The notes under the pieces: model-generated
Told to the model about the DNA's origin: nothing
The model's input: the letters and a program-made list of their open reading frames with translations, nothing else
Databases searched by the model: none
Shown: piece by piece, positions 1 to 64,000 of the stretch
Numbering within the stretch: position 1 is the stretch's first letter
Layout: every line of letters starts with the position of its first letter
Program-made: the position numbers and the translations under genes
Assembly: GCA_016786585.1 (NCBI GenBank)
Contig: JAEUUI010000008.1
Location: 310,001-374,000, forward strand
From: Cyclobacteriaceae bacterium
GTDB lineage: Bacteria > Bacteroidota > Bacteroidia > Cytophagales > Cyclobacteriaceae
Reading direction: 5' to 3'
DNA length: 64,000 nucleotides

Positions 1-85
1 TCTGATTAGATTCAGAAACATCTTCACAGGCTGTTACAATCAACAGTAATAACCCTATCCATGATAAGCGAAAAAAGCTCTTCAT
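1..85 (-). CDS. Putative lipoprotein, N-terminal fragment
   Basis: A start codon at 85 on the minus strand opens a frame that runs off the left edge and gives 28 codons. The peptide begins MKSFFRLSW, continues with a hydrophobic stretch, and reaches a VTAC lipobox at about residue 20, followed by acidic and polar residues. This is a type II (lipoprotein) signal peptide, so the product is probably an envelope lipoprotein. Nothing can be said of the mature protein. It lies just downstream of aconitase on the same strand. Confidence 0.6.
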   Translation of the reverse strand, partial: MKSFFRLSWIGLLLLIVTACEDVSESNQ

Positions 86-105
86 TCGATATTTAATCAA
101 TTGTA

Positions 106-2586
106 TTACTTCTTCTTTTTAGCAGCTTTCTTCACCACTTTCTTAGCCGACTTTTTAGTCGCCTTAGCTTTCACCGGTTTGCGGGTAGCTTTCTTAGCAA
201 CCTTCTTCGCTGCCTTTTTAACCGCCTTCTTGGCTGTCTTTTTGGTTAACGCTTTCTTAATCTTTTTAGCTACCGCCTTAATCTTCTTGCCTAAGGTTTT
301 CTTGGCAGGAGCCTTTGGTGTTGATGCAAGTTCTTTCGCCATCAGGTTCAAGGCAGAACCCGCTTTAAACCATTCGATCTGACCTGCATTGTACGTGTGA
401 TTAACCTTAATTGTATCGCTTGTTCCGTTCTTGTGGTGCAGTACGAGAGTCAATTGTTTTTCAGGAGCGAACGATGTCAGGTCAACAATATCGATTGTAT
501 CGTCTTCCTGGAAGCGATCGTAGTCGCCTTCATTAGCGAACGTTAACCCAAGCATTCCCTGCTTCTTCAGGTTTGTTTCGTGGATACGGGCGAATGATTT
601 CACCAGGATCACACGGATACCCAAATGACGCGGCTGCATCGCTGCATGCTCGCGCGATGAACCTTCACCATAGTTATGGTCACCCACCACGATAGTAGGA
701 ATGCCAGCAGCTTTGTACGCCCGCTGGGTAGCCGGTACCGGACCGTATTCTCCGGTCAGTTGATTTTTAACACTGTCGGTTTTGTCGTTGAAATAGTTCA
801 GCGCACCGGTCAATGTATTGTTAGCGATGTTATCGAGGTGACCGCGGAATCTCAGCCATGGACCAGCCATTGAGATGTGGTCGGTTGTACATTTTCCTTT
901 TGCTTTGATCAGCAGTTTCATGCCCATCAGATTCTTGCCATCCCATGGAGCAAACGGAGCCAAAGCCTGCAAGCGGTTTGAATCAGGTTTGATCTTCACC
1001 ACAACTCTGCTGCCGTCTTTGGCAGGAGCAAGGTAGCCCGCATCTTTCACAGCAAAGCCTTTCGGAGGAAGTTCAACACCTTTTGGTTCATCAAGCTTAA
1101 CCGCCTGACCATCTTCATTGATCAGTGAGTCTTTCAGCGGGTTGAATGTCAGATCACCTGCGATTGCAAATGCGGTTGTAATTTCAGGAGAAGCCACGAA
1201 CGCGTGCGTGTTCGGATTACCATCGTTACGCTTGGCAAAGTTCCGGTTGAAGGATGTAATGATCGAGTTAGCACGGTTAGGATCGTTAGTATGACGTGAC
1301 CACTGACCGATACATGGTCCGCAGGCATTCGCCAGAACAACTCCACCCATTTTATCGAACACGCCCAGGAAGCCATCACGCTCAACAGTGTAACGCACCT
1401 GCTCCGAACCCGGAGTGATCGTGAATTCTGCTTTCGCTTTTAATTTTTTGTCGACTGCTTGCTTCGCCAGGGATGCCGAACGGGAGATATCTTCGTATGA
1501 AGAGTTGGTACACGATCCGATCAGACCAACTTCAAGGCGCTGAGGCCAGTTGTTTTTCTTTACTTCTTCTGCGAATTGTGAAATCGGAATGGCACGGTCT
1601 GGCGTGAAGGGTCCGTTTACGTGCGGCTCCAGTGTTGAAAGGTCAATCTCAATTACCTGATCGAAATATTTTTCAGGGTTCGCATAAACTTCCGGATCGC
1701 CCTGTAAGTGTTCTTTTACTTTATCGGCCAGTTCGGCAACTTCTTTGCGGCCGGTGCCACGCAGGTACTGCGACATCTTTTCATCGTACCCGAATGTTGA
1801 TGTGGTTGCACCAATTTCAGCGCCCATGTTACAAATGGTTCCTTTACCGGTACATGACAATGAATCAGCGCCCGGTCCGAAGTATTCAACGATTGCTCCG
1901 GTTCCGCCTTTAACGGTAAGAATTCCGGCAACTTTCAGGATAACATCTTTTGAGGAAGTCCAGCCACTTAACTTACCGGTAAGCTTGATACCGATCAGCT
2001 TCGGCCACTTCAATTCCCAGGGCATTCCGGCCATAACATCCACCGCATCAGCACCACCCACACCGATCGCGATCATCCCAATACCACCGGCATTCACCGT
2101 GTGAGAGTCGGTTCCGATCATCATACCGCCCGGGAAGCCATAGTTTTCAATTACCACCTGGTGAATGATACCCGCGCCCGGTTTCCAGAAGCCGATGCCG
2201 TATTTATTCGATACAGATTCCAGGAAGTTGAACACTTCACCGCTTGCCGAGATGGAATCCGCGAGGTCTTTTTTAGCACCGTCTTTTGCAAGGATCAGGT
2301 GATCGCAATGCACGGTAGACGGAACCTGTACTTTCGGCATACCGGCCGACATAAACTGAAGCAGCGCCATCTGCGCGGTTGCATCCTGCATGGCCACGCG
2401 GTCGGGTGAGAAGTTTACGTACGACTTCCCGCGACCGAAATTCTCCATCGCCTGGTCTTTGTGAAGGTGCGAGTAGAGTATCTTTTCCGATAAGGTGAGG
2501 GGTTTACCAACCACCTTGCGCGCTTGTGCAATTTTTGCTGGCAGATTTTTATACACTGCCTTAATCATGTCTAAATCAAAGATCAT
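106..2586 (-). CDS. Aconitate hydratase with Ala/Lys-rich C-terminal tail
   Basis: This 826-residue protein is an aconitase of the mitochondrial-type family and isomerises citrate to isocitrate in the TCA cycle. The [4Fe-4S] ligands are visible in GSCTNSS and in [11 protein letters not shown]. Other aconitase signatures are [11 protein letters not shown] near residue 160 and the swivel-domain [10 protein letters not shown]. Family members end at about residue 750. Here about 72 further residues (755-826) follow, made almost only of Lys, Ala, Thr and Val, like histone H1 C-termini. The tail is in frame and directly continuous. Citrate synthase lies far off at 41379-42671. The enzyme call is secure; the role of the tail is unknown. 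Confidence 0.96.
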
Positions 2587-2662
2587 AAGCCGGGTTATGT
2601 TTTAAAGGTTCTAAGCTAATAATTTATTTGCTTTTTCGGGAATTTGGCCCGTTTTAAACGAT

Positions 2663-2699
2663 TATAAATAAAAAAGCCCTCTTTCGCGGGAGGGCTTTT
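2663..2699 (-). terminator. Rho-independent terminator after folE
   Basis: A 10-bp perfect stem (2672-2681 with 2690-2699, core AAAAGCCCTC) has an 8-nt loop. On the minus strand it is followed by a T-rich run. It lies 31 nt past the folE stop and separates folE from the aconitase gene. Confidence 0.85.
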
Positions 2700-2729
2700 G
2701 AATGGGAAATAGGATTGAAAATCATCCTG

Positions 2730-3416
2730 TTACTTGGCGTTCACGTAGTTCAGGAACTCGGTCTTTACGTTCTGGTCTTTGAATTTTCCGGAAAAATATG
2801 CGGTGCCTGTTTTACTGTTGGTATCGCTTACCCCGCGCGATGCCACGCACATGTGGTTAGCATCCACCACCACGGCAATGTGTTCGGTCTGAAGAATGCG
2901 CGCGAGCTCTTTGCCAATCTGCACAGTTAAACGTTCCTGCACTTGCGGGCGCTTGGCGAAATATTGAACGATGCGATTGATCTTGGAAAGGCCAATTACC
3001 TTACCGGAAGAAAAATACGCTACATGTGCCTTTCCATAGATCGGAACAAAGTGATGCTCGCAGTGTGAATAAAAAGTGATGTCTTTCTCGACCAGCATCT
3101 GGTCGTAATTGTATTTATTCTCGAACAGCTTCGCGGTAGGACGGTTCTTCGGATTCAGTCCGCTGAACACTTCCTTCACATACATCTTGGCAACGCGGTG
3201 CGGAGTACCGCTTAAACTGTCGTCCTGTAAATCAAGACCGAGAATGGTCATGATCTCACGAAAGTGACCTTCAATCTTTCTTACCTTTTCGTCATCCGGC
3301 ATATCGAATGCATCCGGACGCATCGGGGTTTCGGCCGAACCACCAACGTGATCATCATCCGGATCGCTGTCGGTGTTAAGCGGCCGGATATTCAACGAAA
3401 TTTCTTTCGGTTTCAT
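2730..3416 (-). CDS. folE: GTP cyclohydrolase I
   Basis: The 228-residue protein converts GTP to 7,8-dihydroneopterin triphosphate, the first step to folate, biopterin and queuosine. Zinc ligands are visible: Cys119 and His121/His122 in SHCEHHFVP, and Cys190 in ANHMCVASRG. The stretch around residues 140-160 (IGLSKINRIV) is typical of the family. The first ATG lies 41 nt inside the upstream PTPS gene. Met32 (3323) is an alternative start that removes the overlap and still keeps the whole catalytic domain; the first 31 residues are acidic and low in complexity. Gene order suggests co-transcription with the PTPS gene and a shared pterin pathway. Confidence 0.96.
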   Translation of the reverse strand: MKPKEISLNIRPLNTDSDPDDDHVGGSAETPMRPDAFDMPDDEKVRKIEGHFREIMTILGLDLQDDSLSGTPHRVAKMYVKEVFSGLNPKNRPTAKLFENKYNYDQMLVEKDITFYSHCEHHFVPIYGKAHVAYFSSGKVIGLSKINRIVQYFAKRPQVQERLTVQIGKELARILQTEHIAVVVDANHMCVASRGVSDTNSKTGTAYFSGKFKDQNVKTEFLNYVNAK

Positions 3417-3786
3417 ACAGTACTACTTTTAGGTCAAGGGATGGATCTATCTTATCCCGCAAAATCTTCCAGATCACCATCACAATGTTTTCAGCAGTGG
3501 GATTGAGGTCTTTGAAATATTCTGTGTCGAGATTTAAATTTTTGTGATCGAATTTTTTCGTTACGTGTTCTTTAATAAGGTCACTCAGAACCTTCATATC
3601 ATATACGTAGCCGGTGTCCGGATTGGTTTCTCCCGTTAGGCTAACAATTAGCTCGTAGTTATGGCCATGATAATTGGGGTAGCTGCATTTACCAAATACC
3701 GCTAAATTCTTTTCATCGGACCAGGCAGGGTTAAAAAGCCTGTGGGCTGCATTAAAATGCTCTTTCCGAGATACTTTTACCTTCAT
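3376..3786 (-). CDS. 6-pyruvoyl-tetrahydropterin synthase / QueD family
   Basis: The 136-residue protein takes the product of FolE further, to 6-pyruvoyl-tetrahydropterin (biopterin route) or 6-carboxy-tetrahydropterin (queuosine route). Zn-binding His15 (NAAHRL), His40 and His42 (YHGHNY) are present. So are the catalytic Cys34 (FGKCSYPN), the Asp80-His81 pair and Glu125 (YETERN). The five-residue spacing between Cys34 and HGH resembles animal PTPS rather than the short CxxxHGH of QueD. The gene is upstream of folE and overlaps it by 41 nt if the first folE ATG is used. Family is secure; which of the two products is made is not settled. Confidence 0.9.
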   Translation of the reverse strand: MKVKVSRKEHFNAAHRLFNPAWSDEKNLAVFGKCSYPNYHGHNYELIVSLTGETNPDTGYVYDMKVLSDLIKEHVTKKFDHKNLNLDTEYFKDLNPTAENIVMVIWKILRDKIDPSLDLKVVLYETERNFVEYPAA

Positions 3787-3849
3787 TCAGTAAAAATAAC
3801 AGGGATTGGACGAAAAGGTTCAAAAACCCGGAGTTGAAACAGGGAAATA

Positions 3850-6534
3850 TTATCTTTTGAGTGAAAGATAACCGGTGTACGTCTTGCCGCTTGTTTCGAT
3901 TTGATAATAGTACGTTCCGGTTGGCAGGTCTTTACCATTGGTATTTTTTCCCTCGAACCGATGAGTATCGTTATTGTAATCCGATACTTCGAACACTTTA
4001 TCACCCCAGCGGTTGAGGATGGTTACTTTATTGCCGGACGCGAGCCCTTCAATCCGCAAATAATCGTTTTTGTCATCGATCAGGCCCGGAGATAGTGCAT
4101 TGTACACAACCAATCCTGGCTCACCGGTGAGGTTGAGTGAGATAACCGATACAACAGAAACAATTGTATTGGTAAAGTCTGTATCACGAACGCTGAAGGT
4201 TACATTTTTGTCTGACGGAGGAATGCCGCGTGCTGAAATCCGTGCCGAAGTAACATCGCCTGTAGCGATATAGGTTACCGAGCGGAGAATAGTTTCATAT
4301 TCTGCAATTGTTGCTTTTCCGCGAATGGTCAGTTCTCCGTCTTCAAAACTTCCGGTAACACCTGCGCTTGGTGTGAAGCTCAGTTCTTCGTTTCCGGCAA
4401 CATAGTTGCTGATCTTAACGGATGCCTGAACGATGTCATCGTTATCCGAATCATCGATGGCAACATCAGGATCAAGTACCACAGGGGTGTTGTACGCAAC
4501 ACTGACGAACGACTTCGTTACTTCAGTGACAGGAGCAGGGTTTTGATTCTCGAAATAGGCTACAGTTCCGGCCTCAATTCCCCCCGCATGGCTGTCACCA
4601 TACCCAACCAACAAATCGAGGTCTCCGTCCTCATCAATGTCAGACATGCTAAAGAAACTGTATTTCGATACAAAATCGGTGATGGGAGAAGGAGTAATTT
4701 CGCTGAAGGTTGCGTTACCCGAGTTTTCAAATATTCTGAGGTTGGTATGGTAGCCGGAGTTTTCTGAACTTTCGCTAACCATAAGGTCCAGGTCTCCATC
4801 ATGATCAATATCAACCGCTGCTAATTTGGTGGTGTAATCGAATCTGAATCCCTCAAAAGGTATGGGGGCATTTGCGGCTGTAAAAACCGGATTTTGATCG
4901 TTACCGGTATTGTTAAAGAACTCAATTTCGTAGGAGGATAGATTGGATACCATCGCGTCCAGGTCACCATCGTTATCAACATCTATAAACGCAAGTGACG
5001 GTCTGTTGAAACCGGTTAATGTTATGGGAGACGTTTCAGAAACAAATTCTCCGTTGTTGTTTTCAAAATATAAAATGCTGCTTCCTGTGGTAACAAATAA
5101 ATCTTTATCGTCATCGGCATCAATGTCGACAAAAACCGGCTGAGTTGTGTCGAACACCTCCAGATCTGATATAGGATTTTCCGGATCATACACCAGGAAT
5201 CCATCCGTGTTTTTATAAACAGTGAGCTGAAAATTATACTTGCCGCCCAATATGGCATCAATATCTCCGTCATTATCGATGTCGATAAATGTTTGGGTTG
5301 CTTCCCGCGTAACGTCTACGCCATCAAACGGAGCTACGTTCAATCCATTTTTTAACTCAAAGGCAAAGTCTCCGGTGTTTTCGAAATAGCGGATCGGGAG
5401 GGTATTCTGTGCTGAAGAATAATTGTACCCGGTTCCCACCAGAAGATCAAGGTCTCCGTCACTGTCCATGTCGGCCAGATTCATCCATACGTTGCTGGAC
5501 AGGTAGGTGCCATTTAATGGATTACCCGTATGAGTTGTAGGGTTCCACGCACCGTATTGTTCGGAAAACCCTTCGCCATTATTGAAGAAAGCCCGAACGC
5601 TGACATTTTCGCTACCCGCAAGGACATCGATGTCATCATCGCCGTCAAGGTCTACGAATGTCAGGGTTCTTCTGGAGCCATAGTTTAAATCGCCAAAAAT
5701 GCCGCTGTTACCCGGTGTGAATGTGCCGGCATTATTATAAAAAACCTGAACGGCCGGAGCGTAGCTGTATTTAGAGTCATACAGATAGCTGCTTCCGACA
5801 ATCAGATCCAAATCAGAGTCGTTATCTATATCAGCAAATGTCGGGAGCGCAGGGCCCCGACTCCCGTAGGGCGTAACGGCCCCGGAAACTCCATCAAACG
5901 GATTGGAGGCTCCGGTCTGCTCTTCAAACTGTGGTGTCGAATTTGTTCCGGTATTCCGGAAGAAGTGCGTGTCTCCCAAATACGTTCCGGCAAGCAAATC
6001 AAAGTCCCCATCATTGTCGACATCCATAAATGCAGGCGACAGCAAATTATCCAGGGCAACGAAGCCGAGCGGGTTATTTTCCTCATCCTCCCGAAGCCTT
6101 CGAACAACGTCCTTTCCGCCTACATTTCGGAAGAAGTGAATGTTGCCGTATTTGTCGCCCACAAAAACATCCAGGTCACCATCATGATCGATATCAACGG
6201 TAGCTGGTTTCGGTAACGCGATGCGTGCCGGTGGTGGTAACGGATTTTTGGAATCTTCTTTTGAAAACGGTCCAAGTTCCTGAGCGTCTGCCGGAGACGA
6301 AGCCATTGCGAGCGCAATAGCCGCTCCAATGCCGCTTAATCGTAATTGATTCTGGAATGACTTTACCTGTTCCCAGAGGCGATTGAGCCGCTGAACGAGT
6401 GAGTGTTGTTTGCGTTTTGAAAACGTATAAAAACGGCCCGATTGCCTCGCCTTATCCAGGCGCTTTTTAAGCTTCAGGTATTTTCCGGAAGCGGAGGTGT
6501 AAAGTGTTCTAAGTAAGGATCCGTTTTGGCTCAT
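3850..6534 (-). CDS. Secreted FG-GAP/VCBS repeat protein with T9SS type B sorting domain
   Basis: This protein of about 894 residues carries at least ten DxDxDGDxD calcium-binding loops (for example DIDNDGDIDAILG) spread over the first two thirds, as in FG-GAP beta-propellers. A beta-rich segment follows, then a C-terminal domain with TILNRWGDKVFE and GTYYYQIE, the signature of the gliding-motility-associated domain that directs type IX secretion. I chose Met at 6534 because the longer frame would overlap the divergent gene at 6596. From that start the signal peptide is unusual: about 65 basic residues precede the hydrophobic core (roughly 66-83), with probable cleavage near PADAQ. The ligand or substrate is unknown. 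Confidence 0.88.
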   Translation of the reverse strand: MSQNGSLLRTLYTSASGKYLKLKKRLDKARQSGRFYTFSKRKQHSLVQRLNRLWEQVKSFQNQLRLSGIGAAIALAMASSPADAQELGPFSKEDSKNPLPPPARIALPKPATVDIDHDGDLDVFVGDKYGNIHFFRNVGGKDVVRRLREDEENNPLGFVALDNLLSPAFMDVDNDGDFDLLAGTYLGDTHFFRNTGTNSTPQFEEQTGASNPFDGVSGAVTPYGSRGPALPTFADIDNDSDLDLIVGSSYLYDSKYSYAPAVQVFYNNAGTFTPGNSGIFGDLNYGSRRTLTFVDLDGDDDIDVLAGSENVSVRAFFNNGEGFSEQYGAWNPTTHTGNPLNGTYLSSNVWMNLADMDSDGDLDLLVGTGYNYSSAQNTLPIRYFENTGDFAFELKNGLNVAPFDGVDVTREATQTFIDIDNDGDIDAILGGKYNFQLTVYKNTDGFLVYDPENPISDLEVFDTTQPVFVDIDADDDKDLFVTTGSSILYFENNNGEFVSETSPITLTGFNRPSLAFIDVDNDGDLDAMVSNLSSYEIEFFNNTGNDQNPVFTAANAPIPFEGFRFDYTTKLAAVDIDHDGDLDLMVSESSENSGYHTNLRIFENSGNATFSEITPSPITDFVSKYSFFSMSDIDEDGDLDLLVGYGDSHAGGIEAGTVAYFENQNPAPVTEVTKSFVSVAYNTPVVLDPDVAIDDSDNDDIVQASVKISNYVAGNEELSFTPSAGVTGSFEDGELTIRGKATIAEYETILRSVTYIATGDVTSARISARGIPPSDKNVTFSVRDTDFTNTIVSVVSVISLNLTGEPGLVVYNALSPGLIDDKNDYLRIEGLASGNKVTILNRWGDKVFEVSDYNNDTHRFEGKNTNGKDLPTGTYYYQIETSGKTYTGYLSLKR

Positions 6535-6595
6535 CCGATCTAGGGGTATATAAATGTAGATTAAATGCGTAATTTTTCCAAGCGAAGGTTCAATC

Positions 6596-7084
6596 ATGCT
6601 GGATTTCAAAAATGTCTATCAGAATATGCCCGAACAAATAGCTGAAGGGATCAAATCTCTTTGGGCAGACGAGGGCGCGTTGTCGGACGCTGAGTCGATG
6701 CAAAAGCGGTTACAGGAAGTTGTTTATGTTGCTGTTGATCCGGCAACGGGAAGTGTTGCGGCCGTTTCCACCGCGATCAAGAAAAAGGTACATGCGCTCA
6801 ATGGTAAATTCCTGTATGAGTTTCGCTGCTATATCGGGGAAGCATTTCGTATCGCAGGCCTTGATGTCAAGCTTTCGCGGCTCACATTTGATTTTCTGGA
6901 ACAGCTCGCATCCGCGGATGTGGACCAGCCAATCGGAATTTTTGCAATTCTCGGAAACGACTACCTGAAAGATCAGCCGTTATGGAGGCGGGCCGTATGG
7001 CCGGAAATAGAAATGTATTTTATTGGCTATAACAAAAACGGTGACCCCATCCGGGTACATTACTTCACCGGTGCACGCATTTAA
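6596..7084 (+). CDS. Small acyltransferase-like protein, paralogue A
   Basis: The 162-residue protein is not a family I can name. It aligns by eye with the protein at 7330-7848: both have EVV.A, VAAVSTA/VVAVSTA, a Y.FRC strand, a FR.xGL or YRVxGL turn, and an ending of the form RV.YF..A. The order of strand, FRC strand and R-x-x-G-L loop followed by a helix resembles the acetyl-CoA-binding core of GNAT acyltransferases, which is inference. No signal peptide or membrane segment is present. It overlaps the tail of the convergent acyl carrier protein gene by 4 nt, which hints at an acyl-ACP substrate. Confidence 0.55.
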   Translation: MLDFKNVYQNMPEQIAEGIKSLWADEGALSDAESMQKRLQEVVYVAVDPATGSVAAVSTAIKKKVHALNGKFLYEFRCYIGEAFRIAGLDVKLSRLTFDFLEQLASADVDQPIGIFAILGNDYLKDQPLWRRAVWPEIEMYFIGYNKNGDPIRVHYFTGARI

Positions 7085-7329
7085 GATTGCTGAAGAATGG
7101 ATTTACAAAACAATCGTAACGTTGGATTCTCCCAGAAAATGATCGGACTGATTGATATTCCGAGCCGGTCTTCAAGCTCGTCCAGCAACTGCATGGCGTG
7201 GATTGAATTGAGCCGCAGATCTTCAAAGTTTGCATCAATGCCGATGGATTCGGGTGCAATGCCCATCATCATGCCAAGCTCTTCGCGACAAAAGTTAATC
7301 AGCTGTTCTTCAGTAAACGATTTAGCCAT
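7081..7329 (-). CDS. Acyl carrier protein-like, atypical LNS site
   Basis: The 82-residue protein has the length and helical pattern of an acyl or peptidyl carrier protein. The presumed phosphopantetheine Ser42 sits in DLRLNSIHAMQLL, where the usual Gly-x-Asp-Ser is Arg-Leu-Asn-Ser. Longer frames exist upstream, but Met at 7329 begins the domain exactly. That start codon directly abuts the ATG of the divergent gene at 7330 (CATATG), so no intergenic base is left. The 3' end overlaps the gene at 6596-7084 by 4 nt. It is probably the second carrier of the surrounding cluster; Asn for Asp may change which PPTase or partner recognises it. Confidence 0.75.
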   Translation of the reverse strand: MAKSFTEEQLINFCREELGMMMGIAPESIGIDANFEDLRLNSIHAMQLLDELEDRLGISISPIIFWENPTLRLFCKSILQQS

Positions 7330-7848
7330 ATGAGTCAGCGCAGGGAAGGTACAAAACCGCAGTTGGTTTTTGAAAACGTTTGGAAAAAGAATGATCCGGT
7401 TTGGCATTCGAAAGTGCAACAACTCTGGAAGAAAAACTTTCCGGCCATGCCGCAGCAAACGTTAACGCAACGCGTTCACGAGGTTGTGTTTGCGATAACA
7501 ACTACCGAAGGAGAGGTGGTTGCTGTTTCGACCGCATACAAGACTTATGTTGAACAACTTAAGAATCACTTGTATGGATTCCGGTGCTTCGTAGATCCAG
7601 CGTACCGGGTTCCAGGCCTGACGACTAAAATACTCGTGGAAACGCGTAACTGGCTTGAGGAGATACATCAGACTGATGGAACAGAAACTGATCGCTGCAT
7701 TGGTGTGATAACCATGGTGGAGAATGAGCGGCTGGCGAAGTATCGCAACGAGGCAATCTGGCGTGGTTCAGGAATGGTTTATATCGGAAATACTCCGCAA
7801 GGCAAGCATCTGCGGGTGTACTATTTTAAGAAAGCACTTATCGGATAG
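7330..7848 (+). CDS. Small acyltransferase-like protein, paralogue B
   Basis: The 172-residue protein is a distant paralogue of the protein at 6596-7084. It keeps EVVFAI, GEVVAVSTA, LYGFRCFV and the loop DPAYRVPGLTTKI, which looks like the V-x-P-x-Y-R-x-x-G-L turn before the CoA-binding helix of GNAT enzymes. It ends with MVYIG and RVYYF. It is cytosolic by appearance. Its start abuts the divergent ACP gene and its end overlaps the convergent P450 gene by 11 nt. A role in moving an acyl group to or from the neighbouring carrier proteins is inferred from context only. Confidence 0.55.
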   Translation: MSQRREGTKPQLVFENVWKKNDPVWHSKVQQLWKKNFPAMPQQTLTQRVHEVVFAITTTEGEVVAVSTAYKTYVEQLKNHLYGFRCFVDPAYRVPGLTTKILVETRNWLEEIHQTDGTETDRCIGVITMVENERLAKYRNEAIWRGSGMVYIGNTPQGKHLRVYYFKKALIG

Positions 7849-9040
7849 ACACCGGCAATTGAGTAAGGCACCGTATTGCCAGGTTGTTGTTCCAGTGCGG
7901 AGCGACATCTTTCATCTCGATAGTTTGATAACGCTCGAGCAACGACCGGATCATCATTTCAGTTTGAATGCGGGCGAGCCAATCGCCAAGACAGTAATGT
8001 GCGCCACCTCCAAAACCAAGGTGCTTATTAGGCTCACGCTGCATGATAAATTCATCGGCATGGTCGAACACTTCCGGGTCACGGTTTGCAGAACCAAGAC
8101 AGATCGTTAATGTATCGCCTTGTTTGATGGTCTTTCCGCTTATCTCACAATCCTTACCGGCAATGCGACCAACAATCTGTACCGGAGCATCGTAGCGTAA
8201 TAGTTCTTCAATGGCTGTTGCAATCTTTTCAGGATTCTTCCGAAGAATTTCCCATTCATCCTGACGGGAGATTAAATGATATAGTCCGGTGCTCATCAGA
8301 CTAACCGATGTTTCTTCTCCCGCAATAAACAACAAGATGCAGGTTGAGGTAAGCTCTTCACCATCAAGAATGTTTTCCTGAGCGTTCAGTTCGATCAACC
8401 GGCTGATGATGCCGTTGTCCGGGTTTTTCTTTTTCTGCTCAATGACCTTTTGAAAGTATGCAATGAAATTGCCGGCAGCCTCATTCACGCGCATGATGTC
8501 TTTGAAGGAAATATACAGATCAAGCGCTTTGATCATTACGGTGCCCTGTTCTTTGAGGTATAAATAATCTTCTTCCGGCAACCCAAGAATTTTACCAATG
8601 GTCATCGCAGGTAATGGTTTACCAAGATCCTTGACGAGATCGAAAGAATCGGCCCGTGCCGGGAGGAGGGTATCAAGATTTTGCTGAATGATTGCGGCTA
8701 CATCTCGTGAGTTCCATACCTGGTGAATGAACTTCCGGATGCGAGTGTGATGCGGTGGATTCAGGAACAAAATGAATCCCTTCATGGCGGCCTCGATGTT
8801 GGTGAAGTCGAGGTCTTTGTATTTGAAATAACCAATGCCCTTTTTGAGCCACTCAAACCTGTTCCCGACAAGAAAATCGCTGCTTCTCAGAATGTTACGG
8901 GTGTCTTCGTAGCGGGTGATGATCCATTCACCGGTTTGTGAAAAATGAACCGGGTCTTCTTCCCGCAACTTTCTGTACATCGCATAGGGGTTCGCGATAT
9001 GGGCCCGATCGAACGGCTTCCAGAGATGATCAGTTGCCAT
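7838..9040 (-). CDS. Cytochrome P450
   Basis: The 400-residue soluble bacterial P450 has the haem-binding Cys350 in FGGGAHYCLG, the I-helix oxygen motif A240-G-E-E-T244, and the K-helix ExxR pair at 279-282. No membrane anchor is present. P450s hydroxylate or otherwise oxidise a substrate with electrons from a redox partner; no ferredoxin gene is adjacent. Its start overlaps the end of the acyl carrier protein gene (9030-9281) by 11 nt on the same strand. This suggests translational coupling and possibly a carrier-bound substrate, as known for several P450s of natural-product pathways. The substrate is unknown. Confidence 0.95.
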   Translation of the reverse strand: MATDHLWKPFDRAHIANPYAMYRKLREEDPVHFSQTGEWIITRYEDTRNILRSSDFLVGNRFEWLKKGIGYFKYKDLDFTNIEAAMKGFILFLNPPHHTRIRKFIHQVWNSRDVAAIIQQNLDTLLPARADSFDLVKDLGKPLPAMTIGKILGLPEEDYLYLKEQGTVMIKALDLYISFKDIMRVNEAAGNFIAYFQKVIEQKKKNPDNGIISRLIELNAQENILDGEELTSTCILLFIAGEETSVSLMSTGLYHLISRQDEWEILRKNPEKIATAIEELLRYDAPVQIVGRIAGKDCEISGKTIKQGDTLTICLGSANRDPEVFDHADEFIMQREPNKHLGFGGGAHYCLGDWLARIQTEMMIRSLLERYQTIEMKDVAPHWNNNLAIRCLTQLPVSIR

Positions 9041-9281
9041 GAGAAATCACGTTTTCCAGTAAGAAGTCTGCATACGTGTCGATGGACGGATAGTCAAAGA
9101 AGTACAAGGGGTTCAACTCGACCTTGAGAATCTTTTCAACTTTATCCATCAGAAAAATGCAACTCACCGAATCAAGACCAAGATTAAAAAATGTATCCGT
9201 GTCGGCAATCTCGGCTACCGCGATTCCAGTCTCGTCAGCAATTACCGACTTGAGTATGATGATCAGCTCAGGCCTTGTCAT
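9030..9281 (-). CDS. Acyl carrier protein
   Basis: The 83-residue protein is a typical carrier domain. Ser38 in FFNLGLDSVSC is the expected 4'-phosphopantetheine site, followed by a helix (LMDKVEKIL) that usually contacts partner enzymes. It overlaps the downstream P450 gene by 11 nt and the upstream TIGR03032 gene by 14 nt, so the three form one coupled minus-strand unit. It is unlikely to be the housekeeping AcpP, because it is not in a fab operon and its sequence differs from the acidic AcpP consensus. Confidence 0.92.
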   Translation of the reverse strand: MTRPELIIILKSVIADETGIAVAEIADTDTFFNLGLDSVSCIFLMDKVEKILKVELNPLYFFDYPSIDTYADFLLENVISHGN

Positions 9282-10338
9282 TTGGATTGATTTGGCCCCA
9301 GAAAGTTTTTTCAGGTGTTGATACCGCTGTGCGGAAGTCGGACTTTTCGTGATTCAGAATTCCCGGGCGCAACATGTCGGGCAGCACTTTCACATCATAA
9401 ATTTCCTCCACAGAGTTTTCGTACCGGATGAAGCCGGCAATACTTGCCGTTGGCAAATGCATTACAACAACTCCGCAAAAGACTGAGCGTTTCGCAATTG
9501 GTAAGTCCGCGAATGCGGTACTGGTTTGACGCAGCTTCGATAATCCGATGAAGATGTAATCTCCAATGCGGTCCATCCCGCGTGCAAACCCGTCCAGCTG
9601 TTTGATGATCGTAACGGTTTTCGTGTTGACATTGATCTCGGCAAGTTGTCCGCTCCCGGATAACAGTATTAATAACCGGCCATCGTATAACCTTGGTGAA
9701 TGGGGCATCGGAAGGTTGTCGGCAACAACATCATCTGTCTCGATATCGATAACACAACCACCGGTTGCTTTTGTCGCACGCCAGCCTTGCATGGTATCCG
9801 TTTTGCCCAGCACGGTAACGTATCGCGGCTTTTCATTTTCTATCGCCACACCATTCAGATGACAGCGGTCTTCGGCGTTTAAAGAGGAGATGAATTTCGG
9901 TTTCCAGAAAGGCGTGAAGCTGTATGAATCATCCAGGTATGCAAGGCAGGAAAACCTTGTGTTAACGGCAAGCAATCCTTGCTCAGTCCAGTGAAGATCA
10001 TGAATATCTGATTCACCAGTGTAGTAGACCGACCGGGGTAAAAACAAGCCGTCATAAACACCTGGTTGTTTCGGATAGGTACGTGCGAGCTCGTTGTTGT
10101 TGGCCAGTACGATCACTTCATTGATGGTCGCGAGGGCCATCTTGTTGCCCTGCAACGCCATGCCCATGGGTTTCGCGAATTGCCGTGGCAATTGAATCAG
10201 GTGGTCACGGTCTTTCGGGCTTATGAAAATAACCTTGCCCGCCTGGTAGGTCGTGATGGCGAGCGAACACTTCAACTTTTGCAGCAGCTCTGGAATTTGA
10301 GGCGAGAAGGTACAGGAAAAAGGTGCTAGTGCATCCAT
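9268..10338 (-). CDS. TIGR03032 family protein, probable beta-propeller
   Basis: The 356-residue protein matches the uncharacterised TIGR03032 family by many short signatures: TYQAGKVIFIS near residue 32, FAKPMGMAL, DIHDLHW, NTRFSCLA, EDRCHLNG, a GGCVID and MPHSPR stretch in the middle, and VEEIYDVKVLP near residue 325. Repeating short beta-strand blocks suggest a propeller. It has no signal peptide, so it should be cytosolic. Members are of unknown function. Here it is the first gene of a coupled unit with an acyl carrier protein and a P450, so a role in acting on or binding a carrier-linked intermediate is possible but unproven. Confidence 0.85.
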   Translation of the reverse strand: MDALAPFSCTFSPQIPELLQKLKCSLAITTYQAGKVIFISPKDRDHLIQLPRQFAKPMGMALQGNKMALATINEVIVLANNNELARTYPKQPGVYDGLFLPRSVYYTGESDIHDLHWTEQGLLAVNTRFSCLAYLDDSYSFTPFWKPKFISSLNAEDRCHLNGVAIENEKPRYVTVLGKTDTMQGWRATKATGGCVIDIETDDVVADNLPMPHSPRLYDGRLLILLSGSGQLAEINVNTKTVTIIKQLDGFARGMDRIGDYIFIGLSKLRQTSTAFADLPIAKRSVFCGVVVMHLPTASIAGFIRYENSVEEIYDVKVLPDMLRPGILNHEKSDFRTAVSTPEKTFWGQINPNDKA

Positions 10339-10392
10339 GAACCGGTGTTAGGCAGCTAAAAATAAAGGAAGGAACTATATAAATCTAACTTT

Positions 10393-11082
10393 ATGTTTGT
10401 AAAATCGTGGTTTAAACCCGATCGTGTGACATTCGAAGAAATCAAAAGCAGTCTTAACAATTACAAAGCACAGGGTAAACTCATGTTTACCAGTTCTTCG
10501 TTTCAGTCGCACAGCCTGGTGATGCTTCACATTATCAGTAGGGTGGATAATTCAATCCCGGTTTACTTCATCAATACGGGCTATCATTTTCCGGAAACCA
10601 TTCTGTTCCGGGATCAGGTGACGGACATGTTTAAGCTGAACACAATCGATCTCAAGCCTGAAGTACCCAAGCACATGCAGATGGATTCGGAAGGCCGGCT
10701 TCTGTTTACATCAGATCCTGACCATTGCTGCTATCTCAACAAAACTCAGCCGATGGATGGCATTCTCCGCTCGTTCGATGTATGGATTAACGGGGTAAGG
10801 GCTGATCAAAGTGCGGTACGTGCCGCGATGAAAGTAGAACAACCGGCACCGTACAACACGGTAAGATTTCACCCGATGCTCGACTGGAATTCAAAAATGA
10901 TCTGGCAATACCAGAAAGAGTTTAACCTGCCGAAGCATCCGCTGGAAGAGAAAGGGTACGTGAGTATCGGTTGTGAGCCTTGCACGCGCAGGCTTGATCC
11001 GGGCATGCAGGAACGGGAAGCGCGCTGGTACGGTCTTAAAAAAGTTGAGTGCGGACTTCATACCGAACTCGTAACGAAATAA
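10393..11082 (+). CDS. cysH: Assimilatory APS/PAPS reductase (CysH type)
   Basis: The 229-residue enzyme reduces adenylyl-sulfate or 3'-phosphoadenylyl-sulfate to sulfite using thioredoxin. It has the nucleotide-site loop TGYHFPET (62-69), two cysteine pairs (Cys112-Cys113 and Cys194-x-x-Cys197) that ligate a [4Fe-4S] cluster, and the catalytic Cys220 in VECGLH near the C-terminus. The cluster cysteines point to APS rather than PAPS as substrate. No cysD/N or sulfite reductase genes are in the window. It is followed after 1 nt by an epimerase and is divergent from the TIGR03032 gene (54-nt gap), so it might belong to the accessory cluster. Confidence 0.9.
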   Translation: MFVKSWFKPDRVTFEEIKSSLNNYKAQGKLMFTSSSFQSHSLVMLHIISRVDNSIPVYFINTGYHFPETILFRDQVTDMFKLNTIDLKPEVPKHMQMDSEGRLLFTSDPDHCCYLNKTQPMDGILRSFDVWINGVRADQSAVRAAMKVEQPAPYNTVRFHPMLDWNSKMIWQYQKEFNLPKHPLEEKGYVSIGCEPCTRRLDPGMQEREARWYGLKKVECGLHTELVTK

Positions 11083-11083
11083 C

Positions 11084-12004
11084 ATGAACATTTTAATCAC
11101 AGGAGGAGCAGGGTACATCGGTACCGGGCTGGTCGGCAAGCTTGCCGCTGATGAGGCTGTCAACAAGATCATCATCTACGATAATTTAAGCCGGCCGAAC
11201 TACGGACTGTTCCTGGGCGGACGTAAACCCGGGTCTGAAAAGATCAGTTTTCACAAAGGCGAATTGCTGGATTCCCGCCACCTGAAGATGGCCTTGAAAG
11301 ATATTGATGTAGTATATCACCTGGCTGCCAAGGTCACAACTCCGTTCGCCAATGCCGATGGGCATTTGTATGAACAGGTCAACCATTGGGGTACAGCCGA
11401 ACTGATTTATGCTGTTGAAGAAAGTAATGTAAGAAAGTTCGTATACACCAGTAGCTCAGGTGTTTATGGCGGATCAACGGAAGCAGTAGACGAGCAGTTT
11501 TTACCTGCTCCGAAGTCGTTTTATGCGATCTCCAAGCTGAGGGGTGAAGAACATGTGAAGCGTCTGATGAACAAGAAAGACACGTTCATCTTCCGGTGCG
11601 GAAACGTGTATGGATATAACCGCGGAATGCGATTCGATGCGGTCATTAACAAGTTTGTCTTCGAAGCGAATTTTCAGAAACGTATCACCGTTAACGGAAA
11701 TGGAAATCAGTCGCGGGCCTTTATTCATATCGACTCGCTATCGACTGCACTGGCGAATGTACTGAAGTCGGATTTACCGGGCGGAGTTTATAACCTGGTG
11801 GAGCGGAATATCAAAGTGATCGACATTGTAGACGAGCTTAAGCAGTTGATTCCGGATATGGAGTTTATCTTTATTAATCAGCATCTTACACTTCATGAAC
11901 TCAATGTAAAGTGTAACGACCTGGTGAATCAAAAACTGGGAATTGCTGACCTCAAGCCCTTGCAACAGGAGCTTCGCGAATTCATAAATCGGTTCAGCTT
12001 TTAG
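11084..12004 (+). CDS. NAD-dependent epimerase/dehydratase (extended SDR)
   Basis: The 306-residue protein has the extended-SDR features: the Rossmann loop GGAGYIG (7-13), the AAKV segment near 81, a YTSSSGVYG stretch (121-129) with the catalytic Ser/Thr, and Y147-x-x-x-K151. Such enzymes usually epimerise, dehydrate or reduce nucleotide sugars. The substrate cannot be told from sequence. It follows cysH with a 1-nt gap and must be co-transcribed with it. Its stop overlaps the convergent PorP/SprF gene by 4 nt. Confidence 0.88.
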   Translation: MNILITGGAGYIGTGLVGKLAADEAVNKIIIYDNLSRPNYGLFLGGRKPGSEKISFHKGELLDSRHLKMALKDIDVVYHLAAKVTTPFANADGHLYEQVNHWGTAELIYAVEESNVRKFVYTSSSGVYGGSTEAVDEQFLPAPKSFYAISKLRGEEHVKRLMNKKDTFIFRCGNVYGYNRGMRFDAVINKFVFEANFQKRITVNGNGNQSRAFIHIDSLSTALANVLKSDLPGGVYNLVERNIKVIDIVDELKQLIPDMEFIFINQHLTLHELNVKCNDLVNQKLGIADLKPLQQELREFINRFSF

Positions 12005-12930
12005 AAGCTGTTCACCCGCTGGATATCGTGGAAATCGAACACGGCCACGTTCAGGCCGAGTGTAACTTCGTGTGAGGTGAAGTTCGAGCCGACAGAACTT
12101 CCGGTTGGCAATTCAAATGCATAGGCAAACCGGAACGATTGACCAATCTTCGCCTGAGCAAGAAACCCGTATGTGTTAAAGTTGCGGGTAAATGCTCCGA
12201 CTCCGTAACGTTCATCGATGTTCAACACTGCGTTCACATCTACCGAAAGGGGATTGCCCTGAACATATTTTAGCAGCGTGGCTGGTTTAAGGCGGAGGCG
12301 TTCGTTAATGAAGATGATATAGGCAGCCATTCCGTAAAAGTGCTGCGTGTAAACATCTCCTTCCACCGAGCCACTAGTACCCTGGTAGGTGCCTTTGGTT
12401 TTCAACATCCGGGGAACCGAAAGTCCGAGGAATAAATTATCGTTGGTTAAGATAATCCCTGCACCAAACAATGGTTTGGTGGTGTTCATGTTTTTCAAAA
12501 AGTATGTGTCGTTATCGTCCCGGATATTAAGTTCCGAGTTATCGCCCCGGTAATTCACAACACCCGCCTGCAATCCAAAGGAGATAAATGTTCTGTCCAT
12601 CTGAATCTTGTAACTGTACGTTCCGATGGCCATCGTGTTTTTGTATTCACCAATCTGATCGCTTACCAGGATCAGCCCGGCACCCATCTTATTATCAAAC
12701 AAACTTGTGTGAACTGTTGCGTTAAAGGTGGTAGGGCTTCCGTCAAAACCGGCCCACTGTTTCCGGAAACTTACAGACGCGTTTAACTCTTTATTAAGAC
12801 CAGTATAAGCCGGGTTAATTACCAGAGGGTTGTTCAGATACTGGGCATACAGCGGATCAATTTGAGCCTGGGCAGGAACAAATGCTGACAACGCGAGGAG
12901 AAGGCAAAGAGTTTGGTAAAATCTTCTCAT
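12001..12930 (-). CDS. PorP/SprF family type IX secretion membrane protein
   Basis: The 309-residue protein has a signal peptide (residues 1-22, ending PAQAQ) and then the family start IDPLYAQYLNNPLVINPAYTG. The rest is alternating beta-strands of an outer-membrane barrel. PorP/SprF proteins are outer-membrane parts of, or partners for, the type IX secretion system. They often serve a specific type B substrate gene nearby; the only one in this window is at 3850-6534. It is a stand-alone gene here. Confidence 0.93.
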   Translation of the reverse strand: MRRFYQTLCLLLALSAFVPAQAQIDPLYAQYLNNPLVINPAYTGLNKELNASVSFRKQWAGFDGSPTTFNATVHTSLFDNKMGAGLILVSDQIGEYKNTMAIGTYSYKIQMDRTFISFGLQAGVVNYRGDNSELNIRDDNDTYFLKNMNTTKPLFGAGIILTNDNLFLGLSVPRMLKTKGTYQGTSGSVEGDVYTQHFYGMAAYIIFINERLRLKPATLLKYVQGNPLSVDVNAVLNIDERYGVGAFTRNFNTYGFLAQAKIGQSFRFAYAFELPTGSSVGSNFTSHEVTLGLNVAVFDFHDIQRVNSF

Positions 12931-13016
12931 GTGGGGTTTGCAGACTTTTAACGATGTAGGAAAAATAGCGATTAGGTTTTAAATTTCCTATCCTTGAAGT
13001 TTGATCGAAGCCCCGA

Positions 13017-14600
13017 ATGCATACCATTGAAGTAATCCTCCTCTTACTGGCTGTTGTTACCATCCTGGCAGAGGTTGCGAATAAAATAAAGGTTCCTCAT
13101 CCCATTTTGCTGGTGCTGGTCGGCATTGTAATCGGTCTCATACCATGGCTGCCTGATTTTGCGCTTTCACCCGAGGTGGTTTTCCTGATATTCCTTCCGC
13201 CTGTTTTGTATGCCGCTGCATGGTACACGTCATGGCCCGATTTTAAAGCTGCACGCAGACCGATCGGCCTTCTTGCGATCGGTTGTGTAATCTTTACAAC
13301 CTGTATCGTGGCGTGGGTAACCCACACCTTCATCCCTGGATTTGGCTGGGCGGAAGCATTTGTTCTGGGTGCCATCATTTCACCACCCGATGCAGTCGCG
13401 GCAACTGCCGCAACCAAAGGCTTGGGTGTACCAAGGCGTGTAATTACCATTCTGGAAGGTGAGAGCCTGGTGAATGATGCCACGGGTCTGATTGCATATA
13501 AGTACGCTGTTGGTGCTGTAACGATTGGAAGCTTCGTGCTGTGGCAGGCGGGACTACAGTTTCTTTGGGTTGCCATAGCCGGCATCGGTGTTGGGTTGAT
13601 CATCGGCCAGATTTTTCTGTGGGTCCACAAGATTACCCCGAACAATCCGACCACAGATACAACGCTCACGTTCATTGCGCCATACGTTTCATACTTGCTC
13701 GCGGAAGAGTTTCATTTATCAGGTGTTCTGGCAGTAGTTACTTCGGGATTATTTCTGGCGTGGCATTCATCCGAAGTGTTTTCACAGCAAACGCGATTGC
13801 AGGCATACGGAACCTGGAACACGATACTTTTTATTTTGAATGGGATCATCTTCATCCTGATTGGCTTGCAGTTACCGGTAATCCTTCGAAATATCAATGA
13901 TGTACCATTCTCAACGTTGCTGGGTTACGGAGCGATTGTCAGTATCACCGTAATTGTCGTCAGGATTATCTGGGTCTTTCCCGGAACATACCTTCCACGG
14001 ATCAATAAGCGAATCCGCAAAGCAGAGCCAAAGCCCGATCTTCGACTGGTATCGGTTGTAGCCTGGTCGGGTATGCGGGGGATTGTATCGCTTGCTGCAG
14101 CCCTGGCGCTTCCGCTGATGGTTAACAGCACGATGCCATTCCCCAACCGGAACATGATCATTTTCCTTACCTTCTGTGTGATCTTTTCAACGCTGGTCGT
14201 TCAGGGATTAACCTTGCCGGGATTGATCAAAATGCTGGGCATTAAAACCGATGGAGCAGAGGAGGAGGAAGAACACCAGGCACGTATAAAAATTACGTCT
14301 GCCGTAATTGAACACATTGAAGAGAATTACTCGCTGCTCAACGATGAGTTGCTAAATCAGATCAAAACAAAATATGAGATTCGTATTCAACGGTTAAGGA
14401 AAGATGTTGATAACCAGCGCCTGAATGACGATCAGTATAAAGAACTCCTTAAAATCCGGCAGGATTTATTGAACAGGGAACGAGCCTTCATTCTTGACAT
14501 GCGGAACAAAGGCGGTCTTAACCTGGAAATTCTGCGGAGGCTGGAGAACGAACTCGACCTGGAGGAAACCCGGCTTATTCTTGAGCGGGAAGCAAAATAA
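13017..14600 (+). CDS. Na+/H+ antiporter, CPA1 family
   Basis: The 527-residue protein has about 12 membrane segments in residues 1-410, then a cytoplasmic tail of about 115 charged residues with predicted helices. The NhaP/CPA1 signature EGESLVNDATGL near residue 145 contains the ion-binding Asn-Asp pair, and ISPPDAVAATA precedes it. The enzyme exchanges cytosolic Na+ (or K+) for protons and helps control pH and salt balance. It is monocistronic and divergent from the PorP/SprF gene. Confidence 0.93.
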   Translation: MHTIEVILLLLAVVTILAEVANKIKVPHPILLVLVGIVIGLIPWLPDFALSPEVVFLIFLPPVLYAAAWYTSWPDFKAARRPIGLLAIGCVIFTTCIVAWVTHTFIPGFGWAEAFVLGAIISPPDAVAATAATKGLGVPRRVITILEGESLVNDATGLIAYKYAVGAVTIGSFVLWQAGLQFLWVAIAGIGVGLIIGQIFLWVHKITPNNPTTDTTLTFIAPYVSYLLAEEFHLSGVLAVVTSGLFLAWHSSEVFSQQTRLQAYGTWNTILFILNGIIFILIGLQLPVILRNINDVPFSTLLGYGAIVSITVIVVRIIWVFPGTYLPRINKRIRKAEPKPDLRLVSVVAWSGMRGIVSLAAALALPLMVNSTMPFPNRNMIIFLTFCVIFSTLVVQGLTLPGLIKMLGIKTDGAEEEEEHQARIKITSAVIEHIEENYSLLNDELLNQIKTKYEIRIQRLRKDVDNQRLNDDQYKELLKIRQDLLNRERAFILDMRNKGGLNLEILRRLENELDLEETRLILEREAK

Positions 14601-14601
14601 A

Positions 14602-14624
14602 AAGTCCCGCTTTGGGCGGGACTT
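14602..14624. terminator. Bidirectional terminator hairpin
   Basis: A perfect 9-bp stem (14602-14610 with 14616-14624, core AAGTCCCGC) with a 5-nt loop lies between the convergent antiporter and bacilliredoxin genes. The T-rich run is better on the minus strand, so it mainly serves the bacilliredoxin gene. Confidence 0.75.
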
Positions 14625-14644
14625 CAATCTTAACGCGAAATCAA

Positions 14645-15061
14645 TTAACAATATTCGTCAAACACCTCCACGAGATGCTGGCCGATCATCTGGGCATTTC
14701 TGCCTTCGATGTGATGACGTTCTACAAAATGCACCAGTTCCCCGTCTTTAAACAAGGCGATAGCCGGTGAAGAAGGCGGGTAAGGCAATGTGAACTCTCT
14801 TGCTTTTGCTACAGCTTCTTTGTCGACACCGGCAAAAACCGTAGTCAGGTGATCAGGCTTTTTAGCGCTGTTCTGCAACGCCCATTTGATGCCCGGGCGG
14901 GCAGCACCTGCCGCGCATCCGCAAACGGAGTTGATTACCACCAGCGTTGTGCCTTTCTGATCTTTCAGCGTGGTTTCAACCTCCGCTGCAGTTTTCAGTT
15001 CCTGAAACCCTGCTGTCGTTAAATCCGTGCGCATAGGCGCTACTAATTGTTCGGGATACAT
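14645..15061 (-). CDS. Bacilliredoxin, BrxA/BrxB (YphP) family
   Basis: The 138-residue protein has a thioredoxin fold and the family active site SVCGCAAG, with Cys47 and Cys49. Known members remove bacillithiol or other low-molecular-weight thiols from proteins after oxidative stress. The start MYPEQLV is typical. It lies downstream of the suf operon, which would fit redox protection of Fe-S assembly, though a 48-nt gap leaves co-transcription open. Confidence 0.93.
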
Positions 15062-15109
15062 ATTTTAAATTGTTAGTTATCTGTTTTCAAGTACATTAAA
15101 GAAACAAAA

Positions 15110-15463
15110 TTACATAAATCCTAGTTCCAGCCGGGCCGCTTCGCTCATCATTTCCTGGCTGTAAGGCGGGTCAAAGGTAATCTCGACTTTTACATCGTTC
15201 ACACCTTCGATGGCCTTTATTTTTTGCTCCACTTCACCCGGAATTGTCTCCGCCGAAGGGCAGGAGGGCGAAGTAAGGGTCATTAATACGAATACATTAT
15301 TTACCGGGTAAACACTGATCTCGTAAATCAGGCCGAGCTCATAAATATCAACTGGAATTTCAGGATCGTAAACCGTTTTGATTGCAGCCAGCACCTTGTC
15401 TTTCAGATCAGGCATGGATACGCCCGTGGTCTCTGGTTCAATATTGGTCGTTTGTTCGCTCAT
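15110..15463 (-). CDS. sufT: SUF system DUF59/MIP18-like protein
   Basis: The 117-residue protein is a MIP18/DUF59 domain with YDPEIPVDIYELGLIY near residue 35 and TSPSCPSAETIP near residue 64, which holds the conserved Cys. Family members help carry or insert Fe-S clusters. It is the last gene of the suf operon and overlaps sufE by 4 nt, which supports the Fe-S role. The first 20 residues are polar and probably flexible. Confidence 0.92.
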   Translation of the reverse strand: MSEQTTNIEPETTGVSMPDLKDKVLAAIKTVYDPEIPVDIYELGLIYEISVYPVNNVFVLMTLTSPSCPSAETIPGEVEQKIKAIEGVNDVKVEITFDPPYSQEMMSEAARLELGFM

Positions 15464-15900
15464 GATTTTACGTCCTGCTTTGTTTTGAATGCCAGCGCAT
15501 ACAATTTCATTTGCTTGATCATCGCGGCAAAGCCATTGGAACGCTGCGTGCCGATAAAGCGTTCCATTCCTATTTTTTGCATGAACGAAAGGTCTGCATT
15601 CAGAATTGCCTCGGGCGACTGCCCATTGAAAATACGCACGAGCAGGCTAACAAGGCCTTTGGTAATCGCAGTGTTACTATCCGCTTCGAAGTAAACGTTA
15701 TCGTTTTCGAGTTTTGCAGCAAGCCAAACTTTCGATTGGCATCCCTTCACTACATTATCTTCCGTTTTGTTGGCTTCATTCATGGCAGGCAACTTTTGAC
15801 CGAGTTCCATGATGTAGAAGACAGTCATTTCCATGTCGCCATCGAGCAACGAGAACTCTTGGATGATTTCCTGCTGAATATCGGTGATGGATTTACTCAC
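15460..15900 (-). CDS. sufE: Cysteine desulfuration protein SufE
   Basis: The 146-residue protein accepts persulfide sulfur from SufS and passes it to the SufBCD scaffold. The acceptor is Cys54 in VVKGCQSKVW. The length is normal for the family. It overlaps sufS by 4 nt upstream and sufT by 4 nt downstream, so translation of the three is probably coupled. Confidence 0.95.
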   Translation of the reverse strand: MSKSITDIQQEIIQEFSLLDGDMEMTVFYIMELGQKLPAMNEANKTEDNVVKGCQSKVWLAAKLENDNVYFEADSNTAITKGLVSLLVRIFNGQSPEAILNADLSFMQKIGMERFIGTQRSNGFAAMIKQMKLYALAFKTKQDVKS

Positions 15901-17135
15901 TTCAAGAATTTGATGATTCTGTCAAGTCCTTCAATGAATTGATCAACTTCCTGCTTCGTGTTGTACACACTAAACGAAGCGCGTACCGTGCCTTCCACCC
16001 CGAGGCGCTCCATCAGGGGCTCCGTGCAATGATGTCCGGTGCGGACCGCAATGCCGCGTGCGTCAAGCATCTGGCCAATGTCGAACGGATGAATGCCATC
16101 AATTGAAAAAGACAGCACCCCAACTTTTTCTTTTGCTTCACCAATCACGCGTACGTGCGGAAGTGTTTTGATTCTTTCCGTTGCATATACGAGCAGTTCA
16201 TGTTCGTGTGCAGCAATAGCTTCTTTGCCGATGGAGTTGATAAATTCGATCGCCTTTCCGAACGCAATCACATCAGCAATGTTAGGCGTTCCTGCTTCGA
16301 ACTTGTATGGCAGATCGTTGTACGTTGTTTTCTCAAACGAAACGCTTTTAATCATCTCACCGCCACCCTGATACGGAGGCATAAGTTCCATTAAATTCTT
16401 TTTGCCGTAAAGAATTCCGGTGCCTGTCGGGCCAAACATCTTGTGCGATGAGAGGCAATAGAAATCACAGTTTAGTGCCTGGACATCAATCGGTAAATGT
16501 GCTCCCGCCTGCGCACCATCAATCAATACAACGGCATGGTTTGCATGTGCGAGATCTATGATTTGTTTGATCGGGTTGATCGTTCCCAGGCTATTGGAAG
16601 CATGATTAACGGCAACCAGCTTTGTTTTGGAGGATATCAGCGTTTTAAACTGTTCGAGATCAAGCTCGCCATTATCTTTTACGTTGATAACCTTCAGGAC
16701 AGCTTTGCGATCCTGGCAAACAAACTGCCACGGCACGATGTTCGAATGGTGTTCGAGTCCGGAGATGATTATTTCATCGCCTTCGCGGATGAACGCTTTT
16801 CCATACGATGCCGCCACGAGGTTAATCGCTTCGGTAACACCGCGAACAAAAATGATCTCCTGTTCGGAAGCTGCGTTGATAAATTCTTTTGCAAGTGCAC
16901 GGGTCTGCTCGTATGCCTTGGTTGCTTTTTCAGCCAGCGTATGAATTCCGCGATGAATATTTGCGTTGTAGTTGCTGTAATAATCAACCAATGAGTTGAT
17001 TACCGCATCGGGCTTCTGGTTGGTTGCAGCGTTATCGAAGTATACGAGGTCTCGTCCGTTTACCTTTTGATGCAGAACCGGGAACTGCTTCCGGATATTT
17101 TCAACATCAAGTGAAGTTCGGGTTGCCACGCTCAT
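15897..17135 (-). CDS. sufS: Cysteine desulfurase SufS
   Basis: The 412-residue PLP enzyme takes sulfur from L-cysteine, leaving alanine. The PLP-binding Lys232 is in CLSSHKMFGPTGTG and the persulfide-forming Cys370 in RTGHHCTEPLM. YFDNAATNQKP near the N-terminus is the group II desulfurase signature. It sits between sufD (3-nt gap) and sufE (4-nt overlap). Confidence 0.97.
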   Translation of the reverse strand: MSVATRTSLDVENIRKQFPVLHQKVNGRDLVYFDNAATNQKPDAVINSLVDYYSNYNANIHRGIHTLAEKATKAYEQTRALAKEFINAASEQEIIFVRGVTEAINLVAASYGKAFIREGDEIIISGLEHHSNIVPWQFVCQDRKAVLKVINVKDNGELDLEQFKTLISSKTKLVAVNHASNSLGTINPIKQIIDLAHANHAVVLIDGAQAGAHLPIDVQALNCDFYCLSSHKMFGPTGTGILYGKKNLMELMPPYQGGGEMIKSVSFEKTTYNDLPYKFEAGTPNIADVIAFGKAIEFINSIGKEAIAAHEHELLVYATERIKTLPHVRVIGEAKEKVGVLSFSIDGIHPFDIGQMLDARGIAVRTGHHCTEPLMERLGVEGTVRASFSVYNTKQEVDQFIEGLDRIIKFLK

Positions 17136-17138
17136 CGC

Positions 17139-18446
17139 CTAGAAATTTTTGTGAAGCCGTTCGCTGATCAGCGAATCGACATATTCTTTTACAACTTCGT
17201 TTGAAATTGTGTTCAATGTTTCAGCGGTAAATGCATACAGCATCATGCCCTGGGCAGTCGACTTATCAATACCCCGGCTCTGTAAATAGAACATCGCCTC
17301 TTCATCAAGCTGGCCGATCGTACAGCCGTGCGAGCACTTCACATCGTCAGCCCAGATTTCGAGCTGCGGCTTCGTGTTAATGGTTGAACTGGGAGAGAGT
17401 GCGATATTCCGGTTCGACTGGAACGCATTGGTTTTCTGTGCCTGCGGGCGAACGAAAATCTTTCCGTTGAAAACGCCTTTCGAATTACCATCCAATACAC
17501 CCTTGTACATTTCGTTACTGAACGAGTTCGGCTTCTGATGATCAACTACCGTATGATTGTCAGCCAGTGTATTGCCATTGAGCATATACAGCCCATTGAA
17601 ATGTGATTCGCATTTTTCTCCGGCAATCGTGATCGCGAAATTATTGCGAATGATTTGTCCGCCGAGCGTCAGCGTAAACGTATCTACGCGGCTTGAATCC
17701 GCCTGCCGGATGTTCGTGTTGATGACCTGGTATGCTTTGCCTGTATCATTTTGAACTTTACAATATTCAAGCGCTGCATTTTCTTTTACTTCAATTTCTT
17801 CTGTGAACGTATGTAACGATGCCTGTTCACCAGTCGTGTGAAACTTTTCAATTACGCTGAGTTTGCTTCCTGTTTCCAGGATTATCAAAAGTCGCGTATG
17901 GGCAATTACCTGATGTTGAATGGCATCATTCAGGTGAAGAATAACTATTGGCTTCTCCACGCGGGTGCTTGCAGGAACATGGACAAACAAACCATCTTGC
18001 CAGAACGCTGTATTCAACGCGGCAAATGAATCTGCCTCAGGATTTACGAGTGTATTGAAATTCGTGTTGACAGCTTCGATGTTTGAGTTAAATGCTTCGC
18101 GCAACGATTTTATTGAAACTTCGCTTTCAGGACTTACGATTCTCGATAGCGATTCAGAATATTTACCGTTAACAAAAACAATTACGTTTGCATCAAGACC
18201 TTCAATCAGAAACGGATCAATAGAAGTAATTGAAGAAGGCGCGGATTCTGTTTTCCAGGTGAAAACATTTTCGATCGCCCGGGTAATGGGAGTGAAGCGA
18301 TACTCTTCGTTTTTACCGGCCGGCAGACCTTTGGTTTCCAGAATTTCGACCGCGTGCTTGCGACTGTCCAGTGCTTCGTTGAAGGTTGCAGATGAAAAGC
18401 TGCCGATAATTTCGCTTAAACTCTTGCTGGTGGTTACTGTGCTCAT
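17139..18446 (-). CDS. sufD: Fe-S cluster assembly protein SufD
   Basis: The 435-residue protein is the SufD subunit of the SufBC2D scaffold on which Fe-S clusters are built. The C-terminal half carries the SufBD beta-helix core, including KCSHGCTIGQLDEEAMFYL near residue 370. The N-terminal part is less conserved, as usual for SufD. It is 2 nt downstream of sufC. Confidence 0.95.
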   Translation of the reverse strand: MSTVTTSKSLSEIIGSFSSATFNEALDSRKHAVEILETKGLPAGKNEEYRFTPITRAIENVFTWKTESAPSSITSIDPFLIEGLDANVIVFVNGKYSESLSRIVSPESEVSIKSLREAFNSNIEAVNTNFNTLVNPEADSFAALNTAFWQDGLFVHVPASTRVEKPIVILHLNDAIQHQVIAHTRLLIILETGSKLSVIEKFHTTGEQASLHTFTEEIEVKENAALEYCKVQNDTGKAYQVINTNIRQADSSRVDTFTLTLGGQIIRNNFAITIAGEKCESHFNGLYMLNGNTLADNHTVVDHQKPNSFSNEMYKGVLDGNSKGVFNGKIFVRPQAQKTNAFQSNRNIALSPSSTINTKPQLEIWADDVKCSHGCTIGQLDEEAMFYLQSRGIDKSTAQGMMLYAFTAETLNTISNEVVKEYVDSLISERLHKNF

Positions 18447-18448
18447 CG

Positions 18449-19204
18449 TTATGCTACTGCTACTTCGTCTTTAATCCAGTCGTAACCTTTTGCTTCCAGT
18501 TCAAGCGCAAGTTCTTTGCCGCCTGACTTAACAATCTTTCCTTTATACAGCACGTGAACAAAGTCAGGCACAATGTATTCGAGCAAACGCTGATAGTGTG
18601 TTACCACGATGGTGGCGTTATTGCTGTTTCGGAGTTTATTCACGCCACTGGATACAATCTTCAATGCATCGATGTCCAACCCTGAATCAGTTTCATCCAG
18701 AATGGAAAGCTTCGGTTCGAGCATGGCCATTTGAAAAATCTCGTTGCGTTTCTTTTCACCGCCCGAAAAGCCTTCGTTCAATGAGCGGTTTAACAATGAT
18801 TGATCAATCTCCACCAGCTTCATCTTTTCCTTCATTAATCCGAGAAAAGAAACCGCATCAAGTGTTTCCTGGCCGCGGTACTTGCGGATCTGGTTAACAG
18901 CGGTTTTCATGAAGTTAATTGTGCTTACCCCCGGAATCTCAACCGGATATTGGAATGCAAGAAACACGCCTTCACGCGCACGGTCTTCCGGAGAAAACTC
19001 GAGCAAGTCTTTACCATTATAAGTCACTTCACCGCCCGTAATCTCATATTCTTCGCGACCGGCTAACACCGAGGCGAGTGTGCTCTTACCGGAGCCGTTC
19101 GGTCCCATGATCGCGTGTACTTCTCCCGGCTTAACTTCGAGGTTAATCCCGTTCAGAATTTGTTTGTCGCCTATTTTGGCCTGGAGATTTGTTATACTTA
19201 ACAT
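18449..19204 (-). CDS. sufC: Fe-S cluster assembly ATPase SufC
   Basis: The 251-residue ABC-type ATPase drives conformational change in SufB/SufD during cluster assembly; it is cytosolic and has no transmembrane partner. The Walker A GPNGSGKST (34-42), the ABC signature FSGGEKKRNE and the Walker B LSILDETDSGLD are all present. It sits between sufB (45-nt gap) and sufD (2-nt gap). Confidence 0.97.
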   Translation of the reverse strand: MLSITNLQAKIGDKQILNGINLEVKPGEVHAIMGPNGSGKSTLASVLAGREEYEITGGEVTYNGKDLLEFSPEDRAREGVFLAFQYPVEIPGVSTINFMKTAVNQIRKYRGQETLDAVSFLGLMKEKMKLVEIDQSLLNRSLNEGFSGGEKKRNEIFQMAMLEPKLSILDETDSGLDIDALKIVSSGVNKLRNSNNATIVVTHYQRLLEYIVPDFVHVLYKGKIVKSGGKELALELEAKGYDWIKDEVAVA

Positions 19205-19249
19205 TATGAATTTCGAATTATGAATCTTGACTTATGAGTATTGAAAGGT

Positions 19250-20695
19250 TTAACCGACACTTCCTTCAAGTGTAAGCGCTAATAATTTTTGAGCTTCTAC
19301 TGCAAACTCCATCGGGAGCTGGTTTAATACTTCTTTGGCATAACCGTTAACGATCAATGCTACTGCTGATTCTTCATCAATGCCGCGCTGCTGACAGTAG
19401 AAAATCTGATCTTCACCGATCTTCGAAGTGGTGGCTTCGTGCTCAACTTTCGAGGTGCTGTTTTCCACATCGATGTACGGAAATGTATGTGCACCGCACT
19501 GGTCGCCCATCAGCAAGGAATCGCACTGTGAGAAATTGCGTGAGCCCTCGGCACGTTTCATGATGTGAACCTGTCCGCGGTAACTGTTTTGCGAGCGGCC
19601 GGCAGAAATACCTTTCGATACAATGCGTGACTTCGTGTTCTTGCCGATGTGGATCATCTTCGTTCCGGTATCGGCCTGCTGAAGATTGTTGGTAACAGCA
19701 ACCGAGTAGAATTCTCCGGAGGAGTTGTCGCCTTTCAAAACACAGGAAGGATACTTCCACGTGATTGCTGAACCGGTTTCAACCTGTGTCCACGACACTT
19801 TTGAATTATCGCCAGCACACAATGCACGTTTTGTTACGAAGTTGTAGATACCGCCTTTGCCTTCCTTATCGCCCGGATACCAGTTCTGTACGGTTGAATA
19901 TTTTACATGCGCATCTTTCATTGCATAGATCTCCACCACAGCAGCATGCAGCTGGTTTTCATCGCGCATCGGAGCGGTACAGCCTTCGAGGTAACTTACG
20001 TACGAACCTTCTTCCGCAACGATCAGCGTTCTCTCAAACTGACCTGTGTTTGCGGCATTAATTCTGAAATAAGTTGATAATTCCATCGGACAACGAACGC
20101 CTTTTGGAATGTAGCAGAACGATCCATCGCTGAATACAGCCGAGTTAAGCGCTGCAAAGTAGTTATCACTCATCGGCACAACTGAGCCGAGGTATTTTTT
20201 AATCAGGTCAGGGTGTTCCCGGACAGCTTCGCTGAATGAGCAGAAGATAATGCCAAGCTCGCCAAGCTTTTCTTTAAAGGTTGTCGCCACCGACACGCTG
20301 TCGATTACCGCATCTACGGCAACACCGGTTAACCGCTTCTGTTCGGTCAGGGAAATGCCAAGCTTTTCGAACGTTTTGATCAATTCCGGATCAACATCTT
20401 CGAGGTTTTTTGGCTTCGCACTTTGCTTGGGAGCAGAGTAGTAAATAATGTCCTGGTAATTGATGGCAGGGTAGGTGACGTTCGGCCATTTTGGCTCCGT
20501 CATCTTCGACCACAGTCTGAAAGCCTTCAGTCGCCACTCAAGCATCCATTCCGGCTCGTTTTTCCGTTCGGAAATGAACCTCACAATGTCTTCATTCAGG
20601 CCCTTGGGGGCAGAATCGGTCTCAAGCGCAACATTCCAGCCGTGCTCATATTCTCTTGAGGTAAGTTCTTCCAGCAGTTGGTTGTCTTTGCTCAT
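19250..20695 (-). CDS. sufB: Fe-S cluster assembly protein SufB
   Basis: The 481-residue protein is the catalytic scaffold subunit of the SUF complex. Family signatures include [17 protein letters not shown] near 215, [17 protein letters not shown], and a C-terminal [20 protein letters not shown]. It is the first gene of the operon sufB-C-D-S-E-T. No iron- or redox-responsive regulator gene of the SufR type is adjacent; an Lrp-type gene lies upstream on the same strand, 85 nt away. Confidence 0.97.
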
Positions 20696-20780
20696 TGCGC
20701 CTTCTTTAGACTAATTTCAAATAACCCGTAAATATAACAGAAGCGGGGCGAAATGGTTCTTTTTCGGCACAACTTTCCCG

Positions 20781-21245
20781 TCAGGAAAGGTTCAGATTCC
20801 GATCGAGGCTCTCCTCCAGAGAGATCATCGTCTCGGTTCGCTCAATCCCATCAACTTGCTGCATCTTGTCGTGAAGCACCTCTTTTAGGTGATTGGTATC
20901 CCGGCAGTGGATTTTAACAAACATGGAGTAGTTGCCGGTTGTATAGTGAATACTCGTAATCTCCTGAATCTCCTTGAGCTTGGCCACTACTTTGTCGTAC
21001 AACGCGCTCTTTTCCAGGAAGATGCCTATGAACGCGGTAATGTCGTAGCCTAGCTTCGCGTAATTGAGCTTTAATGTGGTTTTTTCGACAATTCCGGCTT
21101 CCTCTAGTTTGGTCATCCTTACGTGTACGGTTCCCTGTGAAACATTTACCCTGCGGGCAACCTCCGTATACGGTTTTTTAGCGTCATCCCTCAAAATCTC
21201 CAGGATTTTCAGGTCAGTATTGTCAATTTCATAATTTTTGGCCAT
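20781..21245 (-). CDS. Lrp/AsnC family transcriptional regulator
   Basis: The 154-residue protein has an N-terminal winged helix (ILRDDAKKPYTEVARRVNVSQGTV, residues about 16-40) and a C-terminal RAM domain that binds small ligands, usually amino acids, and forms octamers. The recognition helix is near residues 30-40. It could regulate itself, and the AT-rich upstream DNA holds a repeated AATATT near 21288-21304. Whether it controls the suf operon downstream is unknown. Confidence 0.93.
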   Translation of the reverse strand: MAKNYEIDNTDLKILEILRDDAKKPYTEVARRVNVSQGTVHVRMTKLEEAGIVEKTTLKLNYAKLGYDITAFIGIFLEKSALYDKVVAKLKEIQEITSIHYTTGNYSMFVKIHCRDTNHLKEVLHDKMQQVDGIERTETMISLEESLDRNLNLS

Positions 21246-21322
21246 TTCCCGATACTTTTTTTGAGCTTTTGATGATTGAAAGCCAATAATATTAAATAAT
21301 ATTCAAATTTTAATGACATTAC

Positions 21323-21354
21323 TTGAAATGTATAGCAGTCATACGTTTACTTTG
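21323..21354 (+). promoter_or_regulatory. Promoter of the tRNA-like RNA gene
   Basis: A TTG at 21323-21325 (-33) and TTACTTTG at 21347-21354 (one mismatch to TAnnTTTG at -7) are separated by 21 nt, inside the 17-23 nt range known for Bacteroidota. This would start transcription close to 21358-21361, about 10 nt before the cloverleaf. Confidence 0.5.
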
Positions 21355-21369
21355 TTGAAGTTATTATAA

Positions 21370-21529
21370 TGTAAGGTGTTGAAACTGGCAGACAAGCCCT
21401 CCTGTCTCGGGGGTGGAGAGTCAAGGATAAACGCAGAATAAGCCCCCGACTTGTCGGGGACTGGGGTTGACCACCACAGTATGTTCTGTAGCTAACTTCT
21501 CCGTGGAGGTTCGAAGCCTTCCCTTACAG
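21370..21529 (+). ncRNA. Class II tRNA-like RNA with expanded variable arm
   Basis: All tRNA arms can be folded. The acceptor is a perfect 7 bp (TGTAAGG 21370-21376 with CCTTACA 21522-21528). The D arm is TTG/CAA around an 11-nt loop AAACTGGCAGA with the conserved GG. The anticodon stem is CCCTC/GGGGG with loop CTGTCTC, placing GTC at the anticodon position after T33. The T arm is GGAGG-TTCGAAG-CCTTC. The D arm looks like tRNA-Leu. The variable region is about 90 nt (21414-21504): an outer GGAGAG/CTTCTCC stem, GTCAA/TTGAC pairing, and a hairpin CCCCGA-CTTG-TCGGGG. The anticodon (Asp) does not fit a class II tRNA, base 37 is T, the discriminator is G and no CCA is encoded. It is unlikely to be an ordinary translating tRNA; a decayed tRNA-Leu is the alternative. 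Confidence 0.65.
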
Positions 21530-21561
21530 CAAGTTTAGGTTAGTACAGTTAAAAAAAGTGC

Positions 21562-21598
21562 AAAGTCATCCCTACCGGAGGGATGACTTTTTGTTTTT
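21562..21598 (+). terminator. Strong rho-independent terminator
   Basis: A perfect 12-bp stem (21562-21573 with 21579-21590, AAAGTCATCCCT) with loop ACCGG is followed by TTGTTTTT. It ends the tRNA-like RNA transcript and insulates fadD. Confidence 0.9.
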
Positions 21599-21663
21599 CC
21601 GAAAAACAGTAATGAACAATCGTTTGTTATCTTCACACCTTAAGAGTTCTAATTATCTGTGTG

Positions 21664-23334
21664 ATGGCAAACTATCCCTGGATCAAAAATTATCCTGAAG
21701 GCATTCCTGCCGAGATCAAGCTATATGAATACGAGTCAGTTGCTGACCTGTTCGAAAAAAGCTGTGCGAGATTCAAAGACCGGGTAGCGTTTGAAAACAT
21801 GGGCGTTACCATGACGTACGCGGAAGTTGACCGGCTCTCGCGAGACTTTGCAGCATACTTGCAAAGCATCGGCATGAAGAAAGGTGATCGCATAGCCATT
21901 CAAATGCCTAACCTGTTGCAGTTTCCGGTTGCTTTTTTCGGAGCCCTGCGCGCAGGATTAACGGTTGTGAACACTAATCCGCTTTACACTCCACGAGAGA
22001 TGGAGCACCAATTTAAAGACAGTGGTGCAAAAGCAATTGTGATCGTAGAAAACTTTGCGAACAGTCTCGAGAAGATTATTAAGCATACTGCAATCGAACA
22101 TATCATCGTTACAAAAATCGGTGATATGATTCCTGGTCTGAAAGGCTGGATCACAAACTTTGTTGTTAAGAATATCAAAAAGATGGTGCCTGCATATCAT
22201 CTCGAAAAAACAATTTCCTTTAACGACACACTGACGAAAGGCGCTACACTGAAATTTACAAAGCCGGTCATCGCCCTGGAGGATAATGCTGTCCTGCAAT
22301 ACACGGGCGGAACAACCGGTATCGCGAAGGGAGCCCAGCTCTCACACGCAAACATTGTAGCGCATAACTCCATGATTACGCAATGGTTTAAGCCGTACCT
22401 GAAGCAGCAGGTTTCGGAAGAGATTATAATTACCGCCATTCCGATGTACCACATTTTTGCACTCACGGTAAATGGTGTGTTGATGTTTTCGGTGGGAGCA
22501 AAAAGTGTATTGATTACAAACCCGCGTGATATTCCGGGATTCTGCAAAGAATTGAAGAAGCATAAGTTCACGATCATCACCGGGGTGAATACATTGTTTA
22601 ACGGATTGATGAACAATGATTCGTTCGCAAAACTCGACTTCTCCAACTTAAAGGGAGCCGTGGGTGGCGGTATGGCCGTTCAGGACGTTGTCGCAAAAAA
22701 ATGGGAACAAGTTACGGGCAAACCGTTGGTGGAAGGTTACGGATTAAGTGAGACCTCGCCCGTGTTGTGTTGTAATCCGCTTGACGGAACACACCGCCTG
22801 GGAACGATCGGACTACCGATGCCGAGTACGGAAGTTGCCATCTTCGATGATGCCGGTAATCAATTGCCGCAAGGCGAACGCGGTGAGATTTGCGCACGCG
22901 GTCCGCAGGTGATGAAGGGCTATTGGGAAAAAGATAACGAAGGTGTGTTTTTTGAAGGCGGCTGGTTTAAAACCGGTGACATTGGTATGATGGATACTGA
23001 TGGCTTCTTTAAGATCGTTGACCGGAAGAAGGACATGATTAAAGTTTCGGGCTTCAATGTGTTCCCGAATGAAATCGAGAACGTAGCGGCCGGTCATCCG
23101 AAGGTACTTGAAGTAGCGGCCATCGGGGTGCCCGATGAAAAATCAGGTGAGGCGATCAAGCTGTTTGTAATCAAGCGTGATCAATCCCTTACGGAGGATG
23201 AATTGAAAAAATACCTCCATGAGAATCTGACAAATTATAAAGTACCTAAATACGTAGTGTTCCGTACCGAATTACCGAAAACAAACGTAGGAAAAATCCT
23301 CAGGCGTGCTTTGAAAGAAGAAGAGGTGAAGTGA
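21664..23334 (+). CDS. fadD: Long-chain fatty acid-CoA ligase
   Basis: The 556-residue enzyme activates fatty acids to acyl-CoA through an acyl-adenylate. The AMP-binding loop YTGGTTGIAKGA is near residue 215, followed by GYGLSETSP near 360 and WFKTGDIG and DRKKDMIKVSG near 440-460. A C-terminal NVGKILRR holds the conserved Lys. I prefer the ATG at 21664 over the GTG at 21661. It is probably transcribed alone or with the next gene (31-nt gap). It would supply acyl-CoA for beta-oxidation, of which the thiolase at 49146 could be part. Confidence 0.92.
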   Translation: MANYPWIKNYPEGIPAEIKLYEYESVADLFEKSCARFKDRVAFENMGVTMTYAEVDRLSRDFAAYLQSIGMKKGDRIAIQMPNLLQFPVAFFGALRAGLTVVNTNPLYTPREMEHQFKDSGAKAIVIVENFANSLEKIIKHTAIEHIIVTKIGDMIPGLKGWITNFVVKNIKKMVPAYHLEKTISFNDTLTKGATLKFTKPVIALEDNAVLQYTGGTTGIAKGAQLSHANIVAHNSMITQWFKPYLKQQVSEEIIITAIPMYHIFALTVNGVLMFSVGAKSVLITNPRDIPGFCKELKKHKFTIITGVNTLFNGLMNNDSFAKLDFSNLKGAVGGGMAVQDVVAKKWEQVTGKPLVEGYGLSETSPVLCCNPLDGTHRLGTIGLPMPSTEVAIFDDAGNQLPQGERGEICARGPQVMKGYWEKDNEGVFFEGGWFKTGDIGMMDTDGFFKIVDRKKDMIKVSGFNVFPNEIENVAAGHPKVLEVAAIGVPDEKSGEAIKLFVIKRDQSLTEDELKKYLHENLTNYKVPKYVVFRTELPKTNVGKILRRALKEEEVK

Positions 23335-23365
23335 TCTTTGCGGTTCATTTCAAAACCCAATTACC

Positions 23366-24442
23366 ATGCGTTTTTTATGTGCTGTTTTGCTGATCGTTGT
23401 TGTTCAGTCGATGGCTTCTGCCCAAATGAAATCGGGTGCCGACTCGTTGCTGTATGAAAAGGAGAAGCACCTCAAAAATATTAAACAATTAACCTTCGCG
23501 GCAGACAATGCTGAAGCGTACTGGAGTTTCAACAGCAAAATGCTGACGTTCCAGTCGAACAACAAAGCATGGGGAAACCAGTGCGATCAGATTTATTACC
23601 TCGATGTAAAAAAGTCGAATCTCCGGAAGAAGCAGCCGCAGCGAATCAGTAACGGTGAAGGAAGAACAACATGTTCATTCTTCATGCCAGGCAACAAAAC
23701 AATTCTTTATGCATCTACGCACTTGGGCGGAAAAGAATGTCCGAAAGATGCTGAGCGCATGCCAGGCGGAAAATACCTGTGGCCGATCTATGACACTTAC
23801 GATATTTTTATCGCTGACCTGAAAGGCAATATCAAAAAGCAATTAACCAGCACTCCGGGTTACGATGCGGAGGCAACTGTATCCCCGAAAGGAGACAAGA
23901 TTGTATTCACATCCACGCGAAACGGTGACCTGGATCTTTACACGATGGATATTGACGGATCGAACGTAAAACAGATCACGCATGAAATCGGATATGATGG
24001 CGGAGCATTCTTTTCACCGGATGGAAAGAAAATTGTTTTCCGTGCTTCCCGTTTTACAACCGATGAGGAGAAGAAGGAATATCTTGATTATTTGAAGCAA
24101 GGGCTTGTTGCGCCAACCAAGATGGAAATCTTTACCTGCAACGTTGATGGCTCAGACCTGAAACAGATAACGCATTTGGGTAAAGCCAACTGGGCACCTT
24201 TTTATACACCTGATGGAAAGAAAATTATTTTCTCTTCCAACCACCACGGTAATCGCGGATTCCAATTCAACTTGTTCATGGTAAACGAAGATGGCTCTGG
24301 TCTTGAACAAATTACCTTTGATGGTGTATTCGATTCATTCCCGATGTTCTCACCAGACGGGAAGAAACTGGTATTTTCTTCAAACAGAAACAACAAAGGC
24401 ACCCGTGACACAAACCTGTTTGTGGCTGAATGGGTTGATTGA
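23366..24442 (+). CDS. Secreted TolB-like WD40/PD40 beta-propeller protein
   Basis: The 358-residue protein has a signal peptide (residues 1-20, ending SMASAQ) and several PD40 repeats of the type SPDGKKIVFxS, for example near residues 175, 220, 283 and 330. TolB-like propellers act as protein-binding platforms in the periplasm. The catalytic domain of prolyl peptidases is absent, so it is probably not an enzyme. The partner is unknown. Confidence 0.85.
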   Translation: MRFLCAVLLIVVVQSMASAQMKSGADSLLYEKEKHLKNIKQLTFAADNAEAYWSFNSKMLTFQSNNKAWGNQCDQIYYLDVKKSNLRKKQPQRISNGEGRTTCSFFMPGNKTILYASTHLGGKECPKDAERMPGGKYLWPIYDTYDIFIADLKGNIKKQLTSTPGYDAEATVSPKGDKIVFTSTRNGDLDLYTMDIDGSNVKQITHEIGYDGGAFFSPDGKKIVFRASRFTTDEEKKEYLDYLKQGLVAPTKMEIFTCNVDGSDLKQITHLGKANWAPFYTPDGKKIIFSSNHHGNRGFQFNLFMVNEDGSGLEQITFDGVFDSFPMFSPDGKKLVFSSNRNNKGTRDTNLFVAEWVD

Positions 24443-24461
24443 GATCAATAAACCGAATTAT

Positions 24462-24491
24462 AAAAGCCCTGAATTTATCGGGGCTTTTTTT
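24462..24491 (+). terminator. Rho-independent terminator
   Basis: An 8-bp stem (24462-24469 with 24481-24488, AAAAGCCC) with an 11-nt loop runs into a T tract. It ends the fadD-propeller unit before the GH3 gene. Confidence 0.8.
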
Positions 24492-24504
24492 ATTGGCTGA
24501 CGCG

Positions 24505-24512
24505 TATATTTG
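24505..24512 (+). promoter_or_regulatory. -7 promoter element for the GH3 gene
   Basis: TATATTTG is a perfect match to the Bacteroidota -7 element TAnnTTTG and lies 23 nt before the start codon. A properly spaced -33 TTG is not obvious. Confidence 0.4.
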
Positions 24513-24535
24513 TTCTTCCGTAACGCCACATACGT

Positions 24536-26713
24536 ATGTCTCGAAAGTTCTTCATTCATTTTATAATTTCCTTTGGTTCGGCAGTGCTCATTCTGGGTTG
24601 CTCACAAACGCCTGAAAAGAAAAGTCTCACCACCGAACAGAAAATCGATTCTTTGTTGTCGCTCATGACACTCGAAGAAAAGGTTTCGATGATTCATGCC
24701 AGTTCTTCATTTACATCGGGGGCTGTGCCACGATTGGGTATACCGGAATGGACAATGTCAGACGGCCCGCATGGCGTTCGAAAAGAACATGGGCGTGGTT
24801 GGGTTGGCAGTGAAAGCCCGGAATACTTCGCCACCTATTTGCCGGTTGGGGTTTCGCTCGCTTCAACCTGGAATCCTGAATTGGGGTATGCGTTTGGGAA
24901 AGTGCTTGGCGAAGAAGCAAAGTATCGCGGTAAAGACGTAATTCTTGGTCCGGGAATCAACATCCTCAGAACTCCGCTGAACGGGCGCAACTTTGAATAT
25001 CTGAGCGAAGACCCGTACCTGGTTTCTAAAATGGTTGTCGGATACATTCAGGGTGTGCAGGATCAAAACGTGGCAGCGTGTGTGAAACATTATCTCGCCA
25101 ACAATCAGGAAACGGATCGTAATACGGTAAGCGTTGAAATGAGTGAACGCACACTTCGTGAAATTTATCTTCCGGGGTTTGCTGCTGCCGTAAAAGAGGG
25201 TGGTGTGTATACATTAATGGGTGCTTACAATAAATTCCGGGGCCAGTACTGCACGCATCATGAGTATTTGATTAATAAAGTATTGAAAGAAGAGTTGGGC
25301 TTCGATGGTGCAGTAATCAGCGACTGGGGTGCGGTTCACAGCACAATGGAGGCGCTGAAATTTGGAACAGATGTGGAGATGGGTACTGACCTTTCGCAAG
25401 GACCGGTAAAGGATTATGGCAAGTTCTTCATGGGTGATACGGTAATCAGTTTGGTGAAGTCCGGAGTGGTGAATGAATCTTTAATCGATGATAAAGTCAG
25501 ACGTATTCTTAGAATAATGTATCGAACAAAAGTGATTGGCGGAGGTGATCGGGGAGCAGGGTCGTTTAATACTCTCGAGCATCAGTCAGCAGCCTTGAAA
25601 ATTGCAGAAGAAGCAATTGTGTTACTGAAGAACGAAGGCAATTTGCTGCCGCTGAATAAGTCGGCCGTCAAAAACGTTGCGATTATCGGTGCGAATGCTT
25701 CACGCAAACAGGGTGGAGGCGGAGGAAGCTCCCAGGTAAACGCGAAATATGAGATCACTCCGCTGCAAGGGATTGAGAAAATGTTGTTCGAGAATGTTCA
25801 GGTGACCTATTCGGAAGGCTATGAAGTAGCGAAAGACAGTAAGCCGAATGCTGATAAAATCAAAGAAGCCGTTGAGGCTGCAAGGAAAGCCGATGCATCA
25901 ATTCTGGTGTGCGGATGGATTCACGGCTACACTGATCTATGGGAAGGGAATGCGTACGATGCCGAGAGTGTTGATAAGCCGAACATGTTTTTGCCGTTCG
26001 GGCAAGATGAACTCATCAGCGCTGTGTTAAAAGCAAATCCAAACACGGTTATCGTAATCATGGGTGGCGGCCCTGTCGACATGACGAAATGGATAGACAA
26101 AGCGAAGGCAGTTTTGTTTGCCGGCTATCCCGGGATGGAAGGGGGCAATGCAATTGGTAAGATCATTTTCGGTGAAGTGAATCCGTCCGGAAAGCTAACG
26201 ATGACGTTCCCGAAGAAGCTGGAGGACAGTCCAGCACATGCGATTGGCGAATATCCCGGAAAGGACAATGTTGTTCACTACAATGAGGGAATCATGGTTG
26301 GATACCGCTACTTCGATACAAAAAAAGTAGAACCTCAATTTGCGTTCGGTCATGGACTTTCATACACGACTTTTTTATACGAAAACCTTCAGTTAACAAA
26401 AGGTGATAATCAATCGGTTGTTGTAACGGTTACCGTGCGTAATACCGGCAATCGTGCGGGCGGAGAAGTGGTTCAGCTTTACGTGAAGGATATGGAAAGC
26501 TCAGTAGAACGGCCTGCGCAGGAACTCAAGGGTTTTCAAAAGGTTTTTCTTCAGCCCGGTGAAAGCAAAGATATTATTGTGACACTCGGTGTTGATGCGT
26601 TCCGGTTCTTTGACGAGAAGAAAATGGAATGGGTTCTGGAGCCTGGTAAATTTCAAATCATGGCAGGCAGTTCGTCAAGAGACATCCGCCAGACCAAAGA
26701 CATCGAACTTTAA
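24536..26713 (+). CDS. Glycoside hydrolase family 3 beta-glucosidase-like lipoprotein
   Basis: The 725-residue protein is a GH3 enzyme that cleaves terminal beta-linked sugars. A lipobox LILGC places the lipidated Cys at residue 22, so it should be membrane-anchored in the envelope. The catalytic nucleophile is Asp263 in GAVISDWGAV. KHYLANN (184-190) and GRNFEYLSEDP (150-160) line the active site. An alpha/beta sandwich domain and a C-terminal fibronectin III-like domain (NTGNRAGGEVVQLY) follow. There is no SusC/SusD pair nearby, so it is not part of an obvious polysaccharide locus. The sugar specificity is unknown. Confidence 0.93.
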   Translation: MSRKFFIHFIISFGSAVLILGCSQTPEKKSLTTEQKIDSLLSLMTLEEKVSMIHASSSFTSGAVPRLGIPEWTMSDGPHGVRKEHGRGWVGSESPEYFATYLPVGVSLASTWNPELGYAFGKVLGEEAKYRGKDVILGPGINILRTPLNGRNFEYLSEDPYLVSKMVVGYIQGVQDQNVAACVKHYLANNQETDRNTVSVEMSERTLREIYLPGFAAAVKEGGVYTLMGAYNKFRGQYCTHHEYLINKVLKEELGFDGAVISDWGAVHSTMEALKFGTDVEMGTDLSQGPVKDYGKFFMGDTVISLVKSGVVNESLIDDKVRRILRIMYRTKVIGGGDRGAGSFNTLEHQSAALKIAEEAIVLLKNEGNLLPLNKSAVKNVAIIGANASRKQGGGGGSSQVNAKYEITPLQGIEKMLFENVQVTYSEGYEVAKDSKPNADKIKEAVEAARKADASILVCGWIHGYTDLWEGNAYDAESVDKPNMFLPFGQDELISAVLKANPNTVIVIMGGGPVDMTKWIDKAKAVLFAGYPGMEGGNAIGKIIFGEVNPSGKLTMTFPKKLEDSPAHAIGEYPGKDNVVHYNEGIMVGYRYFDTKKVEPQFAFGHGLSYTTFLYENLQLTKGDNQSVVVTVTVRNTGNRAGGEVVQLYVKDMESSVERPAQELKGFQKVFLQPGESKDIIVTLGVDAFRFFDEKKMEWVLEPGKFQIMAGSSSRDIRQTKDIEL

Positions 26714-28501
26714 CTAGTGAACGCTCCGCTCAATTAGTTGCGTGCGGTAATTATTGAAGATCACCGATTTTGAGATGAATCCTGCATAGATTCCGTTCGA
26801 AACAACGGGGAGGTTCCAGGCATGTGTTTCATCGAACTTCTGCATCACGCTTTCCATTGACTCGTTTACGGAGATTACAGCGGAAGGCCGTTGCATCAAT
26901 TCCTTGATCAGCACTTTGTCATACAATTCCTGGTGAAACATAATTTCACGAATCGAATCCAGTTGTATGAGGCCGACCAGTCTGTTATCGTCTGTTACTA
27001 CCGGGTAAATGTTCCGGTGCGATTTTTCGATGATGGAAATCAACTCGCGAAGACGCGCCTTTTCATTGATCGACTGGAAATCTTTCTCCAGAATGCCTTC
27101 AAGCGTGATGTAGGAGAGAATCTTTTTGTCGCGATCGTGTGTAATCAACTCACCTTTCTTCGCCAGCTTTTTGGTATCGATCGAATCAGGGTCAAAAATT
27201 TTCACCAGAACATAAGCCACCGAAGACACGATCATTAACGGGATCATTAACCCGTATCCTCCGGTGATTTCTGCGATAAGAAATATTGCGGTGAGCGGTG
27301 CATGCATGACTCCTGTCATTACCCCGGCCATGGCAACAAGTGTAAAATTACTTTCCGGAAGTTTCGCGATGCCAGTCAGGTTAACTGCACGGGCAAACAC
27401 AAATCCTGAAAACGCTCCAATCATCAGCGAAGGGGCAAAGTTACCCCCATTGCCGCCACCACTTAATGTAGCAGCGGTTGCAATGGCCTTCATGAAAATC
27501 ATCGCCCCGATAAACAGAAGCACGTACCAGTCGTTGGTTAACAAGTCTTTAAAGGCACTGTTGGCCAGAAGCCCCTGGGTTTTTGATTCGGAAAGCGAGA
27601 TGATGCTGGAGTATCCTTCACCAAAAAGCGGAGGAAACAAAAAGATCAACCCCATCAGCAGCAAGCCGCCCGCGATTGCTTTTACATAAGGTCGCTTGAG
27701 ATTATCAAACGCAGCATCGATCTTCATGAATGTTCGGGAGTGATAGATCGACACAAATCCGGCAAAGATGCCAAGCAGAATATAAAAGTGAGTATTGCCG
27801 AAGTTGAATGCCTGTTGCGTGGTAAACGACATGAGAATGCCCTGCTTGAGCACAACCTTTGAGCACAGCGTGCCGATGGCGGCTGCAATGATGAGTGGAA
27901 TAAATGCCGTTGCGCTGATGTCGATCAGCAGAACTTCAATCGCAAACAATACACCCGCGATCGGAGCATTAAACGCGGCAGCAATGCCAGCAGCCGCTCC
28001 ACACGATAACAGCAGTGTTCGGTTCTTGTAGTTAAGATGATACGTCCGGGAAAAATTCGAGCCGATGCCCGCTCCGGTAACTGCGATGGGTGCTTCCAGT
28101 CCTGAAGATCCTCCAAACCCTATGGTAATCCCGCTGGTGATAACATGGGCAAACATGTGAACGGGCGCCAGCAGGCTCGACTTGCGTGAAATAGAATACA
28201 GGATAAACGCAGTTCCTTTTTCCAGTTTGCCCTGATGAAAACGGTTAACATACGTCACCACCAGCACTAACCCAATCAGGGGGAAGAAAGGATACAGGTA
28301 ATATTCCGAGATGAAGGTGGTATTGTCGGTCAGTGCCTCATCGATGTAGTGCACAAACGATTTCAAAATTACCGCGGCAAGGCCGGCCGTAAAGCCGATC
28401 ATCGCGCTTGAGAGGATGAGGAACTGTCGTTCACTCAGTCGCTTTTGTGTCCAGTTAAGAAAAAATGTATGCCATCGTACCCACACCTTCATGCGCCTCA
28501 A
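26714..28501 (-). CDS. ClC family chloride channel/transporter with CBS domains
   Basis: The 595-residue protein has about 10-12 membrane segments and a C-terminal pair of CBS domains (about residues 450-590) that usually bind adenine nucleotides. The selectivity motifs appear as GSSGLEAP, where the gating Glu is kept, and GGNFAPSL. A retained gating Glu fits either a Cl-/H+ exchanger or a channel. The start could be the ATG at 28501 or the next one at 28492. It is convergent with the GH3 gene. Confidence 0.93.
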   Translation of the reverse strand: MRRMKVWVRWHTFFLNWTQKRLSERQFLILSSAMIGFTAGLAAVILKSFVHYIDEALTDNTTFISEYYLYPFFPLIGLVLVVTYVNRFHQGKLEKGTAFILYSISRKSSLLAPVHMFAHVITSGITIGFGGSSGLEAPIAVTGAGIGSNFSRTYHLNYKNRTLLLSCGAAAGIAAAFNAPIAGVLFAIEVLLIDISATAFIPLIIAAAIGTLCSKVVLKQGILMSFTTQQAFNFGNTHFYILLGIFAGFVSIYHSRTFMKIDAAFDNLKRPYVKAIAGGLLLMGLIFLFPPLFGEGYSSIISLSESKTQGLLANSAFKDLLTNDWYVLLFIGAMIFMKAIATAATLSGGGNGGNFAPSLMIGAFSGFVFARAVNLTGIAKLPESNFTLVAMAGVMTGVMHAPLTAIFLIAEITGGYGLMIPLMIVSSVAYVLVKIFDPDSIDTKKLAKKGELITHDRDKKILSYITLEGILEKDFQSINEKARLRELISIIEKSHRNIYPVVTDDNRLVGLIQLDSIREIMFHQELYDKVLIKELMQRPSAVISVNESMESVMQKFDETHAWNLPVVSNGIYAGFISKSVIFNNYRTQLIERSVH

Positions 28502-28619
28502 ATTAGACCGATAAACCTAAAATGCCAAAAATTGGTTATAGTATGGGTTACTTTTACAACCTGGTGCGATTATATCCGTAAGGTTTTGAGAGGACCCTTA
28601 AATTCAATTATTTAGCTTC

Positions 28620-30092
28620 ATGAAGCAGCATTTGGAGAAAGACGAATTCCGCAAACTCACCACGCAGGAAAAAGCGCTTCGTATCAACCTACGACAGGAT
28701 GTTTACGGTTCGTTCGCTGAAATAGGTGCGGGCCAGGAAGTTGCCGCCAACTTCTTCAAGGCGGGCGGTGCATCAGGCACCATTGCCAAGACCATATCGG
28801 CATACGATATGAAATTCAGCGATGCCATTTACGGCTATTGCGACCGGTATGTGTGTGAAGCCCGGCTCGAAAAAATGCTGGATCATGAGTACGAACTGTT
28901 AAGTGAACGCTTGCCGCATCGCATTGATAATACGCGGTTCTTCGCTTTCGCGGATACGGTTGAAGTGCTGAACTTCGACCGCTCGAACCAGGCACATGGC
29001 TGGATTGGTTTAAGATTTCAGCTTAACCCGCATTCTCAGCCCAACGATTGTGTGATCCATGTGAAGATGCACGACAATGATCCGCTGCAGCAACAGGTTG
29101 CACTCGGCATTGTGGGGGTGAACATGATTTATGCGTGTTCGTTTCTTTCCGACCCGGAAGAAATACTCATGTCGCTGGTAGATGGACTTACTGCTAGAAG
29201 GATTGAGATTGATATGTTCCGGCTTTCCGGTCCGGATTTCCGGCATGTCGATAACCGCCTGATGGCCATGAAACTGGTTAAGAACGGGCTTACCAAGGCA
29301 GCCATGTTCGGGCCTGATGGCCAGGTAATGCTCCCTTCCGATGAACTTTATAAAAAGAATGTTCTGGTGTTGCGAGGACGTTTCCGCCCGGTAACGCATG
29401 TGAACGTGGATATGCTGCTTGCTTCCCGCAGGCATTTCAGAAGAGAAGCCGATGTTGATCGTTCCAACATCGTGGTGCTTACCGAGCTTACGCTGAACGA
29501 TTTGAGCGCTGACGGAAACATTGATGAAAAAGATTTTCTGCACCGGGTGAACATCATCTGCTCACTTGGACAAACCGTAATGATCTCCAATTACTTCGAA
29601 TATTACCGATTGGTGGAATACCTTTCCAAGATCACGAAAGGGAAGAAGATCGGGATCATCATGGGTATCTTCGCGTTGCAAAAAGTGTTCGATGAGACAA
29701 CATACTCCAATATTCGCGGGGGAATTCTCGAGTGTTTTGCATCACTCTTCGGATCAAATGTAAAACTGTATATCTATCCGGCCAGCCGGAATAATCCGCC
29801 TGAATTATTTACGCTGAAGGATTTTGAAGCAGAGTTGCCGGCCAATCTTAAGAGTTTGTTCCGTTACCTGATGGAAAACAACAAGCTCGAAGACATCAAC
29901 GATGCGAACATTCAAAACTTGCACATTATTTCCGATAACGTGCTGGCGATGATCAAAAAAGGTGAACAGGGATGGGAAAAATATGTTCCGCACAAAGTTG
30001 AGGATGCCATTAAGGAGCACGGCTTGTTCGACTATCCTGTTAAAAATGAAGCGGCCGAACTTGATGCGGCTGCGTCTGCGGTAGCGAAATAA
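28620..30092 (+). CDS. Conserved hypothetical protein, 490 residues
   Basis: I do not recognise this family. The protein has no signal peptide or membrane segment and is an even mix of helices and strands, with a long acidic/basic N-terminal helix and an Ala-rich C-terminus. Possible landmarks are SGPDFRHVDNRLMAMKLVKNGLTKAAMFGPDG (a region near residues 205-235, quoted here only in outline), VLRGRFRPVTHVNVDML near 245-260 and GIIMGIFALQKVFDET near 345-360. The first of these resembles a Rossmann-type nucleotide site only loosely. It is a single gene between the divergent ClC gene and the convergent AGCS gene. Confidence 0.8.
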   Translation: MKQHLEKDEFRKLTTQEKALRINLRQDVYGSFAEIGAGQEVAANFFKAGGASGTIAKTISAYDMKFSDAIYGYCDRYVCEARLEKMLDHEYELLSERLPHRIDNTRFFAFADTVEVLNFDRSNQAHGWIGLRFQLNPHSQPNDCVIHVKMHDNDPLQQQVALGIVGVNMIYACSFLSDPEEILMSLVDGLTARRIEIDMFRLSGPDFRHVDNRLMAMKLVKNGLTKAAMFGPDGQVMLPSDELYKKNVLVLRGRFRPVTHVNVDMLLASRRHFRREADVDRSNIVVLTELTLNDLSADGNIDEKDFLHRVNIICSLGQTVMISNYFEYYRLVEYLSKITKGKKIGIIMGIFALQKVFDETTYSNIRGGILECFASLFGSNVKLYIYPASRNNPPELFTLKDFEAELPANLKSLFRYLMENNKLEDINDANIQNLHIISDNVLAMIKKGEQGWEKYVPHKVEDAIKEHGLFDYPVKNEAAELDAAASAVAK

Positions 30093-31487
30093 TTACAACT
30101 TCATCCGGGCAAAATAACCTTTTGCTTCCGACATAACTTTCGGTGCCAGCGCAAACGTAGAGAGCATCGTTGGTATTGCCATGAGCGCAAATGCAATATC
30201 AATCACATCCAGTACAAAATTCATGGACACCAGCGCGCCCATCATAATCGCCAGCAGGTAAAAGTAGTCGTACCATTTACTTTTGTTTACACCCACCAGG
30301 TAGGCGAGAGCCTTGCGCCCGTAATAGCTGTACGAGAACAACGCACTGATCGCAAAAATGAATGTACACAGCAACAAAATGTAATCTCCCGCAAATGGAA
30401 GTGCAGCTTTATATGCCAGGGATGTTAGCGTGATACCGCTGGCTTCTTCATTTTTCCAAACTCCGGTAACGAGAATCGCAAAAGCTGTTAATGAACATGA
30501 TATGATCGTATCGATAACTGGACTTAGCATCGAAACAAGTCCTTCGCGCACAGGCTCATTACTTTTGGCAGCGCTCATCGCCATCGGTGCCGTTCCGATA
30601 CCGGCCTCGTTTGAAAACGTTGCCCTTCGCACCCCGAGCATGATAATTCCTCCGGTTACACCACCTAAAAACGGATTGCCCCTGAAATGGTCCGGGGAAA
30701 ATGCATCGGTAAAAATCAAACCAAAATAATACGGAACCTGATCGGCATAAACGATCAGAATATACATCACAGACACAAAGTGCAACACGATCATTAACGG
30801 CACCAGGCTTCCAGCCCAGTTGCCGATGCGTTTAATGCCTCCGATAATTACGATGGTGCAAATGATGCAGATCACCAGCCCGATGATAAACTTGGTCAGA
30901 CTTATCGTAATACTTCCGAGTTGAATAAACTTTTCATCAAATCCATTTGGCTTTAACCCGATATCAACCAATGCCTGTGTGAGCTGGTTGGCCTGAAAAA
31001 TTGGCAACGCACCCACCATACAGCAAATACAGAATAACACAGCCAGCGGTTGCCATCCTTTCCCCAGCGCTTCACGGATTACGTACATGGGTCCGCCCTG
31101 TAACTGACCTTCTGAATCTTTTCCGCGAAACATGCTGGCCAGCGTGCTCGAGAAAAAGTTTGTTGACATGCCCACCCATGATGTTACCCACATCCAGAAC
31201 AGTGCACCGGGTCCGCCAATCGCGATCGCAGCAGCAACCCCTGCCAGGTTGCCCATGCCAACCGTTGATGCCAGCGCAGTTGATAAGGCTTTGTATGAAC
31301 TGATTTGTCCGGGCGCGTTTGGGTCATCATACTTACCGCGCAACACATTGATAGCATGCAGGAAGTATTTGTATTGAATGAATCGCGAGTAAACCAGAAA
31401 GAAAACTCCGCCACCGATAATCAGAAAAAGAATTGGCCACCAAATGTATCCGGCAAGCGTTGAAACAAATTGATTGAAAGACTGCAC
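30093..31487 (-). CDS. Sodium:alanine symporter (AGCS family)
   Basis: The 464-residue protein has about 11 membrane segments and imports alanine or glycine with Na+. The family signature near residue 75 reads VGMGNLAGVAAAIAIGGPGA, and FSNEAGIGTAPMA appears near residue 290. It lies 10 nt downstream of the arginase-family gene on the same strand and may be co-transcribed with it, giving an amino-acid use theme. Confidence 0.93.
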   Translation of the reverse strand: MQSFNQFVSTLAGYIWWPILFLIIGGGVFFLVYSRFIQYKYFLHAINVLRGKYDDPNAPGQISSYKALSTALASTVGMGNLAGVAAAIAIGGPGALFWMWVTSWVGMSTNFFSSTLASMFRGKDSEGQLQGGPMYVIREALGKGWQPLAVLFCICCMVGALPIFQANQLTQALVDIGLKPNGFDEKFIQLGSITISLTKFIIGLVICIICTIVIIGGIKRIGNWAGSLVPLMIVLHFVSVMYILIVYADQVPYYFGLIFTDAFSPDHFRGNPFLGGVTGGIIMLGVRRATFSNEAGIGTAPMAMSAAKSNEPVREGLVSMLSPVIDTIISCSLTAFAILVTGVWKNEEASGITLTSLAYKAALPFAGDYILLLCTFIFAISALFSYSYYGRKALAYLVGVNKSKWYDYFYLLAIMMGALVSMNFVLDVIDIAFALMAIPTMLSTFALAPKVMSEAKGYFARMKL

Positions 31488-31497
31488 CTCGTTCTAA

Positions 31498-32556
31498 CTA
31501 TTCAGGTACGTAAGATAGTTTTTTATTTGAAACCGCCATCCAGTTGCAGAGTTGCCAGAGCACCCGCGCGCCTACGCTTGCATCCCAGTCGGTTGAACCG
31601 GGTGTCACTTCACACAAATCAAACCCGATGATCCGTTTGTTTGCAAGAACAAGTTTACGGATCAGGTGAATAATCTGAGGCAATGAGTACCCGCCCGGAA
31701 CCGGTGTGCCTGTTGAAGGTGAAAGTTTAGGATCAAGGCCATCAATGTCAAAACTGATGTACACCAATTCTGGCAACGGCTTTATTATCTCCTCACAGAT
31801 TTCATCCCATGTATTTCCCTGGTACTCCCACGACTTAATATCTTCATCAAAAAACGTGACTACACGACCCATCGATCGCTTGATCACGTCCATTTCTTCC
31901 TGACAGAAATCGCGGATGCCGAGTTGAACCAGTCTGCCCACAGCAGGAAGTTTTAATGCATTGTACATAATTGAAGCGTGCGAATACGTAAAACCTTCAT
32001 ACGCTTTTCGCAGATCGGCATGCGCATCTATCTGTAATATCCCGAACCGGTCATACCGTTCCGATAATGCGCGGAGGAAGCCAAGCGGGGTACTGTGATC
32101 ACCTCCGATAAGCCCGACCAGTTTACCTTCTTTCAGCCAGCGCTGTGTGGTTGCCTTGGTGTAGATGTTCAGATTTTCACACGCTTCGTTAATACTGGTG
32201 AGTAACGGATCATTTGCGTCTACCGGTTTTCCCGACTCAACGGCCTGAATATGCTTAGCGGCCAGTTCGCGAAGTTTGTTGCTTTCCTGCAGGATACTAT
32301 CAGGCACCGGTAACATACTCATTCCGAGTTTCCATGCGTCCGGGATATCCTTTTGAAATACATCAACCTGCGAGGAAGCACTGAGAACTGCATGAGGTGC
32401 CCGGGCAGTGCCGGCATGATACGACACGGTAACTTCCCACGGTACAGGCACAATCACGAGTTCGGAAGTATCTTCTGAAAAGGGTAGTCCGAAAAGTTTG
32501 CCCGCTATTCCGGGTCCGTTCGGATCAAATGTGTGAATGATTTCTTCTTTCGTCAA
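31498..32556 (-). CDS. Arginase/agmatinase/formimidoylglutamase family hydrolase
   Basis: The 352-residue ureohydrolase has all binuclear manganese ligands: His154 (GGDHST), Asp177-His179-Asp181 (IDAHADLR) and Asp270/Asp272 (SFDIDGLDP). The protein is longer than typical agmatinases (about 300) because of an insert around residues 85-140. The substrate (agmatine, arginine, formiminoglutamate or another guanidine) cannot be assigned; no hut or spe genes are near. It is 3 nt downstream of sixA. Confidence 0.9.
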   Translation of the reverse strand: MTKEEIIHTFDPNGPGIAGKLFGLPFSEDTSELVIVPVPWEVTVSYHAGTARAPHAVLSASSQVDVFQKDIPDAWKLGMSMLPVPDSILQESNKLRELAAKHIQAVESGKPVDANDPLLTSINEACENLNIYTKATTQRWLKEGKLVGLIGGDHSTPLGFLRALSERYDRFGILQIDAHADLRKAYEGFTYSHASIMYNALKLPAVGRLVQLGIRDFCQEEMDVIKRSMGRVVTFFDEDIKSWEYQGNTWDEICEEIIKPLPELVYISFDIDGLDPKLSPSTGTPVPGGYSLPQIIHLIRKLVLANKRIIGFDLCEVTPGSTDWDASVGARVLWQLCNWMAVSNKKLSYVPE

Positions 32557-32559
32557 TGC

Positions 32560-33054
32560 TTAAAGCGTTTCAGGCGTAATAACTTTTATAAACTTTCCCG
32601 ATCCTTCGCCAATTTTTTGCCAAAGCAGGATATCGAATTGAATAACTACCAGTCCGCCCGGAGGAAGATCACCGATTTCAGCCTTTGTCAGGTATTCTGC
32701 GAGATAAGAAATGGTTGGATTGTGTCCGACACAGACTACGCGATTTAACGAGTCCTCTAGTTGGGTAATTTCTTGCAGAAATGTGCGAACGGACGCATCA
32801 TAAAGCTCTTCATTTAATCGCAGCATCTCGGGCATCAACTTCAATGTGTCGATCAGCAGGCCGGCAGTTGATTTTGCCCGTATCGCGGTACTTGAGACGA
32901 CCGCATCAGGATTTATTTTTTCATTCATTAACCAGGCTCCAACCTTAATGGAATCACGCAGGCCCTGAACAGTTAACTCGCGCTCTTTGTCGGTCTGACC
33001 GGGTTGTTTATCAGCGCTTTGTGCGTGCCGCATTAAATAAAGAAAACGCTCCAT
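32560..33054 (-). CDS. Histidine phosphatase, SixA type
   Basis: The protein of 164 residues (from Met at 33054) has the catalytic RHG-like triad RHAQSAD at residues 9-15, AIRAKSTA (second Arg) in the middle, and VGHNPTIS with the second His. SixA-type enzymes remove phosphate from phosphohistidine on signalling or transport proteins. The frame extends 14 codons further upstream, but the ATG at 33054 begins the domain. It is the first gene of a unit with the arginase-family and AGCS genes. Confidence 0.9.
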   Translation of the reverse strand: MERFLYLMRHAQSADKQPGQTDKERELTVQGLRDSIKVGAWLMNEKINPDAVVSSTAIRAKSTAGLLIDTLKLMPEMLRLNEELYDASVRTFLQEITQLEDSLNRVVCVGHNPTISYLAEYLTKAEIGDLPPGGLVVIQFDILLWQKIGEGSGKFIKVITPETL

Positions 33055-33165
33055 TGGAAATGAAAAAGTGGTTGCAGCAATAACGTAAACAATCACTCAA
33101 TATTAATGTGTCGAATTTGATTTTTTAAAAATTTACAGATATTTGAAACTTTTGACAGATTTAAA

Positions 33166-35610
33166 ATGGCAAAAAACCTAGTAATTGTAGAATCTCCCGC
33201 GAAAGCGAAGACGATAGAAGGCTACCTTGGAAAAGATTTCAAGGTCTCATCCAGCATGGGCCACATCCGCGATTTACCAAAAGGCGGTGATGCGATTGAT
33301 GTTGAAAACAACTACGAGCCTACCTATGAAGTCAGTCCGGATAAGAAAGAAGTAATCGCAAAACTTAAACAGTTAGCAGAGGATGCCGAGATGGTGTACC
33401 TCGCAAGCGATGAAGACCGTGAGGGAGAAGCTATTTCCTGGCACCTGAAAGAAGTTCTGGATCTGAACGATAAGAAGACACGCAGAATTGTTTTTACTGA
33501 GATTACGAAAAAGGCAATCCTGAACGCACTTGAAAGCCCGCGTGGTATTGATGTCGATCTCGTAAACGCACAGCAGGCGCGCAGGGTACTCGACAGGCTT
33601 GTGGGCTATGAGCTTTCTCCTATATTATGGAAGAAAATCAAAACCGGTCTCTCTGCGGGTCGCGTACAATCTGTTGCTGTTCGATTGATTGTTGACCGAG
33701 AGCGTGCTATTAACGAATTCCAAAGCAAGTCAGCGTACAAAGTAAAAGCACTGTTCATCCTCGAGGGCAAGAAGCATTTGATTGCTGAACTTCCGAAGAA
33801 GTTTGAATCGGAAGAAGAGGCGATGAAATTCTTGGAGGCGTGCAAAGGCGCCACGTACACCGTAAAGAATCTCGAGAAGAAACCTTCGAAAAGAAGCCCA
33901 TCGGCTCCGTTTACAACCTCAACGTTACAGCAGGAAGCCAGTCTAAAACTCGGGTATTCAGTTATCCGGACGATGACCGTGGCTCAGAAACTATACGAAG
34001 CCGGTAAGATCTCATATATGCGTACCGACTCGGTTAACCTTTCGGAAGATGCCATTAAAGCTGCAGCTGATCAGATTGCGAAGAACTACGGTCAGCAGTA
34101 TGTGCATGAAAGACGTTTTCAAACTAAGTCGTCCGGAGCACAGGAAGCACACGAAGCAATCCGGCCAACGGATTTCTCGGTAACGAGTGTTGGAGCAGAC
34201 GAAGGCCAGCAGCGACTCTACGACCTGATCTGGAAACGTGCGATTGCTTCGCAGATGGCGAATGCTGAAATCGAGAAGACAGTTGCCACCATCGGTATTT
34301 CAACAACGCCTGAAACACTAACAGCATCGGGTGAAGTAATTACGTTCGATGGATTTTTGAAGGTTTATATGGAATCGTCAGACGAAGATGATGACGAGGA
34401 TGCAAAAAATATGCTGCCGCCAATTTCCGTAGGACAGGTGCTTAACCTTGGCGACATGAAAGCGCGTCAGGAGTTTTCACGACCGCCATCGCGCTACACG
34501 GAAGCCAGTCTTGTTAAAAAACTCGAAGAACTTGGTATTGGTCGTCCGTCAACGTACGCGCCAACCATTACTACGATTCAGAAACGTGAATATGTAGTGA
34601 AGGAAATCCGCGAAGGAAAGGAACGCAACTATAAAGTTCTGACCCTGAAGGACGATAACATTTCTCAGGAACTGTTAACAGAAATAACCGGTGCGGAGAA
34701 AAACAAACTGTTCCCGACTAACACCGCGATGGTGGTGAACGATTTCCTGGTTGAACATTTCCCGGACATCACCGACTTCTCATTTACGTCAGAAATTGAA
34801 CAGGAGTTTGATGAGATCGCTACCGGTAAGCTGGAGTGGAAGAAGATGATCGACAACTTCTACCGGCCGTTTCATAAAAAGGTGTTGGTAACGGAACAGG
34901 TTGAACGTTCAGCTGCGGGTAAGAATCGCGAGTTGGGTGTTGATCCTAAAACCGGAAAGAATGTTTACGTGAAGCTCGGCAAGTTCGGAGCGTATGTGCA
35001 GGTAGGTGAGAACCCGGATGACAATGGTGGTGAGAAGCCAAAGTTTGCAAGTCTTCGTCCCGGACAGTTTATCGAAAACATTTCGCTCGAAGACGCGCTT
35101 GAACTGATGAAGCTTCCGCGCCAGATGGGCGATTTTGAAGAGAAGCCGGTTGTTGTTGCAATCGGTCGTTTCGGACCGTACGTCTCACACGACAAGAAGT
35201 TTGTGTCGATTCCAAAAGAATTTGACCCGTACACGATCACGTACGAAAAAACAGTCGAGCTGATTCAGAATAAGCGTATCGCGGATGCTAATCGAACTAT
35301 CAAATTGTTCCCTGAAAATCCTGATATTCAGGTGCTTAATGGACGCTTTGGTCCGTATATCAAAGCGGGTACCAAGAACGTGAAGATTCCGAAAGACAAA
35401 GATCCGAAGGAACTCACCTTAGAAGAATGTGTTGAACTGGCTGCCAATGCACCCGAACGCAAAGGACGATTCGGAAGATTTGCTGCGAAGAAAACAGAAG
35501 CACCGGCAGCAGAGAAAAAAGCTCCTGCAAAGAAGACGGCTGCGAAGAAAACAGCAGCCAAGAAAACTCCGGCTAAAAAGACCGCTGCAAAAAAGAAAAA
35601 AGCAGAATAA
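33166..35610 (+). CDS. topA: DNA topoisomerase I with Ala/Lys-rich tail
   Basis: The 814-residue type IA topoisomerase relaxes negative supercoils. The toprim acidic residues are in ASDEDREGE (80-88) and the catalytic Tyr284 is in KISYMRTDS. No Cys4 zinc fingers are present; instead the C-terminal part has repeats of the GRFGPYV/I type near residues 610, 665 and 725, as known in this phylum. The last about 40 residues are repeats of AAKKT/APAKKT, very similar to histone H1 tails and to the tail of the aconitase in this window. The gene is followed after 16 nt by the sirtuin gene. Confidence 0.96.
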   Translation: MAKNLVIVESPAKAKTIEGYLGKDFKVSSSMGHIRDLPKGGDAIDVENNYEPTYEVSPDKKEVIAKLKQLAEDAEMVYLASDEDREGEAISWHLKEVLDLNDKKTRRIVFTEITKKAILNALESPRGIDVDLVNAQQARRVLDRLVGYELSPILWKKIKTGLSAGRVQSVAVRLIVDRERAINEFQSKSAYKVKALFILEGKKHLIAELPKKFESEEEAMKFLEACKGATYTVKNLEKKPSKRSPSAPFTTSTLQQEASLKLGYSVIRTMTVAQKLYEAGKISYMRTDSVNLSEDAIKAAADQIAKNYGQQYVHERRFQTKSSGAQEAHEAIRPTDFSVTSVGADEGQQRLYDLIWKRAIASQMANAEIEKTVATIGISTTPETLTASGEVITFDGFLKVYMESSDEDDDEDAKNMLPPISVGQVLNLGDMKARQEFSRPPSRYTEASLVKKLEELGIGRPSTYAPTITTIQKREYVVKEIREGKERNYKVLTLKDDNISQELLTEITGAEKNKLFPTNTAMVVNDFLVEHFPDITDFSFTSEIEQEFDEIATGKLEWKKMIDNFYRPFHKKVLVTEQVERSAAGKNRELGVDPKTGKNVYVKLGKFGAYVQVGENPDDNGGEKPKFASLRPGQFIENISLEDALELMKLPRQMGDFEEKPVVVAIGRFGPYVSHDKKFVSIPKEFDPYTITYEKTVELIQNKRIADANRTIKLFPENPDIQVLNGRFGPYIKAGTKNVKIPKDKDPKELTLEECVELAANAPERKGRFGRFAAKKTEAPAAEKKAPAKKTAAKKTAAKKTPAKKTAAKKKKAE

Positions 35611-35626
35611 AACTTCATTAATCTGA

Positions 35627-36319
35627 ATGAAGAAGAAACTCGTTGTGCTTACGGGTGCCGGCATCAGTGCCGAAAGCGGATTGGCAACGTTCCGCGATTC
35701 AGGCGGACTGTGGGAGGGCCATCGCGTGGAAGATGTGGCAACTCCGGAAGCATGGCATCGCGATCCAGCGCAGGTCCTTGAGTTTTATAATCAACGCAGA
35801 AAGAAAGCGCTGGATGTTTCTCCTAACCGCGGGCACCAAATCCTGAAAGAACTGGAAGATGATTTTGATGTAACGGTCATCACGCAAAACGTAGATGACC
35901 TTCATGAGCGCGCGGGTTCATCGAACGTACTTCACCTTCACGGCAGCCTGTTTGAATCACGCAGCACAATCGATGAGGACCTGGTGTATAAAATAAATGG
36001 ATGGGAACTTAAGCTTGGCGATCGGTGTGAACGCGGTTCGCAGCTTCGGCCGAACATCGTGTGGTTTGGTGAAATGGTGCCGATGATTGAAGTTGCAGCC
36101 CGCATTGCGGCTGATGCCGACATCTTTTTAGTTGTTGGAACTTCGCTTGTGGTATACCCTGCCGCAGGGTTAATTCATTATGTAAGGCGGGAGGCTCCAA
36201 AATTTGTGGTTGATCCAAATCTGCCGGATGTAGGGTCGATTCCATACACTACCATGATCGCGGAGAAAGCCAGTGTTGGAATGGAGATTGTAAAACAAAA
36301 GCTTGCGGAATATATATGA
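35627..36319 (+). CDS. Sir2-type NAD-dependent deacylase lacking zinc cysteines
   Basis: The 230-residue sirtuin removes acyl groups from lysines using NAD+. NAD-site motifs GAGISAESGLATFRD (10-24) and TQNVDDLHERAG (86-97), and the catalytic His105 (LHLHGS), are intact. GSQLRPNIVWFGE follows. The usual CxxC...CxxC zinc site between them is missing: only Cys134 (GDRCERG) remains. This variant is known in other Bacteroidota. It lies between topA and coaX, and its stop overlaps the coaX start by 4 nt (ATGA). Confidence 0.92.
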   Translation: MKKKLVVLTGAGISAESGLATFRDSGGLWEGHRVEDVATPEAWHRDPAQVLEFYNQRRKKALDVSPNRGHQILKELEDDFDVTVITQNVDDLHERAGSSNVLHLHGSLFESRSTIDEDLVYKINGWELKLGDRCERGSQLRPNIVWFGEMVPMIEVAARIAADADIFLVVGTSLVVYPAAGLIHYVRREAPKFVVDPNLPDVGSIPYTTMIAEKASVGMEIVKQKLAEYI

Positions 36320-37083
36320 TGCTTGCAGTAGATATCGGTAACACCGACATTACGCTCGGTCTTTACAAAGACAGTAATTGGACATACATCTGGCGACTCT
36401 CGTCTGCACAGAATCACCCGGAATTGTTTTACGGAATCAAACTGCGTGAATTCTTTTTCGAAGCCGGACTTAATACCGGTAATGTAAACAAAATTGTTAT
36501 CAGCAGCGTGGTTCCTGACCTTACTGATCGGATCATTAACGTGGTTCAGACATTGTTTGAACGTCATCCAATCGTTCTGGGGCCAGACGTGTATGCGAAA
36601 CTCCCGATCGAAGTGCTGAATCCGTATGAAATCGGGTCTGACCTGGTGTCGAATGCGTTAGCCGCATACATGCGATTCAAATCGAATTGTATTGTTGTTG
36701 ATTTTGGTACCGCGCTTACATTTACAACGATCGATTCAAAAGGAAAGGTCATTGGTGTTGCAATTGCTCCCGGTCTGAAAACTGCGATTCGTTCGCTGTC
36801 GCAGAATACAGCCAAACTTTTTGATGTACCGCTGGAGCTGCCGGATTCTGTGCTTGGAAAAAATACGGTTCACGCCATTCAGGCCGGTATCCTGATCGGA
36901 TACGAAGGACTGGTGACCACGATGATCAAAAAAATAAAAGACGAACTGAACGATCCGAAGTGTGCGGTCATTGCAACCGGAGGGTTGTCTTCCATCCTTA
37001 CGACCATAAAAGATCAGTTCTCCGAAGTAGATAAACATCTGACACTGGATGGTCTGCGGCTAACGGGCGATCTTAACCTGTAG
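36316..37083 (+). CDS. coaX: Type III pantothenate kinase
   Basis: The 255-residue enzyme phosphorylates pantothenate in the first step of coenzyme A synthesis. The ASKHA-fold phosphate loop is DIGNTDITLG (5-14), and DFGTALTFTTID (about residues 131-142) is the second signature. The start ATG overlaps the sirtuin stop, so the two are translationally coupled. CoA made here also feeds phosphopantetheine for the carrier proteins elsewhere in the window. Confidence 0.94.
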   Translation: MMLAVDIGNTDITLGLYKDSNWTYIWRLSSAQNHPELFYGIKLREFFFEAGLNTGNVNKIVISSVVPDLTDRIINVVQTLFERHPIVLGPDVYAKLPIEVLNPYEIGSDLVSNALAAYMRFKSNCIVVDFGTALTFTTIDSKGKVIGVAIAPGLKTAIRSLSQNTAKLFDVPLELPDSVLGKNTVHAIQAGILIGYEGLVTTMIKKIKDELNDPKCAVIATGGLSSILTTIKDQFSEVDKHLTLDGLRLTGDLNL

Positions 37084-37168
37084 TAGGGTTACTTTTGGCC
37101 TGGTAATTGAATCATTTTAGCAAAAGCACTTTTTTATTACTTTGCATGTGCCTTTGCCCCTAAAAACA

Positions 37169-38971
37169 ATGCCTAAATCACGGTTTTTACCTCTGTTTAT
37201 TCTTTTTTCTACCGTTGCAATTATTCCTGCACTGGGTCAGAAAGTAAAGTATAAAGACATCTTCGCTTTGCTTAACACCAAGCAATACGATCAGGCCGAA
37301 CCTTTTTTGAAAGCCTATCTGAAGGAGAATGCCGACAACTCCAACGCATTCCTGTTCATGGGTACGATTTATCAGGATAAAGTCGGCAATGACGACATCC
37401 TGATTCAAACCGATCGCGCCATCCAGCACATGGACTCCGCCATTCTGTATTACGATAAAACGCTCAAGCTTCTTACCGAGAAAGAACTCCGTAAGAACAA
37501 GGAATATTACGAAAGCTATAACAAACGGGACTTGAGTACCGGTGAATTTGGTGTGAAGCTTGACTATGTGCAGTTTGATCTTGAGAAACGCATCAGTGGA
37601 TTGAAAGAGCAGATCGACAAAATTAAAATGGTGAAGTACTACTTCACACAAACTGAAAATCTGTACAAAAGATCTCAGGAGCTTTTTCTGACCGTTCAGA
37701 CCGCCTATCCCGGGTATCGTGAAATGTACCTTCGGGCAGATGAGAATACGATTAAAAACTTGTCGGCATTATCTCACAGGTTCGATTCGTGCGTAAAAGC
37801 GTTTGATAACTATAAAACCAGTTTGAGCAACTACGGGAAAAACAAATACAACCAGCGCTGGGATCTTCGCAGTATTGATAATTTTAAAAATGATGGCAAA
37901 GAAACTGCTGATTTTTACAAGAGCGAAATACTAATTTGGAATTACAAGACTTTTTCTGACGAAGCGCTGAATATTATTGAAAAGGATGTCGCGCCTTTGC
38001 AACAAAGCCTGGTCAAATTTGATGTGGAGATCAACAAGCTGAAAACCAAACTTGAGACGGATTCTGTGTCTGTTAAAAGCGACCTTCATAAACTCGCGCA
38101 GACGATGCCGGGCGAACAGTTGAAAAAATTTGATCCGGCACCAATGCCGGCTGACGTGTTTGCGGTTAAGATTGCGGACCTGGAATACAAGTCAGTTATG
38201 GTTGAAAACAAGAAAGCCCACGCCAGTGATGATCTCAAGGTTCGGCTGGAAGCTCTTAAAGGTGAACTTAGTCAGCTAAACAAAATTGATAGCGCAGCGC
38301 AGAAACTATTGGCCCGAAACCTTGACGAGGATATTGTTAACTATCAGCAGTTTGTAACGAATACCTTTACAAAAGGTGACATTCTTAAGAGTTATGCGCA
38401 CTCAGTGAAAGAGCATATTTCAAACGAGAAGGAAAAGAAAACGGCAGAACTTGCTTTTCGTACAGAATCCATGAACTGGCTCATAAACGGTACGGATTCG
38501 ATCCCGTTGTTTACGGATCACGTGAAAGCCAATAACAAGTTTCATCCCCTGGTAGTAACGCCTGATAAGTTTACCAGCGGAATTATGTTTACTGATTCGG
38601 TATCCGGAACCGGTTATTTCTACTCAATTACGCCATCGCATAAGCCCGACATCAAAGTCAGTTTCCCGATTGATAAGGTTAACATGCGTGAAAAGCGATT
38701 GTCGGCTATTCATGCGCTGGCGATTGCAGACCCAAACGGCCAGATATTCTTCTCGTTGCTTTATTCCGATCGCAAAGACAAAGCCGGAAAGTATCCGGTA
38801 ACCGTAGCGAAGATTTACCGTTCAGACGGTCTCTCGTGGAGCAGCAACCTGGTGCTTGACTTCATCCCGACCGAGATTAATTTTATACCTGATACGGGTG
38901 AGTTGATTGTAAAGAGCGACAGCGGAACCACTGCACGTGTCGACAAGAACGGAAAACTGATGGCGAATTAA
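37169..38971 (+). CDS. Secreted TPR/coiled-coil hypothetical protein
   Basis: The protein of 600 residues starts best at the ATG at 37169, which gives a signal peptide (MPKSRFLPLF to PALGQ). The first 100 residues look like tetratricopeptide repeats (KQYDQAEPFLKAYL). Residues 120-420 are charged and helical, likely coiled coil. The last 130 residues are beta-rich with a possible propeller-like end. It is probably periplasmic or envelope-bound. I do not recognise a named family. A -7-like TTACTTTG at 37137-37144 lies just upstream. Confidence 0.75.
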   Translation: MPKSRFLPLFILFSTVAIIPALGQKVKYKDIFALLNTKQYDQAEPFLKAYLKENADNSNAFLFMGTIYQDKVGNDDILIQTDRAIQHMDSAILYYDKTLKLLTEKELRKNKEYYESYNKRDLSTGEFGVKLDYVQFDLEKRISGLKEQIDKIKMVKYYFTQTENLYKRSQELFLTVQTAYPGYREMYLRADENTIKNLSALSHRFDSCVKAFDNYKTSLSNYGKNKYNQRWDLRSIDNFKNDGKETADFYKSEILIWNYKTFSDEALNIIEKDVAPLQQSLVKFDVEINKLKTKLETDSVSVKSDLHKLAQTMPGEQLKKFDPAPMPADVFAVKIADLEYKSVMVENKKAHASDDLKVRLEALKGELSQLNKIDSAAQKLLARNLDEDIVNYQQFVTNTFTKGDILKSYAHSVKEHISNEKEKKTAELAFRTESMNWLINGTDSIPLFTDHVKANNKFHPLVVTPDKFTSGIMFTDSVSGTGYFYSITPSHKPDIKVSFPIDKVNMREKRLSAIHALAIADPNGQIFFSLLYSDRKDKAGKYPVTVAKIYRSDGLSWSSNLVLDFIPTEINFIPDTGELIVKSDSGTTARVDKNGKLMAN

Positions 38972-38975
38972 GCCT

Positions 38976-40214
38976 TTAGTGGAAGAACAAGTATCCGGCA
39001 AGAATCCCTGCAATAATTCCGAACAAGTCGGCTATTAGTGCGCCCTGCACTGCATAGCGGGTTTTGCGAATATTCACTGATCCGAAGTACAAAGCCATGA
39101 TATAAAAGGTTGTTTCTGCCGCACCCCGGAAGATCGCAGCCATATTTCCGACAAATGAATCCGGGCCAAAACCTGTCTTGGCATCAGAGAGTGTGATCAT
39201 CATTGCGCGGGCTCCCTGACCGCTCATCGGTTTCAGGAATGCAACGGGTAATGCGGGAACAAAGTCGGTGTTTACCCCAACCGCTGCGAGGCACCATCCA
39301 ATTCCATCGGTCAGATAATTCAGCGTGCCGGACTCGCGGAACACGGCAATGGCTACAAGAATTCCGACCAGGTACGGGATAATCTTCACGGCAGTTTCAA
39401 AGCCTTCTTTCGCACCCTCGATGAACGTTTCGAACACTGGAATTTTTCGGTAAACTCCCATGGAGATAAATGCGATGATCAGGCTGATGATAATGACGCT
39501 TGTCATCAACAACGATTGGGTTTGCAAATCTTCCTGCGAGAGCCCCGTGAAGTAGTAAACTCCAAGTGCAATCAATCCGGTCATTCCGGCCAGGTAAGCA
39601 AGCAAGACGGGATCGAAGAGATTTATCCGTTGCCGGATTGATACGTAGATCAGCCCGGCAAGAGTTGCGCAGGAATGAGCAATCAATACTGGAACGAAAA
39701 TGCTGGTAGGGTGTAGTGAACCCATTGTCACGCGGTCGGCAATGATCGCGATCGGAATAATGGTTAACCCCGATGCGTTTAGTACCAGGAACATGATCTG
39801 CGCGTTTGAGGCAACTTCTTTATTCGGATTGATCTCCTGAAGTTCTTTCATCGCTTTAAGGCCAAGCGGAGTTGCGGCATTGTCAAGTCCGAGGATATTT
39901 GCACTGAAGTTCATGATAATCGCGCCATTGGCCGGATGATCTTTCGGAACGTCAGGAAACAGCCGTGAAAAAAACGGACCGAACAACCGAGCGATAATTG
40001 TAACCATGCCTCCGCGCTCACCAATCTTCATCAGGCCAAGCCATAAAGTCATCACACCCGTGAGGCCGATAGAAAGTTCGAAGCCGGTCTTGGCCATCTG
40101 AAAGGTAGCCTCCATCATGTTTGGGAAAACCGTGGCATCCTGAAAGAACACCAATTTGATTAAGGCAACTACAAATGCAAAGAGGAAGAATCCAATCCAG
40201 ATGTAACTCAGCAT
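38976..40214 (-). CDS. SpmA-SpmB fusion, nucleoside-recognition (Gate) membrane protein
   Basis: The 412-residue membrane protein has two Gate (nucleoside recognition) domains in one chain, each matching one of the spore-maturation proteins SpmA and SpmB of Bacilli. The first half has NFSANILGLDNAATPLGLKAM (about residues 105-125) and the second has IPYLVGILVAIAVFRESG and KPMSGQGARAMM. This phylum does not sporulate, so a transport role is more likely; the substrate is unknown. It is separated from rsmE by 1 nt. Confidence 0.88.
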   Translation of the reverse strand: MLSYIWIGFFLFAFVVALIKLVFFQDATVFPNMMEATFQMAKTGFELSIGLTGVMTLWLGLMKIGERGGMVTIIARLFGPFFSRLFPDVPKDHPANGAIIMNFSANILGLDNAATPLGLKAMKELQEINPNKEVASNAQIMFLVLNASGLTIIPIAIIADRVTMGSLHPTSIFVPVLIAHSCATLAGLIYVSIRQRINLFDPVLLAYLAGMTGLIALGVYYFTGLSQEDLQTQSLLMTSVIIISLIIAFISMGVYRKIPVFETFIEGAKEGFETAVKIIPYLVGILVAIAVFRESGTLNYLTDGIGWCLAAVGVNTDFVPALPVAFLKPMSGQGARAMMITLSDAKTGFGPDSFVGNMAAIFRGAAETTFYIMALYFGSVNIRKTRYAVQGALIADLFGIIAGILAGYLFFH

Positions 40215-40215
40215 G

Positions 40216-40917
40216 CTACAAGTTAATCAAGTTGAGGGTATGGCAAGCAACAAGCCCTGCGGTTTCCGTGCGTAGCCGCGATGGACCAAGCGCCACTTTT
40301 TTAAAACCGGTTTCGATCGCAAGACCAAGTTCAGCAGGAGAGAAGTCGCCCTCAGGGCCGATCAATACAAGATAATCTCCGGAAGGATTTGCCACTCGTG
40401 CCAGTTGATCGGGATTACTTTGATCCACGTACGCAATGTATTTTTCTGCTGCTGTTACAGTTTTAATAAAATCACCTAACTGTTTGATTGAGTTGATCTT
40501 AGCCGAACTAAACTTGAGCGATTGTTTCATTGCACTTACGGCAAGCTTTTTGATGCGTTCGAGCTTTATCGACGTACGCTCGGAGTTATCGCATTCGATG
40601 AACGAGATTTCATCGATGCCTACTTCAATTGCTTTTTCAACAAACCATTCGATCCGGTCGGGGTTCTTGGTTGGCGCAATGGCTATGTGAATGCGAAAGC
40701 TCTTTTTTGCTTCCTGCTCGATGGACTGAATGGTGAAGGCACACTTGTCGGGCCGGGGTTCGGTAATTGAGCAGGTGTACAAATTGCCCTTTCCGTCAGT
40801 CACGTGAATCGTATCTCCGGTCTTCTTCCGCAATACTTTTGCCGCATGACGGGATTCTTCCGGGTCCAGGTAATGAACTCCGGATTCAATGGCTGGCTGA
40901 TAGAACAGGTTCTTCAC
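40216..40917 (-). CDS. rsmE: 16S rRNA m3U1498 methyltransferase
   Basis: The 233-residue SPOUT methyltransferase has a PUA-like N-terminus (DPEESRHAAKVLR, residues 18-30) and the knotted SAM site LIGPEGDFSPAE near residue 193. It methylates U1498 of 16S rRNA in the mature 30S subunit. The gene follows the ACBP gene directly and precedes the SpmAB-like gene by 1 nt on the same strand. Confidence 0.95.
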   Translation of the reverse strand: MKNLFYQPAIESGVHYLDPEESRHAAKVLRKKTGDTIHVTDGKGNLYTCSITEPRPDKCAFTIQSIEQEAKKSFRIHIAIAPTKNPDRIEWFVEKAIEVGIDEISFIECDNSERTSIKLERIKKLAVSAMKQSLKFSSAKINSIKQLGDFIKTVTAAEKYIAYVDQSNPDQLARVANPSGDYLVLIGPEGDFSPAELGLAIETGFKKVALGPSRLRTETAGLVACHTLNLINL

Positions 40918-41181
40918 CTATTTGTATTCCGCGTATAACCGGTCCATCAAGGCAACGTACTCCTTCATGGCATCTTCTTTCGATTTACCTTTCCGGTCAG
41001 CCCAGGCATCATACTTGGCAATACCTTTAAAGTCAAATCCGCCCGGACGATCGCCCGTCACATCGCCTTCCGATGCCTGTTTGAATAAAGCATAGAGATC
41101 GAGCAATTCTTCGTTGGTTGGACGTTTGGTAAGCTCTTTTGAGCGGGCTACAGCGCTTTCAAATTGTTGTTGTAATTCCAT
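40918..41181 (-). CDS. Acyl-CoA-binding protein (ACBP)
   Basis: The 87-residue protein is a full-length four-helix ACBP. Family residues LYALFKQASEGDV (28-40), KGIAKYDAWADRKGKSKEDAM (about 52-72) and a final Y-VALMDRLYAEY are all visible. ACBPs bind long-chain acyl-CoA with high affinity and buffer it in the cytosol. They are common in eukaryotes and less common in bacteria. The stop codon abuts the start of rsmE on the same strand. Confidence 0.93.
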   Translation of the reverse strand: MELQQQFESAVARSKELTKRPTNEELLDLYALFKQASEGDVTGDRPGGFDFKGIAKYDAWADRKGKSKEDAMKEYVALMDRLYAEYK

Positions 41182-41198
41182 GAATCAATAATAAAAAG

Positions 41199-41226
41199 AA
41201 AGGCTGAAAGTAATCTTCCAGCCTTT
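41199..41226 (-). terminator. Rho-independent terminator
   Basis: An 8-bp stem (41199-41206 with 41219-41226, AAAGGCTG) is followed on the minus strand by CTTTTTATTATT. It lies between the small membrane ORF and the ACBP gene and probably ends the gltA transcript. Confidence 0.75.
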
Positions 41227-41247
41227 ATAAATTTTGATAAATACGAC

Positions 41248-41373
41248 TTAATGAATTAAAGCAAAAAGCCACTGCCCGAAAGCGTATCCGGATTTCGCAA
41301 GGATGATGATACCCCAAACCAGTACAATGGGAATCATAATTTTCAAAAGTAGTTCGTTCGTTTTCTTTTTCAT
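41248..41373 (-). CDS. Small single-span membrane protein, 41 residues
   Basis: A complete minus-strand frame from ATG at 41373 to TAA at 41248 encodes MKKKTNELLL followed by one hydrophobic span (IMIPIVLVWGIIILA) and a short aromatic tail ending ALIH. A charged N-terminus followed by one membrane segment is the pattern of small membrane proteins. It lies 5 nt downstream of gltA on the same strand and is followed by a terminator, so it is likely transcribed with gltA. It has no known function. Confidence 0.5.
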   Translation of the reverse strand: MKKKTNELLLKIMIPIVLVWGIIILAKSGYAFGQWLFALIH

Positions 41374-41378
41374 ACGGA

Positions 41379-42671
41379 TCAGGCTTTACGCGATGCGATC
41401 GCTGTGTACGGCTTTAGTTTAGAGCCGGTGTAAATCTGGCGCGGGCGACCGATTGGTTCGTTGTTAGCACGCAATTCTCTCCATTGTGCAATCCATCCCG
41501 GGAGGCGGCCCATCGCAAACATAACGGTAAACATGTCAACCGGAATACCCAGTGCCCGGTAAATGATACCGGAGTAGAAGTCAACGTTCGGGTAAAGCTT
41601 GCGTTCCACGAAATACGGATCTTTCAATGCGATTTCTTCCAGCTTCTGAGCGATTTCCAGCACCGGGTCGTTGATGCCCAGTTTGCCAAGCACATCGTCA
41701 GCAGCCTTCTTGATAATCTTGGCACGCGGATCGAAGTTCTTGTACACGCGGTGTCCGAAGCCCATCAGGCGGAACGGATCGTTTTTATCTTTTGCTTTCG
41801 CAATCCACTTGTCGATGTTTCCACCATCATTTTTAATGGCCTCCAGCATCACAATTACTTCCTGGTTTGCACCTCCGTGAAGCGGACCCCAGAGCGCGTT
41901 GATACCGGCTGAAATAGAGGAGTAGATGCTCGCTTTTGAAGAACCTACAATGCGCACCGTAGAGGTTGAGCAGTTTTGTTCGTGGTCGGCATGGAGAATC
42001 AACAATTTATCAAGTGCATCGGCAATCACCGGATCTGTTTCATAATCCTCGGCTGGCAATGCGAACATCATTTTCATGAAGCGTGCGCAGTAGTCAAGCT
42101 TGTTATCCGGGTAGTTCACCGGGTGACCTACATTATTTTTGTACGACCACGCTGCGAAGGTTGGCATCTTTGCCATCGAACGAACGATGCTCAGGTAAAC
42201 GCCATCGGCAGGCCGGTTCGGATTTAATGATTCAGGATAGAAGGCAGTTTGAGCACAGAACAGTGACGACAGGACGCCCATTGGATGTGCGGATGACGGA
42301 AAACCGTCCAGTATCTTCTTAACGTCTTCATGCACCAGCGTGTGTGTGGTGATGTCGTGCGTGAACTTCGCAAGTTGTTCCTGTGTCGGCAGTTCACCGA
42401 AGATCAGCAGGTACGAAACTTCGAGGAAGTTCGACTTTTCAGCAAGTTCTTCAATTGCGTAGCCGCGATACCGCAGAATGCCGGTTTCCCCGTCAAGGAA
42501 CGTAATGGCACTTTTTGTCGAGCCGGTATTTTTATACCCGATATCCATCGTAATATATCCGGTTTGATCACGAAGATCACTGATATCGATTGCCATTTCA
42601 TTTTCGGAGCCTTCAATGACAGGCAGCGTGTACGACTTGCCCTCAATTATTAATTCTACGGTCTTCGCCAT
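41379..42671 (-). CDS. gltA: Citrate synthase
   Basis: The 430-residue type I/II citrate synthase condenses acetyl-CoA and oxaloacetate at the entry of the TCA cycle. The active-site His residues are in GPLHGGANQEV (about residue 263) and GFGHRVYKNFDP (about residue 305), and the catalytic Asp is in NVDFYSGIIYR (about residue 362). The N-terminal beta-rich extension is typical of the Gram-negative hexameric form, which is often inhibited by NADH. The gene leads a small unit with the 41-residue ORF. Confidence 0.97.
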   Translation of the reverse strand: MAKTVELIIEGKSYTLPVIEGSENEMAIDISDLRDQTGYITMDIGYKNTGSTKSAITFLDGETGILRYRGYAIEELAEKSNFLEVSYLLIFGELPTQEQLAKFTHDITTHTLVHEDVKKILDGFPSSAHPMGVLSSLFCAQTAFYPESLNPNRPADGVYLSIVRSMAKMPTFAAWSYKNNVGHPVNYPDNKLDYCARFMKMMFALPAEDYETDPVIADALDKLLILHADHEQNCSTSTVRIVGSSKASIYSSISAGINALWGPLHGGANQEVIVMLEAIKNDGGNIDKWIAKAKDKNDPFRLMGFGHRVYKNFDPRAKIIKKAADDVLGKLGINDPVLEIAQKLEEIALKDPYFVERKLYPNVDFYSGIIYRALGIPVDMFTVMFAMGRLPGWIAQWRELRANNEPIGRPRQIYTGSKLKPYTAIASRKA

Positions 42672-42741
42672 GTTACGTAATACAGTTTAGATGCTTTTAA
42701 AGATAGTGGGTTGGGGTTGAGAAAAAAAAGCCCGTGAGCGA

Positions 42742-43563
42742 TTAATTCCCGCCCAAAATCATCGGCAGGCCGTCTTTTCCGGAGCCTACCACAATCACTT
42801 TGGAGTTAGGTGATTTCGCAAGTTCCAGCGTGGCTTCTATACCCCTCATTTTCAGTAGTTTGTCAGTCAAGCTGTTGTTAATGATGTTATTGGCCCGGCT
42901 TTCACCTTCGGCAGCAATTCGCTTCCGTTCTGCCTCGCTTTTCTCTTTGTCCAGACGGTACTGGTAGGCCAGCGCTTCCTGTTCCTGTTGGAGCTTGTTC
43001 TGGATGGATGCACGAATCTGATCAGGCAAAACAATCGAGCGGATCAACACAGCTTTAGCTTCAACAAAATTCGCGTTCAGAATTTTTTCCGTTTCTGATT
43101 TTACCATGTTTTCTACTTCCGCACGTTTGGTCGAGTAAATCTCTTCGGCAGTGTAGCGGGCCAGCACCTGGCGGGTCATTGAGCGGACTTCGGGAATAAC
43201 TAAGCGACTGGCGTAGTCGGTTCTGAACTTCTCATACAGGTATCCGATCTTATCGGTAAAAGGAGTATATCGAACTGTAACATCAACGTGAATCTGTAAC
43301 CCGTTCTTATCGTTGATATCCATAGGTTCATCGGCAGTCACCTCCGACACATCGAACACAATGAGATCGTTCCATGGAGCTTTGGTGTGAAAGCCAGGTT
43401 GAAGGATTGTTTCTTTGTCGAGACCGGTGTCACCAAACTTGTAGAAGATTACGGCACGTTCGGTTGCCTCCAGTGTAAAGAATAAACTGGAAGAGATTCC
43501 GAAGAGCACAAACAAAGCGATAACGCCCACAATGATAAAGGGCACAATTCTGCGGTTATTCAT
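42742..43563 (-). CDS. Prohibitin/SPFH domain membrane protein
   Basis: The 273-residue protein has one N-terminal membrane span (residues 8-32) and then an SPFH (band 7) domain. It reads ATERAVIFYKFGDTG near residue 33 and continues with a coiled-coil stretch (about 170-230, rich in EAERKRIAAEGES). Prohibitin-type proteins form large rings on the membrane and control proteases such as FtsH. It follows the channel-like gene by 14 nt on the same strand. Confidence 0.93.
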   Translation of the reverse strand: MNNRRIVPFIIVGVIALFVLFGISSSLFFTLEATERAVIFYKFGDTGLDKETILQPGFHTKAPWNDLIVFDVSEVTADEPMDINDKNGLQIHVDVTVRYTPFTDKIGYLYEKFRTDYASRLVIPEVRSMTRQVLARYTAEEIYSTKRAEVENMVKSETEKILNANFVEAKAVLIRSIVLPDQIRASIQNKLQQEQEALAYQYRLDKEKSEAERKRIAAEGESRANNIINNSLTDKLLKMRGIEATLELAKSPNSKVIVVGSGKDGLPMILGGN

Positions 43564-43577
43564 AAAGGTTCAGGTAT

Positions 43578-44324
43578 TTACGATTTAGGGTTGTCTTCAG
43601 GTTTTGGGAGACCTAGCAATTTACCAATAATCAGCACAGTAAACAGCGTACTCCACACAGCTTCCAGTACACTGATATTCCGGAGGATTTTTGTAGCATC
43701 AGGCTGATTGGTTTCAACACCCCCGATCACACAAAAACTATAGTTAACACATTCCGAATAGGTAGGGAAACCCAGTTCCAGGCCGGGATTCAGACTGCCC
43801 GGTTTTATTGTGCAGATCAGGTCGTACAAGCTTCCGAAGGATATCCCCACCATCAGAAACACCGCGGCAGCACCCCAGAGCTTATCGGGAGTAAAGTAAT
43901 CGTCCATGAAAATGTCACGAATGGCAAATGCAATGATGGTAATCTCGATCGGGAACAAAGAGCCGTGGATAATGAGGAGAACAGTGCGCCTGTCCATTTC
44001 AATGAACTTGTAATATGGAAATTCGGTGAGCGTACCAAAGATGATCATCCCCACCAGGACGCAAAAGATCACGATGATTAAGATTCTGCTCTTGGTGAAG
44101 TTTCGCAGCAAATCCCATAATAGAAAATTATAAACCGTTCCGAAACCAAAGAATATCAGAATAATGAATTTCGAGAGCGGGGAAGAGCTGTTTTCAAGAA
44201 CCGGCCCGGATAACGTAAGCCCTAGCGTTACAATAAGAATCTGCGTGATCACCACATTGCGGTAATCGTGCTGCTTTTCCTTTTGCAGGTCGGTTAGTGA
44301 GCGCAGTATACGGGTCTTAAACAT
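43578..44324 (-). CDS. Potassium-channel-like membrane protein with degenerate filter
   Basis: The 248-residue protein has several membrane helices (about residues 22-41, 51-72, 80-100, 114-136, 149-172 and 215-238). The C-terminal third matches small ion-channel proteins: a helix GAAAVFLMVGISFGSLYDLI, a PG turn, the segment ECVNYSFCVI where the pore helix should lie, and the last helix NISVLEAVWSTLFTVLII. At the selectivity filter, where TVGYGD is expected, it has GVETNQ (202-207). It should therefore not conduct K+ in the usual way. It may be a dominant subunit, a sensor, or a channel of different selectivity. Next to it is the prohibitin gene. Confidence 0.7.
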   Translation of the reverse strand: MFKTRILRSLTDLQKEKQHDYRNVVITQILIVTLGLTLSGPVLENSSSPLSKFIILIFFGFGTVYNFLLWDLLRNFTKSRILIIVIFCVLVGMIIFGTLTEFPYYKFIEMDRRTVLLIIHGSLFPIEITIIAFAIRDIFMDDYFTPDKLWGAAAVFLMVGISFGSLYDLICTIKPGSLNPGLELGFPTYSECVNYSFCVIGGVETNQPDATKILRNISVLEAVWSTLFTVLIIGKLLGLPKPEDNPKS

Positions 44325-44419
44325 AGGGGTACAGGCATGAAAGTTACCGCTTTGGCGGATGCAAAAAGCGCCCGCAGAAAGTTTTTTTGCAGGATTTTAG
44401 GGTACTCGGCCTTTTGTTT

Positions 44420-44427
44420 TACTTTTG
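44420..44427 (+). promoter_or_regulatory. -7 promoter element for the MreB-like gene
   Basis: TACTTTTG is a perfect TAnnTTTG match. It ends 8 nt before the ATG at 44436, so the transcript would have a leader of only a few nucleotides. This also supports the internal start over the longer frame from 44337. Confidence 0.5.
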
Positions 44428-44435
44428 GCCATATC

Positions 44436-45452
44436 ATGCTGAAACTGTTTCATAATCATAGCTTTGCAATCGACCTGGGGAATAACAACACCATCATCTC
44501 CGATCAGTCGGGGCCGTTGCTGGCCCAGCCATCCTACATCGTGTTCAATGCTGCCCACAACGTGAAGGCTGTTGGCGATCATGCGTATGCCATGTTCGAG
44601 AAAACACATGAAGAACTGAAACCGGTTAAACCGTTGAAGGGTGGAGTAATTGCAGACTACGAATCGGCCACGCGGATGATTCAGGAGATGGTAAAACAGG
44701 TTTACCGCAAGCGGAATTTTCTATCGGGTTTTGGTCATGTGATCTCTGGAGTTCCGTACTCAACTACCGAAGTTGAGCGCAGGGCTTTGCGCGATGCGCT
44801 CGAGCAGGTTAACTCCAAAAAATCGCATTTGGTTTTTGAACCGTTAGCCGCAGCGCTAGGGATGGGTTTGAACATTCAACAACCTGAAGGCAAACTTGTG
44901 ATAGACATTGGCGGAGGCATCACAGAGATCGTGGTGATTTCGCTTTCAGGTATAGCAGCGTTTCAATCGATCAAAGTTGCGGGTGATACATTCGATGAAA
45001 CCATCCAGGATCATTTCCGGAAAGCGTACAACATGGCAATTGGCCTGAAGACTGCCGAGCAGGTTAAGATTCAGGTAGGGGCAGTGTCTGATAAACTTCC
45101 CGTTGCACCGGAGCCGATGATGGTGAAAGGAAAAGACATGATCACCGGCATTCCGGTAACCCGGAAGATAGGGTATGCCGAGGTGGCCCGGGTATTGGAA
45201 CGCTCAATCGCCCAGATTGAAACTGCCATCATTCAAACCCTCGAGACGTGTCCGCCTGAACTCGCGGCCGACATCTCGGAAACTGGCATTCACCTTACCG
45301 GTGGCGGGTCAATGTTCCGCGGTATCAAAGAACGGTTTGAACGAAACATCAAGTTGCCGGTTCACCTCGATTCAACGCCCCTGAAGTCGGTAAGTAAAGG
45401 GATCTCACAAGCCCTCGCTGCACCGCAAAACTTCCGGAGTATTTTGATTTGA
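44436..45452 (+). CDS. MreB-like actin homologue
   Basis: The 338-residue protein is an MreB family member that polymerises along the membrane and guides wall synthesis or positions other structures. The phosphate loops are FAIDLGNNNTI (10-20) and VIDIGGGITEIVVIS (near residue 160), and the adenosine loop is HLTGGGSMFRGI near 290. The start codon at 44436 begins the domain; the longer frame adds 33 residues with no MreB match. No mreC, mreD or penicillin-binding protein gene follows, so it is a stand-alone copy, perhaps a second MreB. Confidence 0.88.
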   Translation: MLKLFHNHSFAIDLGNNNTIISDQSGPLLAQPSYIVFNAAHNVKAVGDHAYAMFEKTHEELKPVKPLKGGVIADYESATRMIQEMVKQVYRKRNFLSGFGHVISGVPYSTTEVERRALRDALEQVNSKKSHLVFEPLAAALGMGLNIQQPEGKLVIDIGGGITEIVVISLSGIAAFQSIKVAGDTFDETIQDHFRKAYNMAIGLKTAEQVKIQVGAVSDKLPVAPEPMMVKGKDMITGIPVTRKIGYAEVARVLERSIAQIETAIIQTLETCPPELAADISETGIHLTGGGSMFRGIKERFERNIKLPVHLDSTPLKSVSKGISQALAAPQNFRSILI

Positions 45453-45505
45453 CAAGTCGGAAATATCAGCCTTATTTGCTTTACTCAGGTTAAAAATATT
45501 GGCTC

Positions 45506-46060
45506 ATGCTGCGGTTTGTAAGCAAAGTTATTTTAAGGGCAATAGGCTGGAAGTCGGTTGGTTTGTTCCCTTCTGATCTCAAAAAGTTTGTGGTAATCGT
45601 GGCTCCGCACACCAGCGGGTGGGACTTTGTGATCGGCCTTTTGTTCCGTAAGGCGCTGCGTTTGGAACATGTAAAATACCTCGGTAAGCAGGAGTTATTC
45701 CGGCCGCCATTCGGATTCTTTTTTAAGTGGGTAGGCGGGTATCCGGTTGACCGGACTTCACGGCATAACCTGGTAGAGCAAGTAGTAAAAATCTTCAACG
45801 CGCACGATGAGTTTTCAATCGCGCTGTCACCGGAAGGTACACGGCAGCGGGTTGATAAACTGAAAACCGGTTTCTATAACATTGCCCGGGCAGCAGGGGT
45901 ACCATTGATTATGGTTGCACTGAATTACAAAACGAAATGCCTCTCGATCTCTGAACCATTGGTATTGACGGGCGATCAGTCGATTGACTTTGAAAAGATT
46001 CTCACCTTTTTCAGACCGGTAGAGGGGAAGTACCCCGAAAACGGTTTGATGCATTTATGA
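45506..46060 (+). CDS. 1-acylglycerol-3-phosphate acyltransferase-like protein
   Basis: The 184-residue protein belongs to the PlsC-type acyltransferases that add acyl chains to lysophospholipids. The HX4D active site is HTSGWD (33-38) and the second block is SPEGTRQ near residue 111. The protein is shorter than PlsC (about 240). An N-terminal amphipathic stretch may attach it to the membrane. It follows the MreB-like gene after a 53-nt gap. Confidence 0.85.
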   Translation: MLRFVSKVILRAIGWKSVGLFPSDLKKFVVIVAPHTSGWDFVIGLLFRKALRLEHVKYLGKQELFRPPFGFFFKWVGGYPVDRTSRHNLVEQVVKIFNAHDEFSIALSPEGTRQRVDKLKTGFYNIARAAGVPLIMVALNYKTKCLSISEPLVLTGDQSIDFEKILTFFRPVEGKYPENGLMHL

Positions 46061-46095
46061 TCCTGAACAGATCAACGCCTTTGCAAGGTTGATCA

Positions 46096-46127
46096 TCCCC
46101 GTCCCGGCAGAGCCGGGATCAGGGGGA
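46096..46127. repeat. GC-rich palindrome
   Basis: A perfect inner stem TCCCGGC-AGA-GCCGGGA (46102-46118) has outer TCCCC/GGGGGA arms. It lies in the gap between converging genes and has no T-run. It looks like a dispersed intergenic palindrome rather than a terminator. Confidence 0.5.
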
Positions 46128-46137
46128 CGTCAGAATA

Positions 46138-46536
46138 TTAGTTACTGCCTGAGAACAGATTGTCGCGAACTTCAACCGCTTTGTTCTCCACAGCTTCTTT
46201 AATCTCGGAAGCTTTTTCTACCACAGCATTTTTAGCGTTCGTTACGTTCGCAGCCACTACGCCAACGGCAGCCTCAGCGGTTAAGCGAGCTTTCTTTGCT
46301 ACTCTTTTCAGCGAAGGTTTGGTTCTTCTCACCACCTTTTTCGCAGCTGCTTTGGTTTTTCTCACGACCTTGCGCGCTGCACTTCTGCCTTTGGTTGCAG
46401 CTTTCTTCGCAGTTGCCTTGCCTTTCTTCGCGACTTTCTTTGCTGCAGTTTTACCTTTCCGCGCAGCCTTACGGGTTGTCTTTTTCGCTGCAGCAGAAGC
46501 TTTCTTCGCAGCCTTTTTCATTGTTTTCTTAGCCAT
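46138..46536 (-). CDS. Histone H1-like Ala/Lys-rich DNA-binding protein
   Basis: The protein of 132 residues (start ATG at 46536, MAKKTMKKAAKK) has a strongly basic first 85 residues built from KKA, RKA and KKV repeats. A neutral to acidic C-terminal part of about 47 residues (VVAANVTNAKNAVVEKA) follows and may form an amphipathic helix. Such proteins bind DNA without sequence preference and compact the nucleoid. A longer frame from 46635 is not supported. A second, smaller gene of the same kind lies upstream at 46707-46964. Confidence 0.82.
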   Translation of the reverse strand: MAKKTMKKAAKKASAAAKKTTRKAARKGKTAAKKVAKKGKATAKKAATKGRSAARKVVRKTKAAAKKVVRRTKPSLKRVAKKARLTAEAAVGVVAANVTNAKNAVVEKASEIKEAVENKAVEVRDNLFSGSN

Positions 46537-46650
46537 AGCACGTTTGTGTTTATGTTGTTCTTCCGCCAAGGCAATTATGAAACCAGTTAGATCGGGTGGC
46601 ATGGCCAGGCGTTGATGAAAATTCGAGGCTGACAATCATAGATGGCCTAA

Positions 46651-46684
46651 AAATCAAAAAGCCCCGTAAAAACGAGGCTTTTTT
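46651..46684 (-). terminator. Rho-independent terminator
   Basis: An 8-bp stem (46656-46663 with 46676-46683, AAAAAGCC) with inner CG pairs leads into TTTTTGATTTTT on the minus strand. It ends the upstream H1-like gene at 46707. Confidence 0.75.
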
Positions 46685-46706
46685 GTAACAACATATCGTG
46701 TTAAGC

Positions 46707-46964
46707 TTAGTTGCTGGCAGGATAATCTCCGAAAAGAGACGGCATCGGAGGCACCGGCTGTTGAACATTTTCCACAGCGGGAGTTGCCGGCTTCGAAGGC
46801 TTCGTTACTTTCTTCTTCGCTTTGGTAGCAACCTTCTTCACAGCTTTAGTTGCTTTCTTAGCTGCCTTCTTTGCTTTCTTAACTACTTTTTTTGCGGCCT
46901 TCTTCACCGACTTCTTTGCAGCCTTCACAGTCTTCTTAGCTGCCTTTTTTACTTTCTTTGCCAT
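46707..46964 (-). CDS. Histone H1-like Ala/Lys-rich small protein
   Basis: The 85-residue protein is composed of MAKKVKKAAKKTVK-type repeats for its first 60 residues and a Pro-rich, uncharged tail (PSKPATPAVENVQQ). It should bind DNA or RNA non-specifically. It is a separate gene from 46138-46536, with a terminator between them. Confidence 0.8.
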   Translation of the reverse strand: MAKKVKKAAKKTVKAAKKSVKKAAKKVVKKAKKAAKKATKAVKKVATKAKKKVTKPSKPATPAVENVQQPVPPMPSLFGDYPASN

Positions 46965-47043
46965 AAGTGGGTTTATAATTGTGGCCGAAAATTAATGAAT
47001 CTCTAGTGATTCACTAACAACTGCTTACAGAGTTTTTGATTGA

Positions 47044-48873
47044 TTAATAGCGTTTGCGTTTCTTCTCGAAGTTACCCGGACGATAGCCACTACCTGAACT
47101 GCCTGCCCCGCGGTTACTACGTCCGTCACGATCGCGCGATTCTTTACCACGCTGACCACTTACGCTGCGCTCCCGACTTCCGCCTTCACGGTTTCCGCGC
47201 TCACGGCCACCTTCACTTTTGTTGCTGCGATCCCAGCCACGGCTTCGCCCACTACTGCCACCGCTCTTCTGATCGGTAAGTTCAACGCGAACAACCCGGC
47301 CCGCAAATTCCATCCCTTCAAAGCCCTTAATCACGTCACCGCTCTTTTCCTTATCCACTTCAAAGAATGAATATGCGCCTTTCAGGTCGATCTTGCCCAC
47401 GTTCTTTTTGGTGATCCCGCAGCAGTCGTCCAATAACTCCAGGAGCGTAGCAACATCGAGGTCATCCATCTTACCGAGGTTGATGAAAAAGCGATCACCT
47501 GTTGAGTAACGTTCAGCCCCGCCACGCTCGGCATTGTTGCCTTTGCTGTCGGCATTCAAATCCGGAGCATTCCGGTAGTATTCAAGAAACCGGTTAAATT
47601 CGATCGAAGCGAAACGCTTGATAAGTTCGTTTTTGTTCAGATCTTTAAGCTCTTCATAAACGGCTGGCAGAAATTCTTCGATTTCGGCCTCATTTACTTT
47701 TACTTCATGCACCTTGCGCATGAGCGCCAGCAATTGCTTCTGGCAAACTTCCGGGCCAGTAGGCACAGGAAGCTTCACAAATGTGGTCTTCAGAATCTTC
47801 TCGATCTGCTTCAGTTTACCGGTTTCGCGGTTGTTAACCATGGCAATTGAAATACCTTTTCGTCCTGCCCGCGCAGTACGGCCGCTGCGGTGAGTGTAGA
47901 ATTCCATCTCATCAGGAATGTTCAGGTGAATCACGTGTGTGATGTTGTCGACATCAATTCCGCGGGCTGCAACATCGGTTGCGACCAGAATCTGTAATGT
48001 CCGGTTTCTGAACTTCATCATCACCCGGTCGCGCTGCGCTTGGTTCAAATCCCCGTGAAGGGCATCGGCATTGTAGCCGTCTTTCATCAGGCTCTCTGCA
48101 ATTCGTTGCGTGTCGATCCGGGTACGGCAGAAGATGAGTCCGAAGATTTCCGGGTTATAATCGAGGATGCGTTTCAGCGCGCTGTATTTGTCGCGCTCCT
48201 GCGTAACCACGTATTGGTGTTCAATGTTCGCATTGCCGGTGTTCTTCTCGCCCACGGTTAGTTCTTCCGGGTCGCTCATATAGTTCTTCGCGATCGCCCG
48301 GACTTCTTTTGGCATCGTAGCGGAGAAGAGCCAGGTGATTTTAGTGTCGGGTGTCGTAGATAGAATCTCATCGATATCTTCCTTAAAGCCCATGTTCAGC
48401 ATCTCATCGGCTTCATCCAGCACGACGTATTTAATAGTTGTCAGATTAACTGCCTTTTTGCCGAGGAGGTCTATCAGACGACCGGGCGTTGCCACGATGA
48501 TCTGTGCACCGCGTTTCACCTTACGGATTTGCTCGCTGATGCTGGCGCCACCGTACACGGCAACAATGTTAAGTTTCTTAAAGCGTTCACTGAAGTTTTC
48601 CAGGTCGCTTACAATTTGTAATCCCAGTTCACGCGTGGGGGCAAGAACAAGGGCCTGGGTTTCTTTTGAGTTATCGTCAACGAGTTCGAGTAAGGGAAGA
48701 CCGAACGCTGCTGTTTTACCGGTTCCGGTTTGTGCGAGACCGATAAAGTCGCGGTTTCCGGTTAATAACATTGGAATAGCTTTTTCCTGGATAGGCGTAG
48801 GGGTCTCGAAACCGATTAGCTGAACAGCATCGGCCAGCCCCTTGGACAATCCAAGGGATTGAAATGTTTTCAT
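47044..48873 (-). CDS. DEAD-box RNA helicase (DeaD/CsdA-like)
   Basis: The 609-residue helicase unwinds structured RNA, probably in ribosome assembly or in the cold. Motifs: Q-motif PTPIQEKAIP (25-34), Walker A AQTGTGKT (47-54), DEAD in VLDEADEML, SAT, and HRSGRTARAG. A DbpA-type RNA-binding domain (about residues 460-540) and an Arg/Gly/Ser-rich tail (about 545-609, with SGRSRGWD and RERGNREGGS) follow. No cold-shock-type leader was searched for in detail. A 74-nt palindromic repeat lies upstream. Confidence 0.95.
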   Translation of the reverse strand: MKTFQSLGLSKGLADAVQLIGFETPTPIQEKAIPMLLTGNRDFIGLAQTGTGKTAAFGLPLLELVDDNSKETQALVLAPTRELGLQIVSDLENFSERFKKLNIVAVYGGASISEQIRKVKRGAQIIVATPGRLIDLLGKKAVNLTTIKYVVLDEADEMLNMGFKEDIDEILSTTPDTKITWLFSATMPKEVRAIAKNYMSDPEELTVGEKNTGNANIEHQYVVTQERDKYSALKRILDYNPEIFGLIFCRTRIDTQRIAESLMKDGYNADALHGDLNQAQRDRVMMKFRNRTLQILVATDVAARGIDVDNITHVIHLNIPDEMEFYTHRSGRTARAGRKGISIAMVNNRETGKLKQIEKILKTTFVKLPVPTGPEVCQKQLLALMRKVHEVKVNEAEIEEFLPAVYEELKDLNKNELIKRFASIEFNRFLEYYRNAPDLNADSKGNNAERGGAERYSTGDRFFINLGKMDDLDVATLLELLDDCCGITKKNVGKIDLKGAYSFFEVDKEKSGDVIKGFEGMEFAGRVVRVELTDQKSGGSSGRSRGWDRSNKSEGGRERGNREGGSRERSVSGQRGKESRDRDGRSNRGAGSSGSGYRPGNFEKKRKRY

Positions 48874-48904
48874 AGTATGATTTAAAAAATTAAGAGTTAC
48901 AGGA

Positions 48905-48979
48905 GCAACGTCATTGCGAGGAGATCCCTGGACACTGAACCCCCGAAGACATCGGGACGGTTACTAGGGATGACGTTGC
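48905..48979. repeat. Intergenic palindromic repeat with 10-bp terminal inverted repeats
   Basis: GCAACGTCAT (48905-48914) is an exact reverse complement of ATGACGTTGC (48970-48979). Between them lies a CCCCCGA-AGACA-TCGGGAC hairpin. The core resembles the hairpin inside the tRNA-like RNA at 21370-21529. It lies in the 272-nt gap upstream of the thiolase gene and looks like a non-autonomous dispersed element. Confidence 0.55.
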
Positions 48980-49145
48980 ACTGTCGTATTTCCAAAGTGC
49001 AAAAGTACCATTAATAATCCGTAATGCCTTGATTGATGTAGAATTAGAGGAGGAATATGGGCAATGCGTCAATTGACAGAATAAACTTGTGATATTTCGT
49101 GTTCTAAGCCTGATTATCCTGTGCTTTAACCTGTTAGTTTTACAC

Positions 49146-50423
49146 ATGCTTCACACAAATGCCGTCCGGAGAGTTGCCATTGTTGGTTATAACCGGATAC
49201 CCTTCGCGCGTCAAAACACGGCTTATGCAAAGTCGAGTAACCAGGATATGCTAGTAGCAGCACTCAATGGATTGATTGTCCGCTACAACCTGAAAGGCGA
49301 GTTGCTGGGTGAAGTTGCTGGTGGAGCAGTAATCAAACACAGTTGGGAATTTAACCTTACCCGTGAAAGTGTGATGAGCACTTCACTTGATCCGCGAACA
49401 CCTGCGTGTGATCTGCAGCAGGCGTGTGACACCGGTATTGAAACGGCCGTTTACATTGCCAATAAAATCGCACTCGGACAGATTGAAGCCGGGATTGCCG
49501 GGGGTGTTGATTCAACGAGTAACGTGCCATTGGTATTAGGGGAGAAGGCGCGAAAGATTTTACTTGCCGCGAACCGGGCAAAGACGTTTGGTGGTAAAGT
49601 GCGTGAGTTTCTGAAAATGCGGCCTGGTTATCTTGCGCCCGTGGCTCCGGCTAATCTTGAGCCGAGAACAGGTTTGTCCATGGGTGGACACACTGAGATC
49701 ACAGCAAAACACTACGGCATTTCCAGGCAGGATCAGGATGCGTTTGCATTGGAAAGTCATCAGAAGATGGCGCGCGCATACGAGTCAGGCTTCTTTTCGG
49801 ACATGATCACGCCGTACGAAGGGTTAAGCCGCGACAATAACCTCCGCACCGACAGCAGTTTGGAAAAGTTAGCGAAGCTTAAACCCGCGTTTGATAAGCA
49901 GCATGGATCGTTAACAGCAGGAAACTCATCGCCACTGACTGATGGAGCATCGTGCATTTTACTGGCGTCAGAGGAGTGGGCTCGTGAACGTCAGCTCCCT
50001 GTGCTTGCCTACCTGACGTTTGCAGAACTGGCGGCCATCGAATACGTTGAGACTAAACACAACTTGTTGCTTGCGCCTGTGTATGCTTCTAACCGGATGT
50101 TGAAGAAAGCCAATCTGAAACTACAAGACTTTGACTTCTACGAAATCCACGAAGCATTTGCGGCACAAGTTTTGGCAACACTGAAGATCTGGGAAAGTGA
50201 CCAGCTTAGTCAATTGTTTGGCGTAGACGCCCTGGGTAGTATCGATCGGAGTAAGTTAAATGTGAATGGAAGCAGTTTGGCGGCAGGCCATCCGTTCGCG
50301 GCAACCGGTGGTCGCGTGCTGGCCACAATGGCTAAGCTTTTACATCAGAAAGGCTCTGGCCGCGGATTCATTTCTGTTTGTGCAGCAGGAGGTCAGGGTA
50401 TCACAGCGATTCTGGAAAAATAG
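49146..50423 (+). CDS. Thiolase (acetyl-CoA acyltransferase, FadI-like)
   Basis: The 425-residue enzyme cleaves 3-oxoacyl-CoA with CoA (last step of beta-oxidation) or makes acetoacetyl-CoA. The acylated Cys is in QQACDTGIETAV near residue 95. SSLAAGHPFAATGG (near residue 380) and SVCAAGGQG hold the general-base His and the second Cys. The start at 49146 is preferred because the longer frame has no conservation. FadD (21664) and this enzyme would act in the same pathway, although they are far apart. A small membrane protein gene follows after 4 nt. Confidence 0.93.
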   Translation: MLHTNAVRRVAIVGYNRIPFARQNTAYAKSSNQDMLVAALNGLIVRYNLKGELLGEVAGGAVIKHSWEFNLTRESVMSTSLDPRTPACDLQQACDTGIETAVYIANKIALGQIEAGIAGGVDSTSNVPLVLGEKARKILLAANRAKTFGGKVREFLKMRPGYLAPVAPANLEPRTGLSMGGHTEITAKHYGISRQDQDAFALESHQKMARAYESGFFSDMITPYEGLSRDNNLRTDSSLEKLAKLKPAFDKQHGSLTAGNSSPLTDGASCILLASEEWARERQLPVLAYLTFAELAAIEYVETKHNLLLAPVYASNRMLKKANLKLQDFDFYEIHEAFAAQVLATLKIWESDQLSQLFGVDALGSIDRSKLNVNGSSLAAGHPFAATGGRVLATMAKLLHQKGSGRGFISVCAAGGQGITAILEK

Positions 50424-50427
50424 AAGC

Positions 50428-50688
50428 ATGGAAAGTAAGTCGAACGCAAAGCTTTATTACTTGTTCTCCATCATCTGCGGAACATGGTTTCTGATTACCG
50501 GGTGGATCTGGCCATACTTTTTCTGTTTGGTTGCTTCGTACCCGGTTGCACTATTAGGAATTTTTCTATGGAGCCGTGGCCGGAAACTCAATCCGGGCAG
50601 CCGGGCAAATCCCATCGCGTTATGGCTGCATGTTACGGCCCTTGTCATCTCGTTGATCGCGCTGGGCATTCTTGTTTTCTACAACTGA
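50428..50688 (+). CDS. Small membrane protein, unknown function
   Basis: The 86-residue protein (start ATG at 50428, MESKSNAKLYYL) has three hydrophobic stretches (about residues 10-24, 25-40 and 64-84) separated by a basic loop (SRGRKLNPGSRA). It starts 4 nt after the thiolase stop, so it is probably co-transcribed. A longer frame from 50266 overlaps the thiolase and is rejected. Confidence 0.6.
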   Translation: MESKSNAKLYYLFSIICGTWFLITGWIWPYFFCLVASYPVALLGIFLWSRGRKLNPGSRANPIALWLHVTALVISLIALGILVFYN

Positions 50689-50815
50689 CCCTGCTTACGT
50701 AACCCAAATGTTGCCCGATTTTCTATTTTTGGCAGCAGTTAGCCTTCAGACGAAGCAATTAGTTTTAGTCTTTTGACAATAGAAAGTTGGGAAGTTGTCA
50801 CGCTTCCTGTACAGT

Positions 50816-51526
50816 ATGAACAAATCTTTTGCAGGGTGGCTTTTGCTGGTTGCCAGTGCTGCGGTTGCGCAGCAAAACTTTATTAATGTTCCTTCCGGGG
50901 AGGTGACCAAAGCCGGAAAATTCTTCTTTCAGCAACAACTCAACTTCAATGAAATCATCCAGTCCAATACCACGATTGACTATGGACTGGGAAAAGACTT
51001 TGAAATCGGACTGAATGTTCTCGGGGTGGATTATGCTGAGAAATCCAATTCATTATTTCTTAACGACCGGAATGACCGTGACCCATACGATCCCTTGTTA
51101 ACGGTGAATGGGCTTAAGCAATTCGAATTGAGTGAAACGTTTTCTCTTTCCATTGGCACACAGATCGGGGTTAATGTTGATTTCGACAGACGCTACCGGC
51201 CGGCTAACCTTACGTACCTCAATGCGCGTTTGCAAGATTGGTTATGGGAGAACTTTCTGCTGGTAACCGGAGCTTATTATAATTCAAAACATTATGGTGG
51301 TGCAGGCAATCGCATGGGAGGCTGGGCGGCTGCCGAACTTCCTGTAACCGAAAAGTGGCGCGTCATGGGTGAAAGTGTATTTGGCAACAACGCGATAAGT
51401 TATACCTCGTTTGGCATTATTTTCCTCCCCAGGCCACACATTCCGCTTACCCTTGGATTGCAAATTCCGAATACACCGAGCAATGCCTATGCACTTGTGT
51501 TTGAGCTGACAATAACTCCGCGATAG
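50816..51526 (+). CDS. Secreted outer-membrane beta-barrel-like protein
   Basis: The protein of 236 residues starts at ATG 50816 and has a signal peptide (MNKSFAGWLLLVASAAVAQ). The mature part is made of alternating aromatic beta-strands and ends in a strand with the pattern of outer-membrane proteins (YALVFELTITPR). I recognise no family. A -7-like TATTTTTG at 50724-50731 is too far upstream to be sure of. Confidence 0.65.
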   Translation: MNKSFAGWLLLVASAAVAQQNFINVPSGEVTKAGKFFFQQQLNFNEIIQSNTTIDYGLGKDFEIGLNVLGVDYAEKSNSLFLNDRNDRDPYDPLLTVNGLKQFELSETFSLSIGTQIGVNVDFDRRYRPANLTYLNARLQDWLWENFLLVTGAYYNSKHYGGAGNRMGGWAAAELPVTEKWRVMGESVFGNNAISYTSFGIIFLPRPHIPLTLGLQIPNTPSNAYALVFELTITPR

Positions 51527-51581
51527 TGCTTGAAGTTTGGCCAGGGAGTTGCTACTTTACCAGCGTAAAACAAATCTATTT

Positions 51582-51896
51582 ATGCTGGTTGAAGTAAACA
51601 CCGATCGGAATATCCAAAACAGCGAACGTCTGATCTCGTATTGCAAATCTACTATCGAAGCCGAGCTTGCCCGGTTCGATGAACATATCACACGCGTGGA
51701 AGTACACCTGAGCGATGAAAATGGCGCAAAAGGCGGTGATGATGACAAGCGTTGCCTGATTGAAACAAAACTGAAAGGAAAGAGCCCTGTGGCCGTGAAG
51801 AATACTGCATCGAATATTGATGATGCGATCAGCGGTGCGATTGACAAGATCACCAAGGTGCTTGAAACATCAGTCGAAAAAATGAGAAACCACTAA
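51582..51896 (+). CDS. Ribosome hibernation factor-like (HPF/RaiA)
   Basis: The 104-residue protein has the beta-alpha-beta-beta-beta-alpha pattern of the HPF/RaiA (sigma-54 modulation) family: HITRVEVHLSDENG near residue 40, KRCLIETKLKGKSPVAV, and a C-terminal helix (DDAISGAIDKITKVLE). Such proteins bind the 30S subunit and stop translation under stress. It lacks the long C-terminal domain of long HPF. The start ATG at 51582 is preferred over an upstream TTG. Confidence 0.75.
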   Translation: MLVEVNTDRNIQNSERLISYCKSTIEAELARFDEHITRVEVHLSDENGAKGGDDDKRCLIETKLKGKSPVAVKNTASNIDDAISGAIDKITKVLETSVEKMRNH

Positions 51897-51902
51897 CGGT
51901 TT

Positions 51903-52955
51903 CTACCGCGCGTTACTTTTAGGAAACATCACCCGGTCCGGTTCTTTAAGCAATTCGCTTACCGTTCGTTTAACGATCCGGGTACGGGTGTCTGTTGCTT
52001 TTTTTGGTTTTACAAGATACGTCACCATCGCTTCAACCCACGTATTGGCGTTGGTGCGGAATGACACGAATGGATACTCTTTGATATCAACATCCCCGAT
52101 GGGTGTATTTTTCATGTATTCCTTGAGGTCTTCAATCTTTTCGTCCATATCCTGATCGAGTTCTTCCTTGGTTATCCGCTTGATGGTCTCCTCCACGTAT
52201 TTCATATCGCTTTCGTAAGCAATGTGAAACGGAATTTCATTCCACAGGTAAGGAAACCGTGACCACGAATAGTTAAATACTGCTGACTGAAGTACCAGGC
52301 TGTTTGGAAAGCGGATAAGCCGGCCTGTAGGCAGATCATTTGTAAGATAATCCCCTTTAAACTCCCACAGCGTGGTATCGAGATAATTGATCTCTACAAT
52401 GTCACCGTTAAAAGTATCAATCTGAATGCGATCGCCTACCCGGTAGGGTGTGCGAATCACGATATAGAGCCAGCCGATCAGTGACGTGATCGGGGTTTGT
52501 AATGCAAAGCCCACCAGCAGCGAGATTAATCCCAGTGACACTGCAGCTGTGTACCAGTTTTCGAAGAGGATGGAAGCACCTGCCATAATAATGATGAGCA
52601 CTGCGAGCAGCCGGATTAGTCGAATGAGGTTGTAGCGCGCAGCAAGCGTTTCATTTTTTCGGGTGATGGTGCGTTCAACAAACCGGGAGATCATCAGGAT
52701 GATGCATCCTACTCCGGCAACCAGCGAAATATTTTTCGAATGCTTTACAAGCTCAGGATAATTATCAAGTGCGTGGATGTAGCTGTGATGGAGTAAAAAG
52801 TGGAGGAGGAAGAAGCCAAACGCCAGGAAGATATACGTTCCGATCCAAACCGAATGACGCGCATTTGTCTGCCGGACTTCCTGCTGATATTCACGCGGAC
52901 TTAAAATATTCATGCGAGCTTTTAGAACCCTGTCCAAAAAACCATGCCAGCGCAA
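51903..52955 (-). CDS. MscS family mechanosensitive ion channel
   Basis: The 350-residue protein has four membrane spans and the MscS beta domain (GDRIQIDTFNGDIVEINYLDTTLWEF region, residues about 170-195, given in outline). A cytosolic cage domain follows. The pore-lining third helix precedes LQTPITSLIGW. It opens when membrane tension rises in osmotic shock. Either the ATG at 52955 or Met15 at 52913 could be the true start. It lies just downstream of the MBL-fold gene. Confidence 0.9.
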   Translation of the reverse strand: MRWHGFLDRVLKARMNILSPREYQQEVRQTNARHSVWIGTYIFLAFGFFLLHFLLHHSYIHALDNYPELVKHSKNISLVAGVGCIILMISRFVERTITRKNETLAARYNLIRLIRLLAVLIIIMAGASILFENWYTAAVSLGLISLLVGFALQTPITSLIGWLYIVIRTPYRVGDRIQIDTFNGDIVEINYLDTTLWEFKGDYLTNDLPTGRLIRFPNSLVLQSAVFNYSWSRFPYLWNEIPFHIAYESDMKYVEETIKRITKEELDQDMDEKIEDLKEYMKNTPIGDVDIKEYPFVSFRTNANTWVEAMVTYLVKPKKATDTRTRIVKRTVSELLKEPDRVMFPKSNAR

Positions 52956-52985
52956 AAAAATGAAGAATCTAAACGGGACAGGCCG

Positions 52986-53831
52986 TTACTGAAACAGCGA
53001 AAGCTGTACTTCCAGGAAGTGAACGGGCGGCCGTACCGCCTTACTGCGAAGACCGAGATTGTTCTCAATTAAATACAGGGACGATTCGCGGTCGCGCGAC
53101 ATCACCGCAATGTGAGTCGAATGCGCTATGCCACTAAACACTTCTTCCACAATGTCGGGAGAGTTGTTGTTTTGCGACAGGTGTGACAAGAACAAGTGTG
53201 TCATGAAGGCCGGGCGGTAATCAAGAAACAACTTTAATGCTTGCCGGTTAGACAGGTGACCTTTGCCGCCCCGGATGCGGTTCTTCAATTGATAAGGATA
53301 CGATCCGAACTCGAGCATGTGCTCGTCATAATTACTTTCCAGGAATGCGGCATGACATTGCGCAAAATGCTGCGTTACATGATAGCACGGAAATCCGATA
53401 TCGGTAAATATTCCAACCGTCACCGAATCGCTTGCAACAATAAAGTTATGCGGATCATTCGCATCATGGGTAATGGGGAAGGCCGTCACGGAGATATTGC
53501 CGATCTTTACTGACTGATACGGTCTGAATACATTGATCCGCTCTCGCTCGATCTCGTTCCCCAAATTTCCATACAGGATTGTTCCTTCGGTTGTGAAAAC
53601 CGGGAGCTTATGCTTTTTGGTAAATGCCGGTACTCCGTGAATGTGATCGTTATGTTCGTGCGTGATAAATACCGCTTTGATCCGGCTAACCGGGATGTCC
53701 AGTCTTTTTAGTCGCTTTTCAACTTCACGGCAGGAGATACCCACATCGATCAGCACACCTTCCTCTTCGTTACCGAGGTAGTAGCAATTTCCATTGCTGC
53801 CGGAATTCAGTGAAGCGACAAATAACGACAT
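52986..53831 (-). CDS. MBL-fold metallohydrolase (YycJ/WalJ-like)
   Basis: The 281-residue protein is a metallo-beta-lactamase fold hydrolase with the metal site THEHNDHIHG (about residues 56-65) and a C-terminal His in SHLSQNNNSP. Relatives act on nucleic acids or nucleotides (YycJ/WalJ). The start at 53831 gives MSLFVASLNSGSNGN, a typical N-terminus. The substrate here is unknown. Confidence 0.88.
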   Translation of the reverse strand: MSLFVASLNSGSNGNCYYLGNEEEGVLIDVGISCREVEKRLKRLDIPVSRIKAVFITHEHNDHIHGVPAFTKKHKLPVFTTEGTILYGNLGNEIERERINVFRPYQSVKIGNISVTAFPITHDANDPHNFIVASDSVTVGIFTDIGFPCYHVTQHFAQCHAAFLESNYDEHMLEFGSYPYQLKNRIRGGKGHLSNRQALKLFLDYRPAFMTHLFLSHLSQNNNSPDIVEEVFSGIAHSTHIAVMSRDRESSLYLIENNLGLRSKAVRPPVHFLEVQLSLFQ

Positions 53832-53875
53832 TTCACAAAGATAAACGGCAAGGCTGACAGATTCTGTCGCAATGT

Positions 53876-53918
53876 GTTAAAAAAAAATCGCCCGCTGATG
53901 GTTATCAGACGGGCGATT
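53876..53918 (-). terminator. Rho-independent terminator after the Hsp20 gene
   Basis: A GC-rich stem (53886-53894 with 53910-53918, AATCGCCCG) with an inner TGAT/ATCA pairing is followed by nine T on the minus strand. Confidence 0.85.
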
Positions 53919-53942
53919 CCCAACGCGGATAAACAACTCTGT

Positions 53943-54323
53943 TTAACTCGCTTTTATCGTTTTATTGTAGCCGTTCGAAAACTCGTTGAACGGCAACTCT
54001 ACTACAAGTTCATTGTCCTCATAGTGTGCCTGAATACCGTTAATCTCTATGAAATAGGGTATCGCATTGTTGTAAATGATCTGCGGAAGCTGAACAGCCT
54101 TACCATCCGACTCCATCGGAATCATGTAGAAAATGATCAATTCGTTATTATGGACTTCTGCCTGAAGCGTTTCTTTATTAATTCCGGGAACGCGAACCCG
54201 CACTTCATGACGGTCAGCTTCCTCGCGGATTGAGACAAACGGTTCGCTTACTCCGCCACTGAGCGTATTAAGAATGTCAACCGAGGTTAACAGGTCTTTA
54301 AATTTTTTATTTTTCTTCATCAC
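53943..54323 (-). CDS. Small heat shock protein (Hsp20)-like
   Basis: The 126-residue protein has the alpha-crystallin pattern: an N-terminal helical arm, a beta-sandwich with VRVRVPGINKETLQAEV and NELIIFYMIP, and a C-terminal IEINGIQAHYEDNELVVELP. Hsp20 chaperones hold unfolding proteins. The A-x-x-x-G-V-L signature near the end is replaced by a more divergent form, so the assignment rests on the fold-like pattern. The gene is alone and has its own terminator; three phased TCGGC repeats lie upstream. Confidence 0.75.
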   Translation of the reverse strand: MMKKNKKFKDLLTSVDILNTLSGGVSEPFVSIREEADRHEVRVRVPGINKETLQAEVHNNELIIFYMIPMESDGKAVQLPQIIYNNAIPYFIEINGIQAHYEDNELVVELPFNEFSNGYNKTIKAS

Positions 54324-54380
54324 TTAGCTCTCCTTTCGCTTCTGAGATCAATCCATATACCAACTTTCACTTCAGCCAAA

Positions 54381-54428
54381 TCGGCTGTTTTTGACCACGA
54401 ATCGGCCTTTTATCTTTAAAAAGTCGGC
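54381..54428 (-). promoter_or_regulatory. Three phased GCCGA repeats upstream of Hsp20 gene
   Basis: TCGGC occurs at 54381, 54402 and 54424, spaced 21 and 22 bp (two helical turns), in the same orientation with similar flanks. They lie about 58-105 nt upstream of the Hsp20 start on the minus strand, in the gap after the SpoIIAA-like gene. This fits an activator binding site array. Confidence 0.4.
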
Positions 54429-54442
54429 TAAAATGTCTGGTA

Positions 54443-54847
54443 TCACTCTTTTGAATCACCTTCGTCCTGGAAAACAGGCTCTTGTTTACCGCTCACCCAG
54501 TCGATCGCTTCATTCAGCAGTTCCGGTTTAAAACCTTTGAACTCTCCCGGCATAACCTTGCCAAACAGGTTGGTAAAAGAATTAATGCCATCCGAGTCGC
54601 TTACGATCGCGCAACGATTCCATTTGTTGAGGTTGTTCAACCCCAGGAGGGCATCTTTAATCCACGCGCTCAGCGTAAAGTTTTTTAGTGGTGTGTCAAG
54701 GATTAGAAGGTAGTTAAGCTCATCCGTGCGTTGCACGAGTTCCGCCACAGCGGGCAGAACAACCTGGTCGAAGTCTTCGCGGGTTACTTCACCGCTAGCG
54801 CGGAAGCCAACCATGGTGTTCGGTATCTCTTTCAGTTGTGTAATCAT
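54443..54847 (-). CDS. SpoIIAA-like protein
   Basis: The 134-residue protein matches the SpoIIAA-like (STAS-fold) family by its pattern: a beta-strand start MITQLKEIPNTMVGFRASGEV, ELNYLLILDTPLKNF near residue 45, and a helical C-terminus with NRCAIVSDSDGI in the middle. Members may be anti-sigma factor antagonists or bind lipids. It is upstream of the Hsp20 gene on the same strand. Confidence 0.8.
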   Translation of the reverse strand: MITQLKEIPNTMVGFRASGEVTREDFDQVVLPAVAELVQRTDELNYLLILDTPLKNFTLSAWIKDALLGLNNLNKWNRCAIVSDSDGINSFTNLFGKVMPGEFKGFKPELLNEAIDWVSGKQEPVFQDEGDSKE

Positions 54848-55076
54848 AGTTTCTATTTCCTTCTTCTTCTGTTAAAAGCATGCCGGGATTTTTCTAACCA
54901 GGACGTTTCATTGTTGAATTCCTGCACTCCTCAGCTACACACTTCTGTGCTATAAAATCTACACCGTCACCGTGATTTTTTGGGTTTTTGATGATTTGGA
55001 GGATTGTGGTTTTGAATTGGAACGATTTTTACTTCTGCATGCGTATCGATGGACCTAATGTGAAGTTGAGGCTATT

Positions 55077-56903
55077 ATGAAACGAATGTTAATGAAGAGT
55101 TGGATGGGGGTTGGATCAGTTGTATTGATCTCAGTTGCCTGTTCTCCCGATATACAAGCACAAGGAAAGACGTACCAGCAGATTCTGTATGGTAATGCGG
55201 TGGTAAACACCGTAGTAGTGAACAATCAGCGCCCGGCTGAAGTCAATGAACCCGGCACGACTGAAAAATCTCACGCGCGGAAGAAGGGTGAACCTGTTCG
55301 GGTGGATACCATGACACTGGCTACACGGCCAACGCGCGAATTTTTTACTGACGCATATTACGGTTCACGCATTGCTGAAAAGTGCGATGTGTTTTATCGC
55401 ACCAATGGACTACAAACCAAGTGGCTTTATGATTCTGAGCCTTCACCGTTGTATTACTCATTGATTCAAACCCTCAAGAATGCTGATATGTACGGCCTTA
55501 ACCCGGACGATTACCATGTTGATTTGCTTGAGAAGGGCGTGCTGGCATTGTACGAAGGTGACCCGGCTGAGCAGGAAGTGATGTCGTTCGATGTCAGGAT
55601 CAGTGAACTCTATTTTTTGTTTACAACCCATCTCCACGAAGGCAAAATTCGCAATGCAGGGTATGCCGATAAACTCTGGCTTCGCGAACAACGCGCAGCG
55701 TCAAACCCGGACGCTTTGGCTCTTGCGGAAGCAAAATCCCCAAAAGACCTTAATAAAATCTTCGAATCTATTCAGCCTGATTCTGAGCAGTATCGAAAAC
55801 TTCAGGAAGCATTTATCGTGTATCGCGACCTTGATCGTCATGCGGTTGAGAAATTACCTGCCATTAATGTAAGCGGAAAGATTGATCCGTTAAGCCGTAA
55901 CAGGGCTATTCCGTTAATCCGGAAACGGTTGTCGCAGTTTGATCTGCATGTTTATCCAACAACACTTGACTCGGTTACCGGACAATGGGATACACTGTTG
56001 TATGATAAAGGACTTGCGCAAGGTATTATGAACTTCCAGGCAATGCATGGCCTTGAACCGGATGGCGTTATCGGGCCGATGACCGTTACTTACCTAAATA
56101 AAACCCTTCAAAGCCGGGTGGAGGCTATTGCGGTAAACCTGGATCGGATGCGCTGGTCAGAACCAACACAAAATGACGGTGAATACATTGTTGTGAACAT
56201 TCCGGATTATAAACTGCGCATTTATGATGGTAAGAAGGAAGTATTCAGGATGCGGGTAATTGTTGGGGCGGTTGAAAACCCGACTCCAGTTTTCCGCGAT
56301 CGCGTAGAACATGTAGTGTTCAGCCCGACATGGACTGTACCGGTGAGCATTATCAAGAATGAGATTATTCCAAGATTGAAATCCAATCCGGATTACTACA
56401 CGGAAAAAAATTATGTGTTCTATAAAAACGGGGCGCAGATAGACCCGTCAAGCGAGGCGTGGGGCTCAACCAATCCGGGTAACTATCGCATCGTACAACA
56501 GTCGGGTGGCGACAACTCGCTTGGCCGGGTGAAATTTGGAATGAACAATTCGATGAGAATTTATCTGCACGACACGCCCAGCCAGCGCTTGTTTGCAAAA
56601 GACTACCGTGCCCTTAGCCATGGATGTATCCGTCTGGATGAGCCGGCCGAATTTGCTGAGTTCCTGCTGCGCGACAATAGCGGATGGGATAAGGAAAAGA
56701 TTAAAAAACAGATGTTCAGCGGAAACGCATCAACGGTTATTCTTAGAAAATCCTATCCGGTACAAATTCAATACTGTACCGCGTGGGTGGATGATGATGG
56801 TCGCATGAACTTCCGTGACGATATTTACGGGCATGACCGTATGCAATTGCAGGAACTCAATCGTCCGGCATCAAAGGTATCGGAAACTATTGCAGGCTTG
56901 TAA
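55077..56903 (+). CDS. L,D-transpeptidase, YcbB/LdtD type
   Basis: The 608-residue enzyme forms 3-3 peptide cross-links in peptidoglycan or attaches proteins to it. It has a signal sequence (VVLISVAC, possible lipobox at about residue 22), a long N-terminal region, a peptidoglycan-binding domain (GIMNFQAMHGLEPDGVIGP near residue 330) and the YkuD catalytic domain with Cys517 in SHGCIRLDEP. A second, unrelated type of L,D-transpeptidase lies convergently downstream and overlaps it by 17 nt. Confidence 0.93.
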   Translation: MKRMLMKSWMGVGSVVLISVACSPDIQAQGKTYQQILYGNAVVNTVVVNNQRPAEVNEPGTTEKSHARKKGEPVRVDTMTLATRPTREFFTDAYYGSRIAEKCDVFYRTNGLQTKWLYDSEPSPLYYSLIQTLKNADMYGLNPDDYHVDLLEKGVLALYEGDPAEQEVMSFDVRISELYFLFTTHLHEGKIRNAGYADKLWLREQRAASNPDALALAEAKSPKDLNKIFESIQPDSEQYRKLQEAFIVYRDLDRHAVEKLPAINVSGKIDPLSRNRAIPLIRKRLSQFDLHVYPTTLDSVTGQWDTLLYDKGLAQGIMNFQAMHGLEPDGVIGPMTVTYLNKTLQSRVEAIAVNLDRMRWSEPTQNDGEYIVVNIPDYKLRIYDGKKEVFRMRVIVGAVENPTPVFRDRVEHVVFSPTWTVPVSIIKNEIIPRLKSNPDYYTEKNYVFYKNGAQIDPSSEAWGSTNPGNYRIVQQSGGDNSLGRVKFGMNNSMRIYLHDTPSQRLFAKDYRALSHGCIRLDEPAEFAEFLLRDNSGWDKEKIKKQMFSGNASTVILRKSYPVQIQYCTAWVDDDGRMNFRDDIYGHDRMQLQELNRPASKVSETIAGL

Positions 56904-57657
56904 TGGAGGCCATCGGAGTCTGATGAATGATAGCTTCAAGCTTTAGATGAGTCGAAGATCCCAAAAACGTTTCATTCTCAGCGTATGCAAAGATCATCGT
57001 ATGATTCTTGATGGAGTCAATCACCTTTTTTGATATTTCTTTTGGTAACGCAGGGCAACCCTGGCTGCGACCGAGGCGGCCATATTTTTTAATCCAGCCT
57101 TCGCTCACGTAGTCTGCTTCATGCATCACTACTGCACGTTCGCGCATGTTGTTATTATAACCCATATCTTGTCCGTCAAGCTTAAGGCTGTAGCCTTTAC
57201 TTCCCACGTACGTTTCAGCCGTGACATAAAATCCTAAACTGCTTTGGTTGGAATGAACAACATTGGAGAAGGACGTTACCGAATTCCAGCCGGAATTTTT
57301 ACCGTGGCTCACATACGTGTGAAACTTTACCGTTTGATGTTCCAGGTCGATTGTGTAGAAACGCTTCTCGCTGCTCGGTTTGGTAAAGTCGATGATGGAA
57401 ATGAGTTTTTTCGATCCAAGCTTACCATCCTGTAACAGGTTGAAATATCCAATCATGCTATAGCGGAATGCTTTATATGACAGGCCGTATTCTTCGAGCT
57501 TAATGGCAGTATAAAGAGTGTGAACAGAGTCTTCGAATAGCACTGCGTCTGAAAAGATTGCGAGTTCGGTCGAATCGTTTGCGGGTGCAGAAAAAGTTGC
57601 GGCTGTGGGGGTTGAAAACGAATTCAACACCAGCAGGAGAGAAGTGAAAAACGTCAT
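56887..57657 (-). CDS. Murein L,D-transpeptidase catalytic-domain protein (YkuD_2)
   Basis: The 256-residue protein has an N-terminal signal segment and a catalytic domain with His179 (VMHEADY) and Cys201 (GRSQGCPALP), the signature of the second YkuD-like family. It likely modifies peptidoglycan in the periplasm. It overlaps the convergent Ldt gene by 17 nt, so expression of both may interfere. Confidence 0.88.
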   Translation of the reverse strand: MTFFTSLLLVLNSFSTPTAATFSAPANDSTELAIFSDAVLFEDSVHTLYTAIKLEEYGLSYKAFRYSMIGYFNLLQDGKLGSKKLISIIDFTKPSSEKRFYTIDLEHQTVKFHTYVSHGKNSGWNSVTSFSNVVHSNQSSLGFYVTAETYVGSKGYSLKLDGQDMGYNNNMRERAVVMHEADYVSEGWIKKYGRLGRSQGCPALPKEISKKVIDSIKNHTMIFAYAENETFLGSSTHLKLEAIIHQTPMASITSLQ

Positions 57658-57783
57658 TCAGGTTTCAGGTAAAACATTGATACAAAGCTCGTATCAGGTT
57701 GTAAATATAAAGTATCAAACAGTATCGAAACGGTACATGTGTGAATAAAGTATGTGACGCTGAACTAATTCCCTGAAATTTCG

Positions 57784-57815
57784 TTTGCAGAAATATACCA
57801 ATCGGTATAATTTTG
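57784..57815 (+). promoter_or_regulatory. Promoter with TetR operator
   Basis: TTTG at 57784-57787 (-33) and TAATTTTG at 57808-57815 (-7, perfect TAnnTTTG) are 20 nt apart. A perfect inverted repeat TATACC-AATC-GGTATA (57794-57809) fills the spacer and overlaps the -7 element, as expected for a repressor site. The start codon is 5 nt downstream of the -7 element. Confidence 0.7.
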
Positions 57816-57820
57816 CGTCC

Positions 57821-58414
57821 ATGCTTTCAAAAAGCGAAAAAACGAAGCAATTCATCCTGACAAAGACTGCCCCTTTGTTCAATACCAAAGGGTTTGAGGG
57901 TACTTCGATGGCAGACCTTACAAGTACCACCGGTTTAACGAAAGGTGCGCTCTATGGCAATTTTTATAACAAGGAGGATCTGGCTATGGAAGCGTTTAAA
58001 TACGCAGTTAAAAAGGTAAAGGATCTGGTGAAAACCCGCGTAGCCGGGGAAACAACTTACAAAAAGCAGTTGCGGGCTATGCTCGATTTCTTTGCGGAAT
58101 ACGTCTTTCATCCGCCCGTGCCGGGTGGCTGCCCCTTGTTGAATACAGCCGTGCAAGCCGATGATCAATTGCCGGGCATGCGGAGAATTGTGGTAAAGGA
58201 ACTTATGAGCACCGTGATGTTCATTTATAATTTAATCAACAAAGGAATCAAGGCAGGCGAATTCCGGAAGGATGTTAATGCACGCGAACTGGCCTACACG
58301 ATTTTTTGCTCGGTAGAAGGAGCGATCATGTTTTCGCGGGTTGAACGATCGGAAGAACCCATGAAGATTATTGTTAAACATTGTAAGAAACTTTTAAACG
58401 AAATCAGTATTTAA
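57821..58414 (+). CDS. TetR/AcrR family transcriptional regulator
   Basis: The protein of 197 residues has an N-terminal HTH (TSMADLTSTTGLTKGALYGNFYNKEDL, about residues 28-53 given in outline) and a C-terminal ligand-binding, helical domain. The start ATG at 57821 is chosen because the promoter ends just before it. An operator in its own promoter suggests it represses itself and the next gene, fabF, which starts 1 nt after its stop. This suggests control of fatty acid synthesis by an acyl or lipid-like ligand, which is inferred. Confidence 0.92.
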   Translation: MLSKSEKTKQFILTKTAPLFNTKGFEGTSMADLTSTTGLTKGALYGNFYNKEDLAMEAFKYAVKKVKDLVKTRVAGETTYKKQLRAMLDFFAEYVFHPPVPGGCPLLNTAVQADDQLPGMRRIVVKELMSTVMFIYNLINKGIKAGEFRKDVNARELAYTIFCSVEGAIMFSRVERSEEPMKIIVKHCKKLLNEISI

Positions 58415-58415
58415 T

Positions 58416-59669
58416 ATGCAGCGAAGAGTAGTCGTTACAGGCCTGGGTGCGCTTGCACCCCTCGGCAACACCGTACCGGAATTTTGGAATAACCTGATTG
58501 ATGGCAGAAGCGGAGCTGCGCCTATTACGCGCTTTGATACTTCGAAATTTAAGACGCGATTTGCATGTGAGATCAAGAATTATGATCCGCTCAACTATTT
58601 TGAAAAGGCTGAGGTTCGCAAGTACGATCCGTTTACGCAGTATGCGCTGGTGAGTACGCATGAGGCATTGCTGGATTCGGGATTGAACCTCGATACGATC
58701 GATAAAACGCGCGTTGGTGTTATCTGGGGATCCGGTAACGGAGGGTTTCAAACCTTTCAGAACGAAGTGATCGACTTTGCGAAGGGTGACGGCACTCCGC
58801 GTCTCAATCCATTCTTCATCCCGAAAGTAATTGTTGACATTGCCTCGGGTTGGATTTCAATCAAATACGGTTTTATGGGGCCGAACTTTACAACGGTATC
58901 CGCATGCGCCACATCGACAACCGCCATTATTGATGCGATGAACTATATCCGGTGGGGGAAAGCGGATGTTATCGTAACGGGCGGATCGGAAGCTGCGATT
59001 AATGAAGCCGGTATCGGGGGATTTAATGCACTCAAAGCCTTGTCGACCCGCAACGATGATCCGGCAACTGCATCAAGGCCGTTCGATGTTGATCGTGATG
59101 GGTTTGTGATGGGCGAAGGCTCCGGCACGTTGATCCTGGAAGAGTATGAATATGCAAAACGAAGAGGCGCAAAAATCTATGCAGAGGTTGCCGGGGGTGG
59201 AATGTCGGCCGATGCATTTCACATCACCGCCACACATCCGGAAGGAAAAGGAGCACAGCTGGGCATGAAGTGGGCGCTTGAAGATGCGGGCCTGCAGATA
59301 GAAGATGTTGACTACCTGAATCCGCATGCGACTTCAACTCCCAAAGGTGATGAAAGTGAGATGAAAGCGGTTGCTTCGTTGTTTGGATCACATACCAAAA
59401 ATCTTTTGATCAGCGCAACCAAGTCGGCAGTGGGGCATATGCTGGGAGCAGCCGGAGCGATTGAGGCTATCATCTGCATCCAGGCGATTAAGGAAGGGGT
59501 TATTCCGCCAACGATCAATACAAAAAATCTGGATCCCGATCTACCGGCAGGATTGAACATTGTTACTGGTTCGAGCGTGCGGAAAGATATTCGCGTGGCG
59601 ATGAGTAATACATTTGGCTTCGGAGGGCATAATGCTACCGCTGTATTCAGAAAGGTTTCAGAAAACTGA
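58416..59669 (+). CDS. fabF: Beta-ketoacyl-ACP synthase II
   Basis: The 417-residue condensing enzyme extends acyl chains by two carbons with malonyl-ACP. The catalytic Cys164 (SACATST), His304 (NPHATSTP) and His341 (SAVGHMLGA) are intact. It is cytosolic. The gene lies 1 nt after a TetR regulator, not in a fab cluster, so it may be a second, regulated copy or a synthase for a special lipid. The long-known family identity is secure; the pathway is inferred. Confidence 0.93.
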   Translation: MQRRVVVTGLGALAPLGNTVPEFWNNLIDGRSGAAPITRFDTSKFKTRFACEIKNYDPLNYFEKAEVRKYDPFTQYALVSTHEALLDSGLNLDTIDKTRVGVIWGSGNGGFQTFQNEVIDFAKGDGTPRLNPFFIPKVIVDIASGWISIKYGFMGPNFTTVSACATSTTAIIDAMNYIRWGKADVIVTGGSEAAINEAGIGGFNALKALSTRNDDPATASRPFDVDRDGFVMGEGSGTLILEEYEYAKRRGAKIYAEVAGGGMSADAFHITATHPEGKGAQLGMKWALEDAGLQIEDVDYLNPHATSTPKGDESEMKAVASLFGSHTKNLLISATKSAVGHMLGAAGAIEAIICIQAIKEGVIPPTINTKNLDPDLPAGLNIVTGSSVRKDIRVAMSNTFGFGGHNATAVFRKVSEN

Positions 59670-59726
59670 CTTTACCGTTGATCAGTTTTGTTTACCGCAT
59701 CTGACGGTAGCCGAGAGGCTGTTAAT

Positions 59727-59746
59727 CCGGGGATAATATTCCCTGG
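59727..59746 (+). other. Imperfect hairpin after fabF
   Basis: CCGGGGA (59727-59733) can pair with TCCCTGG (59740-59746) except for one mismatch. It lies 58 nt after fabF. There is no clear T-run, so terminator function is doubtful. Confidence 0.3.
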
Positions 59747-59777
59747 GTTAGCGAATCTTTGATTGATCGCAAAAGGA

Positions 59778-59807
59778 TTTGAATTTTCGGAAAAGTCGGT
59801 AGCTTTG
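59778..59807 (+). promoter_or_regulatory. Promoter of the cold-shock-domain gene
   Basis: TTTG at 59778-59781 and TAGCTTTG at 59800-59807 (perfect TAnnTTTG) are 18 nt apart. Transcription would start near 59811, giving a leader of about 24 nt. Confidence 0.65.
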
Positions 59808-59834
59808 TATAATCAACAACGTGTAGCATATTCT

Positions 59835-60278
59835 ATGGCGGAGACCTGGAGTAAAAAAGAGAACGAAGACCGTAAGGCGAAAAAGAAAAAGGAAAAAGAG
59901 CAGCGCAAGGAAGAGCGCAAGGCTAGTTCAAAATCAAACAAATCCTTTGAAGACATGATCATGTATGTCGATGAGGATGGTAATTTCACAACTACTCCGC
60001 CTGATCCCACCAAGAAAAAAGCCATTAAAGAGGAGGACATCCAAATCGGCGTGGCGCGCCAAACCAACGTTAAAACCGATACTACCCGTAAGGGAATTGT
60101 TTCGTTTTTTAACGATTCAAAGGGTTACGGTTTCATCAAAGATTCTGATAACGGTGAGAGCATCTTTGTGCACGTGAATGGCACCACTGAACCCATCAAG
60201 GAAGGCAACAAGGTTACGTTTGAAGTAGAGATGGGCATGAAGGGCCCGAATGCAGTGCGCGTGAAAATTGCGCGGTAA
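59835..60278 (+). CDS. Cold-shock-domain protein with charged N-terminal region
   Basis: The protein of 147 residues (ATG at 59835) has a charged, Lys/Glu-rich region (residues 1-45) and a cold-shock domain in the C-terminal half: GIVSFFNDSKGYGFIKD holds RNP-like residues and SIFVHVNG the second. Such domains bind single-stranded RNA or DNA. The N-terminal part may form a helix. It is a stand-alone gene. Confidence 0.92.
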   Translation: MAETWSKKENEDRKAKKKKEKEQRKEERKASSKSNKSFEDMIMYVDEDGNFTTTPPDPTKKKAIKEEDIQIGVARQTNVKTDTTRKGIVSFFNDSKGYGFIKDSDNGESIFVHVNGTTEPIKEGNKVTFEVEMGMKGPNAVRVKIAR

Positions 60279-60321
60279 ACGAATCTGTTGTTTCATTTCC
60301 CGTTAAGTCCCAAATTCAGAT

Positions 60322-60341
60322 TATCATATTTTCAGGTGATA
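60322..60341. promoter_or_regulatory. Palindromic site 1 upstream of satD
   Basis: TATCAT-N8-GTGATA. It is centred 28 bp from site 2. See sites 3 and 4 downstream, which have the same layout and spacing. Confidence 0.65.
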
Positions 60342-60343
60342 AT

Positions 60344-60375
60344 TTGATTTATCATTTTTTTATGTGATATATTTG
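60344..60375 (+). promoter_or_regulatory. Promoter of the satD operon
   Basis: TTG at 60344-60346 (-33) and TATATTTG at 60368-60375 (perfect TAnnTTTG) are 21 nt apart. Palindromic site 2 (60350-60369) fills the spacer and touches the -7 element, a typical repressor position. The start codon is 21 nt after the -7 element. Confidence 0.7.
60350..60369. promoter_or_regulatory. Palindromic site 2 within the satD promoter
   Basis: TATCAT-N8-GTGATA, between the -33 and -7 elements. Confidence 0.7.
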
Positions 60376-60396
60376 TTTGGACTCAAAACCCCGCAC

Positions 60397-61008
60397 ATGG
60401 TCAGTATTCTAACCGGTGACATTGTTCAGTCGCGCAGAAGCAAACCTTCGGTTTGGCTGAAAGCGTTGAAGAAAGAACTTGATAAAATCGGTCCAAGCCC
60501 CAAGAAATGGGAAATCTTCCGGGGCGACAGCTTTCAGGTGGAACTCACCCAGCCGGAGGATTCCTTCCTCACGGTGATGAAAATTAAAGCCTTGCTGAAA
60601 GCAAAATCCATTGACGTGCGGATTGCTATCGGAGTCGGTACGAAAGAACATGCGGGCGTAAGTATCACTGAATCCAACGGACAGGCGTTTATCCTTTCCG
60701 GGGAGAAATTTGAATCGCTTAAGAAAGAGAAGCAATCGTTGGCCATTAAAACACCTTCGCCCGAATTTGATGCTGACATGAACCTGATCTTAAAGCTTGC
60801 CTCTATCGCCATGAGCAAGTGGACCGCCAACTCGGCTGAGGCAATTAAGATCGCGCTTGAAAAGCCCGACCTGATCCAGGTGGATCTGGGGAAGAAACTG
60901 GGAATTAAGCAGAATGCCGTTAGCGGAAGATTAAAACGCGCGTATTTTGATGAGCTGACAGAAGTTGACGCACTCTTCCGGAAAAAAATCAGGACCTTGG
61001 TGTCATGA
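60397..61008 (+). CDS. SatD family protein with C-terminal HTH
   Basis: The protein of 203 residues (start ATG at 60397, MVSILTGDIVQSR) matches the SatD family through its N-terminal GDIVQSR and FRGDSFQVEL. A C-terminal part reads VDLGKKLGIKQNAVSGRLKRA (about residues 164-184, in outline), a helix-turn-helix. It is thus likely a DNA-binding regulator and the best candidate to bind the four palindromes around this operon. It overlaps the DUF3307 gene by 4 nt (ATGA). The biological signal is unknown. Confidence 0.82.
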   Translation: MVSILTGDIVQSRRSKPSVWLKALKKELDKIGPSPKKWEIFRGDSFQVELTQPEDSFLTVMKIKALLKAKSIDVRIAIGVGTKEHAGVSITESNGQAFILSGEKFESLKKEKQSLAIKTPSPEFDADMNLILKLASIAMSKWTANSAEAIKIALEKPDLIQVDLGKKLGIKQNAVSGRLKRAYFDELTEVDALFRKKIRTLVS

Positions 61009-61712
61009 TTCTCTTTGTTAAACTTCTTCTGGCTCACCTCATCGGAGATTTTATCCTGCAGCCGCGTGCGTGGGTTACTGCAAAAGAAACCTGGAAACTT
61101 AAAGCCTGGCAATTATACGCTCACGTGCTGATCCATGCGGTGCTGGTTACCGTGATTGTGTGGGATGTTTATTTCTGGCCGTGGGCGTTACTCATTGCCG
61201 GAACACACTTTGTTATCGATGCGCTTAAAATCACGTTACAGAAAGAGAGAACAAAACGGGTCTTGTTTTTTGTGGATCAGGCCTTGCACATCGGTGTTCT
61301 CTTTGTTGTTGCATGCGCGTATCAAGACTACGTACCCGAACTAATTATTCTCGGTGATCCGCGTATCCTGCTGTTCATTACGTGTATCGTTTTTTTAACT
61401 ACCCCTGCTTCGGCAAGTATTCGGTTTTTCATCGCACGCTGGACACCTCATCTGCCGGAAGGAGATGATGAGTCGTTACAAAGTGCCGGGAAATATATCG
61501 GTATACTGGAACGGTTGTTTGTGTTTGCATTCTTTGCTTCGGGTCATCCGGAAGGAGTTGGTTTCCTGATTGCAGCCAAGTCGGTATTTCGCTTTGGCGA
61601 TTTGAAAGAAGCGAAGAGCCGAAAGCTTACCGAATACGTATTAATCGGAACCCTGATTAGTTTTGGTATTGCGATGCTGACGGGAATTGTCTTCGCGCGG
61701 TTGATCTCCTGA
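61005..61712 (+). CDS. DUF3307 membrane protein
   Basis: The 235-residue protein has about six membrane segments and the DUF3307 pattern near the start: LLLAHLIGDFILQPRAWV (residues 6-23), then HVLIHAVLVT and THFVIDALK. This family is often found next to satD genes. Its start overlaps satD by 4 nt. Function is unknown, possibly transport or sensing in the membrane. Sites 3 and 4 lie directly after its stop. Confidence 0.85.
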   Translation: MILFVKLLLAHLIGDFILQPRAWVTAKETWKLKAWQLYAHVLIHAVLVTVIVWDVYFWPWALLIAGTHFVIDALKITLQKERTKRVLFFVDQALHIGVLFVVACAYQDYVPELIILGDPRILLFITCIVFLTTPASASIRFFIARWTPHLPEGDDESLQSAGKYIGILERLFVFAFFASGHPEGVGFLIAAKSVFRFGDLKEAKSRKLTEYVLIGTLISFGIAMLTGIVFARLIS

Positions 61713-61732
61713 TATCACACCTTTCCGTGATA
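61713..61732. promoter_or_regulatory. Palindromic site 3 downstream of DUF3307 gene
   Basis: TATCAC-N8-GTGATA, directly after the stop codon at 61710-61712. It lies in a convergent gap with no start codon nearby. Confidence 0.6.
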
Positions 61733-61740
61733 GTTCACAT

Positions 61741-61760
61741 TATCGCGCTTTGGCGTGATT
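61741..61760. promoter_or_regulatory. Palindromic site 4
   Basis: TATCGC-N8-GTGATT, with two mismatches to sites 1-3. Its centre is exactly 28 bp from that of site 3, the same spacing as sites 1 and 2. It can also fold as a hairpin (ATCGCGC-TTTG-GCGTGAT) followed by a T-rich run on the plus strand, so it may double as a terminator. Confidence 0.5.
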
Positions 61761-62298
61761 ATCCTTCACGTTCCTTTTCTTTTTTAGGAGCCTCACTTGC
61801 GCTCACCGGTGTGGTGAATTTGAAGATGGAATGAAACACATAAGTAATTAGCAAACCCAGTAAACATCCTGAAACCACGGCAACGATTCGGCTGAGTGCG
61901 GAGTCCCACAGATGTGCTCCGCCCGTTGATCCTTCCTGGTGAAGCAGAATGATAATCATCGCGGCAAGCGTTGACCGCGCTCCGGCATTCAGGTTGAGCC
62001 GGTCGCAGATAAACAAGGATATGATCGCGCCTGCAGCCAGATTCCAGGGACTTGGAAGATGAAGTAATAAAATCAGCACGCCCGTTCCTGCACCGATGAA
62101 GTTTGCCTTAATCCGCGTAAGCGCCAGATCAAGTGCGTCTTTTCCTTCGGGCGATAACACCAGGATTACCGAGATTAAACTCCAGGTATAATCTACCCAT
62201 GCGTTCAGGAACATGTATATCGGAAAACACAGCAGAACTCCGGCAACACATTTCGCAGCATAAATGGCCAGCGTTTTGTTTCTTGCACTTAACTTCAT
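61759..62298 (-). CDS. FUSC-like (aromatic acid exporter family) membrane protein
   Basis: The 179-residue protein has about six membrane segments: MKLSARNKTLAIYAAKCVAGVLL at the start (outline), PEGKDALDLALTRIKANFIGAGTGVL in the centre, and a basic C-terminal end. It matches only the N-terminal half of FUSC-type transporters, so it may work as an oligomer. Its stop codon touches palindromic site 4. It is divergent from arfB (32-nt gap). Confidence 0.75.
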   Translation of the reverse strand: MKLSARNKTLAIYAAKCVAGVLLCFPIYMFLNAWVDYTWSLISVILVLSPEGKDALDLALTRIKANFIGAGTGVLILLLHLPSPWNLAAGAIISLFICDRLNLNAGARSTLAAMIIILLHQEGSTGGAHLWDSALSRIVAVVSGCLLGLLITYVFHSIFKFTTPVSASEAPKKEKEREG

Positions 62299-62330
62299 TC
62301 AAAGGGATTTGTACCTTCGAAATTACTAAA

Positions 62331-62744
62331 ATGCAATCACGAAAATTAACGTCAGCTATTCTTCTACCCGAACTTGTATTCAGCGCTTCACGCAGCAGCG
62401 GTCCGGGAGGTCAGAATGTTAACAAAGTCAACTCGCGCATCACACTGAGATTTTCAATTCGCGAATCGAACATTCTTACAGAAGACGAGAAAGCCATTTT
62501 GCTATCAAAGCTTTCGTCACGCCTTACGGATGCCGGAGAGCTAATGGTGCATGCGCAGGACAAACGCTCACAAATCCAAAACAAGGAAGAAGCCATGCAC
62601 AAGCTGGATGCAATCCTGGCAAAAGCATTTAAAAAAAAGAAGCCGAGAAAAGCCACAAAGCCTTCCAAAACGGCGGTTCAGAAACGCATCAACAGCAAGA
62701 AGAGGAATTCTGAAAAAAAACAGTGGCGTCAGAAGCCCGACTAG
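62331..62744 (+). CDS. arfB: Alternative ribosome-rescue factor ArfB
   Basis: The protein of 137 residues is a class I release-factor-like hydrolase with the GGQ motif (SSGPGGQNVNKV; Gly26-Gly27-Gln28), followed by a basic, lysine-rich C-terminal tail (KKKKPRKATKPSKTAVQKR) that enters the empty mRNA channel of stalled ribosomes. A longer frame from 62133 overlaps the FUSC gene and is rejected. A TACCTTCG (one mismatch to TAnnTTTG) lies upstream at 62312-62319. Confidence 0.93.
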   Translation: MQSRKLTSAILLPELVFSASRSSGPGGQNVNKVNSRITLRFSIRESNILTEDEKAILLSKLSSRLTDAGELMVHAQDKRSQIQNKEEAMHKLDAILAKAFKKKKPRKATKPSKTAVQKRINSKKRNSEKKQWRQKPD

Positions 62745-62773
62745 GGTGTCCTCGGCACTTACGTTCAGTTTGG

Positions 62774-62781
62774 TATATTTG
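62774..62781 (+). promoter_or_regulatory. -7 promoter element
   Basis: TATATTTG is a perfect TAnnTTTG match and ends 20 nt before the ATG at 62802. A well-placed -33 TTG is not visible. Confidence 0.45.
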
Positions 62782-62801
62782 TGCCCGATTAGCTTACCGT
62801 C

Positions 62802-63542
62802 ATGAGACTTGGACAATTAGCCCGCAAACTTTCACTCAGGCCTTCGCAACTGGTTGATTTTCTCGCTGCGCATAATATCGAAACCGCAGAAGGTTCCAAC
62901 AGCCGGTTAGAAGATGATCATACACGAATGATCATCAATCATTTCGCACCTGAAAGTCTGGAGGAAATTATGAAGCCTGCGGTTGAAACTGAGACGCAAC
63001 CGGAAATTGAGCAACCCGCTGAGTCGTTGCAGTTGGAGCCTGTGGCAGATGCTGAACCCGAATTGAAATCCGAAATTCCCGTAACACTAGATGACGAAAC
63101 TTCTCAGGAACCTCAAGGCGAACCGGAAGTCATCCGCGTTCAGCGTATTGAGTTGTCCGGATTAAAAGTTCTGGGCAAGATTGATCTTCCGGAACCTAAG
63201 AAAAAAGAACCAAAGGCAGACGGTGAGGGTAATGAAGAATTAAGGCAGGAGCGGAGAGGCAAAGCCAAGCATCCGAAGCACGAACGCGATACCCGCAACT
63301 GGCGTAACCCGGTTGAAGTTCAGCGTCAGCGGGAAGCGAGAGAACTGGAAGAGAAACGCAAGGCTGAAATTGAGCGCGAAAAAGAAAAGCGCAAGCAGCA
63401 TTATCAGACAAAGGTAAAGCAGGTAAAGGCAGTTAAGCGCACGAAGACTGACAAGGAAACTGTTATTGCTAAAAAGCCGATTAATACCCGTCCGGCACCG
63501 AAAACATGGATCGGAAAATTCTTCCGTTGGTGGACTACCTGA
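62802..63542 (+). CDS. Hypothetical protein with IF-2 N-terminal-like domain
   Basis: The 246-residue protein starts with LGQLARKLSLRPSQLVDFL, very similar to the N-terminal domain of translation factor IF-2 (InfB) of this phylum. An acidic, Pro/Glu-rich linker (about 60-125) and a very basic, coiled-coil tail rich in Arg/Lys/Glu (about 150-240) follow. The GTPase and other IF-2 domains are absent. It may bind RNA or ribosomes. Function is unknown. Confidence 0.7.
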   Translation: MRLGQLARKLSLRPSQLVDFLAAHNIETAEGSNSRLEDDHTRMIINHFAPESLEEIMKPAVETETQPEIEQPAESLQLEPVADAEPELKSEIPVTLDDETSQEPQGEPEVIRVQRIELSGLKVLGKIDLPEPKKKEPKADGEGNEELRQERRGKAKHPKHERDTRNWRNPVEVQRQREARELEEKRKAEIEREKEKRKQHYQTKVKQVKAVKRTKTDKETVIAKKPINTRPAPKTWIGKFFRWWTT

Positions 63543-63612
63543 CGCGTTAAACAAATCGTGCGGACCTTTGTTAAACGACTGGCAGGCACGGACTTTGTGT
63601 CGGCATAATTCT

Positions 63613-64000
63613 ATGACAAAGAGTAATATTCTAAAGTTGGCTATTTCCCTTGCGGTACCTCTTGGTGTGGGTTTCGCAGGTAGTATTTACACCCGCGATT
63701 CTATTCAGGACGGCTGGTATAGCTCATTAAATCAACCTTCCTTTAATCCACCCAACTGGGTGTTCGGCCCTGTGTGGACGGTACTTTACATTCTCATGGG
63801 CATCTCACTATACATGGTGTGGAAACAGGTTCCCGGCAGGAAGCGGGAGAATGCACTGGGAATTTTCGCGCTCCAACTACTGCTTAATTTTTTATGGAGC
63901 TTATTCTTTTTTTACTTCAAAGACATTGAGATCGCACTGATAGACATCGTTGCACTTTGGTTTACGATTGTTTTAATGATCGGCATGTTTCACCGCGTTA
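63613..64000 (+). CDS. tspO: TspO/MBR family protein, partial
   Basis: A frame from ATG 63613 runs off the right edge after 129 codons. It begins MTKSNILKL and has four membrane segments so far. The family residues WYSSLNQPSFNPPNWVFGPVW (about residues 37-57, in outline) and LYILMGISLYMVW are visible. TspO proteins bind porphyrins or other hydrophobic ligands. The missing end is short. Confidence 0.9.
   Translation, partial: MTKSNILKLAISLAVPLGVGFAGSIYTRDSIQDGWYSSLNQPSFNPPNWVFGPVWTVLYILMGISLYMVWKQVPGRKRENALGIFALQLLLNFLWSLFFFYFKDIEIALIDIVALWFTIVLMIGMFHRV

Follow-up and report, generated by a model that had tools for sequence, protein, structure and literature searches.

The RNA gene and its structure

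What a tRNA-shaped RNA might do for a bacterium when it joins the anticodon GUC to a variable region of 91 nucleotides is the question raised by one locus in the window, the 64-kb stretch of DNA analyzed here. The gene for this RNA, corresponding to tRNA positions 1 to 73, occupies positions 21370..21529 of the forward strand; it was delimited by covariation and by a match to model R1 (21369-21530, 150.3 bits), the only R1 match in the 64-kb window. C74 is encoded at 21530, and the rest of the CCA end is not encoded. The cloverleaf described in the earlier note, with a 7-bp acceptor, a D arm, an anticodon stem, T33 and the T-loop motif TTCGAAG, could be located part by part in the sequence: the acceptor stem TGTAAGG/CCTTACA (21370-21376/21522-21528), in which U1 pairs with A72 (21528); the class-II D arm with its stem at 21379-21381/21393-21395; the anticodon arm (21397..21413) with the stem halves CCCTC (21397-21401) and GGGGG (21409-21413) around the loop CTGTCTC (21402-21408); and the T arm GGAGG-TTCGAAG-CCTTC (21505..21521; stem 21505-21509/21517-21521). 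The peculiarities listed in the same note are likewise present, namely GTC in the anticodon position (21404-21406, preceded by T33 at 21403), T37 (21407) next to C38 (21408), the discriminator G73 (21529), and a variable region of about 90 nt, which pair counts and the alignment place at 21414..21504.

Within the variable region, three stems (21415-21418/21499-21502, 21423-21425/21496-21498, and 21434-21438/21484-21488) and a single pair (21432-21491, from pair counts in the 33-copy alignment) are found, together with a GGGUUGACCAC element at about 21463-21473 that appears in the alignment. The arm also contains a conserved internal loop, GAUAAA/CUAA (21427-21432 and 21491-21496), the closing pair of which switches between C-G and G-C (22 vs. 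9 of 33 copies); this loop may be a protein-binding or tertiary-contact site.

Folding of the single sequence was uninformative; the folding energy is unremarkable (z of -0.56, or -1.51 with the terminator included), and the minimum-energy fold contains neither a standard D arm nor 7-nt anticodon and T loops. The case for the structure therefore rests on the comparison of relatives. A DNA search of 99 relatives yielded two strongly conserved blocks (acceptor/D/anticodon and T arm/acceptor) separated by a middle part of varying length, and tandem arrays of copies in several genomes. The structure scored in 33 aligned relatives comprised the acceptor, D and anticodon stems, two variable-arm stems, one C-G/G-C pair, a distal stem, and the T stem; 97.8% of the cells in the cloverleaf and variable-arm stems were paired, a percentage that none of 500 shuffles reached, and controls slid by 1-3 columns were 52-62% paired. 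The search for covariation suggested in the earlier note thus has a clear outcome, since compensatory changes were found, with two-sided changes at 17 of the 33 base pairs; the replacement of U30-G40 by U-A in 4 of 33 copies also fixes the register of the anticodon arm. The tRNA-like RNA is a real, widespread gene.

It adds a family that Rfam misses and that ARAGORN misses in its long form. ARAGORN did not call the long-form RNA in the window; Rfam 15, searched with window positions 20800-22200 at E-values up to 10, returned weak matches, all below the gathering threshold, and RNA copies in nine other loci gave no Rfam family match. Elsewhere in the window, ARAGORN reported a tRNA-SeC at 7192-7275, inside an acyl-carrier-protein-like ORF on the reverse strand (7081-7458), which is probably a false call.

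Transcription signals and neighboring genes

The promoter-like pair before the gene and the 12-bp hairpin with T's behind it, both part of the original description, are present in the sequence. The former (21323..21354, forward strand) consists of TTG (21323-21325) and TACTTTG (21348-21354), the latter being one letter short of the TAnnTTTG that, with an upstream TTG, makes up the Bacteroidetes promoter type. Exact TAnnTTTG occurs at -45 to -12 in 51 of 167 host copies, compared to a mean of 4.7 and a maximum of 12 in 200 letter shuffles. The terminator-like element, a 12-bp hairpin followed by a T run on the forward strand (21562..21594, from the fold), has counterparts after 115 of 168 host copies, whereas a single shuffle left 9 of 168.

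The promoter of the RNA lies inside an intergenic region between divergent genes (21246..21369), which presumably also holds the promoter of the upstream neighbor. Profile matches identify this neighbor (20781..21245, reverse strand) as an AsnC-type regulator of the Lrp/AsnC family: it scores 166.9 bits with the NCBIfam AsnC profile, below the curated cut-off of 227, vs. 51.3 bits with Lrp; it matches Pfam AsnC_trans_reg, and among solved structures it comes closest to E. coli AsnC (2cg4, E-value 8e-36). In E. coli, AsnC controls the asparagine synthetase AsnA. A divergent AsnC-type regulator stands beside the RNA in 47 of 60 and in 60 of 119 loci of two locus sets, of which the first includes six loci that repeat others and the second draws partly on the same contigs as the first. 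It is the most constant neighbor of the RNA, always upstream, on the opposite strand, and 112-239 bp away. Among 113 viral loci with an RNA copy, no AsnC-type regulator was found within 500 bp. The downstream neighbor in the window, a gene for a fadD-type long-chain acyl-CoA ligase (21661..23334, forward strand), is conserved in part of the relatives only; fadD and sufB adjoin the RNA in part of its loci, and the ligase probably stands outside the RNA system.

Identity bases

The strong aspartate determinants named in passages of a review (PMC9976931) are G73, G34, U35, C36, and C38; GatCAB recognizes U1-A72, according to excerpts of PMC4206432. The tRNA-like RNA contains this entire set for aspartate charging along with U1-A72, so that letters read by AspRS are joined in one molecule to the base pair read by GatCAB. 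U1-A72 and G73 each occur in 94 of 94 scored copies; over 95 copies, U35, C36, U37, and C38 are invariant (95/95), G34 occurs in 91, and U33 in 90. These 95 copies include 62 from loci chosen by a core pattern that fixes the anticodon arm, and 33 that were not chosen in this way (L031-L060). The latter 33 copies, whose discovery left the anticodon free, show U1-A72, G73, U35, C36, U37, and C38 throughout (33/33 each), G34 in 30, and U33 in 29. Another unanchored set, A1, has the loop CTGTCTC in 30 of 33 copies, and U1-A72 and G73 in all 33. Base -1, opposite G73, is C, U, or A.

U37 is as constant in phage copies (55/55) as it is in the host copies; to our knowledge, a pyrimidine at position 37 is foreign to decoding tRNAs. 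Since U33 is kept in most host copies, the non-decoding character of the RNA would rest mainly on U37. The genome to which the window belongs offers a comparison through 28 tRNA rows, obtained from 30 of its 34 tRNA loci: its ordinary tRNA-Asp has G1-C72 and the loop CUGUCAC, among the tRNAs that were read completely, U is the first base in tRNA-Asn and tRNA-Gln alone, and the genome has its own separate tRNA-Asn with U1-A72. Charging by SerRS or LeuRS was considered as well, given the class-II arm and the proximity of tRNA-Ser in phage loci; SerRS and LeuRS do not read the anticodon, and neither enzyme would account for its being conserved.

Distribution in the Bacteroidota

Genomes were counted as RNA-positive when they contained a match of at least 80 bits with model R1, using Infernal with stricter filters for the relatives and the phylum sample; weaker R1 matches did not exceed 68 bits, spanned about 75-90 nt, and mostly resembled ordinary tRNA-Leu. 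Of the 99 relatives, 76 gave full-length matches, and G074, in which a contig end truncates the copy, brings the number to 77. In a sample of 395 genomes taken from the phylum, 40 gave such matches; over these two samples, which share eight genomes, the total is 110 RNA-positive Bacteroidota genomes. The matches listed include Dyadobacter, Spirosoma, Algoriphagus, Cyclobacterium, Echinicola, Flammeovirga, Marivirga, and Portibacter. A search of plasmids with the window copy gave no match.

Some genomes show departures from the usual form. A compact version of 78 nt with few bases of variable loop (67.6 bits) occurs in G072 (L339:1338-1415, reverse strand); it has U1-A72, G73, and the loop CUAUCUC, its genome also encodes AsnA, and it was left out of the 110-genome recount. 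In L027 (genome G093) and in L120 (Flammeovirga), tandem arrays of five to six copies repeat at a near-constant spacing of about 190 bp. Two copies in L026 (1610-1743 and 1790-1923, reverse strand) have a palindromic stretch in place of the end of the D arm and the 5' anticodon stem; they are probably broken copies beside intact ones.

GatCAB and asparagine synthetases in the same genomes

The prediction put to the genomes was that those carrying the RNA depend on GatCAB and can dispense with asparagine synthetase; GatB served as a proxy for GatCAB. GatB is present in all 110 RNA-positive genomes, and E. coli-type AsnB in one of them. Among the relatives, GatB accompanies the RNA in each of the 76 RNA-positive genomes, and the nine that lack GatB are all RNA-negative. 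For the same class, the phylum sample contributes 82 genomes with listed results (8 of 28 genomes without an R1 match were left out): 23 have the RNA and GatB, none has the RNA only, three have GatB only (G139, G249, G294), and 56 have neither. The corresponding numbers for AsnB are none with both, 23 with the RNA only, 51 with AsnB only, and 8 with neither. By genus, the RNA occurs in 16 and AsnB in 21 of 42 genera, without overlap; over the whole phylum sample, 40 RNA-positive and 65 AsnB-positive genomes have none in common, and among the seven relatives with AsnB a single one (G046) has the RNA. Fisher tests gave p-values from 2e-17 to 5e-4, ignoring relatedness. In the rest of the phylum sample, beyond this class, genomes with GatB but not the RNA are common; GatB thus looks necessary but not sufficient. 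Exchanges between the RNA and AsnB occur inside families: family f1 consists mostly of RNA genomes, and G030 and G058 have AsnB without GatB and the RNA; family f23 has seven RNA genomes next to three with AsnB (G100, G218, G450).

Of the 99 relatives, 96 encode AsnRS; GlnRS was looked for in 18 RNA-positive genomes and turned up in 13, including the window's own. With both enzymes present, a genome does not require GatCAB for the usual formation of Asn-tRNA or of Gln-tRNA. In two of the relatives (G057 and G065), the RNA, GatB, AsnRS, and GlnRS occur together, without a match to AsnA, AsnB, or TIGR01536 at the thresholds used. AsnA or AsnB is present in 7 of 77 RNA-positive relatives (G019, G020, G034, G046, G047, G069, G089); the AsnA counts cover the relatives only. 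As a caveat on the absence of asparagine synthetase, most relatives encode a member of the broad asparagine-synthase family TIGR01536, with matches in 94 of 99 (89 over the cut-off); the window's genome has two, including a 631-aa ORF. The TIGR01536 proteins of about 630 aa may be other amidotransferases. The family is too broad to show that asparagine synthetase is missing, and for this reason AsnA and E. coli-type AsnB were used. Nine relatives (ten before G074 proved positive) have GatB but none of the RNA, AsnA, and AsnB; two of them are incomplete assemblies (G012, G092), one is in 1,300 contigs (G053), and two are small genomes (G081, G096), and the other four are G013, G061, G062, and G066.

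Copies in phages

A pattern scan located the core of the RNA in 88 viral contigs, free phages and integrated ones being counted together. Model R1 was applied to 80 of them; 79 score at least 83 bits, including L232, which is truncated on the 3' side; the remaining copy (L252) is a fragment of 48 nt on the edge of its contig. A second pattern, with the D arm but with the anticodon unfixed, adds 38 viral loci; in some of these forms the variable arm has the size usual for class-II tRNAs, and ARAGORN calls five short ones tRNA-Asp (L270, L272, L274, L276, L285). In 55 phage copies obtained with the D-arm pattern, whose anticodon arms were located by requiring TCT at positions 35-37, which all 55 contain, 18 distinct anticodon arms occur, 17 of them with all five stem pairs standard. 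Positions 34-38 read GUCUC in 53 of these 55 copies, and U33 is kept in 44 and lost in 11. The stems thus vary around a fixed loop: in the loop it is the letters that are conserved, and in the stem the shape.

Of 88 viral loci, 48 have a tRNA or tmRNA within 1 kb; the nearest such gene is tRNA-Ser in 19 of the 48 (L180, L185, L220, L228, L230, L242, and L245 among them), a count uncorrected for phage kinship. A phage copy has a single weak counterpart among annotated phages (72.9% over 51%). A second kind of tRNA-like phage gene, with the constant ends TAGTCAGGTG...GGTTCGAATCCTGTCCTGACTAC, inserts that are unrelated to one another, and no anticodon arm that they visibly share, emerged from a scan of 126 viral loci: L195 (4930-8060, reverse strand) has six copies, L260 four, L198 and L254 two each, and L255 and L259 one each.

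Proposed function and alternative explanations

It is likely that the RNA serves as a dedicated carrier, probably a non-decoding one, which AspRS charges with aspartate and on which GatCAB converts aspartate to asparagine, under the control of AsnC. Present in many environmental bacteria and in some of their viruses, it would take over the task of an enzyme that appears to be missing from most of these bacteria. AspRS would attach aspartate by way of G34-U35-C36, C38, and G73, and GatCAB would read U1-A72 and amidate the RNA-bound aspartate. U37, together with the non-U at position 33 of some phage copies, would make the RNA a poor decoder of aspartate codons, so that asparagine would not be misplaced in proteins. 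Asparagine would then be released, a step for which we know of no enzyme, and AsnRS would charge the ordinary tRNA-Asn. The variable arm may serve to exclude the RNA from the ribosome, or it may act as a scaffold for both enzymes; the divergent AsnC-type regulator would tie transcription of the RNA to the asparagine supply. Since the aspartate anticodon and discriminator are placed on a separate RNA, an ordinary AspRS could serve for the charging. Against this reading, the RNA lacks G1-C72, which in bacterial tRNA-Asp helps the E. coli AspRS according to part of PMC9976931; its huge variable arm might also hinder AspRS.

The origin of asparagine in those Bacteroidota that have AsnRS, GlnRS, and GatCAB, but neither AsnA nor E. 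coli-type AsnB, would find a testable answer in such a carrier: knockout of the RNA is predicted to produce an asparagine auxotroph. The RNA would be specialized as a biosynthetic carrier without decoding, equipped with a fitting regulator, and its function would provide a reason for its presence in phages. In a wider sense, we regard it as reasonably likely that the RNA represents a class of RNA cofactors, tRNA-derived and non-decoding makers of a free amino acid, that have been swapped with AsnB more than once in the Bacteroidota and are carried by phages together with tRNAs.

Part of this evidence would also accommodate a regulatory role, in which asparagine is made on the ordinary tRNA-Asn by a non-discriminating AspRS and GatCAB, and the RNA regulates this route; it might, for instance, be an AsnC-controlled competitor for AspRS or GatCAB. 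The same gene pattern would be expected, the U1-A72 pair of the genome's own tRNA-Asn fits, and a section of PMC4206432 puts the tRNA-Asn route forward as a possibility in genera that encode AsnRS, GlnRS, and GatCAB but no asparagine synthetase, the Bacteroidetes included. Two observations make this explanation unlikely: it does not account for the full aspartate identity set in the RNA, nor for the absence, within the class, of a majority of genomes with GatB and without the RNA and AsnB. A decoy for tRNA-targeting toxins or defense nucleases, or a substitute for the tRNAs that they target, kept by hosts and phages alike, would be compatible with carriage by phages and with an anticodon loop that persists while the stems vary; with U1-A72, the AsnC-type neighbor, and the GatB/AsnB pattern all unexplained, we consider such a role very improbable. 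The earlier note had offered a regulatory or decoy tRNA mimic as one of its two readings. The mimic is borne out by the structure, the promoter- and terminator-like signals, and the phage copies; the regulatory or decoy role fits less well than a metabolic carrier, given that the RNA combines identity bases for aspartate with those for GatCAB and is distributed in opposition to AsnB.

The GUC anticodon and the aspartate identity, the five short phage forms called tRNA-Asp, and the many phage copies near tRNA genes could also suggest a minor class-II isoacceptor of tRNA-Asp that reads GAC and GAU and is carried by phages as a help to translation. This possibility is equally remote, since U37 occurs in every counted copy, U33 is lost in a fifth of the counted phage copies (11/55), U1-A72 takes the place of G1-C72, and the same genome already has an ordinary tRNA-Asp; the link with GatB and against AsnB would not be expected either. 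The other reading of the earlier note, a decaying tRNA-Leu with an inserted repeat, to which an attachment site of mobile elements may be added, could draw on the Leu-like D arm and on tandem, degenerate copies in some genomes, such as the two palindromic copies in L026. It can practically be dismissed: compensatory changes, an invariant acceptor end and other constant bases, a near-invariant loop across many genera and phages, and full-length phage copies contradict decay. The earlier note held that relatives with an ordinary tRNA-Leu at this site would mark the RNA as a degraded tRNA; in 119 loci that carry the RNA, ARAGORN found a tRNA in 9, and none of these was tRNA-Leu.

Comparison with known systems

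A full-text literature search, with subscription journals and bioRxiv preprints mostly outside its coverage, returned no description of such an RNA. It is best filed under tRNA-dependent asparagine synthesis, as a variant with a separate carrier. The known route, in which a non-discriminating AspRS and GatCAB act on tRNA-Asn, is recorded in the available text of PMC4206432 for Deinococcus, Thermus, Bdellovibrio, and S. aureus. As far as this account goes, the proposed route resembles it in using an RNA with U1-A72 and the attachment of aspartate followed by amidation by GatCAB, and in occurring in genomes with AsnRS and GatCAB, usually without AsnA and AsnB; it differs in its separate RNA, which has an aspartate anticodon (GUC, not the GUU of tRNA-Asn) and discriminator and is probably non-decoding. 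The RNA shares G34, U35, C36, C38, G73, and G2-C71 with tRNA-Asp; unlike a decoding tRNA-Asp, it has U37 where a purine would stand, U1-A72 in place of G1-C72, and a class-II body with a giant, structured variable arm.

The allo-tRNAs, described in part of PMC7609411 as having 8/4 and 9/3 acceptor and T stems and very diverse anticodons, some of them GUC, are similar in their long variable arm, in G73, and at times in GUC; in contrast to that description, the present RNA has a 7-bp acceptor and a 5-bp T stem (7/5), and its aspartate loop is nearly fixed. With tRNA-Leu it shares the D arm and the general class-II plan, and tRNA-Leu genes are the next-best R1 matches; yet it has G73 and a GUC loop in place of A73 and a Leu anticodon, and a variable arm of 60-110 nt with conserved stems of its own. 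The cell-wall tRNA-Gly of S. aureus stays close to the normal isoacceptor and donates its amino acid to peptidoglycan. This tRNA, an example of the non-proteinogenic tRNAs noted in a portion of PMC8007984, is comparable to the RNA described here as a tRNA specialized for a job outside translation; the job proposed here, in contrast, is that of making the amino acid itself.
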